39,849 nucleotides of DNA from an uncultured Eubacteriales bacterium (lineage in GTDB: Bacteria > Bacillota > Clostridia > Oscillospirales > Oscillospiraceae): the NCBI GenBank assembly GCA_900319275.1, contig ONNS01000037.1:1-39849 (forward strand). Direction: 5' to 3'. The notes under the pieces are model-generated. The model had not been told where the DNA came from. It did no database searches and saw only the letters and a list, made by a program, of their open reading frames with translations. Below are positions 1-39,849 of the stretch, piece by piece; within the stretch, counting starts at the first letter, position 1, and each line of letters begins with the position of its first letter. The translations under genes and the position numbers were made by a program.

Positions 1-2024
1 CCGAGACGGTCTGGACGCTGGGCGACGGCACGATCGAAGCCTACGGCAAGCCGGTGGCCGGCGTCGGCACCTATACGACGACCTTTACCGGGGCCGAGGG
101 CAACGTGGATCTCGTGCAGGATGTCCAGTTCCAGTTCGGCAGCCTGCTCGGTCTGATGAAGGCCGACAGCCGCCTGACGCTGACCCTGACCCTGACACTC
201 AATCCCGACGGCAGCTACGCGCTGCTGTCCGACGCCTACTGCATCGAGGCCGGCAAGCGCGCGGTGATCGGCGACGATACCGGCCTTGGCATGATCTCGA
301 CGATGAACGCCGAGGGCACCTACGTCTTCAACGAGGACGGCACGGTGACGACCTCGCCGGCGAGCCACGCGGTGTTCGAGCTGGCGCTCGACACCTATTC
401 CAGCCAGATGCGCGGCCCCGCCCAGTATAAGATCGGGGATCTGGACGCGGACGGCACCTACGACTCCGCCGAGCACCCCGCCGTGCTGGACGCCGTACCC
501 GAGGCGACCTGGACGCTGGGCGCAGACGGGAGCATTGCGGCCTATCAGGTGGCTGAGGCGGAGGAAGAGCCGGTCGAAACCGAAGCGCCGGCTGCTGCGC
601 CCACGGCCGAGTGTGTGGAAATCGTCAGCGATGACGGCGGCACGACCATGACCTTCTATGCCGACGGCACCTACCGCTTCTTCTTCGAGTCCTACAGCAT
701 CGAGGATCTGGGCACCTACACCTACGAGAACGGCGTGCTGACGCTCAAGAACGCCAACGGCGCGCAGACCGCGGCCGAGGGCGATCCCATCAAGCTGCAC
801 TATATCTGCTCCGTGAGCGACCAGCTGACCGGCGACTACACGATCCCGGCCGAGACCTTCGCCTTTGCTGCGGCGGAAGAGACACCGGCCGCCGGGAGCG
901 CCGAGGTCCAGAGCGTGACGATCGTCTCGGACGACGAGGGCACGAAGATGACCTTCAACTCCGACGGTACTTACCGTTTCGACTTCGAGAGCTATTCGAT
1001 CGTGGACGAGGGCACATACACCTATGAGGGCGGCGTGCTGACCGTGAAGGACGTCAACGGCGTCGAGTACACGGCCGAGGGCGACCCGATACACCTGCAC
1101 TACGGCTACTCCGGCGCACCCGACCAGCTGACCGGTGAGTACACGATCCCGGCCGACACCTTCAACTTCGCCGCGGCGGAAGCTGCCGAAGTCCAGAGCG
1201 TGACCATCGTCTCGGACGACGAGGGCACGAAGATGACCTTCCGCTCTGACGGCACCTACAGCTTCAACTTCGATGCCTACAGCATCGTGGACGAGGGCAC
1301 CTACACCTACGAGGGCGGCGTGCTGACCGTAAAGGACGTCAACGGCGTCGAGTATAAGGCCGAGGGCGACCCGCTGCACCTGCACTACGGCTACTCCGGC
1401 GCGCCCGACCAGCTGACCGGTGAGTACACGATCCCGGCTGAGACTTTCGTTTTCGCTCCTGCGGCGGCGGAGGAAGAGGCCGAGGAGCTTCACAGCCTGA
1501 CGGTGCCCAGCGACGATCGCGGCACAAGCATGACCTTCAACTCGGACGGCAGCTATCGCTTCTGGTTTGCCGCCTACAGCATTGAGGATCTGGGCACCTG
1601 GCAGATCGCCGACGGTGTTCTCAGCCTGACCGATGTAAACGGCGTCGAGTACACGGCCGAGGGCGCACCCTATAAGCTGCACTACGGTTACTCCGGCGCG
1701 CCTGACCAGCTGACCGGCGACTATACGATCCCCGTCGGTGTCTTCCCGTTCCCGACCTCCGGCACCAGCGTCCCGAGCGACGATTTCGGCACCGGCATGA
1801 CCTTCTTTGCCGACGGCACGTATCTCTTCACTTTTGATTCCTACAGCATTTCCGACGCGGGCACCTGGAGCTTTGAGAGCGGCGTGCTGACCGTGAAGGA
1901 CGTCAACGGCGTCGAGTACACGGCCGAGGGCGAGACGCTGCACCTGCACTACGGCTACTCCGGCGCGCCCGAGCAGCTGACCGGCGAGTTCACGATTGAC
2001 CCGGTCATTTTCAGCCAGGAGTAA
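1..2024 (+). CDS. Repeat protein with five ~90-residue beta repeats (5' end outside window)
   Basis: The reading frame is open from base 3 and has no start in the window, so the N-terminus, and any signal peptide, is missing. The visible ~673 residues begin with a segment (WTLGDGTIEAY) that is echoed at about 510-545 (WTLGADGSIAAY), so the upstream part is probably repetitive too. From about 612 there are five tandem units, near 612-905, 906-1190, 1191-1480, 1490-1755 and 1765-2020. Each carries SDDxGTxMTF, DGTYxFxF, SYSIxDxGTYTYE, GVLTxKDVNGVEY and LHYGYSGAPDQLTGEYTI. Units are joined by Ala/Glu-rich linkers. The alternating hydrophobic pattern and DGTY/GVLT turns suggest lipocalin-like beta sheets. 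No catalytic motif is recognised. A surface or secreted adhesin or binding protein is inference only. Confidence 0.8.
   Translation, partial: ETVWTLGDGTIEAYGKPVAGVGTYTTTFTGAEGNVDLVQDVQFQFGSLLGLMKADSRLTLTLTLTLNPDGSYALLSDAYCIEAGKRAVIGDDTGLGMISTMNAEGTYVFNEDGTVTTSPASHAVFELALDTYSSQMRGPAQYKIGDLDADGTYDSAEHPAVLDAVPEATWTLGADGSIAAYQVAEAEEEPVETEAPAAAPTAECVEIVSDDGGTTMTFYADGTYRFFFESYSIEDLGTYTYENGVLTLKNANGAQTAAEGDPIKLHYICSVSDQLTGDYTIPAETFAFAAAEETPAAGSAEVQSVTIVSDDEGTKMTFNSDGTYRFDFESYSIVDEGTYTYEGGVLTVKDVNGVEYTAEGDPIHLHYGYSGAPDQLTGEYTIPADTFNFAAAEAAEVQSVTIVSDDEGTKMTFRSDGTYSFNFDAYSIVDEGTYTYEGGVLTVKDVNGVEYKAEGDPLHLHYGYSGAPDQLTGEYTIPAETFVFAPAAAEEEAEELHSLTVPSDDRGTSMTFNSDGSYRFWFAAYSIEDLGTWQIADGVLSLTDVNGVEYTAEGAPYKLHYGYSGAPDQLTGDYTIPVGVFPFPTSGTSVPSDDFGTGMTFFADGTYLFTFDSYSISDAGTWSFESGVLTVKDVNGVEYTAEGETLHLHYGYSGAPEQLTGEFTIDPVIFSQE
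612..2020 (+). repeat. Five in-frame tandem coding repeats of ~265-295 bp
   Basis: DNA copies are highly similar, for example GACGTCAACGGCGTCGAGTA near 1050, 1336 and 1898. Units 2 and 3 are the most alike. Such identity suggests recent duplication or recombination between units and may give copy-number variation between strains. Confidence 0.8.
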
Positions 2025-2045
2025 GATAAAAAAGCTCTCGGTCAC

Positions 2046-2445
2046 GGCAATGTCATTTAGTTAAAAGAAGTGAAAAATGATCGGCAACCCATGGCTTCCC
2101 CTGGAGGGGAAGCTGTCAGCCGCCGATCCCCCGCGAGGCGGATGACTGATGAGGTGGGAGTGTTACACAATCACAAACGCAGCCATTGAGCGCAGCACCA
2201 GACACCTCATCCGTCACGGCCCTTGCGGAAGAAAGCGAGGCTCGCGCCGCCTGTGGCGGATGAAGCGAGCCGAGGCTTTCCGCAGCGGTCGAAAAATGCG
2301 AGGATCTGCGTAAGCCCGAAGCATTTTTCGGGCACCGCAAGGCGTCCGGGCCGTGCCACCTTCCCCTCGAAGGGGAAGGCATTGACGCAAACATCAACCT
2401 TTTATCGTATCTATGAGCATTTAAGCTTAACTGAATGACATTGCC
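2046..2445. mobile_element. MITE-like element with 19-bp inverted ends (copy 1)
   Basis: This fills the gap between the repeat protein and GH5. The ends at 2046-2064 and 2427-2445 are inverted repeats (GGCAATGTCATT, then one mismatch, then GTTAA). Inside are a forward part (GCTTCCCCTGGAGGGGAAGC) and a reverse part (CCACCTTCCCCTCGAAGGGG). The right half matches the reverse complement of 14716-14860, but here ~115 bp is inserted between CCCTTGCGG and CGGGCCGTGCC. The insert holds a hairpin, CGAAAAATGC to GCATTTTTCG, near 2290-2331. No transposase is encoded, so movement would need one in trans. Confidence 0.7.
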
Positions 2446-2469
2446 CGGCGACGGGTAAAGGAGCAAACT

Positions 2470-3585
2470 ATGGAAAAAATTCACGGAACCAATTTAGGCA
2501 ACTGGCTTGTCCTTGAAAAATGGATGAAGCCCGACCTGTTTGCGAGCACGAAGACTGAGGACGAGACCTGGCTTGCCCGCAAAATGCCCGCGGACGAGTT
2601 TGAAAAGCTGATCCGCGCGCACCGGGATACCTACGTCACCGAGGAGGACTTCCGTTTTATCGCGGAAAACGGGCTGAACACCGTGCGCCTGCCGGTGCCC
2701 TATTTCACCTTCGGCGACCGGCCGCCGTTCGTCGGCTGCGTCGAATGGATCGACAAGGCCTTCGACTGGGCCGAGAAGTACGGGCTCAAAGTGCTGCTCG
2801 ATCTGCACACGGTCCCCTACAGCCAGAACGGCTATGACAACGGCGGCCTGACCGGCGTGTGCCACTGGTACAAGCACCCGGAGGAGGTCGAATTCGCGCT
2901 GACCGTGCTCGAGCGCCTGGCCCAGCGCTACGGCAAGCGTGAGGGGCTCTTCGGCATCGAGGTTTTGAACGAGCCCATCAGCTGGATCGTCTATCTGACC
3001 GCACCCTCGACCGGCAGGGCCGTGGACAAGGAGGAGGCCAAGGGCTCGGGCTATGTGCCGCTGCCGTTCCTGCGGGAGTTTTACACCAAAGCCTACGGGC
3101 GCATCCGCAAGCATATGGGCGAGGAGAAAACCGTGGTGTTCCACGACGGCTTCCGCTGCACGTCCTGGAACAAATTCTTCCGGGAGGCGAAATTCACCAA
3201 CGTCGCGCTGGATACGCACCCCTATATCTTCGCCATGGAGAACTTCGTCCCGATCCCGCGCCCCTGGGTGTACAAGCTGTATCTCGCGCTCGTCATGAGC
3301 CAGATCCGCAGCGCGCAGAAGGACGTCCCCGTCATCGCCGGGGAATGGTGCATCTGCAACAAGTACGCGGACAAGGTCTACGCGGACAAGGCGCTCTGCG
3401 CCGCGCGCTACCGCGAGATCGCGAAGATCGAGCTGGACGCCTGGCAGGAGACGGCGGGCTGGTTTTACTGGAACTATCAGCTGCTGCGCGACCGCGAGGC
3501 CCCGACGGATGAGACCTGGAAGCAGAGCTGGGATCTGAGTCGCTGCCTGAAAAACGGCTGGCTGACAAAGGAGATGTTCACGTGA
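2470..3585 (+). CDS. Glycoside hydrolase family 5 (exo-1,3-glucanase-like)
   Basis: A 371-residue single-domain protein. It starts GTNLGNWLVLEKWM, the N-terminal signature of exo-beta-1,3-glucanase-type GH5 enzymes. The acid/base Glu lies in LNEP (E168) and the nucleophile Glu in IAGEW (E292); DLHTVPYSQNG and DTHPYIF match barrel strands. There is no signal peptide, so it probably acts in the cytoplasm on imported oligosaccharides or glucosides. ATG 2470 has AAAGGAG 7 nt upstream. It overlaps the next gene, a GPH symporter, by 4 bases, so uptake and hydrolysis are probably coupled; a GH30 follows. The exact substrate (beta-1,3- or beta-1,6-glucan oligosaccharide, steryl or lipid glucoside) cannot be told from sequence. 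Confidence 0.87.
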   Translation: MEKIHGTNLGNWLVLEKWMKPDLFASTKTEDETWLARKMPADEFEKLIRAHRDTYVTEEDFRFIAENGLNTVRLPVPYFTFGDRPPFVGCVEWIDKAFDWAEKYGLKVLLDLHTVPYSQNGYDNGGLTGVCHWYKHPEEVEFALTVLERLAQRYGKREGLFGIEVLNEPISWIVYLTAPSTGRAVDKEEAKGSGYVPLPFLREFYTKAYGRIRKHMGEEKTVVFHDGFRCTSWNKFFREAKFTNVALDTHPYIFAMENFVPIPRPWVYKLYLALVMSQIRSAQKDVPVIAGEWCICNKYADKVYADKALCAARYREIAKIELDAWQETAGWFYWNYQLLRDREAPTDETWKQSWDLSRCLKNGWLTKEMFT

Positions 3586-5039
3586 GCTTCTGGAACAGCC
3601 CCGCGCTGAACTCCCGCACCGACAGGCAGACCGTCAAGCTGCCGGAGATGATCTTCGGCTACTTCTTAGGCCCGCTGCTCGTGCTGTCCATGACCTGCGT
3701 CGTGGCGACCTATTATCTCACCTTCTACCGCAGCTATGACGACATTGTGGCCTCCGGCAAATTCCTCGTGCTGCTGCCGCTGATCTCCGTGATCCCGATG
3801 GCGCTGGCGAACATCCTTGTCGGCATCATTCTCGGCAAAACGCGTACCCGCCAGGGCAAGGCGCGGCCCTTTATCCTCGTCGCGGGGCCGCTGCTGCTCG
3901 TCTCGGGCATCGTGATGTTTATCATCCCGTATTTTTCGATGGGCTTTCGCATGGCCTGGATGGCGATCACCTATAACCTCTTCGCCGCGCTCGCGAACCC
4001 TGTCTACTCCAACGCCCACTATCTGATGGTCTCGCTCTCGACGCGCGATCTGGATGCGCGCGGAAAGCTCTCGGTCGTGGCGAACATCCCCGCCGTGGCC
4101 GGCAACGGCCTCGTCTCCAGCATCCTGATGCCCGCCGTGCTCGGCTGGATCAAGGCCGGCGAGGCCCTTGGTGAGGGCTATCAGGTGGTGCAGAACCGCT
4201 GGCAGCTCGTGATGGGCGCCTTCGCCGCGGCCGCGTTTCTCGGCTGCTTGCTCGAATACTTCTTCACGCGCGAGCGCATCACCGAGGAGGATATCTCCGA
4301 CGACGCCGCCGCGCCGCAGGGCGAGATCATCCCCACGTCCCGGCAGCTCAAGGCCGCCGTCTCCGACCGCTACTGGTGGATCATCATGGTCTTCTATATG
4401 CTCTATCAGGCCGGGACAATGTTCAAGGGCGGCTATGTGTTCAATATCTTCTGCAACGATTTCTTTACCGAGGTCACGGTCTTCAGCCAGACCATGGGCC
4501 CCGAGACGGTCCAGTCGCTGCTGGCGCTGCTCTCGGGCGTGCCGCTCGCGGCCGGGATGCTCTTTGCCTGGCCCGTGGCCAACAGGATGGGCAAGCGCAA
4601 CTTTATCATTTTGGGCTGTGTGGTCTCGATCGTCGGCAGCGCCGTCTGTCTCAGCAATCCGGGCAGCTTTGTCGTGATGCTGATCGGCCAGACGCTCAAG
4701 GGCTTCTCGTCGATCCCCGGCGCCTATATCATGATGGCGCTCTTTGCCGACGTGCTCGACCACCTGGAGGCGAAAAACGGCTTCCGCGTGGACGGCATTT
4801 CGATGAGCGTCTACAGCACGATCCTGACGGTGGTCAACGGTCTCGCCGTCGCCTTCTTCAATCTGTTCTACGACGGCGGCGTGTTCAGCCATCAGGCGGT
4901 CTCCTCCTCCTTCTTCTTCCTGAGCTTTGAGATCATCGCCCACGGCATCCTGATCGTCGTGCTGCTGTTCCTCAACGTCGAGAAGAACATCAAAGCCGAA
5001 CAGGCGATTATAGCGGAAAGGAAAGGCAAGACCGCATAA
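3582..5039 (+). CDS. GPH-family sugar:cation symporter (MFS)
   Basis: A 485-residue polytopic membrane protein of the glycoside-pentoside-hexuronide:cation symporter type. About 12 hydrophobic helices are visible (for example near residues 20-45, 60-85, 98-118 and 425-460), with a central polar stretch near 225-250. The early motif TVKLPEMIFGYFLGPLL and the later NGFRVDGISMSVYSTI fit the family. It uses GTG 3582, whose GTGA overlaps the stop of the GH5 gene, which implies translational coupling. It probably imports the beta-glucoside or oligosaccharide cut by the flanking GH5 and GH30. Substrate and coupling ion are not readable from the sequence. Confidence 0.87.
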   Translation: MSFWNSPALNSRTDRQTVKLPEMIFGYFLGPLLVLSMTCVVATYYLTFYRSYDDIVASGKFLVLLPLISVIPMALANILVGIILGKTRTRQGKARPFILVAGPLLLVSGIVMFIIPYFSMGFRMAWMAITYNLFAALANPVYSNAHYLMVSLSTRDLDARGKLSVVANIPAVAGNGLVSSILMPAVLGWIKAGEALGEGYQVVQNRWQLVMGAFAAAAFLGCLLEYFFTRERITEEDISDDAAAPQGEIIPTSRQLKAAVSDRYWWIIMVFYMLYQAGTMFKGGYVFNIFCNDFFTEVTVFSQTMGPETVQSLLALLSGVPLAAGMLFAWPVANRMGKRNFIILGCVVSIVGSAVCLSNPGSFVVMLIGQTLKGFSSIPGAYIMMALFADVLDHLEAKNGFRVDGISMSVYSTILTVVNGLAVAFFNLFYDGGVFSHQAVSSSFFFLSFEIIAHGILIVVLLFLNVEKNIKAEQAIIAERKGKTA

Positions 5040-5261
5040 TGCGGCAAGAGCAGATTCCGAGAAAAACCGGGTTCTGATAAAGGCGCTTTTTCGCGGGAAT
5101 ACTTAAGTGAGCGTCCAAATCTTTGATTTGGCCAACGCGAACTTATACATGCGAGCGAAGCGAGTCGCATTGTGTATTTCAAGAAAAAGTGACGAAATCA
5201 GGGCACGGCTTTTCCGGAAGATGCCGCAGGCGTATTGTGCGGTGTTGCCGAAAGTAAAAGC
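5032..5261 (+). other. Gene-free spacer with short palindromes
   Basis: A small hairpin (CCGCA-TAA-TGCGG) holds the symporter stop codon in its loop. Further on are CCAAATC-TTT-GATTTGG (5115-5131) and ATGCGA to TCGCAT (5149-5170), enclosed by CTTTTTC and GAAAAAG. This resembles a decayed version of the cloverleaf arrays seen elsewhere in the window. No clear promoter or terminator is visible. Confidence 0.35.
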
Positions 5262-6557
5262 ATGAACATGCAGGTCAACACTCTCTACGGCGCGGGCGCG
5301 TGGGATGAGCACTTTACGCAGAGCGTCCGCTTCGTGCCGGGGGAGACGGAAAACAAGGTCGTCAATCTCTATCCCGAGATCAGCTATCAGCGCTTTGAGG
5401 GCTTCGGCGGCGCGATCACCGAGAGCGCGGGCTATGTCTATGCCCTGATGGACGAGGCGCAGAAGCGGCAGCTGATGGAGGCGTATTTCGCCCCGGAGCG
5501 CATGAACTATTCGTTCGTCCGCATCCCGATCGACAGCTGCGACTTTTCTCTCAGCCAGTACGAGGGCTTCGAGCGCGTCGAGCGCTACATCCTGCCCATG
5601 CTGCGCGACGCGGAGAAGGCCGCCGGGCATAAGCTGCGCTTGATGCTGGCCCCCTGGTCGCCCCCGGCGAAGTGGAAGACGAACGGCAAACGCGAGAGCG
5701 GCGGCAAACTGCTGAGCGAGCACTACGGCGACTGGGCCGAGTACCTCTGCGCATATATCGCGTGGTACCGCGAACAGGGCTTTGACGTGCGGATGCTCTC
5801 GCTGCAGAACGAGGCGCACGCCGTGCAGACCTGGGACAGCTGCGTCTATACCGCCGAGGAGGAAAAGATCTTCCTGCGGGACTATATGTGGCCCGCCATG
5901 GAAAAACACGCGCTGACGGATATCGAAATCTGGCTCTGGGATCACAACAAGGAGCGTGTCTACGAGTGGCTGCGGGACGTGGTGGACGCCGTGACCGACA
6001 AGATGGTCGCCGGGATCGCCTTCCACTGGTATTCCGGGGACCACTTCGAGGCGCTGGATCTCTGCCGCGAGCGCTTCCCGCAGAAAAAACTGATGGTCTC
6101 GGAGAGCTGCATCGAGTTTTATAAATTCGACGCGAAGGACGCCGCCGGCGCGGCGATCGCGATGACGCACGAGATCCTCGGCGATCTCAACCACGGCATG
6201 TGCGCCTTCGGCGACTGGAACCTGCTGCTCGACGAGCGGGGCGGCCCGAACTATGTGGACAATTACTGCCTCGCGCCCTTCCTGTACGACACGAAGGCGC
6301 ACAAGCTCTCGCAGACGCTGCTCGGGCAGTATATGGCCGTGCTCGCGCAGACCGTGGCCCCCGGCGCGGTGCGCATCGCGTGTACGAAGTATACGGAGAG
6401 CATCGACGCCACGGCCTGGCGGACACCGGACGGCAAGCTTGCGCTGCTGCTGCTCAACAAAAGCGAGAAAAACGCGCCCGTCACCGTGCGGCTCGACGGT
6501 CTCGAGGCGGCGACCGTGCTCTATCCGCGCTCGATCACGGCCGCGATCATCGATTGA
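5262..6557 (+). CDS. Glycoside hydrolase family 30 (glucosylceramidase/beta-1,6-glucanase type)
   Basis: A 431-residue enzyme. GH30 signatures are EGFGGAITES (residues 46-55), LMLAPWSPPAKWKTNG (from about 127), LSLQNE (acid/base E184) and LMVSES (nucleophile E281). The C-terminal ~60 residues form the beta-sandwich typical of the family. ATG 5262 is preferred (MNMQVNTLYG) because homologs begin near here; an upstream in-frame GTG at 5235 would add nine residues of poor character. There is no signal peptide, so action is probably intracellular. It forms a functional set with the GH5 and the symporter, followed by a strong terminator at 6583. Specificity (beta-1,6-glucan, glucosylceramide or xylan-type) is unresolved. 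Confidence 0.87.
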   Translation: MNMQVNTLYGAGAWDEHFTQSVRFVPGETENKVVNLYPEISYQRFEGFGGAITESAGYVYALMDEAQKRQLMEAYFAPERMNYSFVRIPIDSCDFSLSQYEGFERVERYILPMLRDAEKAAGHKLRLMLAPWSPPAKWKTNGKRESGGKLLSEHYGDWAEYLCAYIAWYREQGFDVRMLSLQNEAHAVQTWDSCVYTAEEEKIFLRDYMWPAMEKHALTDIEIWLWDHNKERVYEWLRDVVDAVTDKMVAGIAFHWYSGDHFEALDLCRERFPQKKLMVSESCIEFYKFDAKDAAGAAIAMTHEILGDLNHGMCAFGDWNLLLDERGGPNYVDNYCLAPFLYDTKAHKLSQTLLGQYMAVLAQTVAPGAVRIACTKYTESIDATAWRTPDGKLALLLLNKSEKNAPVTVRLDGLEAATVLYPRSITAAIID

Positions 6558-6582
6558 CAGGCTGTGTAAATCCCGAAATTGT

Positions 6583-6621
6583 AAAAGGAGAACCCTCAAA
6601 AAATGGGGGTTCTCCTTTTTT
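6583..6621 (+). terminator. Rho-independent terminator after GH30
   Basis: AAAGGAGAACCC pairs with GGGTTCTCCTTT around a ~9-nt loop and runs straight into a T tract. It ends the GH5-symporter-GH30 unit. Confidence 0.9.
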
Positions 6622-6684
6622 CAGCAGCGGAAAAGAAGAGAGGCGGTGTCCCCTGTCAAGCGGCAAAGCGCCCCGTCCCACCGT

Positions 6685-6837
6685 CGTAGGGAGGCAGGCC
6701 GCCTTGCCGCGAATGCCTTTCCCGGGCCTGCTTACGCGACGGCCCGCCAAAGGCGCGGCTGCGGAAACGGAACCTTCCCTTCCGCACCGCGCCGATCCCG
6801 CAATTTGCGCGGAGGGATGTTGGCATCCCTCCCTACG
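6685..6837. mobile_element. MITE-like repeat, family CGTAGGGAGG (copy 1)
   Basis: A 153-bp element whose ends are CGTAGGGAGG and its inverse CCTCCCTACG. The left ~95 bp is almost identical to 35912-36010 (GCCGCCTTGCCGCGAATGCC and onward), while the middles differ. It is non-coding and sits between the GH30 terminator and the small-peptide locus. Confidence 0.75.
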
Positions 6838-6850
6838 CCTTTTATAAAAA

Positions 6851-6879
6851 TTGACAAATCACGGCGCAAAGGGTAGAAT
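6851..6879 (+). promoter_or_regulatory. Consensus sigma-A promoter of the small-peptide mRNA
   Basis: TTGACA-N17-TAGAAT, with the start site expected near 6885. It reads into a leader with two small hairpins (CCTC-GCAA-GAGG and CCGG-AGAAAT-CCGG) and then the 28-codon ORF. Confidence 0.85.
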
Positions 6880-6951
6880 GTAGACAACCTCGCAAGAGGC
6901 CACCGGAGAAATCCGGGCAAAAGGATTTGCGCTGTTGAATATGGCGGTTGG

Positions 6952-6975
6952 CCACTTCCCTGTGAAGGGAGGTGG
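6952..6975 (+). promoter_or_regulatory. Stem-loop that sequesters the Shine-Dalgarno of the small peptide
   Basis: CCACTTCCC (6952-6960) pairs with GGGAGGTGG (6967-6975) around a 6-nt loop, with one G-T wobble. The GGAGGT ribosome site of the ORF at 6981 lies wholly in the 3' arm, so translation should be blocked unless the mRNA is refolded or processed. Confidence 0.75.
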
Positions 6976-6980
6976 GGCTT

Positions 6981-7067
6981 ATGGATAGACGGAAAACATT
7001 CCGTTTTCTGCTGTGCCTCATCGTGATCGGTATGATCATGCTGTACATAGCACCTAAAGCTTATTGA
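6981..7067 (+). CDS. 28-residue hydrophobic peptide, putative type I toxin
   Basis: The ORF starts ATG at 6981 behind a GGAGGTGGGGCTT ribosome site and ends TGA at 7065-7067. The peptide starts MDRRKTFRF, then has one ~16-residue membrane helix (LLCLIVIGMIMLYI region), and ends APKAY. A short basic N-terminus plus one helix is the usual form of type I toxins and other small membrane peptides. It has its own consensus promoter (6851), a ribosome site in a stem (6952-6975), two downstream hairpins (7066-7122), and a consensus promoter firing back from 7207. I do not recognise the sequence as a member of Fst/Ldr, TxpA/BsrG or the holin-like toxin family, so toxin function is inference from architecture. 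Confidence 0.6.
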   Translation: MDRRKTFRFLLCLIVIGMIMLYIAPKAY

Positions 7068-7122
7068 ACTTTTAAGCGATTAAAAGTTCGTTGACCGCCC
7101 GGCTGTCCCCCGAGCGGTCAAC
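7066..7122. terminator. Paired hairpins, possible bidirectional terminator of the small-peptide locus
   Basis: GAACTTTTAA-GCGA-TTAAAAGTTC (7066-7089) begins inside the peptide stop codon and is followed at once by GTTGACCGC to GCGGTCAAC (7090-7122). AATTTTG follows on the plus strand. Both convergent transcripts would contain this region. Confidence 0.6.
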
Positions 7123-7173
7123 AATTTTGTCGAACGTATAGGGCCAACCGTCAAATCAACAGCGCCCTTTTGT
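7066..7173 (-). ncRNA. Putative antisense (antitoxin) RNA
   Basis: Expected to start near 7173 from the minus-strand promoter at 7180-7207 and to run to the paired hairpins, about 100 nt. It would be complementary to the 3' end of the peptide mRNA. It carries no ORF with a ribosome site. Ends are inferred from promoter and hairpin positions only. Confidence 0.5.
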
Positions 7174-7179
7174 ATTTTC

Positions 7180-7207
7180 ATTATACCACGCGGGTCTGTT
7201 TTGTCAA
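7180..7207 (-). promoter_or_regulatory. Consensus sigma-A promoter, convergent with the peptide promoter
   Basis: On the minus strand: TTGACA (7207-7202), 16-nt spacer, TATAAT (7185-7180). Both boxes are perfect consensus. No protein gene lies downstream on this strand, so it most likely makes the antisense RNA. Confidence 0.8.
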
Positions 7208-7347
7208 GCAACAAAGCACCCTCGTTTTTGCGGCGGAGAAGAAATACCAAATACTGTGCATCATGTGGTAAGTGCTGGCTGTCCCAGTGTGCGGCAAACT
7301 CGCGGCCGTCATCGAGACCCGATATTGCCAGATCTGTTCCATCATTT

Positions 7348-7395
7348 ACAAGGCGATTTTGAGATTTCTCAAAATCGCCTTGTATTGCGTTTTTT
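7348..7395 (+). terminator. Strong 16-bp hairpin with downstream T run
   Basis: ACAAGGCGATTTTGAG and its perfect inverse flank the loop ATTT, and a T7 run follows after a few bases. It probably blocks read-through from the small-peptide locus into the lipoprotein gene at 7473. Confidence 0.7.
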
Positions 7396-7472
7396 TCGCT
7401 TGTGTGATACACTATTAAATAACGTTCTTACGCAAAGAATGAATCAACACAGCGAGGAAACGAGGTACCGCT

Positions 7473-9968
7473 ATGCTTCCTATACGCAAATCCACCCGCT
7501 TTGCGGCCGCACTGCTGAGCGTGCTGCTGCTTGCCGGCTGCACAAGCCGCTCCACCATGGAGGAGAGAATGCAGCAGGGCGGGGGCGAGCCCACCGCTGC
7601 CGCGGAGCCGCAGGGGAGAGGCACGCCCTTCTCCGCCGCACCGGCGAGCGCCCCGACGCCCGAGCCGACACCGGCCCCGACGCCCGAGCCCGACCGCTCC
7701 GACGTCGGCAAGCTGACGATCAGTGAGGTCATGTACAGCAACAAGGCCGCGCTGCGCTCGCCCGACGGCGGCTTTTATGACTGGATCGAGCTTGAAAACA
7801 ACAGCGGCCAGCCGCTCTCGACCGCGGGCTGGACGCTCTCGGACACCGACGGCGAGAGCCGCTGGGCGATCCCCGAACAGACGCTTGCCGCGGGCGAGCT
7901 GCTGCTGATCCTGGCGCCGGGCGCCGAGGTCACGACCGCGGCCGGCACGGACTTTGCACTCAGCGACGGCGAGACACTGACCGTTCTCACGCCCTCGGGC
8001 GCGGTGAGCGATCTGGTGGTCTGGGACGGCGTCAAGGCCGACCGTTCGCTGATCCGCGAGAACGGCGACTGGGTCGATACCGCGTATTCGACGCCCGGCT
8101 TCCCCAACGACCGCCAGGGCTACGAGAGCTTCTGCCGGACGCTCAGCTGCACAAGCCCGCTGCAGATCAACGAGGTCATGGCCGCCAACCTCAGCGTGAT
8201 CCCGCTCGACGGCAGCGCCGAGGACTGGATCGAGCTGAAAAACGTCTCGGGCGCGCCGGTGGAGCTGTCGGACTACTACCTGTCCGATACGAACAAGGAC
8301 TATCTCCTCTACCGTCTGCCCGAGGGGCAGCTCGGCCCCGGTGAGTTCATCGTGATCTATGCCACCGACGTCATCGACCGCAGCAGCCGCAGCGCGGCGC
8401 AGACCGGCTTCAAGCTCGGCACGAACTCCGACCAGCTCTTCCTGAGCACGTCCACGGCCGTGGTCGACTGCCTGTGGATCCACGATATGCCGGTCGACGG
8501 CAGCTGCGGACGCATGCCCGGGGAAAACGGCTTCTTCTACTTCACGACGCCTTCTCCGCGCGCCGAGAACGCCGGCGGCGAGCGCACCGTCACGCCCAAA
8601 CCCGTGACGCTTGAAAGGGACGGCGTGTATACCGACGTTGACAGCGTCTCCGTCGCGCTCAGCGGCAGCGGCACGATCTACTACACGACCGACGGCTCGG
8701 TGCCGACGCTCAACAGCGCGGTCTATACCGCGCCGCTGACGCTCACGGACACGACGGTCGTGCGCGCGATCGCCTGCGAGAGCGGCGCGATCCCCAGCCG
8801 CGTGACGACGCTGACCTATATCATCAACGATCCCCACGACCTGCCTGTCGTCAGCCTGGTCGTGGACGACCCCGGAACCTTCGAGCGGATGTACGGCACG
8901 GGCTATCCCGACACCCGCATCCCCGGCTCGTTCTCGCTCTACGAGACCGACGGCACTGTCGTCACGAACGCGGGCGGCATCGGACTCGCCGGTGCGGGCA
9001 CGCGCACCAAGTATCCGAAGAAGAGCCTCTCGATCAAGTTCAGCGGCAAGTACGGCGACGGCGATCTGAACTACGACGTATTCGGCAATGGCATCGATAT
9101 CTACGACGCGCTGACGCTCCACGTCGGCGAGGACTATCTGAACACCGTCGTGCGCACCGACTTCTTCCAGACGCTCGGCATCGAGATGGGCCACAACGTC
9201 GTGGCGCAGAGCAGCAAGTATACGGTCGTGTATGTCAACGGCAAGTATTACGGCCTCTACTGCCTCAAGGAGCGCTGGACCGAGCAGTTCTACGCCTCGT
9301 GGATCGGCGGCAATGTGGACAAGGACAGCTGCGAGGTCCTCAAATACCCGGTGGATCTGACGAGCAGCTTTTATCTCGAGGTGCTGAAGTTCTGCCGCGA
9401 GAACGATATGTCGATCGACGAAAACTACGACCACCTCTGCGAGGTGCTCGACATCGACAGCTTTATCGACTGGATCTTGCTCGAGGGCCTGGCCGGCAAC
9501 CCGGACATGGGCGGCAATATGCGCGTCCTGCGGACGACCGAAGGCGAGAATACCAAGTGGCATCTCGGCATCTACGATCTCGACTGGGCCATGCAGCAGA
9601 CCGATTCGCTGTTCTATAACTTCCTTGTCGATCACGACTACCACACCGGCCAGATCCGCATGATCCTGTTTGCCGCGATGAAGAATCCGCGCTTTATCGA
9701 CCGCATCCTCAGCCGCTATGCCGAGGTCGACGACACCGTGCTCAACAACGAGCACATGGTCGAGCTCATCGACAGTCTCGCCGCCGAGATCCGCAGCGAA
9801 ATGCCGCGCGAGGTCGAGCGCTGGAGCTACGATTACGACCTGTGGGAAAGCCGACTTGTCAAGATGAAGGACTATATCTCCGGCAACGATATGCACAAGC
9901 TCGGCATCGAGCATCTCTGCCGCGTGCTGCAGGTCGATGAAGCGACCAAGGCCAAGTATTTCGGATAA
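7473..9968 (+). CDS. Lipoprotein with lamin-tail, chitobiase-C and CotH kinase domains
   Basis: An 831-residue secreted lipoprotein. The signal peptide ends in the lipobox LLAGC (Cys23). A Thr/Pro/Glu-rich linker (about 40-75) precedes two lamin-tail domains (about 76-205, ISEVMYSNK and DWIELENNSG; about 230-340, INEVMAAN and EDWIELKNVSG). Next comes a chitobiase/hexosaminidase C-terminal beta domain (about 385-450, GTIYYTTDGSVP) and a CotH-type atypical kinase fold (about 455-800, with GAGTRTKYPKKSLSIKF, YGLYCLKERW and LGIYDLDWAMQ). CotH-family proteins phosphorylate spore-coat or surface proteins in some bacteria; the same set of domains also occurs in clostridial surface proteins unrelated to spores. 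ATG 7473 is preceded by GAGG. Confidence 0.87.
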   Translation: MLPIRKSTRFAAALLSVLLLAGCTSRSTMEERMQQGGGEPTAAAEPQGRGTPFSAAPASAPTPEPTPAPTPEPDRSDVGKLTISEVMYSNKAALRSPDGGFYDWIELENNSGQPLSTAGWTLSDTDGESRWAIPEQTLAAGELLLILAPGAEVTTAAGTDFALSDGETLTVLTPSGAVSDLVVWDGVKADRSLIRENGDWVDTAYSTPGFPNDRQGYESFCRTLSCTSPLQINEVMAANLSVIPLDGSAEDWIELKNVSGAPVELSDYYLSDTNKDYLLYRLPEGQLGPGEFIVIYATDVIDRSSRSAAQTGFKLGTNSDQLFLSTSTAVVDCLWIHDMPVDGSCGRMPGENGFFYFTTPSPRAENAGGERTVTPKPVTLERDGVYTDVDSVSVALSGSGTIYYTTDGSVPTLNSAVYTAPLTLTDTTVVRAIACESGAIPSRVTTLTYIINDPHDLPVVSLVVDDPGTFERMYGTGYPDTRIPGSFSLYETDGTVVTNAGGIGLAGAGTRTKYPKKSLSIKFSGKYGDGDLNYDVFGNGIDIYDALTLHVGEDYLNTVVRTDFFQTLGIEMGHNVVAQSSKYTVVYVNGKYYGLYCLKERWTEQFYASWIGGNVDKDSCEVLKYPVDLTSSFYLEVLKFCRENDMSIDENYDHLCEVLDIDSFIDWILLEGLAGNPDMGGNMRVLRTTEGENTKWHLGIYDLDWAMQQTDSLFYNFLVDHDYHTGQIRMILFAAMKNPRFIDRILSRYAEVDDTVLNNEHMVELIDSLAAEIRSEMPREVERWSYDYDLWESRLVKMKDYISGNDMHKLGIEHLCRVLQVDEATKAKYFG

Positions 9969-9975
9969 TTCTGCC

Positions 9976-10692
9976 ATGAAAAAACGGATCTGGCTGATTT
10001 TGCTGCTCGTGCTCGCACTGTCGGCCGCGGCCTTTGGAATCTACACCGGGCAGTACTACCATGCGGATGAACGCGCGCTTTCCGCTCTCAAATCGGATGA
10101 GCGGGTCACCGTCACACCGATCGGGGACGGCTGGCTGTTTGACGGCCCCTCCGAGAGCGACGCACTGATCTTCTATCCGGGCGGCAAGGTGGAGGAGACG
10201 GCCTATGCGCCGCTGCTGCACCGCCTGGCAGAGGGCGGGCTGGACGTGTATCTTATCAGGATGCCGTTTCGCCTGGCCGTCCTCAGCCCAAACAGCGCCG
10301 ACCGTGTGATCGAAAGCGGCGCGTATGAGCGCCGGTATATCGGCGGGCACTCGCTCGGCGGCGCCATGGCCGCAAGCTATGCCGCCGCACACGCCGACAA
10401 ACTCGACGGCGTCGTGCTGCTGGCGGCCTATCCGACCAAAGTCCTCGACAAGAGCCTTTCGGTGATTTCCATCTACGGCACCGAGGACGGCGTGCTCAAC
10501 CGGACAAAGCTTGCGGAGGGGGAGCAGTATTTGCCCCAGACGCACGAGAGCTATGAGATCGAAGGCGGCAACCACGCGCAATTTGGCGATTACGGGGAGC
10601 AGCGCGGCGACGGCGAGGCCGCCATCTCCGCCGAGGAGCAGCAGCGCCGTACCGCGGCCGCCATTCTTCAATATCTGCCGCTGACGGGCTGA
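9976..10692 (+). CDS. Membrane-anchored alpha/beta hydrolase
   Basis: A 238-residue protein from ATG 9976, 7 nt after the CotH stop and so co-transcribed. An N-terminal hydrophobic helix (residues 4-22) is an uncleaved anchor or signal sequence. The hydrolase fold shows the nucleophile elbow GGHSLGG, Asp in IYGTEDG and His in EGGNHAQFG, the usual triad order. It resembles the small alpha/beta hydrolases of the Abhydrolase_5 type. It likely acts outside the membrane on an ester or peptide. The substrate is unknown, and pairing with the CotH lipoprotein suggests a surface role. Confidence 0.8.
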   Translation: MKKRIWLILLLVLALSAAAFGIYTGQYYHADERALSALKSDERVTVTPIGDGWLFDGPSESDALIFYPGGKVEETAYAPLLHRLAEGGLDVYLIRMPFRLAVLSPNSADRVIESGAYERRYIGGHSLGGAMAASYAAAHADKLDGVVLLAAYPTKVLDKSLSVISIYGTEDGVLNRTKLAEGEQYLPQTHESYEIEGGNHAQFGDYGEQRGDGEAAISAEEQQRRTAAAILQYLPLTG

Positions 10693-10779
10693 GCTTTGCG
10701 CACTATCAGGCAACAAATCCAGGGGCGCTGTGCGCGTTGAGGGGGCGAGCCAAGGGGGTTGTCTCCGGAAAAGCAAATG

Positions 10780-10986
10780 GGGCTGTGAAAAATAGTCTGG
10801 AATTGTGGTTGCTATCGTAGGGGCGGCTATCAGCCGCCTGCGCATAGAAATGTATATTTTAAAAAAATATCGGGCGATTTCGCATGATTGCACGAAATCG
10901 CCCGACTAATTCAGAAATATAAAAAATTGTACCGCGCGGGCGGCAGGTTGCCGCCCCTACGGTAATACCGACTTTTTTCACAGCCC
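10780..10986. mobile_element. Nested MITE-like repeat, family CGTAGGGGCGG
   Basis: This fills most of the gap between the hydrolase and citrate synthase. Outer arms GGGCTGTGAAAAA (10780-10792) and inverse (10974-10986) enclose inner arms CGTAGGGGCGG (10816) and CCGCCCCTACG (10951-10961). At the centre is a perfect 12-bp hairpin, CGGGCGATTTCG (10871-10882) with its inverse (10893-10904). The two-layer end plan matches the element at 36174-36581. No ORF is supported in it. Confidence 0.7.
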
Positions 10987-11005
10987 TTGTCACTGGAAAT
11001 TGTTT

Positions 11006-12367
11006 TTATCCTCTCTCGTCGATGGGCACATAGTCCGTCAGCTGCATCGAAGAGCGGTAAGCGGGACGGATGATGCGGCGGCCGCTGAGGATCTCCTCGA
11101 GCCGGTGGGCGCACCAGCCGGAGATGCGCGCGATCGCAAACAGCGGCGTGAACAGATCGGACGGGATGCCCAGCATAGCATAGACCAGGCCGGAATACAG
11201 ATCCACGTTGGCACAGATGGGCAGCGCGAAGCGGTTGCTCTCCATCAGCATGGGGATGCCGATGCGCTCCACGCTCTCCAGCAGGTCGAAATCCTGGGCG
11301 AAGCCGTTCCGGTCGGCGATGGTCCGGGCGTACTTTTTGACGGCCTGGGCGCGCGGGTCGCTGAGCGTGTAGACCGCGTGGCCGAGCCCGTAGATCTTCC
11401 CGCTGCCGTCGCCCGCCTCGCCGCGCAGCAGCTTGTACAGGAAGTCCTTCACGGCCGCGTCGTCGTTCTCCGGGACAGCCTCGCGCAGGTAGCCCAGCAT
11501 CTCCATGACCTTGGCATTCGCGCCGCCGTGCAGCGAGCCCTTCAGCGAGCCCACCGCCGCGGCGATGGCGCTGTAGGTGTCTGTGCCGGAGGAGGTGACG
11601 GTGCGGCAGACGAAGGTCGAGTTGTTGCCGCCGCCGTGCTCGGCGTGCAGGATCAGCATCAGATCCAGCAGCAGGGCCTCTTCACGGGTATAGCTCTTGT
11701 CCTTGCGGATCATGCGCAGGAAGTTCTCCGCCACGCTGAGACGCTCATCCGGATTGTGGATGTACAGCGAGTGCTGGCCGAAAATATGGCGCTTCACCGC
11801 GTAGGCGTGGGCCACGATCGTGGGGAAGCAGCCGATCAGCTCGATCGACTGGCGCATGACGTTCTCGAGCGAGGTGTCGTCCGGCTGGTCGTCGTAGGAA
11901 TAGAGCGCCAGGACGCTGCGCTCCAGCTTGTTCATGATGTTCTTGGAGGGCGCCTTTAATATCATGTCCTCGAAAAAGCCGTCGGGCAGCCGCCGCGCAC
12001 CGGTGAGGATCGTGTTGAAGCTCCGGAGCTGCTCGCGGGTGGGCAGCGTGCCGAACAGCAGCAGATAGGCCACCTCTTCGTAGCCAAAGGATTGCTCGGC
12101 CGCATGGCGATCCACGATCTTTGTGACGTTGATCCCCCGATAGTACAGCTCGCCGGGGATAGGCACCTTTTCAAAGTCCCGCAGATAGTAGCCCTGGACG
12201 CTGCCGATGCGCGTCACGCCCGCCATGACGCCGGTGCCGTCGGCGTTGCGCAAGCCGCGCTTGATCGCGTCGCCCTCGTAATAGTGCGGGTCGATCGTAT
12301 ACTGATCTTCCACCTCTGAGCAGAGCAATTCCACATATTTATTCAATTCCTGCTTATCAGCACGCAT
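11006..12367 (-). CDS. gltA: Citrate synthase
   Basis: A 453-residue type I-like citrate synthase that condenses acetyl-CoA and oxaloacetate to citrate in the cytoplasm. Active-site motifs are HAEHGGGNNSTF (H241/H244), GSLHGGANAKVME (H280), GLGHAVYTLSDPRA (H330) and ANVDLYSG (D389). The long N-terminus (~50 residues before the conserved core) is common in clostridial forms. ATG 12367 follows AAGGAG. It is divergent from aconitase, with interlocked promoters at 12380-12428, and forms the oxidative half-cycle to 2-oxoglutarate with aconitase and icd. A 2-methylcitrate synthase is less likely given these neighbours. Confidence 0.94.
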   Translation of the reverse strand: MRADKQELNKYVELLCSEVEDQYTIDPHYYEGDAIKRGLRNADGTGVMAGVTRIGSVQGYYLRDFEKVPIPGELYYRGINVTKIVDRHAAEQSFGYEEVAYLLLFGTLPTREQLRSFNTILTGARRLPDGFFEDMILKAPSKNIMNKLERSVLALYSYDDQPDDTSLENVMRQSIELIGCFPTIVAHAYAVKRHIFGQHSLYIHNPDERLSVAENFLRMIRKDKSYTREEALLLDLMLILHAEHGGGNNSTFVCRTVTSSGTDTYSAIAAAVGSLKGSLHGGANAKVMEMLGYLREAVPENDDAAVKDFLYKLLRGEAGDGSGKIYGLGHAVYTLSDPRAQAVKKYARTIADRNGFAQDFDLLESVERIGIPMLMESNRFALPICANVDLYSGLVYAMLGIPSDLFTPLFAIARISGWCAHRLEEILSGRRIIRPAYRSSMQLTDYVPIDERG

Positions 12368-12379
12368 AATACCTGCTCC

Positions 12380-12428
12380 TTGAAATAACTTGTTTACACA
12401 GTATAATCTCCGCGCGGCATAAATGCAA
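12380..12428. promoter_or_regulatory. Interlocked divergent promoters of gltA and aconitase
   Basis: Plus: TTGAAA (12380-12385), 16 nt, TATAAT (12402-12407). Minus: TTGCAT (12428-12423), 17 nt, TATACT (12405-12400). The two -10 boxes share 12402-12405, so the promoters overlap back to back and should compete for polymerase. Confidence 0.75.
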
Positions 12429-12488
12429 CAACGAATTTTTAATACTTTCCATAAGACTCTGAAATGTCAGAACAAAGAAGGTAGTACA

Positions 12489-14690
12489 ATGATCAAACTT
12501 GTAAAGCAGCCCGTCCGCATCGTCGGCGGCAAACCGGAGGTCTGCGCTCCGGCCGACGCCGGCCGGGAGCGGACCATGGCAAGGAGCATCCTCGCCGCGC
12601 ACAGCCGGGAGAAGGACCGCATCCGCGTGAAATTTGACAGCCTTATTTCCCACGACATCACCTATGTCGGCATCATCCAGACAGCCATAGCCAGCGGCAT
12701 GGAGCGCTTCCCCGTGCCCTATGTCCTCACAAACTGTCACAACAGTCTCTGCGCCGTGGGCGGCACGATCAACGCCGACGACCACGCCTTTGGGCTCTCC
12801 GCCGCGCAGCGCTTCGGCGGCATCTTCGTGCCTCCCAGCATGGCGGTCATCCACCAGTATGCCCGCGAGGAGCTGGCCGGCTGCGGCCGCATGGTGCTCG
12901 GCTCGGACAGTCACACCCGCTACGGCGCGCTCGGCACGATGGGCGTGGGCGAGGGCGGCCCCGAGCTTGTCAAGCAGCTGCTGGGCGACACCTGGGACAT
13001 CGCCGAGCCACAGGTCGTGCTCCTCTGGCTGACCGGCGCGCCGAGCCGCGGCGTCGGGCCCCACGACGTGGCCATCGCCCTCTGCGGTGCGGTGTATAAG
13101 AACAATTTCGTCAAAAACAAGATCCTGGAGTTCGCAGGGCCCGGTGTCGCCGCGCTGCCGATGGACTATCGCATCGGCATCGACGTGATGACCACCGAGA
13201 CCGCCTGCCTCTCCTCCGTCTGGCAGACTGACGGGAAGGTGGAGGAATATCTCGCCGCCCACGGCCGGCCGGAGGCCTACCGGGCCATGGCCCCCGCCGA
13301 GGGCGCGGTGTATGACGCCCTGATCGAGATCGACCTCTCGCTGATCGAACCTATGGCGGCGCTGCCCTTCCACCCCTCCGAGGCTGTGACCGTCGCGGAG
13401 CTCGCCAAAAACCCCGGCGACTATCTGCGCGCCGTCGAGCAGCGCGTGGCCGAGCAGTACGGCGGCAAGGTCGCCCTGCATCTGACGGACAAGCTGGTAA
13501 ACGGAAAGCTGCGCGTGGAGCAGGGCGTGATCGCCGGCTGCGCGGGCGGCATGTACGATAACCTCGCCGAGGCCGCGGCCATCCTCTCTGCCGTCGGCGG
13601 CAGCCGGGGGGCCTTTAACCTGACGGCCTATCCGCCCAGCATCCCGGTGCAGCAGGAGCTGGTGAAAAACGGCGTGTTCTCTGCCCTGACCGAGGCCGGT
13701 GCGATTTTGAAGCCCTGCTTCTGCGGCCCCTGCTTCGGCGCCGGGGACGTGCCTGCGAACGACAGCCTCTCGATCCGCCACACGACGCGCAACTTCCCCA
13801 ACCGCGAGGGCAGCAAGCCCGGCGACGGGCAGCTGGCCGCCGTCATGCTGATGGACGCGCGCTCGATCGCGGCCACGGCGGCCATGGGCGGCGAGCTGAC
13901 CCCGGCCACCGAGATCGACTATACAGCCCCCACCCCGGTTGAGCGCGTCTACGACCGTACGCCCTATGAGAAACGGGTCTGGGTCGGCTGGGGTCAGGCC
14001 CGGCCGGAGACGCCGCTGCGCTACGGGCCGAACATCGTCCCCTGGCCCGCGATCCCGGCCCTGCCGGAGAACCTGCTGCTGCGGCTGTGCAGCGTCATCC
14101 ACGACGCCGTCACCACCACGGACGAGCTGATCCCCTCCGGAGAGACCAGCTCCTACCGCTCGAATCCCCTCAAGCTCGCCACCTTCGCGCTGAGCCGCCG
14201 CGACCCAAATTATGTCGGACGCACACAGGCCCTGCGGGCCATGACGCCGGAGGAGCTCGCGCCGGTGCTGGCAGCCTTCGGCGCTCAGAGCGCGGAAATC
14301 GCCTCGGTCATCTTTGCTGAGAAGCCCGGCGACGGCTCCGCCCGCGAGCAGGCGGCCTCCTGCCAGCGCGTGCTGGGCGGCGGCGCCAACATCTGTCGGG
14401 AATTCGCCACCAAGCGCTACCGCTCCAACTGCATCAACTGGGGCATGCTGCCCTTCACGATCGCGCCGGAGACGCCCTTCGACTATGAATGCGGCGACTG
14501 GATCTATATTCCCGGCATCCGCGAGGTCGTCAAAAACGGCGCGGACAAAGTCACGGCCAGGGTACTCCACGGCGGCGCGCTGACCGACATCGAGCTGCAG
14601 CTGACCGGCCTGACGGCCGAGGATCGCGAGATCCTGCTGGCGGGCTGCCTCATGAACTGGTACAAAAACGGCAAGAAAGGCGAGGCGTAA
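12489..14690 (+). CDS. acnA: Aconitate hydratase
   Basis: A 733-residue aconitase-superfamily enzyme converting citrate to isocitrate. The [4Fe-4S] ligands are C351 (IAGCAGG) and C412/C415 (CFCGPCFG). The substrate loop GSDSHTRYG (about 138-146) is present, and the C-terminal swivel domain has [14 protein letters not shown] 12489 with GAAGG upstream is preferred. The earlier in-frame ATG at 12423 lies ~10 nt from the predicted transcript start, without a ribosome site, and would overlap the gltA -35 box. It belongs to the clostridial "hydratase" branch and is shorter than E. coli AcnA (~890). It lies between gltA (divergent) and icd. The symbol is by function and the exact subfamily is not certain. 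Confidence 0.9.
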
Positions 14691-14715
14691 CGATTCAGTC
14701 CTCTAACGAGGACAG

Positions 14716-14860
14716 AATCAATGTCATTTCGTTAAGCATAAACGCTCGTAGAAATGATAGAAGCTTGATGTTTCCATCAATGCCTTCCCCTTTGAGGGGA
14801 AGGTGGCACGGCCCGTCCCCCGCAAGGGCCGTGACGGATGAGGTGTCTGGCGATGCACTG
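14716..14860. mobile_element. MITE-like element (copy 2, shorter form)
   Basis: Starts CAATGTCATTTCGTTAAGC and runs through GCCTTCCCCTTTGAGGGGAA, GGTGGCACGGCCCG and GTGACGGATGAGGTGTCTGG. It matches the inverse of 2195-2445 but lacks the ~115-bp insert there. It lies between aconitase and icd on the coding strand, so it would be part of the operon mRNA; its palindromes may affect downstream expression. Confidence 0.7.
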
Positions 14861-14882
14861 AATGGTAATAGGGAGAAATAAT

Positions 14883-16082
14883 ATGGACAGAATCCAAATG
14901 AAAAACCCCGTCGTCGAGATGGACGGGGATGAGATGACCCGCGTCCTCTGGGCGGAGATCAAAAAGGAGCTGCTCGAGCCCTTTGTGGCGCTGAACACGG
15001 TGTATTATGACCTCGGCCTGCCCAACCGCGACGCCACCGGCGACGCTGTGACCGTCGAGGCCGCGGAAGCCGTTAAGAAATGGAAGGTGGGCGTCAAGTG
15101 CGCCACGATCACGCCCAACGACCAGCGCATGACGGAATATAAGCTGCACCGGATGTGGCGCAGCCCCAACGGCACGATCCGCGCCATCCTGGACGGCACG
15201 GTGTTTCGCACCCAGATCCCGTGTCCCGGTCTCAAACCCTTCATCCCCGGCTGGACGCAGCCGATCACCGTCGCCCGCCACGGCTACGGCGATCTCTACA
15301 AGGACACGGAGTTTCGCATCGAGGGCCCCGGGCAGGCCGAGCTGCTGTTCACCGGCGCCGACGGCAGTGAGCAGCGCGCCACGATCTATGACTTCGAGGG
15401 CGCGGGCGTGCTGCAGGGCTGCTTCAATAAGGACAGCTCCATCGAGAACTTTGCCCGCTCCTGCTTCGAGTATGCACTCGGGGAGCGGCGCGATCTCTGG
15501 TTTTCCGCCAAGGACACCATCATGAAAACCTACGACGGCGTGTTCAAGCAGACCTTCCAGCGCCTCTATGACGAGGAATACAAGCCTCGCTTCGAGGCGG
15601 CGGGCATCCGCTATTTCTACACGCTGATCGACGACGCGGTGGCCCGGCTGCTGCGCTCCCACGGCGGCGTGGTCTGGGCACTGAAAAACTACGACGGCGA
15701 CGTGATGAGCGACATGATTTCCACGGCCTTCGGCTCGCTCGCCATGATGACCAGCGTGCTCGTGAACGCCGACGGCTGCTTTGAGTTCGAGGCCGCCCAC
15801 GGCACCGTGACCCAGCACTATTACCGCTATCTGCGCCGCGAGAGGACCTCAACCAACCCCGTGGCCATGATCTACGCCTGGACCGGCGCGCTGCGCAAGC
15901 GCGCGGAGCTCGACGGCACACCGGCGCTTGCGGCCTTTGCCGACCGACTCGAACAGGCGGTCATGGATACGATCGCCGCCGGGACCGTCACCGGCGACCT
16001 CGCGGCCCTGATGGAACCCAAGCCTGCCTCGGTCGACAGCTGGCAGTTCCTCGCCGCGGTGAGGAAAAGATTGGAGGCGTAG
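14883..16082 (+). CDS. icd: Isocitrate dehydrogenase (NADP-dependent, eukaryote-like type)
   Basis: A 399-residue enzyme for oxidative decarboxylation of isocitrate to 2-oxoglutarate. NPVVEMDGDEMTRVLW, CATITPNDQRMTEY, RSPNGTIRAILDGTVFR and FEAAHGTVTQHYYRY are hallmarks of the homodimeric NADP-IDH subfamily shared with eukaryotes and many Clostridia. ATG 14883 has GGGAGA 6 nt upstream; an upstream in-frame start at 14862 lies inside the repeat and is rejected. It follows aconitase after a repeat-filled gap. With gltA and aconitase it supplies 2-oxoglutarate for glutamate, and NADPH. Confidence 0.94.
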   Translation: MDRIQMKNPVVEMDGDEMTRVLWAEIKKELLEPFVALNTVYYDLGLPNRDATGDAVTVEAAEAVKKWKVGVKCATITPNDQRMTEYKLHRMWRSPNGTIRAILDGTVFRTQIPCPGLKPFIPGWTQPITVARHGYGDLYKDTEFRIEGPGQAELLFTGADGSEQRATIYDFEGAGVLQGCFNKDSSIENFARSCFEYALGERRDLWFSAKDTIMKTYDGVFKQTFQRLYDEEYKPRFEAAGIRYFYTLIDDAVARLLRSHGGVVWALKNYDGDVMSDMISTAFGSLAMMTSVLVNADGCFEFEAAHGTVTQHYYRYLRRERTSTNPVAMIYAWTGALRKRAELDGTPALAAFADRLEQAVMDTIAAGTVTGDLAALMEPKPASVDSWQFLAAVRKRLEA

Positions 16083-16108
16083 GGGCAGACGCCCTCGGCG
16101 GCCCCTAC
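16079..16108. repeat. Small inverted repeat overlapping the icd stop codon
   Basis: GTAGGGGC and GCCCCTAC flank 14 nt; the icd TAG lies inside the left arm. It looks like a minimal remnant of the CGTAGGGG repeat family. Confidence 0.5.
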
Positions 16109-16136
16109 AGGCAAACCTTCATTTTTGTCGCAAAAA

Positions 16137-16171
16137 ACACCCTGCGCGGTAAGCGCAGGGTGTCTCTTTAT
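16137..16171 (+). terminator. Terminator after icd
   Basis: ACACCCTGCGC and GCGCAGGGTGT pair around GGTAA, with CTCTTTATAA after. Confidence 0.8.
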
Positions 16172-16295
16172 AAAGCATCAACAGCTCTTTAGCCCCAAAC
16201 TTCGAGGGGAAGTTCAGAGGGGGAACGCCTCTGATTTTCCCGTCGCAACGGGAAAAGAGATTCAAATCTGTTTTTTCCGGGGACATGCGCCTCGG

Positions 16296-16362
16296 AAAAA
16301 ACTCTTCTCGCCCTGCCAGTGTGCGAGCGTCTCACGCAAGCGAGTGCATGCAGCAGGGCGAG
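16296..16362 (-). terminator. Terminator of the rpsF-ssb-rpsR operon
   Basis: On the minus strand CTCGCCCTGC starts directly after the rpsR stop and pairs with GCAGGGCGAG, and a T6 tract follows at 16301-16296. A second stem (TTTTTCCG and CCGGAAAAA) lies just beyond. Confidence 0.8.
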
Positions 16363-16602
16363 TTAATCGAGCACGTAGGGCAGGAGAGCGATCTGGCGGG
16401 AACGCTTGATCGCCTCGGTCAGCTCGCGCTGATGCATGGCGCACACACCGGTGGTGCGGCGGGGCAGGATCTTGCCGCGCTCGGACAGGAAGCGGCGGAG
16501 CTTGGCAGTATCCTTGTAATCGATGTACGTGGCCTTATCCACGCAGAACTGGCAAACCTTGCGGCGTTTGCGGTTCTTGGGGTTGTTCTTATCGAAAGCC
16601 AA
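16363..16602 (-). CDS. rpsR: 30S ribosomal protein bS18
   Basis: A 79-residue, strongly basic protein. The core [35 protein letters not shown] and [20 protein letters not shown] is the classic S18 signature; S18 binds S6 on the platform of the small subunit. A CxxC pair (VCQFC) with a further Cys is kept, suggesting the zinc-type paralog state. It is the last gene of rpsF-ssb-rpsR. Confidence 0.97.
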
Positions 16603-16672
16603 AGCGGTATCCTCCTTAAAAAATATTGTACCGGTTTTCGTCAGACGCGGTCAGCGCGCTGCAAAAACGGCA

Positions 16673-17152
16673 TCAGAACGGCAGTTCGCCGTCGTCGTCA
16701 CCGAGATCTTCAAAGCCGCCGGACTGGCTGGCGGGCGCGGTATTTCGGCTCGGCGCAGCATAGGTCTGGCCACTGTAGCTGTCGGCGCTGCGGCTGCTGC
16801 TGTAGGAATTGTCGCCGGCATTGCTGTCGCGGCGGCTCTCGCCAAAGTACACGTTGTCAACGTTGATTTCCCAGTTGGTGCGCTTGTTGCCGTCGCGGTC
16901 TTCCCACTTGCGGGACTGCAGCCGTCCGGAAACGACGATCATGCTGCCCTTGCGGAAATACTTGCTGACGAACTCGCCGGTCTGACGCCACGCGGTGCAG
17001 TCGATAAAATCGGTCTGCCGCTCGCCGCCGTCACGGCCGCCAAAATCGCGGTCCACAGCCACCGTAAAGCCGGCGACCGGGGTGTTGCTCTGGGTGTACC
17101 TCAGCTCGGGGTCGCGGGTCAGGCGCCCCATAATCACAATGTGGTTGAGCAT
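16673..17152 (-). CDS. ssb: Single-stranded DNA-binding protein
   Basis: A 159-residue SSB. The OB fold covers residues 1-107 (MGRLTRDPELRYTQSNTPVAGFTVAVDR, WRQTGEFV, GSMIVVSGRLQSRKWED). A Ser/Asn/Gly-rich disordered linker follows, then the acidic tip DDDGELPF that binds replication and repair partners. Placement between rpsF and rpsR marks the housekeeping copy. ATG 17152 follows GAGAGG. Confidence 0.97.
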   Translation of the reverse strand: MLNHIVIMGRLTRDPELRYTQSNTPVAGFTVAVDRDFGGRDGGERQTDFIDCTAWRQTGEFVSKYFRKGSMIVVSGRLQSRKWEDRDGNKRTNWEINVDNVYFGESRRDSNAGDNSYSSSRSADSYSGQTYAAPSRNTAPASQSGGFEDLGDDDGELPF

Positions 17153-17165
17153 TTACAGCCTCTCT

Positions 17166-17462
17166 TTACTCTGCACGCAGAGTGATCAGGCGACGCAGAA
17201 TGCCGTCGGTGATTCCGAGGATACGGTCAAGCTCTGCGGGGAACTCGGGGCCGCTGGTGAACTTCATCAGCACATAGTAGCCTTCCGTCAGGTAGTTGAT
17301 TTCGTAAGCGAGCTTGCGCTTACCCATCTCCTCCAGCTCTTCCAGCGTACCATTTGCCTCCACAAGAGCCTTGAACTTCTCAACAACAGCGGCGGTTTCC
17401 TCCTCGCTGAAGTTGGGGGTGATGATGTACATCACTTCATACTTTTCGCTTGCTTTTGCCAT
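17166..17462 (-). CDS. rpsF: 30S ribosomal protein bS6
   Basis: A 98-residue S6. KYEVMYIITPNFSEEE, KRKLAYEINYLTEGYYVLMKF and LDRILGITDGILRRLITLRAE match the family. The start is ATG 17462, with AAAGGAGGTG 6 nt upstream; an in-frame start further up at 17510 lies in the leader. It is the first gene of the operon, behind a consensus promoter (17543-17570). S6 pairs with S18 in the ribosome. Confidence 0.96.
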   Translation of the reverse strand: MAKASEKYEVMYIITPNFSEEETAAVVEKFKALVEANGTLEELEEMGKRKLAYEINYLTEGYYVLMKFTSGPEFPAELDRILGITDGILRRLITLRAE

Positions 17463-17570
17463 GGTTGCACCTCCTTTTGGTCTCTGGCCCCCACTCTCAG
17501 GTGGGAGCAAGGATATGCCTGTTCTTACAGACAGGCTATATTATTATAGCTGCATTTTGGAAATTGTCAA
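17463..17570 (-). promoter_or_regulatory. Promoter and structured leader of rpsF-ssb-rpsR
   Basis: On the minus strand: TTGACA (17570-17565), 16 nt, TATAAT (17548-17543). The leader holds GCCTGT to ACAGGC (17536-17517) and CCCAC-CTGAGA-GTGGG just before the ribosome site. S6:S18-binding leaders are known before rpsF in many bacteria, and this one sits in the right place; I did not verify the specific motif. Confidence 0.7.
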
Positions 17571-17652
17571 GAACTTTTCGGCACTTTTTCGCGTTTTCAA
17601 ATGATATTTTCTGTATATTCTGCACGCCGACGGCAATCTTTGCTTTCCGCGG

Positions 17653-17681
17653 TTGAATACCCGCCGACATTCTGCTATAAT
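17653..17681 (+). promoter_or_regulatory. Promoter of the DivIVA-like gene
   Basis: TTGAAT (17653-17658), 17 nt, TATAAT (17676-17681). It is divergent from the rpsF promoter ~85 bp away. Confidence 0.75.
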
Positions 17682-17714
17682 AACGGTATTCCGATAGAAT
17701 ACAGGTGATTGTGC

Positions 17715-18374
17715 ATGGCACTCGACAAAGAATACTTTGACGATATTTCGATCGAGATCGTCAAGAAAAAATACTATAACGCCAACAAGGTGGACCGGCT
17801 GCTTGCGGATATCCGCCGCCAGGCGCTGGCGCTGACCGAGGATAACCGGCAGCTGCGGCAGCGGCTGGACACGCTGAGCGGACAGAAGGACGAGATCGGC
17901 GACACGCTGCTCTCGGCCAAGACGATCGCCCGCCAGATGGTGGAGGACGCCTCGCGCAAGGCCCGCGAGACCGAGACAGAAGCCGAGGCGCGCGCCGAAA
18001 CCAGGCTGCGCGAGGCCGAGACACAGGCCGAGCAGCGCCTGAGCGAGGCAAATGACAGGGCACAGCAGCTGCTCGCGGACGCCGAGGCGCGCCGCAGCGC
18101 CCTCGAGGAGAGCGCCCGCCGCGATCGGCAGGAGGCACAGCAGACGGTGGAGCGGCTGTGCGGCGCGGTGAAGGAACTGCTGCTCGGCAGCGCCGAGCAG
18201 GTCGACAGCGAGTGGCAGGACTTCCTCGGCACCTGGGAGGATGAGACTGTGGACGCGCTGCCCGCCGAGCCGGACGCGCCCCCCGCCGATCTCGGTGAAA
18301 AGGTCAGCGCCATTGCGCAGCTGCTTGATCTCGACGCCGATGAGGGCGACGAAGCGGAGACGGAAAAGCAATAA
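17715..18374 (+). CDS. DivIVA-like coiled-coil protein
   Basis: A 219-residue protein. The N-terminal segment (FDDISIEIVKKKYYNANKVDRLLADI, residues 6-31 region) has the DivIVA-like pattern of an aromatic/hydrophobic patch, then a helix ending in VDxxL. A long Ala/Glu/Arg-rich coiled coil follows (about 35-150, EAEARAETRLREAETQAEQR), then an acidic tail. ATG 17715 (GTGATT before it) is chosen over a TTG six bases upstream. DivIVA/GpsB proteins sense curved membrane and recruit division or growth machinery; this one lacks the full canonical motif, so the role is inferred. It is monocistronic, with its own promoter and a strong terminator. Confidence 0.65.
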   Translation: MALDKEYFDDISIEIVKKKYYNANKVDRLLADIRRQALALTEDNRQLRQRLDTLSGQKDEIGDTLLSAKTIARQMVEDASRKARETETEAEARAETRLREAETQAEQRLSEANDRAQQLLADAEARRSALEESARRDRQEAQQTVERLCGAVKELLLGSAEQVDSEWQDFLGTWEDETVDALPAEPDAPPADLGEKVSAIAQLLDLDADEGDEAETEKQ

Positions 18375-18377
18375 CAG

Positions 18378-18426
18378 AAATTCCAGACGGACTTGCAGCA
18401 TTGTTGCTGTTCCGTCTGGAATTTTT
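18378..18426. terminator. Terminator between the DivIVA-like gene and prs (converging genes)
   Basis: A perfect 14-bp stem, AAATTCCAGACGGA and TCCGTCTGGAATTT, then a T run on the plus strand. It lies between convergent genes and may serve both. Confidence 0.85.
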
Positions 18427-18450
18427 ACCTCTCTCCATCGAACAATGACT

Positions 18451-19539
18451 TTACCCGCGGTACAGTGCCAGCGCTTTCTGGATCCTCGCCGCCGGTTTGG
18501 TCAGCTCGTGGAGCGACTCGCCGCGGTTCAGGCTGTCGATCAGCGCAGCAATATAGCGCTCCATGTTCACGGTGGAATAGTAGTTTCGCGCCAGCAGCTC
18601 CGGCGTCTGGTAGACGAGATTCGTGGTGAAGATATGGTCGAACCAGCCATCGGCAAAGGCCCGGTCGAATTTGTCAAGCCCGCTGGTAAACAGGCCGAAG
18701 GTCGAGAAGATAAAGACCCGCCTGGCTCCCATGTCCTTGAGCTGGTGCGCGGTATCCAGCATGCTCCCGCCCGAGGCGATCATATCGTCGATGACGATCA
18801 CGTCCTTTCCCTCGACCGAGCTGCCGCAGAATTCGTGGGCCACAACGGGATTGCTGCCGTTGACGATGCGCGTGTAATCCCGGCGCTTATAGAACATCCC
18901 GATGTTGACGCCGTACAGGCTCGCCAGAAAAACCACGCGTCCGGTGGCGCCCTCGTCCGGCGCAATAAACATCATGTGCTCACTGTCGATCGCGAGGTCC
19001 TCGTATTCCGCCAGAAAGGCCTGCGTGAACTGCAGCGCCGGGGACACGTTTTCCATCCCCAGCAGCGGCACCACGTTCTGCATCCGGGGGTCATGGGCAT
19101 CAAAGGTGATCAGACTGTGGACGCCCATATCCTCCAGCTCCCGCAGCATCACCGCACAGTCGAGCGACTCGCGGGTGGTCTTGCGGTGCTGCCGCCCCTC
19201 GTACAGAAAGGGCATGATCACCGTGATGCGGTCGGCCTTTCCGCCGCAGGCAGCAATGGCCCGCTTCAGGTCCTGATAGTGGTCGTCGGGCGACATATGA
19301 TTGGTCTGGCCGAACATGGAATAGGTCAGCGACCAGTTGCACACGTCCAGCAGAATGTACACGTCCCGGTCCCGCACCGACTCGCGGATCACACATTTGG
19401 CCTCGCCGCTGCTAAAGCGCGGGCACTCAACGCCAATCAAATAGTCTCCGCCGCCGCGCCATTCAGACAGGATCTGATTGACACGACGCCCCGTTTTTTC
19501 CGCAGAGTTCAGCGCAAGGAGGGCAATATCTCCACGCAT
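18451..19539 (-). CDS. prs: Ribose-phosphate pyrophosphokinase
   Basis: A 362-residue enzyme making PRPP from ribose-5-phosphate and ATP for nucleotide, His and Trp synthesis. The PRPP-binding loop is VIVIDDMIASGGSM; MPFLYEGRQHRKTTRESLD matches the catalytic flexible loop (normally Y..QDR/KxxxREP), and FDAHDPRMQ matches the family FDLHxxQIQ region. It is longer than the common ~315 residues and diverges at the N-terminus, as in a clostridial branch with larger Prs. ATG 19539 follows AGGGAGGT. It lies 55 nt downstream of dapF. Confidence 0.9.
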   Translation of the reverse strand: MRGDIALLALNSAEKTGRRVNQILSEWRGGGDYLIGVECPRFSSGEAKCVIRESVRDRDVYILLDVCNWSLTYSMFGQTNHMSPDDHYQDLKRAIAACGGKADRITVIMPFLYEGRQHRKTTRESLDCAVMLRELEDMGVHSLITFDAHDPRMQNVVPLLGMENVSPALQFTQAFLAEYEDLAIDSEHMMFIAPDEGATGRVVFLASLYGVNIGMFYKRRDYTRIVNGSNPVVAHEFCGSSVEGKDVIVIDDMIASGGSMLDTAHQLKDMGARRVFIFSTFGLFTSGLDKFDRAFADGWFDHIFTTNLVYQTPELLARNYYSTVNMERYIAALIDSLNRGESLHELTKPAARIQKALALYRG

Positions 19540-19594
19540 ACAATAACCTCCCTTTATTTTTTGATACGTATTAAAAGTCGGACTCTTTCAGGCA

Positions 19595-20419
19595 TTATGT
19601 GCCAATGTACTCACCCTCGCTCACGGTGACGGCGGGGCCGGTGAGATAGATATCGCGCACGGCGCCGTCCGTCTCGGTCAGCGATACCGCGAGCGTCCCG
19701 CCGGGAAAGTCCAGCGTCACGTCGCCGTCGGCGTGGCCGAGCACGTGCAGTGCCGCGGCAGTGCTGCCCGCGCCGGTGCCGCAGGAGAGCGTGAAATCCT
19801 CAACGCCGCGCTCAAAGGTGATCGCCTTGACGCGGTTGTGTCCCGCACGCTGCCAGAAGGTCACATTTGCGCCGCGCGGAAAGGCGCTGTGAGTGCGTAT
19901 AAGGGCGCCGAGCTCAAAAAGCGCGCGCCGCGCAAGCCGGTCCCAGCCCTCCCAATGCAGCACGGCGTGGGGGATGCCGGGTTTGCCGAGCTCAATATAA
20001 AAGCAATCGAGACTACGCTCCGGCAGGCACAGCTCGACATGGGGGCGGATCACGCTCGGGTCGTTCAGGCGCACGCGGTAGCGGTCGGCCGCGAGCCGCC
20101 GACCGATCACAAGTCCGGCTGTGGTCTCGATGCGCTGTTCCTCACCGGCCAGGCCGTGATCGTGCGCGTAGCGGCAGATGCAGCGCGCACCGTTGCCGCA
20201 CATCTCGCCGAGACTGCCGTCGGTGTTCAGAAAGACCATGGCGATATCACCGCCCTTGCGCGAGCGCTCCACGATCATCAGGCCGTCGGCCCCGATCGAG
20301 AGCCGCCGCGCACAGAGCCGCCGCGCGAGAGCGGCGTATTCCTCCGCGCGGATGTGTCCGTCACGGTTATCCAACAGCACGAAGTCGTTCCCGGCTCCGT
20401 GCATTTTTATATAGTGCAT
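19595..20419 (-). CDS. dapF: Diaminopimelate epimerase
   Basis: A 274-residue PLP-independent epimerase converting LL-DAP to meso-DAP for lysine and peptidoglycan. The catalytic cysteines are C74 (GEMCGNGARC) and C213 (LSCGTGAGST). HGAGNDFVLLD near the start and FERGVEDFTLSCG are family signatures. ATG 20419 has GGGAGGG upstream. It starts 12 nt after the stop of the AraC regulator, so the two are probably co-transcribed. Confidence 0.95.
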   Translation of the reverse strand: MHYIKMHGAGNDFVLLDNRDGHIRAEEYAALARRLCARRLSIGADGLMIVERSRKGGDIAMVFLNTDGSLGEMCGNGARCICRYAHDHGLAGEEQRIETTAGLVIGRRLAADRYRVRLNDPSVIRPHVELCLPERSLDCFYIELGKPGIPHAVLHWEGWDRLARRALFELGALIRTHSAFPRGANVTFWQRAGHNRVKAITFERGVEDFTLSCGTGAGSTAAALHVLGHADGDVTLDFPGGTLAVSLTETDGAVRDIYLTGPAVTVSEGEYIGT

Positions 20420-20431
20420 GGGTCCCTCCCA

Positions 20432-21304
20432 TTATTCGATCATATTGTCCTCGGTGGGAAGCTCCGACCCGGTCAAGCCGCGGCCGGTGGGCGTAGCGCC
20501 GAAGAGCTTGCTGTAGGCGCGCGAGAAGGCCGAGTAGCTCTTGAAGCCGCAGGCAAAGCAGGCGTTGGTTGCACTCTCGCCGTTTTGTATCAGCTCGCGC
20601 GCCAGCAGCAGCCGCTTGTCGGACAGATAGGTATGGATCGAGATCCCGGCCTCGTCCCGGAAACGGCGCATCATGTGGTATTTGCTGATGTAAAAGCGTG
20701 CCGCCAGATCGTCGATCGAAAAGTCGGCCGTCAGATTGTCGTCCAGATAGCGCAGGATCTCGAGGATTTTTCCGTCGCGCGCCGCGAGCGGACGGGGCAG
20801 CTCGGTGCCGCCGCGCAGCAGCTCGCGAGCGAGCTCAGCGATCGCGCGCACCAGCAGACAGCGCGAGACGATCACCCGACCCGGCGCATCGCCGCCGAGC
20901 TCCTTTTCAAGTCCCAGCAGCAGCGTCAGAAAGCCGCGGCGAAAATCGGTCCCGGGGCGAAGCACATGCCCGCGCACGCCGGAGAAAGCGTCCTCCAGGT
21001 GAAAATCCTCGTCCGAATTCTGCTGCAGAAAGCTGGGGGAGAGGTAGAGGATAATGCGCTCGTAGGGCTGCCCGGCCGGAAACTCCGGCTTGTGGACACT
21101 CAGCGCGCCGACCAGCACGATGTCGCCGGGCTGCAGCGCGTAGCGCCGCCCCTCGATCACATAGCCGCCGCTGCCCGAGAGCAGGAACACGAGCTTGTGA
21201 AACTCGTGGTAGTGATAGCCCACGTCGGCGCCGCGGTCGTCCTTTAGATGGAACAGCCGGAAGTCCTCCAGCAGATATCCGCGTTTTTCGTATGCGTCTT
21301 CCAT
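20432..21304 (-). CDS. AraC-family transcriptional regulator
   Basis: A 290-residue regulator. The N-terminal cupin-type sensor (residues ~20-120; GYHYHEFHKLVFLLSGSGGYVIEG and LQPGDIVLVGALSVHKP) probably binds a sugar. The C-terminal double helix-turn-helix (~190-280; FSIDDLAARFYISKYHMMRRFRDEAG and FACGFKSYSAFSRAYSKLFGATP) binds DNA. ATG 21304 has GGAGGT 6 nt upstream; longer in-frame starts upstream of the promoter are rejected. It lies upstream of dapF and divergent from the LacI/ABC unit, which makes the sugar genes its more likely target. Confidence 0.9.
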   Translation of the reverse strand: MEDAYEKRGYLLEDFRLFHLKDDRGADVGYHYHEFHKLVFLLSGSGGYVIEGRRYALQPGDIVLVGALSVHKPEFPAGQPYERIILYLSPSFLQQNSDEDFHLEDAFSGVRGHVLRPGTDFRRGFLTLLLGLEKELGGDAPGRVIVSRCLLVRAIAELARELLRGGTELPRPLAARDGKILEILRYLDDNLTADFSIDDLAARFYISKYHMMRRFRDEAGISIHTYLSDKRLLLARELIQNGESATNACFACGFKSYSAFSRAYSKLFGATPTGRGLTGSELPTEDNMIE

Positions 21305-21335
21305 ACGGCGACCTCCGACATGATAGTTGTATATA

Positions 21336-21364
21336 ATCATAACAGCGCAGCGGTGAAAAATCAA
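21336..21364 (-). promoter_or_regulatory. Promoter of the AraC-dapF unit
   Basis: On the minus strand: TTGATT (21364-21359), 17 nt, TATGAT (21341-21336). Confidence 0.65.
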
Positions 21365-21533
21365 CGGTTGAAGAGCTCTTGGCTGAAAACATTTCCGATC
21401 CGAACGCTGGGCTGTGTCTGCTGAATTATCACGAAAATGTACAAGCCGCTTTTCCTGCTGCACCCGGACACTGTCAAACTGCCCAAAAATAGAGGGCGGC
21501 ATTTATGCGACTCTACAAAAAATGGAAGTTTTC

Positions 21534-21563
21534 TTGACACCGTGCGGTCGCTTGCGTTATAAC
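21534..21563 (+). promoter_or_regulatory. Promoter of the LacI-type regulator
   Basis: TTGACA (21534-21539), 18-nt spacer, TATAAC (21558-21563). The likely operator lies just downstream. Confidence 0.7.
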
Positions 21564-21576
21564 AGAATCAGATGGT

Positions 21577-21600
21577 GGAAACGTTATCGGTATCGTTTCC
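21577..21600 (+). promoter_or_regulatory. Likely LacI-family operator (autoregulatory)
   Basis: GGAAACG and CGTTTCC flank a 10-bp near-symmetric core (10 of 12 positions symmetric overall). It lies just past the -10 box, where a bound repressor would block its own gene. GAAACG/CGTTTC half-sites are typical for LacI/CcpA-like proteins. Confidence 0.65.
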
Positions 21601-21625
21601 AGCGGATGGCACGGGAGGCGACGGC

Positions 21626-22639
21626 ATGACCATCAAGGACGTGGCCGCGTACAGCGGCGTTTCTGTCAGTACGGTCTCCCGCGTGCTCAACGACCACCCC
21701 GACGTCAGCGACGGCGTGCGCGAGCGCGTATGGGCGGCGGTGCATGCGCTGCACTATGTGCCGAACAACGCCGCGCGCGATCTGGTCCGACCAACGTCTG
21801 ACAGCATCGGGCTTGTTGTGCGCGGGGCGGAAAACCCGTTTTTCACGCCGATCATCCGCGCGATCGACGAGACGGCCAAAGCGGCGGGCTATACCGTCGT
21901 GCTCCACCAGATCCGCGCCGGCGAGGACGAGCTGGCCGCGGCGGCTGAGCTGGCGCGCTCGAAGCGCCTGCTGGGGCTGATTTTGCTGGGCGGCAGCACG
22001 GACTATACCGCCGAGCGGACGGCGCGCCTCGGCGTCCCGTTTGTCTGCTGCAGCTTTACGAACAGCTTCGGTACGCTCTCGGCGGCGGACTATTCCTCCG
22101 TTTCGATCGACGATGAGCGCGCGGCCGCACAGGCGGTCACACTGCTGTATGAGCGCGGCCACCGGGACATCGGCATTTTGCTCAGCGCGCCGGACGACCG
22201 TTCGATCAGTGAGCTGCGCTGCCGGGGCTATCGCCGCGCCCTGCGGGAAAACGGCCTTGCGTCTGATGATGCACTGGTGCTTGCCTGCGGCAGCTACGAC
22301 ATGAGCGATGCCTATCGCTGTGTGCGCGCGGCGATCGACGGGGGGCTGTGCTTTACGGCGCTTTTCTGCATCTCCGACGCGATGGCCATGGCGGCCATCA
22401 AGGCGCTGAGCGACGCCGGGGTGCGTGTGCCGGAGGACTGCTCGGTCATCGCGATCGACGGGATCGAGAGCACACTCTATACGATCCCCACGCTCACCAC
22501 GCTTGTGCAGCCCAAGGAGGCCATGGGCCGCCGGGCCGTCGGGCTGCTCGATGCACAGCTGCACGGCGGCGGCTGCCGCCGGGAGCTTCTGGACACCGCC
22601 CTGCGCGAGGGCGGCAGCGTCTGCTCGCGCAGAACATAG
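21626..22639 (+). CDS. LacI-family transcriptional regulator
   Basis: A 337-residue regulator. The N-terminal helix-turn-helix and hinge (MTIKDVAAYSGVSVSTVSRVLNDHPDVSDGVRERV) are classic LacI/GalR, with the hinge helix near residues 45-57 (YVPNNAARDLVRP). The periplasmic-binding-like sensor domain follows, ending with CSVIAIDGIESTLYTIPTLTT. ATG 21626 follows GGGAGGCG. The genes directly downstream encode a sugar ABC importer, its probable target; the signal sugar is unknown. Confidence 0.94.
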   Translation: MTIKDVAAYSGVSVSTVSRVLNDHPDVSDGVRERVWAAVHALHYVPNNAARDLVRPTSDSIGLVVRGAENPFFTPIIRAIDETAKAAGYTVVLHQIRAGEDELAAAAELARSKRLLGLILLGGSTDYTAERTARLGVPFVCCSFTNSFGTLSAADYSSVSIDDERAAAQAVTLLYERGHRDIGILLSAPDDRSISELRCRGYRRALRENGLASDDALVLACGSYDMSDAYRCVRAAIDGGLCFTALFCISDAMAMAAIKALSDAGVRVPEDCSVIAIDGIESTLYTIPTLTTLVQPKEAMGRRAVGLLDAQLHGGGCRRELLDTALREGGSVCSRRT

Positions 22640-22667
22640 TATTTTACGTCCGCGAGACGTTAAAATA
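22640..22667 (+). promoter_or_regulatory. Inverted repeat before the sugar-binding protein gene
   Basis: TATTTTACGTC and GACGTTAAAATA flank CGCGA, immediately after the lacI stop and 30 nt before the next ATG. It may be an operator or a processing hairpin between lacI and the ABC genes. Confidence 0.45.
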
Positions 22668-22696
22668 AGAAATTTATAAAAAGGAGCAAATGTATC

Positions 22697-23977
22697 ATGA
22701 AAAAAGCACTTTCCCTCATGCTGGCGCTGGTCATGGTCCTGTGCCTCGGCATCGGCGCCTATGCCGCTGACGACAAGGGCTCTGTCTACTGGCTGAACTT
22801 CAAGCCCGAACTGGACGAGACGCTGCAGCAGCTCGCCAAGACCTACACCGAGAAGACCGGTGTGCAGGTCAAGGTCGTCACCGCTGCTTCCGGCACCTAT
22901 AAGCAGACCCTGACCTCCGAGATGGACAAGGGCAAGGACGCCCCCACGCTGTTTGTCATCGGCAACCAGGCCGGCGTCAAGGAGTGGGGCGAGTATGCGC
23001 TCGACCTGACCGGAACCGCGATCGCCGACGAGCTGAACACCGACGCCTACAACCTCTATGACGAGGAAGGCAAGCTCGTTTCCATCGGCTATTGCTATGA
23101 GTGCTACGGCATCATTGTCAACCCCGACCTGATCGAGAAGGCCGGCCACAGCATGGACGAGATCAAGAACTTCGAGGGCCTGAAGGCTGTCGCTGAGGAC
23201 ATCCACGCCCGCGCTGCCGAGCTCGGCTTCGACGCGTTCTCCTCCTCCGATATGGACGGCTCCTCCTCCTGGCGCTTCACCGGCCACATGGCCAACCTCG
23301 AGTACTTCTATGAAGAGCGCGACGCCGGCGGCTGGACCGAGTGCCCTGCCGAGCTGAGCGGCGCTTACATGGAGAACTTCAAGAACCTGTATGATCTCTG
23401 CATCAACAACAGCCTGACCGCTCCCACCGATCTCGCCACCGGCGGCCACGACGCCGAGGCCGAGTTCAAGGACGGCAAGGCCGCGTTCTTCGTCAACGGC
23501 TCCTGGGAGTATGCCGCTGTTTCCGAGGCTGTTCCCAACGCCACGATGATCCCCTACTACTGCGGTGTTGAAGGCGAGGAGAAGGCCGGTCTCAACTGCG
23601 GCACCGAGAACTGCTGGGCCGTCAACTCCGAGGTCTCCGAGGCCAACCAGAAGGCCACCATCGACTTCATGGTGTGGCTTGTCACCGATCCCGACGCCTC
23701 CGCCGCCATGGTCGAGCAGCTCGGCATCATGCCCTACAAATCCGCGGTCGAGTCCTCCAACGGCTTCCTGAACGACGCCGCGAAGTACACCGCCGACGGC
23801 TGCTACGTCATGGACTGGGCCACCAACTATCAGCCCAACGTGGACGACTACCGCGCCGCCCTCGTCTCCGCGCTCAACCAGTACAACGCCGACCAGAGCG
23901 AGGCCAACTGGGAGCAGGTCAAGACCGCTTTCGTTGACGGCTGGGCCGTGCAGTACAAGGCTGCCAACGCCGACTGA
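22697..23977 (+). CDS. ABC sugar importer, substrate-binding protein
   Basis: A 426-residue extracellular solute-binding protein of the carbohydrate (family 1) type. The signal peptide MKKALSLMLALVMVLCLGIG ends AYA before ADD, an SPase I-type site with no lipobox Cys at +1. YWLNFKPELDETLQQLAKTYTEKTGVQVKV, PTLFVIGNQ and GKAAFFVNGSWE are family motifs. ATG 22697 has AAGGAG ~10 nt upstream. It is followed by a partial terminator and two permease genes, the usual layout giving excess binding protein. The sugar is not identifiable from sequence. Codon choice is notably biased to GCC/AAG, as in highly expressed genes. Confidence 0.93.
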   Translation: MKKALSLMLALVMVLCLGIGAYAADDKGSVYWLNFKPELDETLQQLAKTYTEKTGVQVKVVTAASGTYKQTLTSEMDKGKDAPTLFVIGNQAGVKEWGEYALDLTGTAIADELNTDAYNLYDEEGKLVSIGYCYECYGIIVNPDLIEKAGHSMDEIKNFEGLKAVAEDIHARAAELGFDAFSSSDMDGSSSWRFTGHMANLEYFYEERDAGGWTECPAELSGAYMENFKNLYDLCINNSLTAPTDLATGGHDAEAEFKDGKAAFFVNGSWEYAAVSEAVPNATMIPYYCGVEGEEKAGLNCGTENCWAVNSEVSEANQKATIDFMVWLVTDPDASAAMVEQLGIMPYKSAVESSNGFLNDAAKYTADGCYVMDWATNYQPNVDDYRAALVSALNQYNADQSEANWEQVKTAFVDGWAVQYKAANAD

Positions 23978-24000
23978 AGCTAAGGCAATATACCAGCTCG

Positions 24001-24031
24001 CCGGGCGGACGTATTTCGTCCGCCCGGTTTT
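24001..24031 (+). terminator. Intercistronic attenuating hairpin after the binding-protein gene
   Basis: CCGGGCGGACG-TATTT-CGTCCGCCCGG followed by TTTTCT. It probably lowers expression of the permeases relative to the binding protein. Confidence 0.85.
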
Positions 24032-24060
24032 CTAAATCCCTTCATAGGAGAGATGATTCG

Positions 24061-24981
24061 ATGAACTCGTCTGCAAAGCCGCGCAATGCGCGCGGCCTGC
24101 TGGGACTCTTTAAAAATCCCATGCGCCGCTGGGCCTGGCTGTTTGTAGGGCCGATGGTCATATCGTTCGGCATCGGCTTTGTCTGGCCCTTTTTCCAGGG
24201 CATTTATCTGTCGTTCTGCAAATTCCGCACGATCTCCAAGGCCACCTTTATCGGCTTTGGAAACTATGCCAAGGCGCTCTCGGACCCCACCTTCATTCAC
24301 GCCTTCTGGTACTCGGCCCTGTTCGCCGTTGTCAGCCTGGTGCTGATCAACGTGCTGGCCTTTGCGGTCGCCTATGTGCTGACGCAGGGCATCAAGGGCT
24401 CGAATCTGTTCCGTACTGTTTTCTTCATGCCGAACCTGATCGGCGGCATCGTCCTGGGCTATATCTGGTCGATGATCTTCGACGGCATCCTCTCGCGCTT
24501 CGGCTCGTCGATCCTGCTGGAGAGCAAGTACGGCTTCTGGGGATTGATCATTCTGATGTGCTGGCAGCAGGTCGGCTATATGATGATCATTTACATTGCC
24601 GGACTGCAGGCTGTGCCCGAGGATATGCTCGAGGCCGCGCGCATCGACGGCGCGAACCGCCGGCAGATCCTGTTTCGGGTGACGATCCCCAACGTCATGC
24701 CATCGATCACGATCTGCACCTTCCTGAGCCTGACGAACGGCTTCAAGCTTTTCGACCAGAACCTGGCGCTGACCGGCGGCCAGCCCTTTGTCATCCAGGA
24801 GGGCGGTACGGTCATCAAGACCACGGAAATGCTGGCGCTGAACATTTATAACACCTTCTATGGCTCCGGCTCCGCCTCGCCCGGCGTGGCCCAGGCCAAA
24901 GCGGTGCTGTTCTTCATCCTCGTCGCCGGACTGGGCCTGGCCCAGCTTGGCTTTACACGCCGCAAGGAGGTGCAGCAGTAA
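24061..24981 (+). CDS. ABC sugar importer permease (MalF/UgpA type)
   Basis: A 306-residue permease with six membrane helices. WLFVGPMVISFGIGFVWPFFQGIYLSF is the usual first helix and IGFGNYAKAL the family motif after it. The cytoplasmic EAA loop (EAARIDGANRRQILFRVTIP, ~196-215) contacts the ATPase. ATG 24061 follows AGGAGA. It overlaps the next permease by 1 base. Confidence 0.95.
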   Translation: MNSSAKPRNARGLLGLFKNPMRRWAWLFVGPMVISFGIGFVWPFFQGIYLSFCKFRTISKATFIGFGNYAKALSDPTFIHAFWYSALFAVVSLVLINVLAFAVAYVLTQGIKGSNLFRTVFFMPNLIGGIVLGYIWSMIFDGILSRFGSSILLESKYGFWGLIILMCWQQVGYMMIIYIAGLQAVPEDMLEAARIDGANRRQILFRVTIPNVMPSITICTFLSLTNGFKLFDQNLALTGGQPFVIQEGGTVIKTTEMLALNIYNTFYGSGSASPGVAQAKAVLFFILVAGLGLAQLGFTRRKEVQQ

Positions 24982-25841
24982 TGAATAAACAGGAATCCCT
25001 GACCAGCGAGAACCGCCGCAAAACGGTGCTGACGGTCGTTTTTGCCGTCATCAGCATCATCTATGTGCTGCCTGTGCTCGCAGTTGTCATCAACTCCTTC
25101 AAGCTCAACACCTTTGTCAAGACCGACACCTTTGCCCTGCCGCTCGGCGAGATGTGGGCGGGCGTCAGCAACTTTATCAAAGGCATGACCTTCGGCAATT
25201 ATCCGTTCTGGAAGAGCGCGCTGTACTCCACGGTCATCACGCTGATGTCCACGGCACTGATCCTAATCTGCACCTCGATGGCGGCCTGGTATATCGCCCG
25301 CGTCAACTCGCTTGCGTGCAAGGGGATCTACTATCTGTGCGTCTTTTCGATGGTGGTGCCGTTCCAGATGGTCATGTACACGCTCTCGAAGACGGCCTAT
25401 AATCTTCACCTCAATACACCGTGGACGATCCCGGTCATCTACCTGGGCTTCGGCGCGGGGCTTGCGGTGTTCATGTTTGTCGGCTTCGTCAAGTCTATCC
25501 CCCTCGAGATCGAAGAGGCGGCCTCGATCGACGGCTGCGGTCCGCTGCGCACCTTCTTTATGGTCGTGCTGCCGATGCTCAAGCCCACGCTGGTCTCGGT
25601 CGGCATCCTGGAGATCATGTGGGTCTGGAACGACTATCTGCTGCCGTACCTGGTGCTGGACATCAACGAGTACCGCACGATCCCGATTCATATTCAATAC
25701 CTCAAGGGCAGCTACGGCACCGTCGATCTCGGCGCCACGATGGCCCTGATCCTGCTGAGTATCATCCCGGTCATCGTGTTCTATATGCTCTGCCAGAAGC
25801 AGATCATCCGCGGCGTCGCCGCCGGCGCGGTCAAGGGATAA
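24981..25841 (+). CDS. ABC sugar importer permease (MalG/UgpE type)
   Basis: A 286-residue permease with six helices; the EAA loop is EEAASIDGCGPLRTFFMVVLPMLKP (~175-200), and the end QKQIIRGVAAGAVKG is the typical MalG-type C-terminus. TAATG overlap with the previous gene indicates coupling. No ATPase gene follows, so a shared MsmX-like ATPase elsewhere is expected, as is known for many Firmicutes sugar importers. Confidence 0.95.
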   Translation: MNKQESLTSENRRKTVLTVVFAVISIIYVLPVLAVVINSFKLNTFVKTDTFALPLGEMWAGVSNFIKGMTFGNYPFWKSALYSTVITLMSTALILICTSMAAWYIARVNSLACKGIYYLCVFSMVVPFQMVMYTLSKTAYNLHLNTPWTIPVIYLGFGAGLAVFMFVGFVKSIPLEIEEAASIDGCGPLRTFFMVVLPMLKPTLVSVGILEIMWVWNDYLLPYLVLDINEYRTIPIHIQYLKGSYGTVDLGATMALILLSIIPVIVFYMLCQKQIIRGVAAGAVKG

Positions 25842-25849
25842 ATAAGCAA

Positions 25850-25899
25850 ATACCAACAGCGCCCTTTCGATGCGCGTATCGGAAGGGCGCTGTTGGTAT
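25850..25899 (+). terminator. 17-bp hairpin after the ABC operon
   Basis: ATACCAACAGCGCCCTT pairs perfectly with its inverse at 25883-25899 around a 16-nt loop. It lacks a clear T tract, so it may protect the mRNA 3' end rather than terminate on its own. Confidence 0.6.
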
Positions 25900-25949
25900 A
25901 TTGAGGATCGTACATACAAGACGCACATTTTTCCATACTGTCTTGCCCA

Positions 25950-25978
25950 TTGCTTTTTCAGCGGCGTGCTGTTATAAT
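25950..25978 (+). promoter_or_regulatory. Promoter-like sequence leading into cloverleaf array 1
   Basis: TTGCTT (25950-25955), 17 nt, TATAAT (25973-25978). The start would fall near 25985, at the first base of the array. The -10 box also forms part of the array's outer inverted end ATAATGA. Confidence 0.55.
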
Positions 25979-26177
25979 GATCATCGGATGGCGAAATCAA
26001 TCGAAGATTCGATTGATTTCGCTGCCAAACGACACGTTTGGCAGCGAATGATTCAAGGAATCATTCGCCCAATGCTCATTGCAATGAATAAACGGCAAAA
26101 CAGCTGTGCTGTTTTGCTGCGCCACAAAGTGGCGCGGCGAAAAGCTTTTTGGCTTTTCGCCATCTTTTATTCATTAT
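25974..26177. repeat. Cloverleaf array 1: two units of three hairpins each
   Basis: The ends are ATAATGA and TCATTAT. Unit 1 holds three abutting hairpins: 14-bp (25991-26022, loop AGAT), 11-bp (26021-26045, loop ACA) and 11-bp (26044-26068, loop AAG). Unit 2 is closed by AATGAATAAA (26083-26092) and TTTATTCATT (26166-26175), and holds CAAAACAGC-TGT-GCTGTTTTG (26096-26116), GCGCCAC-AAA-GTGGCGC (26119-26135) and GCGAAAAGC to GCTTTTCGC (26137-26160). It fills the gap between the ABC operon and the zinc-ribbon gene. No ORF is credible here. Confidence 0.8.
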
Positions 26178-26280
26178 GATATATACAGACGATACATGCA
26201 TAAAACACGCCGTGGGCCTCGAGACAAGTTTATCGGGGCGTGATGGCATCCAATCAATGATCTGACAAGGAGAGAGGACA

Positions 26281-26895
26281 ATGAGTGTTACCTTTTGCCC
26301 GCGCTGCGGCGCGAAAAACGATGGAGAAAGCAGGTATTGTGCCGAATGCGGGACACCGCTGAACAATCTGCGGTCAAGTGACGCCTGGCCGGAGAGCGGC
26401 ACGGCACAGACGCCTGTCAATCCGACCGGCGCGGCGCCGGCAACGAATCGGAAAGTGAAGAAATCGGGAACCGGCGCAGCCTTTCTCGCTTTGGCGGGGC
26501 GGTATCTGTTCGGCTTCCTGCTCGTGGCGCTGCTGGCGTTTCTGATGAACGTGTTTCATCAGCATTCCGATTTTCTGACCAGGGGAGAGAGCATCGATAT
26601 GACGGAGCAAGTCGATTTCGGAAGCGGCGCTCCGGTCGGTGAATTCGTCCGTGTGGAGGCGCAGTTTGTTCTGGATGCATTTGCGACGGAAACGAACACG
26701 ATGAACGGCATCAACTCCAGCGAGGATTCCTATTATTTCGTGATCCTCAACAGCGGAGACGCCATCGCGGTGAAGGCGGCCTCGGTCAACGACCGGGCTG
26801 TCCTCGACAAGGGGCAGGAGGATACCTTTGATTACCTCGACGAGAAACTGGATTTTTTGACGATATCCCGCTGGAGGGCAAGCTTGTCCGTCTGA
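26281..26895 (+). CDS. Zinc-ribbon membrane protein, interrupted by a frameshift
   Basis: A 204-codon frame. The N-terminal zinc ribbon is CPRCGAKN and CAECGTPL (two CxxC pairs, residues 6-27). A low-complexity linker and a basic patch lead to one membrane helix (~65-88). The outer segment (~90-190) is of unknown fold. ATG 26281 follows AGGAGAGAGG. At the T6 run 26853-26858 the natural reading passes to the -1 frame: from GAC 26859 that frame runs to 27113 with a coherent end, while frame 0 soon stops at 26895. T TTT TTG (26853-26859) is a permissible -1 slippery heptamer. It may be a broken gene, a homopolymer read error or real frameshifting. Function unknown. Confidence 0.7.
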   Translation: MSVTFCPRCGAKNDGESRYCAECGTPLNNLRSSDAWPESGTAQTPVNPTGAAPATNRKVKKSGTGAAFLALAGRYLFGFLLVALLAFLMNVFHQHSDFLTRGESIDMTEQVDFGSGAPVGEFVRVEAQFVLDAFATETNTMNGINSSEDSYYFVILNSGDAIAVKAASVNDRAVLDKGQEDTFDYLDEKLDFLTISRWRASLSV

Positions 26896-27113
26896 CAAAT
26901 ACCGAGCTGATCCGCTACTTTGACGATTATGTGACGGATCTGGGCCTCGATGACCCGGACAGCACGGTCCGCCCGCAGAAATTTGTGCTCGATATGACGG
27001 CCGCACGCACCGAGAACGTTCTGCTGTACATTATTCTTCCGGTCGGGCTCGCCGCGGCGGCGCTGGTCGTTGTGGCCGTTGTGCGCAAGCGCCGCGCGAA
27101 AAACAGCGTCTGA
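26859..27113 (+). pseudogene. Continuation of the zinc-ribbon membrane protein in the -1 frame
   Basis: 84 codons from GAC 26859: an acidic outer segment (DDIPLEGKLVRLTNTELIRY), then LGLDDPDSTVRPQKFVLDM, a second membrane helix (LLYIILPVGLAAAALVVVAVV) and a basic tail RKRRAKNSV. Joined to the upstream part it gives a ~277-residue protein with two membrane helices. On its own it lacks a ribosome site at its only ATG-like start (26931), so it is not a separate gene. Confidence 0.65.
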
Positions 27114-27130
27114 AACTCATACAAACGAAA

Positions 27131-27185
27131 CAGAAGACGGTTCCCTATTTCAGATCCTGAGATGGGGAACCGTCTTCTGCTTTGT
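27131..27185 (+). terminator. Terminator after the zinc-ribbon gene
   Basis: CAGAAGACGGTTCCC (27131-27145) pairs perfectly with 27165-27179; CTTTG follows. Confidence 0.8.
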
Positions 27186-27191
27186 TGCCTG

Positions 27192-27538
27192 ATAATGAGT
27201 ATCGGATGGCGAAATCAATCGACGATTCGATTGATTTCGCTGCCAAACGACACGTTTGGCAGCGAATGATTCAGGGAATCATTCGCCCGATGCGCATTGC
27301 AATGAATATACGGCAAAACAGCTGTGCTGTTTTGCCGTATATTCATTATGGTATAACTAAATCCCCGCGCGCATGAAATGCGCGCATGCGAAACGCTGTT
27401 TCGCATGAAAAACACAGAACGATCTGTGTTTTTCGGGGATACCGTTGCAACGTCGTCTCCAGCTGACGCATGTTGTGCGTCAGCTGCGGGCTACAGCCCG
27501 CTTACGTCCGCATTCTGCGGACGTGGAGACAAAGTTAT
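27192..27538. repeat. Cloverleaf array 2: four units, the largest copy
   Basis: Unit 1 (27201-27291): ATCGG/CCGAT closes three hairpins nearly identical to array 1 unit 1. Unit 2 (27301-27347): one perfect 22-bp hairpin, equal to array 1 unit 2 with its last two hairpins lost. Unit 3 (27361-27440): ATCCCC/GGGGAT closes GCGCGCAT-GAA-ATGCGCGC, ATGCGAAAC-GCT-GTTTCGCAT and AAAAACACAGA to TCTGTGTTTTT. Unit 4 (27455-27530): GTCTCC/GGAGAC closes CAGCTGACGCA to TGCGTCAGCTG, GCGGGC to GCCCGC, and ACGTCCGCA-TTC-TGCGGACGT. Units 3-4 recur inverted at 36321-36489. The right end (AGTTAT, 27533-27538) reaches the esterase stop codon. Confidence 0.8.
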
Positions 27539-28572
27539 TACTTGAAGAACACGCGCAGGCAGTTGTACAGATGCGGCAGCCAGCAGTTGTAGGCGTGCGT
27601 GCCGCCCTTGAATTCGACCCAGCAGTAGTTCTCGCCGTCGGTGAAGCGCTCGGGCATATCGGCGAGCACCTGAGAGGCCATGATCTGATGCTCATCGTGC
27701 GCCATATCGGCGCTGCCGCTGCCGTTGTACCAGAACTTGACGGGCAGCTCTTTGTATTCCTCGCTGTTGAGCGCCGCTTCCAGCTTTTCGGCCGGGGTCA
27801 GCGAGCCGGAGTATGAGCCGATGTAGGCGAGAATATCAAAGCAGTGGATGAACGCGGACTGCAGCGAGGTGGCCGAGCCCATCGAGAAGCCGGCAAAGGC
27901 ACGGTGCTCGCGGGTAGCCTGCAGGTTTTCAAGGCTCACGTCGCCGTGGGCGTAAGTATGGTAGGTTGTCTCGATGAGCGGGATCACGTCGTTGCGCAGC
28001 TCCTGCCAGAAGTACACGGGCCAGGCGCCGCTGGCGAACACATACTGCTCGCCCTCGCCCTCAAAGGAGTAGAACGTGGGGCAGACGATGATCGTGGGCT
28101 CGGCCTCGCCCTTGTCGAACATGCGGTCCAGCAGGGCCAGCGTGCCCTTGCCCATGCGCTCCTCACTGAGCCAGTAGGCCTCGTCCTCGCCGCCGCCGTG
28201 CATCAGATAGAGTACGTTATAGTCCTTCGAGGCATCATAGCCGTAGGGCAGATAGACGTAGAGCTGCTTTTCGACCATGATATCGGTGCCGGCTTCGGGC
28301 AGCAGCCCCTCCGGGACCTCGGGCAGGACGGTGTTGCCGTCGGCGCTCTCGCAGATCTCAAAGTTGCCGGCGGCGATGGCCTCGAGCGCGTAAGCATGGC
28401 AGGTGTAGCTGAGCACCTCGACCGTGCCATGGTTTTCAACAGCTTCGGTGTATTTGGGCTTCATCGGGATCTTCTTGATAAAACCGGCGTCGGTGTAGCA
28501 GTCGGCAAACGCGGCCGCGCCGAGACTCAGGCACAGCGCCAGAGCCAGGAGTAGAGAAACAAGCTTTTTCAT
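27538..28572 (-). CDS. Secreted esterase, esterase D/feruloyl esterase-like (paralog 1)
   Basis: A 344-residue secreted alpha/beta hydrolase. The signal peptide MKKLVSLLLALALCLSLGAAAFA is followed directly by the mature chain; there is no lipobox. The fold of the putative esterase family (PF00756, CE1-like) is shown by VYLPYGYDASKDYNVLYLMHGGGEDE, WQELRNDVIPLIETTY, the nucleophile elbow GFSMGS and the late His in GGTHAYNCWLPHLYN. ATG 28572 is used (TTG 28578 is possible). It is a close paralog of the next esterase and lies downstream of it on the same strand. It likely removes acetyl or feruloyl groups from hemicellulose. No SLH, CBM or anchor is seen. Confidence 0.88.
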   Translation of the reverse strand: MKKLVSLLLALALCLSLGAAAFADCYTDAGFIKKIPMKPKYTEAVENHGTVEVLSYTCHAYALEAIAAGNFEICESADGNTVLPEVPEGLLPEAGTDIMVEKQLYVYLPYGYDASKDYNVLYLMHGGGEDEAYWLSEERMGKGTLALLDRMFDKGEAEPTIIVCPTFYSFEGEGEQYVFASGAWPVYFWQELRNDVIPLIETTYHTYAHGDVSLENLQATREHRAFAGFSMGSATSLQSAFIHCFDILAYIGSYSGSLTPAEKLEAALNSEEYKELPVKFWYNGSGSADMAHDEHQIMASQVLADMPERFTDGENYCWVEFKGGTHAYNCWLPHLYNCLRVFFK

Positions 28573-28603
28573 CGTCAATTTCGTCCTTTCTTATCTTATA
28601 CTA

Positions 28604-28789
28604 TTCTTCAATTAAACGATTAAAAATCGTTTAATTGCCTGTGAGCCATTGTGCTCACAGGCAAAGGCGCATTGCGCCTTTGAAGAAGCCGTGCAATACC
28701 AATCTTCGGCAAAGCGCAGGCTTTGCCTGGCGCAGCCTTCGCTGCGCATAAAACGCTTCTTTGTAAGCGTTTTATTGAAGATTGGTATT
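28604..28789. repeat. Cloverleaf array 3: two units between the esterases
   Basis: Unit 1 (28604-28687): TTCTTCA/TGAAGAA closes CAATTAAACGAT to ATCGTTTAATTG, GCCTGTGAGC to GCTCACAGGC, and AAAGGCGC-ATT-GCGCCTTT. Unit 2 (28695-28789): a 13-bp closing stem AATACCAATCTTC/GAAGATTGGTATT holds GGCAAAGC-GCAG-GCTTTGCC, GCGCAGC-CTTC-GCTGCGC and an 11-bp ATAAAACGCTT stem. Primary sequence is unlike arrays 1, 2 and 4, but the plan is the same. The closing stem overlaps the stop codon of the upstream esterase (28788-28790). Confidence 0.8.
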
Positions 28790-29846
28790 ATTTCGTAAAG
28801 AATACAAGCAGCGAGTTGTACAGATCGGGCAGCCAGCAGTTGTAGGCGTGGGCGCCGCCCTTGAAGCTGATCCAGGCGAAGTTTTCGCCGTCGACAAAGC
28901 GGTCGGGCATCTCGGTGAGGCAGCGGTCGCGGAAGGCCTCGTGGTTTTCGAGCGAGAAGTCGGCGGTTCCGTTGCCGTTGTACCAGAACTTGACGTCGAG
29001 ATCCTTGTACTCGTCGGATTCGAGGGCGGCCTTGAAGGCGTCAAAGTCGCACCAGGCACCGGAGAAGGCGCCGAAGTAGGCAAACTGGTCGAGGCAGTGC
29101 ATCATCACCGAGTTGATGGTGGTCATGCTGCCGCGGCTCAGGCCGCAGAAGGCGCGGTGGTCGCGAGCATCCGCTTCGCCGCCGTAGGTGGAATAGGTGC
29201 TTTCTACGAGCGGGATAATGTCGTTGCGCAGCTCCTGCCAGAAGTACATCGGCCAGATGTTTGCGAGCATATCGCCGGTGTACCAGTCTGTGAAGAGTTC
29301 GGCCTTGTCCGCGGGGATGGAGTAGTAATTGGGCGTCACGAGAATGAAGGGCGCGCATTCACCCTTGTCGATCATACGGTCGAGGAGCTTGCGGGTGCTC
29401 GAACCGGTGGCGCAGTCGCCGATCCAATAGGTCTCGTCGCCCTCGGTGCCGTGCAGGGCGTAGACGACGTTGTACTTCTCGGCGGGGTCGTAGCCGTAGG
29501 GCAGATAGACCAGCAGCTCCTTTTCCATGACGAACTCGGTCTGATCGCCGCAGAGGGCATCCTTGTCGAGCGGCATGATGTCGGGGTTGTCGTCCTCGGC
29601 GGAGAGCACATCGCCCGCCGCGACGGCCTCGATGGCGTAGGCGTGGGTCGTGTAGCGCAGGGTCTCCACGGTGCCGTGGTGCTCGACGTCCTCGGTGTAC
29701 TTGGGCTTCATCGGCACCTTTTTAATAAAGGGCCATTCGTATTCCGGCGCGGTGTAGTCGGCGAAGGCGGCCGCACCGCCGAGCAGCAGCGCCGCGATCA
29801 GCAGCAGGGACAGGGCAGAGAACAGTTTTTTGTTCAACTTAGTCAT
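28788..29846 (-). CDS. Secreted esterase, esterase D/feruloyl esterase-like (paralog 2)
   Basis: A 352-residue paralog of the esterase at 27538-28572: same IKKxPMKPKYTE near the start of the mature chain, VYLPYGYDPAEKYNVVYALHG, FWQELRNDIIPLVESTYSTY, nucleophile in GLSRGS and late His in GGAHAYNCWLPDLYN. The signal peptide is NKKLFSALSLLLIAALLLGGAAAFA. ATG 29846 is listed, but TTG 29837 (M-NKKLF) sits 8 nt after GAAAGG and may be the true start. It is divergent from GH3, which suggests joint work on acylated plant polysaccharide. Confidence 0.88.
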   Translation of the reverse strand: MTKLNKKLFSALSLLLIAALLLGGAAAFADYTAPEYEWPFIKKVPMKPKYTEDVEHHGTVETLRYTTHAYAIEAVAAGDVLSAEDDNPDIMPLDKDALCGDQTEFVMEKELLVYLPYGYDPAEKYNVVYALHGTEGDETYWIGDCATGSSTRKLLDRMIDKGECAPFILVTPNYYSIPADKAELFTDWYTGDMLANIWPMYFWQELRNDIIPLVESTYSTYGGEADARDHRAFCGLSRGSMTTINSVMMHCLDQFAYFGAFSGAWCDFDAFKAALESDEYKDLDVKFWYNGNGTADFSLENHEAFRDRCLTEMPDRFVDGENFAWISFKGGAHAYNCWLPDLYNSLLVFFTK

Positions 29847-29884
29847 CCTTTCATTATTTTTTATGGCTGATGCTGGCCATACAA

Positions 29885-29926
29885 TAAAAAAGTTCCGGTC
29901 TTTCCGCAAGGGAATTGACCGGAACT
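29885..29926 (-). terminator. Terminator or attenuator in the leader of the esterase unit
   Basis: On the minus strand AGTTCCGGTC (29926-29917) pairs with GACCGGAACT (29900-29891), enclosing TTCC/GGGAA with a GCAA-type tip, and runs into T6 (29890-29885). It lies 40 nt upstream of the second esterase start, not after a gene, which fits an attenuator or the end of a small leader RNA. Confidence 0.7.
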
Positions 29927-30072
29927 GTCATTTTATTAACTTCTCCTGCGCGTGCGGCGCAGTTGCGGTCGCGAAAACGACAGTTGCGGGCAGATCGCTT
30001 GCAAAGGAGACCGGCAGACCGTATGCTGGGCGCAGCGAAAACGGAACTGCCAATAAAGGAGAGGATGCTTCC

Positions 30073-33000
30073 ATGAATAAGGAAAAGAAAGCCCGGAAGG
30101 GCGGCCGCGTGTTGCTCTCGATCGGCTGCGTGCTGCTGGTGCTGCTGCTGGCGGCCAACGTCGCCGCGAACTACTTCTCGCGTCTGCTGGACGTGTACGT
30201 CGGTCTCGGCGAGGCCACGATCACGACCAAGGAGGGCGCCGAGAACTGGGATACCGAATACTATACACTCGATTCCAAGACCGCCGAGGAGGCGGACAAG
30301 GTTGCCAAGGACGTGACGCGCCGCATTGCGGAAGAGGGCATCGTCCTGATGAAGAATGAAAACGGCGCGCTGCCGATGGCCGCGGGTGCGGTGAGCCTGA
30401 TGGGCCGCCGCAGCGTCGAGACCGTCTTTGGCGGCACCGGCTCGGGCGCCGGCGACGAGGGCCAGTGCACGACGCTGACCGACGCGCTGACGCAGGCCGG
30501 CTTCCGGGTCAACCCCACGCTGACCGAGCTCTATAAAAACAATCTCGATAAGGTCCCCGTGGCCAAAACCACGATGGACAAGGCCGCCGACATGACCTAC
30601 TACATCGGCGAGTTCCCCCAGAGCTGGTACACCGACGATGTCACCGCGAGCTATGCAAGCTACGGCGACGCGGCGATCCTCGTCTTTGGCCGTCAGGGCG
30701 GCGAGGGCATGGACTTCTGTACCGATCTCAAGGCTGCGCTCGACGCGGGCGTGACCGCCATGCAGACGAGCGTCGCCGAGACCGCGAACTACGAGCCAGG
30801 CCAGCACCAGCTGGAGCTGAGTCGGGAGGAGCGCGAGCTGCTCGCCCACGCCGAGGCGAACTTTGACAAGGTCATCGTCGTCATTAACAGCGCCAACGTC
30901 ATGGAGATCGGCGCACTGCGCGACGATCCGCAGGTCGACGCGATCCTCTGGATGGCTTATCCCGGCTCCCGCGGCACGGTCGCGCTCGCCAATATCCTCA
31001 AGGGCGACGTGAACCCCTCCGGCCACACGGTCGATACCTGGGTCGTGGATATGACCGCCGACCCGACTTTCCCGAACACCTCACCCGTACAGTACCTGAA
31101 CGTCTCCAAGTCGAACGCCCTGGGCGACAGCTATGTTGTCGAGTACGAGGAGGGCATCTACTTCGGCTATCGCTACTACGAGACCGTCTCGGCCGACGGC
31201 GGCAGCTTCACCGTCGAGGGTGAGAGCGGCAAGTCCTACGAGGACGCGGTCGCCTACCCCTTCGGCTACGGCCTGAGCTACACCACGTTCGAGCAGAGCA
31301 TCAAGAGCGCGAAGGCCGACAAGGGCAACATCGTCGTCACCGTCACCGTGAAGAACACCGGTGACGTGGCCGGCAAGGACGTGATCCAGCTCTATTTCCA
31401 CGCGCCCTACACGGTCGGCGGTGTGGAGAAATCCGACACCGTGCTCGCCGCCTTTGCCAAGACCGAGCTGCTGCAGCCCAGCAAGTCCGCCGACTACACG
31501 CTCTCCTTCCCGATCGAGAACATGGCCTCCTATGACTTTCTGACCGAGCGCTGCTATGTCCTCGACGAGGGTGACTACCGCATTACCGTCAACAAAAACG
31601 CACACGAGACCTATGGCGAGAACTGCGAGTATGTCTATACCGTCGCAAAGAAGGTCGTCTACGGCGAGAGCAATCCCCGCCAGAGCGAGATCGACGCCCA
31701 GAAGGGCGAGACGCGCAACCTCTCTGCCGAAGCCAGGGATGCGCTGACCGTACAGGCCGCCGTGAACCGCTTTGACGATCTCAACGCCCAGTTCGTGCCC
31801 TATACCGAGGCCGCGGGCGGCAAGAGCACGCTCTTCACCCGCGAGAATTTCGCCGCCTCCTTCCCGACCGCGCCGACAGCGGAGGACCTCACGGCCTCCG
31901 ACGCCACGATCGCGAGACTCGGCGCCTATACCCCGGATTACTATGTCGCCGACGAACAGGCGCCCACGACCGGCGCCGATCCGGTCTGGACGGCAGTCGC
32001 CCTGCGCGGCGCGGCCTACGACGATCCGCGCTGGGATATGCTGCTCGACCAGATGGGCCCGAAATCCATGAGCAAGCTGATCTATGCCGGCAACCAGGGC
32101 ACGCCTGCCGTCAAGGCGGTCGACCTGCCCGCCTCCGGCGCCACCGACGGCCCTGCCGGGCTCAAGCAGTACGGCGGTCTGGGCTTTGGCACCAGCGGCA
32201 ACTTCAACTGCTCGGCCACGTTGACGGCGGCCACCTGGAACGTGGAGCTCGCCGAGGAATTTGGCCGCAGTGTCGGCAACGAGGCGCTGCTCGCCAACAT
32301 GAACGGCTGGTATGCCCCCGGCTGCGATATCCACCGCTCGCCCTTCGGCGGCCGCGGCTTTGAATACTACTCCGAGGATCCGCTGATCAGCGGCCGGATG
32401 TGCGCCGCCACGGTCAAGGGCGCGGCCGACCTCGGCCTGACCTGCTATGCCAAGCACTTTGTCCTCAACGATATGGACCGCTACCGTATTTCGAACGGCT
32501 TTGTCGTCTGGTGCAACGAGCAGGCCCTGCGCGAGATCTATGCGCGTGCCTACGAGATCCTTGTCAAGGAGCCCACCACGACGCTCAAGTACCTCGATAA
32601 CGGCGAGACCGTCTACAAGGAGACGCGCGCCTGCACGGCGCTGATGAGCTCCTTCAACCGCATCGGCGACAAGTGGTGCGGTGCATCCTCCGCCCTGCTC
32701 AAGGACATGCTGCGCGGCGAATGGGGCTTCCTCGGCACCGTCATCACCGACTATAACGGCAACGCCTATATGCACGTCGAGGCCGGCGTCTCCAGCGGCA
32801 ACGATCTGATGCTCGCAAACGAGACCACGCTGCCCACCAAGTTTGCCGACACCAAGAATCCCAGCACCATCCGCGTCATGCGGGAAGCCTGCAAGAACAT
32901 CTTCTATACGCAGGTCAACTCCTCGACGGTCAATAAGACCTCGGACGCTACGGTCATCACCTATGCCACCGCGCCTTGGCGCATCTGGCTGATGGAGGGC

Positions 33001-33090
33001 AACATCGGCGTGGGCGTCGTCGCCCTGGCGCTGATCGCCGCCGGCCTCATCGCCGGAAGACGGAAAAAGAATATCGAAGTCGTCGAATAA
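30073..33090 (+). CDS. Glycoside hydrolase family 3, domain-swapped, membrane-anchored at both ends
   Basis: A 1005-residue protein. One helix (~15-35) anchors the N-terminus. The GH3 C-terminal sandwich comes first (~60-410; RRIAEEGIVLMKNENGALPM, GRQGGEGMDF, MAYPGSRGTVALANIL), then a fibronectin III-like domain (~420-520; YPFGYGLSYTTFE, VTVTVKNTGDVAGKDVIQLY). The GH3 barrel follows (~640-960; PAGLKQYGG, GRGFEYYSEDPLISGRM, K794-H795 in YAKHF, nucleophile D893 in VITDYNGN). A last helix (~972-992) ends RRKKN. This reversed order is known in ruminal/gut clostridial beta-glucosidases. ATG 30073 follows AAAGGAGAGG; longer upstream starts are rejected. It likely acts outside the cell on oligosaccharides released by the esterases' neighbourhood. 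Confidence 0.92.
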   Translation: MNKEKKARKGGRVLLSIGCVLLVLLLAANVAANYFSRLLDVYVGLGEATITTKEGAENWDTEYYTLDSKTAEEADKVAKDVTRRIAEEGIVLMKNENGALPMAAGAVSLMGRRSVETVFGGTGSGAGDEGQCTTLTDALTQAGFRVNPTLTELYKNNLDKVPVAKTTMDKAADMTYYIGEFPQSWYTDDVTASYASYGDAAILVFGRQGGEGMDFCTDLKAALDAGVTAMQTSVAETANYEPGQHQLELSREERELLAHAEANFDKVIVVINSANVMEIGALRDDPQVDAILWMAYPGSRGTVALANILKGDVNPSGHTVDTWVVDMTADPTFPNTSPVQYLNVSKSNALGDSYVVEYEEGIYFGYRYYETVSADGGSFTVEGESGKSYEDAVAYPFGYGLSYTTFEQSIKSAKADKGNIVVTVTVKNTGDVAGKDVIQLYFHAPYTVGGVEKSDTVLAAFAKTELLQPSKSADYTLSFPIENMASYDFLTERCYVLDEGDYRITVNKNAHETYGENCEYVYTVAKKVVYGESNPRQSEIDAQKGETRNLSAEARDALTVQAAVNRFDDLNAQFVPYTEAAGGKSTLFTRENFAASFPTAPTAEDLTASDATIARLGAYTPDYYVADEQAPTTGADPVWTAVALRGAAYDDPRWDMLLDQMGPKSMSKLIYAGNQGTPAVKAVDLPASGATDGPAGLKQYGGLGFGTSGNFNCSATLTAATWNVELAEEFGRSVGNEALLANMNGWYAPGCDIHRSPFGGRGFEYYSEDPLISGRMCAATVKGAADLGLTCYAKHFVLNDMDRYRISNGFVVWCNEQALREIYARAYEILVKEPTTTLKYLDNGETVYKETRACTALMSSFNRIGDKWCGASSALLKDMLRGEWGFLGTVITDYNGNAYMHVEAGVSSGNDLMLANETTLPTKFADTKNPSTIRVMREACKNIFYTQVNSSTVNKTSDATVITYATAPWRIWLMEGNIGVGVVALALIAAGLIAGRRKKNIEVVE

Positions 33091-33094
33091 CTCC

Positions 33095-33160
33095 CTCAGT
33101 CACGGCGCTTGCGTGAAACGCGCCGCGACAGCTCCCCCCCCAGAGGAGGAGCCAAAACCA
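33095..33160. repeat. Short copy of the GGGGAGCTGTC-type palindromic repeat
   Basis: CTCCCTCAGTCACGGC and GACAGCTCCCCCCC resemble, inverted, the left part of the element at 2046-2445 (GGGGAAGCTGTC, GATGACTGATGAGG). It lies between GH3 and the small secreted protein. Confidence 0.4.
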
Positions 33161-33248
33161 TGTACGTCCCGGCGGGGGCGACACTGGAACGCCTCTGCCG
33201 GTTCTGCAAAAAATAACATACTCAAATGATTATTGGGAGGAAAATACA

Positions 33249-33683
33249 ATGAAAAAAGCGCTGTCTCTGCTCATCGCCCTGGTCCTGGTCCTGTCCGCCA
33301 TCGGCACCACTGCTTTCGCCGACAACACCTATGTCGGCAACACCGTCTACTGCGAAGCCGGTTATGAGAACGACGTTTACAACGGCGTCGCGAAGGTCCT
33401 CACCCTCAAGGACGACGGCACCTTCCTGCTGGTCGACAACACCTCCATTATCCACAACTCCTATGTTGTCGTCACCAACTGGTTCTATTTTGTCACCGGC
33501 ACCTATGAGGTCGTCAGCGAAGACGAGGGCACCCTTGAGGTCGTTCTGACCGGCACGGATGTCACCTATGTCATGAACGGCTCCGTCACCACCTCCGAAG
33601 AGGATCCCGAGCTGCTCGAGGACTATGCCGAGCTGACCGTCGAGTGCGACAACGAGGCCTTCTCCGTGGTCGTCAACGAGTAA
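33249..33683 (+). CDS. Small secreted beta-rich protein of unknown function
   Basis: A 144-residue protein with signal peptide MKKALSLLIALVLVLSAIGTTAFA and a mature, acidic, beta-rich chain (VAKVLTLKDDGTFLLVDNT, FVTGTYEVVSEDEGTLEVVLTG). The DDGTF and GTYEV spacing resembles the repeat units of the protein at 1-2024, so both may share a lipocalin-like fold; this is inference. No Cys pair beyond two Cys, and no catalytic motif. ATG 33249 has GGGAGG upstream. It is monocistronic, with its own terminator. Confidence 0.8.
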   Translation: MKKALSLLIALVLVLSAIGTTAFADNTYVGNTVYCEAGYENDVYNGVAKVLTLKDDGTFLLVDNTSIIHNSYVVVTNWFYFVTGTYEVVSEDEGTLEVVLTGTDVTYVMNGSVTTSEEDPELLEDYAELTVECDNEAFSVVVNE

Positions 33684-33702
33684 TCTGCTTTTCAGCCAAT
33701 CA

Positions 33703-33735
33703 GCCGGAGCTCTCCGCCAGTGGGAGAGCTCCGGC
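33703..33735 (+). terminator. Terminator after the small secreted protein
   Basis: GCCGGAGCTCTCC (33703-33715) pairs with GGAGAGCTCCGGC (33723-33735); AACCTTGTATTTTCTT follows. Confidence 0.8.
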
Positions 33736-33739
33736 AACC

Positions 33740-33768
33740 TTGTATTTTCTTCTCTTTTCCGCTACAAT
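33740..33768 (+). promoter_or_regulatory. Promoter of the two-component pair
   Basis: TTGTAT (33740-33745), 17 nt, TACAAT (33763-33768). An alternative -10 TATAAT overlaps slightly downstream. Confidence 0.6.
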
Positions 33769-33790
33769 ATAATTAAGAAGGTGAACGACC

Positions 33791-34519
33791 ATGCTTCGTG
33801 CGGCAATCGTCGAGGATAACGACCGGGACGCGGAATCCCTTCAGTCCCATCTTAAACGCTATGCCCGGGAAAACAAGCTGGAGATCGAAACACGGCGCTA
33901 TGACAACGGCATCCTGTTTTTGGAGCAGTACCGCAGCGAATACGACCTTGTCTTTATGGACATCGACATGCCAGCCATGAACGGCATGCATGTTGCCAAG
34001 GCCCTGCGCGAGCGGGATACCCATGTGCTGCTGATCTTTGTTACAGCGCTGGCCCGCTTTGCTGTCAACGGCTACGAGGTCGACGCCTTTGACTTTATCG
34101 TCAAGCCCCTGCAGTATAATTTCTTTTCGGCCAAGATGAACCGCGCGGTGAGAAAGCTCGCCTCCGAGCCGCGGCAGAAAATGCTGATCCGTTCGGCGGA
34201 GAAGACCGTGAGCGTCTTTTTCGACGAAATATACTATGTGGATATTTTCAACCACGTCCTGAGCTTTCATCTGGCCGACGAGACGGTCTCGACCCGCGGC
34301 ACGATGAAGGATGTGCTGGAGAGTCTCAACGACGGCAGCTTTGCCATGTGCAACAAGTCCTTTGTAGTCAATCTCAACCATGTGCAGCGGATCGACGCCG
34401 ACGAGGTCGTGCTCACGAACGGCGATCGGCTGCCCATCAGCCGCCTGCGGAAGAAGGAATTCATGCAGCAGATCGCCGATTTCTACGGCAATAAGAAGAT
34501 CAACCTCGGGAGGTTCTGA
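33791..34519 (+). CDS. LytTR-family response regulator
   Basis: A 242-residue regulator. The receiver domain (1-120) has acidic pocket E8-D9, phospho-acceptor D57 (VFMDIDMP), T86 (FVTALA) and K105 (FIVKPL). The LytTR DNA-binding domain (~140-235) has LIRSAEKTVSVFFDEIYYVDIFNHVLSF and MCNKSFVVNLNHVQRID. ATG 33791 follows AAGGTG. It is paired with the GHKL kinase that starts 1 nt after its stop. Such pairs often answer extracellular peptides; no peptide-precursor or processing gene lies nearby. Confidence 0.93.
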   Translation: MLRAAIVEDNDRDAESLQSHLKRYARENKLEIETRRYDNGILFLEQYRSEYDLVFMDIDMPAMNGMHVAKALRERDTHVLLIFVTALARFAVNGYEVDAFDFIVKPLQYNFFSAKMNRAVRKLASEPRQKMLIRSAEKTVSVFFDEIYYVDIFNHVLSFHLADETVSTRGTMKDVLESLNDGSFAMCNKSFVVNLNHVQRIDADEVVLTNGDRLPISRLRKKEFMQQIADFYGNKKINLGRF

Positions 34520-34520
34520 T

Positions 34521-35828
34521 ATGGCCCTGTTCATCAATCCCTTCCTGGTGCTCAAGCTTAATTTCATGCTGCGCTATCTATCGGGTATGCTGCTCTTCAG
34601 CTGGAAGCTGCCAAAGCGCGAGCACTATGGGCTGCGCGTGCTCAGCTGCTCGGCGCTGTGCTTTCTGCTCGCGTTTTTGCTGCCCATTCTGACCGAGAAC
34701 TTTTATTATATTGTGTTCCTCTTTCTCGTCGAGGCCCTGATCGCGATGTGCGCGATCCGCTTCTGCTGTAAGGCCGCATGGACAGAGACTTTTTATCTGG
34801 CCGCGGCGGTTTTCTCGGCCGAGCATATTGCGAGTATGCTCGATAACCTGATCTCTCTCCTGCGCCCGGATCTGCTGGCCTATTACATCACAACGAAGAT
34901 GAATGTGCCGGTGGCGCTCAACTGGTTTGTCTGTTTGCTGCTGAGTTATGGGCTTATCTACCTGCTCATGTTCCGGCATAACCGTCTGACCGAGGCGCAT
35001 ACGCTGGACTTCCACGCCATGCTGCTGCTGCTTGTCGTTTCCTTGCTGATCAATCTATATATGAATCTGGTCTATTCCAAGCTCGTGACCATGGATTCCG
35101 TATGGATGGAAGTATTCAAGAGCCTGTTCAATATACTCTGCTCTGTCTTTCTGCTGCTGGTGCAGCACAGTATGCTGCGGCAAAACCAGGCCGAAGGGCG
35201 GCTGCAGATGGTGTCGATGCTGTGGGAGCAGGCACGCGAGCAGTACCGCATCAGCAAGGAGAACATCGAGGCCATCAACATCAAGTGCCACGATCTCAAG
35301 CACCAGCTGCTGGCCATCCGGGACAAGACCGACGAGCGGGAATACGCGCGCATGATGGAGCTCGTGGACAGCTACGGCTCGCAGATCGAGACCGGCAGCG
35401 AGGTGCTGGACGTCGTATTTCAGGAGAAAAACTTCCAGTGCCGCAAGCTCGGCATCCAGTTTACCTGCATCATCGACGGCGCGGCGCTGAACTTCATGGA
35501 CACGATCGACCTCTATGTGCTCTTCGGCAATCTGATCGACAACTGCATCGAGGCCGTATCCGCCCTGCCCGAGACCGAGGTCAAAAATGTTCAGGTGACA
35601 GTGCGGCGCGAGCGGGGTTTTGTCATCGTCACAACCGAAAACGGCTATGCGGGCGAGCTGCAGTGGGCGGACGGGCGCCTGCGCACCTCGAAGGGCGACG
35701 AGCAGAACCACGGCTTCGGCCTGCTGAGCATCGAGAAGATCATCCACAAATACGGCGGCCGCTATTCCATTCAAACCGACGAGCAGATCTTTACGATGAA
35801 CATCGTCTTCCCGGTCAATGATCAGTAG
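34521..35828 (+). CDS. GHKL-type sensor histidine kinase (AgrC/ComD-like)
   Basis: A 435-residue kinase with about six membrane helices in residues 1-215. The phospho-acceptor His is H257 in IKCHDLKHQL; the GHKL ATPase follows, with NLIDNCIEA (N-box) and HGFGLLSIEKI (G-box). A short linker coiled coil lies at ~218-255. ATG 34521 has GGGAGG ~9 nt upstream inside the previous gene; longer in-frame starts there are rejected. It partners with the LytTR regulator. The ligand is unknown. Confidence 0.92.
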   Translation: MALFINPFLVLKLNFMLRYLSGMLLFSWKLPKREHYGLRVLSCSALCFLLAFLLPILTENFYYIVFLFLVEALIAMCAIRFCCKAAWTETFYLAAAVFSAEHIASMLDNLISLLRPDLLAYYITTKMNVPVALNWFVCLLLSYGLIYLLMFRHNRLTEAHTLDFHAMLLLLVVSLLINLYMNLVYSKLVTMDSVWMEVFKSLFNILCSVFLLLVQHSMLRQNQAEGRLQMVSMLWEQAREQYRISKENIEAINIKCHDLKHQLLAIRDKTDEREYARMMELVDSYGSQIETGSEVLDVVFQEKNFQCRKLGIQFTCIIDGAALNFMDTIDLYVLFGNLIDNCIEAVSALPETEVKNVQVTVRRERGFVIVTTENGYAGELQWADGRLRTSKGDEQNHGFGLLSIEKIIHKYGGRYSIQTDEQIFTMNIVFPVNDQ

Positions 35829-35852
35829 AGGCGCCCCTCTGCGGTCGCCCAC

Positions 35853-35903
35853 AAAAAATGTGAGGGAATTCGCCATTGGCAGGCGAGTTCTCTCACATTT
35901 TTA
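35853..35903 (+). terminator. Terminator after the histidine kinase
   Basis: AAAAATGTGAG...GAATTCGCC pairs with GGCGAGTTC...CTCACATTTTT; a T run ends the 3' arm. Confidence 0.85.
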
Positions 35904-35911
35904 ATGATTTT

Positions 35912-36103
35912 CGTAGGGAGCGAGGCCGCCTTGCCGCGAATGCCTTTCCCGGGCCTGCTTGTGCGACGGCCCGCCAAAGGCGCGGCTACGGAAACGGAAT
36001 CTTCCCTTCCTCTGCCACCGGCAGCGGGAAGGTTCCGTTTCCCCAGATCGCTCCGTAGATTACCGCGCAGGTCTGCGGAGGCATCTGGGGATGCCTCCCT
36101 ACG
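35912..36103. mobile_element. MITE-like repeat, family CGTAGGGAGG (copy 2)
   Basis: A 192-bp element with ends CGTAGGGAG and CCTCCCTACG. The left half is nearly identical to 6685-6780; the right half differs and is ~40 bp longer. Confidence 0.75.
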
Positions 36104-36173
36104 CGGCTGCCTGGCAGCCCTTTCTCGTTGCGCTCGGGGCGAGCCAAGCCCTCTCAGGCGCTGCGCGCAAATA

Positions 36174-36581
36174 GGGCGTGTTGCAAAATGCAGGAAACCG
36201 AGTAAAAGAAGGGCTCATACGTAGGGGAGGGGCTTGCCCCTCCCGCGCACGCAAATGTACTAATTTGCGAATAATGTTCGGCGAAACCGCAAAATGCTGC
36301 GATTGCGCCGTTTATTGCCTATAACTTTGTCTCCACGTCCGCCGTTGGCGGACGTAAGCGGGCAATAGCCCGCAGCTGACGCACAACGCGCGTCAGCTGG
36401 AGACCCCAAAAAACACAGATTATTCTGTGTTTTTCATGCGAAACAGCGTTTCGCATGCGCGCATTTCATGCGCGCGGGGATTTAGTTATAAATAATAACA
36501 AGGTACCGCCGGGAGGGGCAAGCCCCTCCCCTACGGCAGAACCGTCATTTGTGCAGCTAAACCGTATTTTGCAACAGGCCC
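36174..36581. mobile_element. Nested MITE-like repeat that contains cloverleaf array 4
   Basis: Outer arms GGGCGTGTTGCAAAAT (36174-36189) and inverse (36566-36581, one mismatch) enclose perfect 26-bp inner arms that begin CGTAGGGGAGGGGC (36220-36245 and 36510-36535). Array 4 (36321-36489) lies inside. The two-layer end plan matches 10780-10986. The whole stretch 35904-36587 between the kinase and rpoD is made of such repeats and contains no credible gene. Confidence 0.75.
36321..36489. repeat. Cloverleaf array 4: inverted copy of array 2 units 3-4
   Basis: The ends are ATAACT and AGTTAT. GTCTCC/GGAGAC (36329-36404) closes ACGTCCGCC-GTT-GGCGGACGT, GCGGGC to GCCCGC, and AGCTGACGC to GCGTCAGCT. 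Then CCCC/GGGG closes AACACAGA to TCTGTGTT, ATGCGAAAC-AGC-GTTTCGCAT and GCGCGCAT-TTC-ATGCGCGC. Compared with array 2, the pair closing the first hairpin loop changes A-T to C-G on both sides, and loops differ, while stems are kept. Confidence 0.8.
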
Positions 36582-36587
36582 AAATAT

Positions 36588-36611
36588 GCCCCGGCGCTTG
36601 TGCGCCGGGGC
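36588..36611 (-). terminator. Hairpin after rpoD
   Basis: GCCCCGGCGC-TTGT-GCGCCGGGGC, just after the rpoD stop. The following T content on the minus strand is weak. Confidence 0.6.
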
Positions 36612-36616
36612 AATCT

Positions 36617-37891
<1,275 letters not shown>

Positions 37892-37902
37892 GTCTCTGTC
37901 CC

Positions 37903-39663
37903 TCACTTATAAGCTTTTGTTGCTCGGTATTTGTCGCGCATCGCCATCAGGTCGTCCGACGCCCGCTTCTGTGCGGACGCGGCTTGACGCTCGGCATAGC
38001 GATCGTGAATGATGGATATGTAGTCGGCCATGGCCTGTCCTCCGTTGGAGAGGTTCACAGGCTCCTGGTCCAGCCGCACCAGAAGATCGACTTCCTCGCT
38101 GCTGAGCGTCTCGCGCAGCAGGCTCAGGCTGACCGGCGCGTGGCGCTCGATGCGCTCGCAAAGCGCCTCGTAGATGTGGCGCAGCTCCGGCGAGGAGAAT
38201 TCCACGCTCTCGGGCAGCGTAACGCCCCGGGCACAGCCCGCGTCCAGAAACAGCAGCCGGATCAGTCCCTGCTCGGCCGCCGCGGCGCGCGGGTCGTCGA
38301 AATACAGCTTCCGGCCCTGGGCGGCCGCCGGACGGTCGGGCGCGCGGGCGGAGGCGCGCGTCTCACTTGTGCGCGCACGGCGGATGAGCTGGCTGCGCGT
38401 CTTCTCGATGTCGCCGCGGACCGCGTCCTCTTTGACACCCACCTGTTCGGCGAGGCGCGAGGCGTACAGGTCGCGCTGGGCCTGATCGGGCAGACGGGCC
38501 ACGACGCCGTAGGCCTCTTTGAGAAATTCATATTTCTGCTCGGGCGAATCGAGCACATATTTGGCCGCAATCGAGCGCAGCCGGTAGTCCACCTGGTTTT
38601 CCGAGGCCTCGAGCAGCGCGCGGAAGGCCTCCGGCCCTTTCGTTCGGATCAGCTCGTCGGGGTCCTTGGCGCCGCTCATGCGCAGCACCCGCACCTTTAA
38701 ATCGAGCTTTTCGAGAATGCCGATGGCGCGCTGGCTGGCCTTGATGCCGGCGCCGTCGCCGTCGTAGGCGATAATGACCTCGTTGGTATAGCGCGAGATC
38801 AGCCGCGCCTGCTCGCCCGTCAGCGAGGTGCCGAGCGAGGCCACGGCCGAATCAAAGCCGGCCTGGTGCAGCGACACCACGTCTATGTTGCCCTCGGAGA
38901 GAATAATATATCCGCTCTTTGATTTTTTTGCCAGATTCAGGGCAAACAGGTTGCGCCCCTTGTCGAACACGAGCGTGTCGGGGCTGTTCATGTACTTCGG
39001 CTCGCCGTCGTCAAGGATGCGGCCCGAAAAGCCGATGACGTTGCCGCGCACGTCGATCACGGGGAACATCAATCGGTTGCGGAAGGTGTCGTAGCTGCTG
39101 CGCTCGCGCCGGCGGATCAGCCCCGCCTCGAAGAGCTCCTGATCGGTGTAGCCCTTCGCTTTCATGGCGTCCATCAGATCGCGCCAGTTGTTCGGCGCGT
39201 AGCCGAGCCCGAAATTTTTCGCGGTCGCGGGGCCGATGCGCCGCTTTTCCATGTACGCGCGGGCAATCTGCGCCTGCGGGGTGTGGAGCTGTTCATAAAA
39301 CCAGCGCGCGGCGTCGCGGTTGAGCGCGAGCATGCGCGTGCGCTTTTTGCTCTCGCGGTCGTTGACCTCCTCGGGCAGCTTCATGTTGGCGCGCTTGGCC
39401 AGAAACTCCACGGCCTCGGGGAAGGAGAGGTTTTCGATCTCCATGATGAAGCCGATCACGTCGCCGCCCTTGCCGCAGCCGAAGCAGTGGTAGCTCTGCC
39501 GGTCGGGCGAGACCGAGAAGGAGGGCGTTTTTTCACTGTGGAAGGGGCAGAGCCCAAAGTAGTTCGCGCCGCTGCGTTTCGTCAGGCGCACATAGGAGGA
39601 GACCACCTCCACAATGTCGCTGCGGTCGGTCAATTCTGTGATAAATCGTTCGGGAAATGCCGT
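37903..39663 (-). CDS. dnaG: DNA primase, apparent ACG start codon
   Basis: A 586-residue primase if it starts at ACG 39663. The zinc-binding domain has [11 protein letters not shown] and [13 protein letters not shown] (CHC2 type). The TOPRIM catalytic core has [14 protein letters not shown] and AYDGDGAG; a DnaB-binding C-terminal part follows. The residues before [10 protein letters not shown] read [10 protein letters not shown], which match the usual DnaG N-terminus (M-[AI]-[FI]-P-x-x-F). The codon expected for Met is ACG, not ATG, 8 nt after AAAGGAGG. The first standard start, TTG 39633, would cut ten conserved residues and has no ribosome site. Its stop overlaps GTGA of rpoD. Confidence 0.9.
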
Positions 39664-39849
39664 GTGGATCGCCTCCTTTGATCAATTGCGAAACTAATGT
39701 TTCGCAATTGGTTACTCGCGCTCACGTCAGAAGAAGCTCGCGGCGCTCCGTTTCCGTCAGGCATGACGAAAACTGCGCTCTGCTTCCTCCTTCTTCCTTA
39801 TCAAAATCAAAGCCGATGCTTTGATTTTGAGAGGAAAACGGAAGGAACG
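39664..39849. repeat. Palindrome-rich region upstream of dnaG (cut by the window end)
   Basis: A perfect 12-bp hairpin CAATTGCGAAAC-TAAT-GTTTCGCAATTG (39683-39710) and a perfect 13-bp hairpin (39801-39830, loop CGAT) lie here, with weaker pairings between. It may be one edge of another cloverleaf array. No gene start is seen. Confidence 0.5.

Follow-up and report, generated by a model that had tools for sequence, protein, structure and literature searches.

Dispersed DNA elements made of paired cloverleaf units between AT dinucleotides in a rumen Ruminococcaceae genome and its genus, probably moved in trans

The window, by which we mean the whole analysed stretch of 39,849 nucleotides, belongs to a rumen Ruminococcaceae genome (G000) and carries four loci of hairpin arrays, which resolve into five short elements of three sequence families (Table 1). 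Elements A and B form one family, C and C' another, and D a third; a fourth family, E, lies outside the window, elsewhere in the same genome. All elements of the window are intergenic. The last T of element C is also the first base of the stop codon of a reverse-strand esterase gene (27538-27540), which ends there, and element D occupies the whole interval between two esterase-like genes on the same strand.

Table 1. Elements of the window and the repeat that hosts one of them
Feature	Position	Strand	Parts	Evidence
Element A (full)	25974..26177	+	AT 25974-25975; unit 1 25976-26080; GC 26081-26082; unit 2 26083-26175; AT 26176-26177	sequence, folds, covariation in 42 distinct copies
Element B (family A, unit 2 reduced to one hairpin)	27192..27349	+	AT 27192-27193; unit 1 27194-27298; GC 27299-27300; short unit 2 27301-27347; AT 27348-27349	sequence, fold, model match 138.4 bits
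Element C (full)	27353..27538	+	AT 27353-27354; unit 1 27355-27446; GC 27447-27448; unit 2 27449-27536; AT 27537-27538	sequence, fold, 16-copy alignment
Element D (full)	28598..28791	+	AT 28598-28599; unit 1 28600-28692; GC 28693-28694; unit 2 28695-28789; AT 28790-28791	sequence, folds, second copy at 91% in L042
Element C' (family C, reversed)	36321..36489	-	AT 36321-36322 and 36488-36489; linker between units deleted; host is F repeat	sequence, fold, empty-site comparison
F repeat, part hosting C' (GTAG-type palindrome GGGGCTTGCCCC...)	36498..36526	-		empty copies are unfilled target sites

One plan, AT-[cloverleaf]-GC-[cloverleaf]-AT, underlies families A, C, D and E, whose elements measure 158-215 bp, a length that leaves no room for a transposase gene. 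Each cloverleaf unit is a closing stem around three hairpins, as an earlier note on this DNA had described for units that it took to stand in tandem; they pair up instead as dimers within one element, each unit with its own stem, around a fixed centre that is usually the dinucleotide GC. Our recount gives nine full units and one shortened unit (unit 2 of element B) in place of eight and one. The dimer layout had been missed, as had the AT ends, which we read as target duplications. Element D, the third array, has its plan in common with A and C and its sequence not, as the same note had remarked.

The four loci fold as first described, and the phenomenon proved larger than initially seen. Folding energies of dinucleotide shuffles never equalled the native ones in any of five folds (0/200 each; z-scores -12.3, -13.8, -10.3, -13.5 and -12.1), and folds of elements A and D under DNA parameters gave z-scores of -14.0 and -12.4. 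ARAGORN called no tRNA or tmRNA gene in the window, agreeing with the original judgement that the units are not tRNAs, and no Rfam family reached its gathering score there. Nor do the units look like REPs: A, C and D have no GTAG tag at the foot of their hairpins, and the GTAG REPs of the genus are other sequences.

Comparison of 42 distinct A copies revealed that 98.2% of 3432 cells are paired and that 37 of 82 pairs are altered on both sides; none of 500 shuffles came as high, and slid versions of the structure were 31-53% paired. Divergence amounts to 24.9% in loops versus 4.9% in stems. The fold is kept more than the sequence, and pairing also persists, with compensatory changes, at copies in other species. 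Of the two outcomes that the earlier note had named as refuting, shuffles that fold equally well and sites without conserved pairing, neither was seen. Template-switch correction of palindromes could, even without selection, keep the stems perfect.

Departures from pairing in family A comprise 39 G.T versus 28 A.C cells (p 0.22) and 20 versus 18 types (p 0.87), and 26 of its 43 alternative Watson-Crick types are transversion-like; in family C, G.T is in excess by cells (24 versus 13) and equal by types (11 versus 11). Because G.T and A.C departures are about equally frequent, a DNA fold is favoured over a fold of one RNA strand, and we infer that the structure works at the DNA level, either single-stranded or as a cruciform. 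A structured RNA spread through the genome, such as an sRNA, a terminator or an mRNA-stability element, would suit the very stable RNA folds and the intergenic setting of all window copies, with D between two same-strand genes. We nevertheless consider it very unlikely, given that G.T is not clearly favoured, that Rfam offers no match, and that crude ORF calls around 47 copies of the own genome reveal no orientation preference relative to genes (14 codirectional, 11 convergent, 11 divergent, 11 unresolved; codirectional copies 6 same versus 8 opposite). The structured RNA floated in the earlier note is thus not supported as a fold of one strand.

The arrays of the four loci proved real, and their kind extends far beyond the window, as a mobile family scattered through the genus. 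The own genome holds at least 17 places with A, at least 25 with C, at least 9 with E and at least 2 with D. A 411-base query spanning B and C gave 99 matches in this genome, a good part of them reverse matches of the palindromic arms at the same places. A strict cloverleaf detector found 96 cloverleaves in 510,499 bases, all within the four families, and none in one control with letters shuffled within 60-base blocks. A wider scan of 1,598,651 bases yielded 146 distinct cloverleaves, none outside these elements; 391,413 further bases of the own genome, picked away from known copies, contained a single one, an E copy, and 105,323 bases of G015 and 119,505 bases of G044 contained none. Weak model matches in G004, G005, G027, G075 and G076 (best E 7e-20 to 1e-3) appear incomplete or questionable and were left out of account. 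Full-text literature searches, judged by titles, returned no description of such elements.

The congener G068 carries two subfamilies of four copies each, with 0/204 mismatches within a subfamily and flanks that differ at 21-35 of 40 positions, marking unrelated sites. Because identical copies stand at unrelated sites, the elements are mobile and have been copied recently. This pattern, together with AT at both ends, also argues against untransposed recombination or packaging signals (attC-like sites, or phage or plasmid origin signals), which would have in their favour that integron attC sites are likewise folded single-strand sites with little sequence conservation. That alternative appears highly improbable, as neither 72,556 plasmid records nor 50,697 phage records contained a match, and three exact patterns searched in IMG/VR hit 0, 3 and 0 stretches, the three being devoid of any cloverleaf. 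Several contigs of these assemblies break off inside elements, which partly explains the fragmentation of the assemblies.

Among the 42 distinct A copies, the left end reads A in 40 and T in 41, the right end A in 41 and T in 41, and the centre G in 42 and C in 37. The elements have terminal inverted repeats (ATAATGA/TCATTAT and ATAACT/AGTTAT), weaker in D and E. Two F repeats carry insertions in opposite orientations, and both agree best with an empty F copy if that copy has exactly one AT, at edit distances of 3 and 1 compared with 4-5 and 2-3 for the seven alternatives. Being F copies, these empty sites are paralogues; only two of them are independent, and each leads the other duplication lengths by a single edit. 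At these sites one AT also fits as a duplication better than TA. Insertion at AT with a 2-bp target duplication would therefore fit best, by a small margin, judging from these sequence comparisons. Orthologous empty sites were sought on the rpoD side and window-wide, where the orthologues are too diverged. Elements also form chains sharing a single AT: C-AT-E in L010 and L021, E-AT-C in L020 and C-AT-C in L009.

G046, a genome from a different family within the order, contains 12 elements found only through a structure-and-sequence model (R1), with ATAAT ends in 12/12 and TCATTAT in 12/12. None has a blastn match of at least 25 nt to A, C, D or E; ends and centre are kept and the arms are unrelated. 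The proposal that architecture and not sequence is conserved is supported by these elements and by the C/E pair as well. In one of them, L261, nt 1-107 match the right unit of L265, inverted, at 99%, and the remaining half agrees at about 84% with the other family of G046. By this alignment, L261 is a clean swap of whole cloverleaf units.

The search for a mobilising enzyme covered PF01797, IS30, DDE_3 and Transposase_20/IS110 and found none that fits. PF01797 occurs in 22 of 38 genus genomes. A divergent RAYT-type Y1 gene is present in 10 of 19 genomes with A elements versus 2 of 18 without (Fisher p 0.013), and a RAYT (Y1, HUH) transposase recognising single-stranded hairpins of REP/REPIN-like elements would explain a fold kept at the DNA level. 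We regard this explanation as unlikely: nine A-bearing genomes, several of them incomplete, show no such gene; each of the 14 RAYT-like genes examined has GTAG-type REPs in it or beside it, and stretches of up to about 3 kb a side contain no cloverleaf; and the correlation may stem from shared ancestry within the genus. Other candidates were rejected as mobilisers, namely IS30 (0 in G000; 3/38 genus genomes), DDE_3 of IS630 (0 in G000; 4/38) and Transposase_20/IS110 (9/38 genomes, 1 in the own genome, no visible link to the elements). In 20 G046 and G068 stretches, a scan of 64 of 70 neighbouring ORFs (six shorter ones left out) yielded 95 Pfam families; the 25 shared most widely include no transposase, and the top ones occur in two members. 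In the own genome, the only spacing at which C-type ends form pairs is the length of an element, and no cargo-bearing element stands among the G068 model matches listed.

We consider it likely that these elements are non-autonomous mobile DNA defined by architecture and moved in trans, each a dimer of cloverleaf units inserting at AT. Each element would comprise two four-way-junction units, closed by their own stems and joined by a central dinucleotide, usually GC; insertion at an AT dinucleotide would leave AT on both sides. Since the families agree in the plan and differ in their hairpin arms, a trans-acting enzyme may read folded DNA, namely the paired junctions, the short unit ends and AT. 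The shape is kept while the sequence changes, and therefore the moving enzyme may recognise shape as well as sequence. The palindromic junction (TT-AT-AA) and the strict AT of both junctions would agree with a recombinase whose crossover is fixed at 2 bp, and equally well with a transposase of 2-bp stagger. The earlier suggestion that a four-way-junction DNA element is mobilised in trans is supported as to the element; mobilisation in trans we still infer, no enzyme having emerged from the families searched.

Ordinary MITEs, in which a conventional transposase reads short terminal inverted repeats and the hairpins are passengers made perfect by palindrome correction, are a possible though doubtful alternative. 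Short terminal inverted repeats and a 2-bp duplication agree with it, as do deletion derivatives that keep their ends (element B, L034 and the 51-bp mini-C palindromes in L040 and L041). The ends AATGA/TCATT, common to the A and G046 families, may likewise leave room for a sequence-reading transposase that ignores the arms. Against this, unit ends differ among A, C, D and E whereas the double-cloverleaf plan stays constant, no gene-bearing element with such ends was seen, and IS30 and DDE_3 are absent from the own genome, an absence that covers the families searched.

Extending the preferred reading of architecture-defined DNA moved in trans, we tentatively propose that a dedicated, undescribed recombinase of Oscillospirales-like gut bacteria recognises the paired four-way junctions, so that arms could be replaced and units swapped as modules while plan, unit feet, centre and AT are kept. 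If true, the recognition signal of this mobile DNA would be a folded architecture, and bacterial mobile DNA kept by fold rather than sequence would have been missed by sequence-based searches, since the G046 elements lack a blastn match and were found only with the structure-and-sequence model. The system offers a testable case for an enzyme reading DNA junctions in trans, with useful material in G068 (recent movement), G046 (natural arm swaps) and the 51-bp mini-C palindromes (natural minimal forms).

Among known systems, the tRNA cloverleaf also has a closing stem around three hairpins; here the arms are longer, the units are two, ARAGORN makes no call and conservation is at the DNA level. 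REP/BIME/REPIN elements with RAYTs are intergenic palindromes moved in trans whose hairpins are kept as DNA structure, whereas the present elements have three hairpins inside a closing stem, twice, an AT duplication and no GTAG feet, the RAYTs of the genus sitting with GTAG REPs. IS30 and IS630/Tc1-type elements share 2-bp target duplications, and IS30 inserts beside its own ends, a habit resembling the chains C-AT-E and C-AT-C; yet IS30 and IS630 transposase genes are absent from the own genome, and the Tc1-type target is TA, not AT. Yeast mitochondrial GC clusters (GC42) and mitochondrial double-hairpin elements are small mobile palindromes for which, as here, no mobiliser is known, and GC clusters make a 2-bp target duplication; they consist of one or two hairpins in organelle genomes. 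In GC42, changes are concentrated in the loops (PMC4478555). Bacterial MITEs are likewise short, gene-less and dispersed, with terminal inverted repeats, target duplication and strong secondary structure. No parent insertion sequence was found here, however, the IS30, DDE_3 and IS110 families not fitting; each element has two complete four-way junctions and a fixed centre, the plan is kept across families with unrelated arms, and whole units are exchanged. Families A, C, D and E are best read as non-autonomous mobile DNA with a new, double four-way-junction architecture.

Reading and folding the four window loci that the earlier note had described as cloverleaf palindrome arrays revealed that each consists almost wholly of perfect hairpins, as claimed there. 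All five folds were far more stable than those of shuffled sequences, and DNA parameters gave the same outcome in the two elements tried. The cloverleaf units stood, but they proved to be grouped into five elements rather than loose arrays (see table). Each element follows the common plan AT-(unit 1)-GC-(unit 2)-AT, and the closing stem of each unit encloses three hairpins and extends to the unit ends. Neither Rfam nor ARAGORN recognized anything in the window.

Cloverleaf elements of the window (A, C and D, sequence families; B, shortened member of family A; C', reverse-strand member of family C)
Element	Position	Remark
A	25974-26177	
B	27192-27349	second unit reduced to one hairpin, feet retained
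C	27353-27538	
D	28598-28791	
C'	36321-36489	linker lost

Closing stems end in AATGA...TCATT in both units of family A, in AAC...GTT in both units of C, in AC...GT and AATACC...GGTATT in D, and in AATTTATTCCC...GGGAATAAATT and ATT...AAT in family E, which is located outside the window. Families C and E have closing stems and feet in common (CCCC/GGGG, GTCTCC/GGAGAC) and differ in their hairpin arms. Perfect 51-bp palindromes with C-type ends (TATAACTTTGTCTCC...GGAGACAAAGTTATA), found in fetched loci L041 (2070-2180) and L040 (about 2025-2075), are a minimal one-hairpin form. A zinc-ribbon/DUF6709 gene (window 26281-27113) is possibly frameshifted, as its frame stops at 26895 and coding-like sequence continues in another.

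A strict detector was run that required a closing stem of at least 5 bp around three hairpins separated by 3 nt at most. In 510,499 bases it located 96 cloverleaves, every one of which belongs to one of the four families (A 45, C 36, E 11, D 4); a single block-shuffled control yielded none. Everything fetched (1,598,651 bases, including some overlap between loci) held 146 distinct cloverleaves: 89 A, 36 C, 12 E, 4 D and 5 others, the last all inside elements of G046, a genome from another family of the same order. The fetched stretches of the window's own genome contain at least 17 A, 25 C, 9 E and 2 D places; since its contigs C28, C38, C41, C69 and C143 start inside A or C elements, the repeats break the assembly and these copy numbers are underestimates.

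By plain DNA search, 18 of 36 congeners contained the A/C types, and all 23 genomes from other genera lacked them. A covariance model built on aligned A copies matched 39 of 109 genomes, comprising 38 of the genus (five weakly) and G046; it missed C, D and E both in the window and in five loci where they occur, and is thus not blind to sequence. All 12 G046 elements fetched start with ATAAT and end with TCATTAT, around a CATT-NN-AAT center (NN = GC in seven, GA in two, TC in two, GT in one), and none has a blastn match of at least 25 nt to A, C, D or E, which bears out the proposal that architecture rather than sequence is kept. One G046 element (L261) is a swap of whole units, its first 107 nt corresponding at 99% to the L265-type right unit, inverted, and its other half at about 84% to the L254-type right unit; L025 in the window's own genome is a C-E chimera. 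Together, these cases indicate that units and arms are interchangeable, while plan, feet, center and AT remain.

The pairing persists in other copies. Among 42 distinct A copies, 98.2% of 3432 cells were paired and 37 of 82 pairs had changed on both sides, counts that lean towards the model's structure, to which the alignment was fitted; none of 500 shuffles was as high on any of five measures, and slid controls were 31-53% paired. An unfitted alignment of 21 A copies gave both-side changes in 28 of 82 pairs. Divergence in A copies reached 24.9% of positions in loops versus 4.9% in paired columns. Selection on a one-strand RNA would be expected to tolerate G.U and not A.C. In A columns with Watson-Crick as the commonest pair, G.T and A.C occupied 39 versus 28 cells and 20 versus 18 types (p = 0.22 and 0.87); in C, the figures were 24 versus 13 cells and 11 versus 11 types. 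A few columns in which G.T is itself the commonest pair account for most of the raw G.T excess. Furthermore, 26 of 43 alternative Watson-Crick types were of the transversion kind, whereas RNA helices usually change by way of G-U, and crude gene calls revealed no orientation preference relative to genes. These figures favor conservation of the fold as DNA. A correction mechanism in which one arm is copied from its partner may also account for this picture, with no selection involved.

The target site was examined at a separate repeat, F, into which the window C' and the C copy of L012 are inserted in opposite orientations, with empty F copies present in the same genome. When the flanks were joined and compared with the nearest empty F, exactly one AT fitted best both for C' (edit distance 3, versus 4-5 for seven other joints) and for the L012 copy (1, versus 2-3), a margin of one edit per case with F paralogues as empty sites. 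Three further F copies (L047, L083 and L086), whose C insertions occupy the window's position, are not independent. AT is nearly invariant at both ends of the 42 A copies (40-41 of 42 per base), and the base outside it is free, leaning to T. Chains share a single AT between elements (C-AT-E in L010 and L021, E-AT-C in L020, C-AT-C in L009). The F repeat itself (window 36000-36320 and 36498-36590; L081-L098) is about 290 bp long, with ends GGGCGYGTTGCAAAAT and two GTAG-type palindromes GTAGGGGAGGGGCTTGCCCC; it has 21 pattern matches in the genome and hosts several C insertions.

Congener G068 carries two A subfamilies of four copies each, with 0 differences in 204 nt and unrelated 40-base flanks (21-35 mismatches of 40). 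Identical copies at unrelated places represent recent movement. Another G068 copy, with a middle part that matches subfamily 1 and a final 34 nt identical to subfamily 2, looks like a recombinant. In congener G021, an A element (L066, about 1333-1500) is split by an insert of ~170 bp with inverted ends AGTAAACG...CGTTTAC, possibly another small mobile element.

Of the candidate mobilizers, the window's own genome lacks IS30 and DDE_3 and has a single IS110, with no visible link to the elements. RAYT-type Y1 genes occur more often where A elements are present (10 of 19 genomes, versus 2 of 18 without; p = 0.013). However, each of the 14 such genes examined contains or lies next to GTAG REPs, with no cloverleaf nearby in the fetched stretches; RAYT is therefore assigned to the GTAG repeats. 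The reading frames of these genes (L120, L122-L134; own genome and congeners) enclose GTAG-type REP palindromes, typically an inverted pair about 186-190 nt apart, translating in many as RGDPCGRP and RATARVAPT; the REP differs in sequence from gene to gene, as though every gene had a cognate repeat to itself. Genes adjoining the G046 and G068 elements are mostly housekeeping, among the families listed.

Collectively, we conclude that the cloverleaf elements are non-autonomous mobile DNA. Arm replacement and unit swaps suggest that a mobilizing enzyme may recognize shape. Their nearest known kind is MITEs, from which they differ in an architecture that is new.
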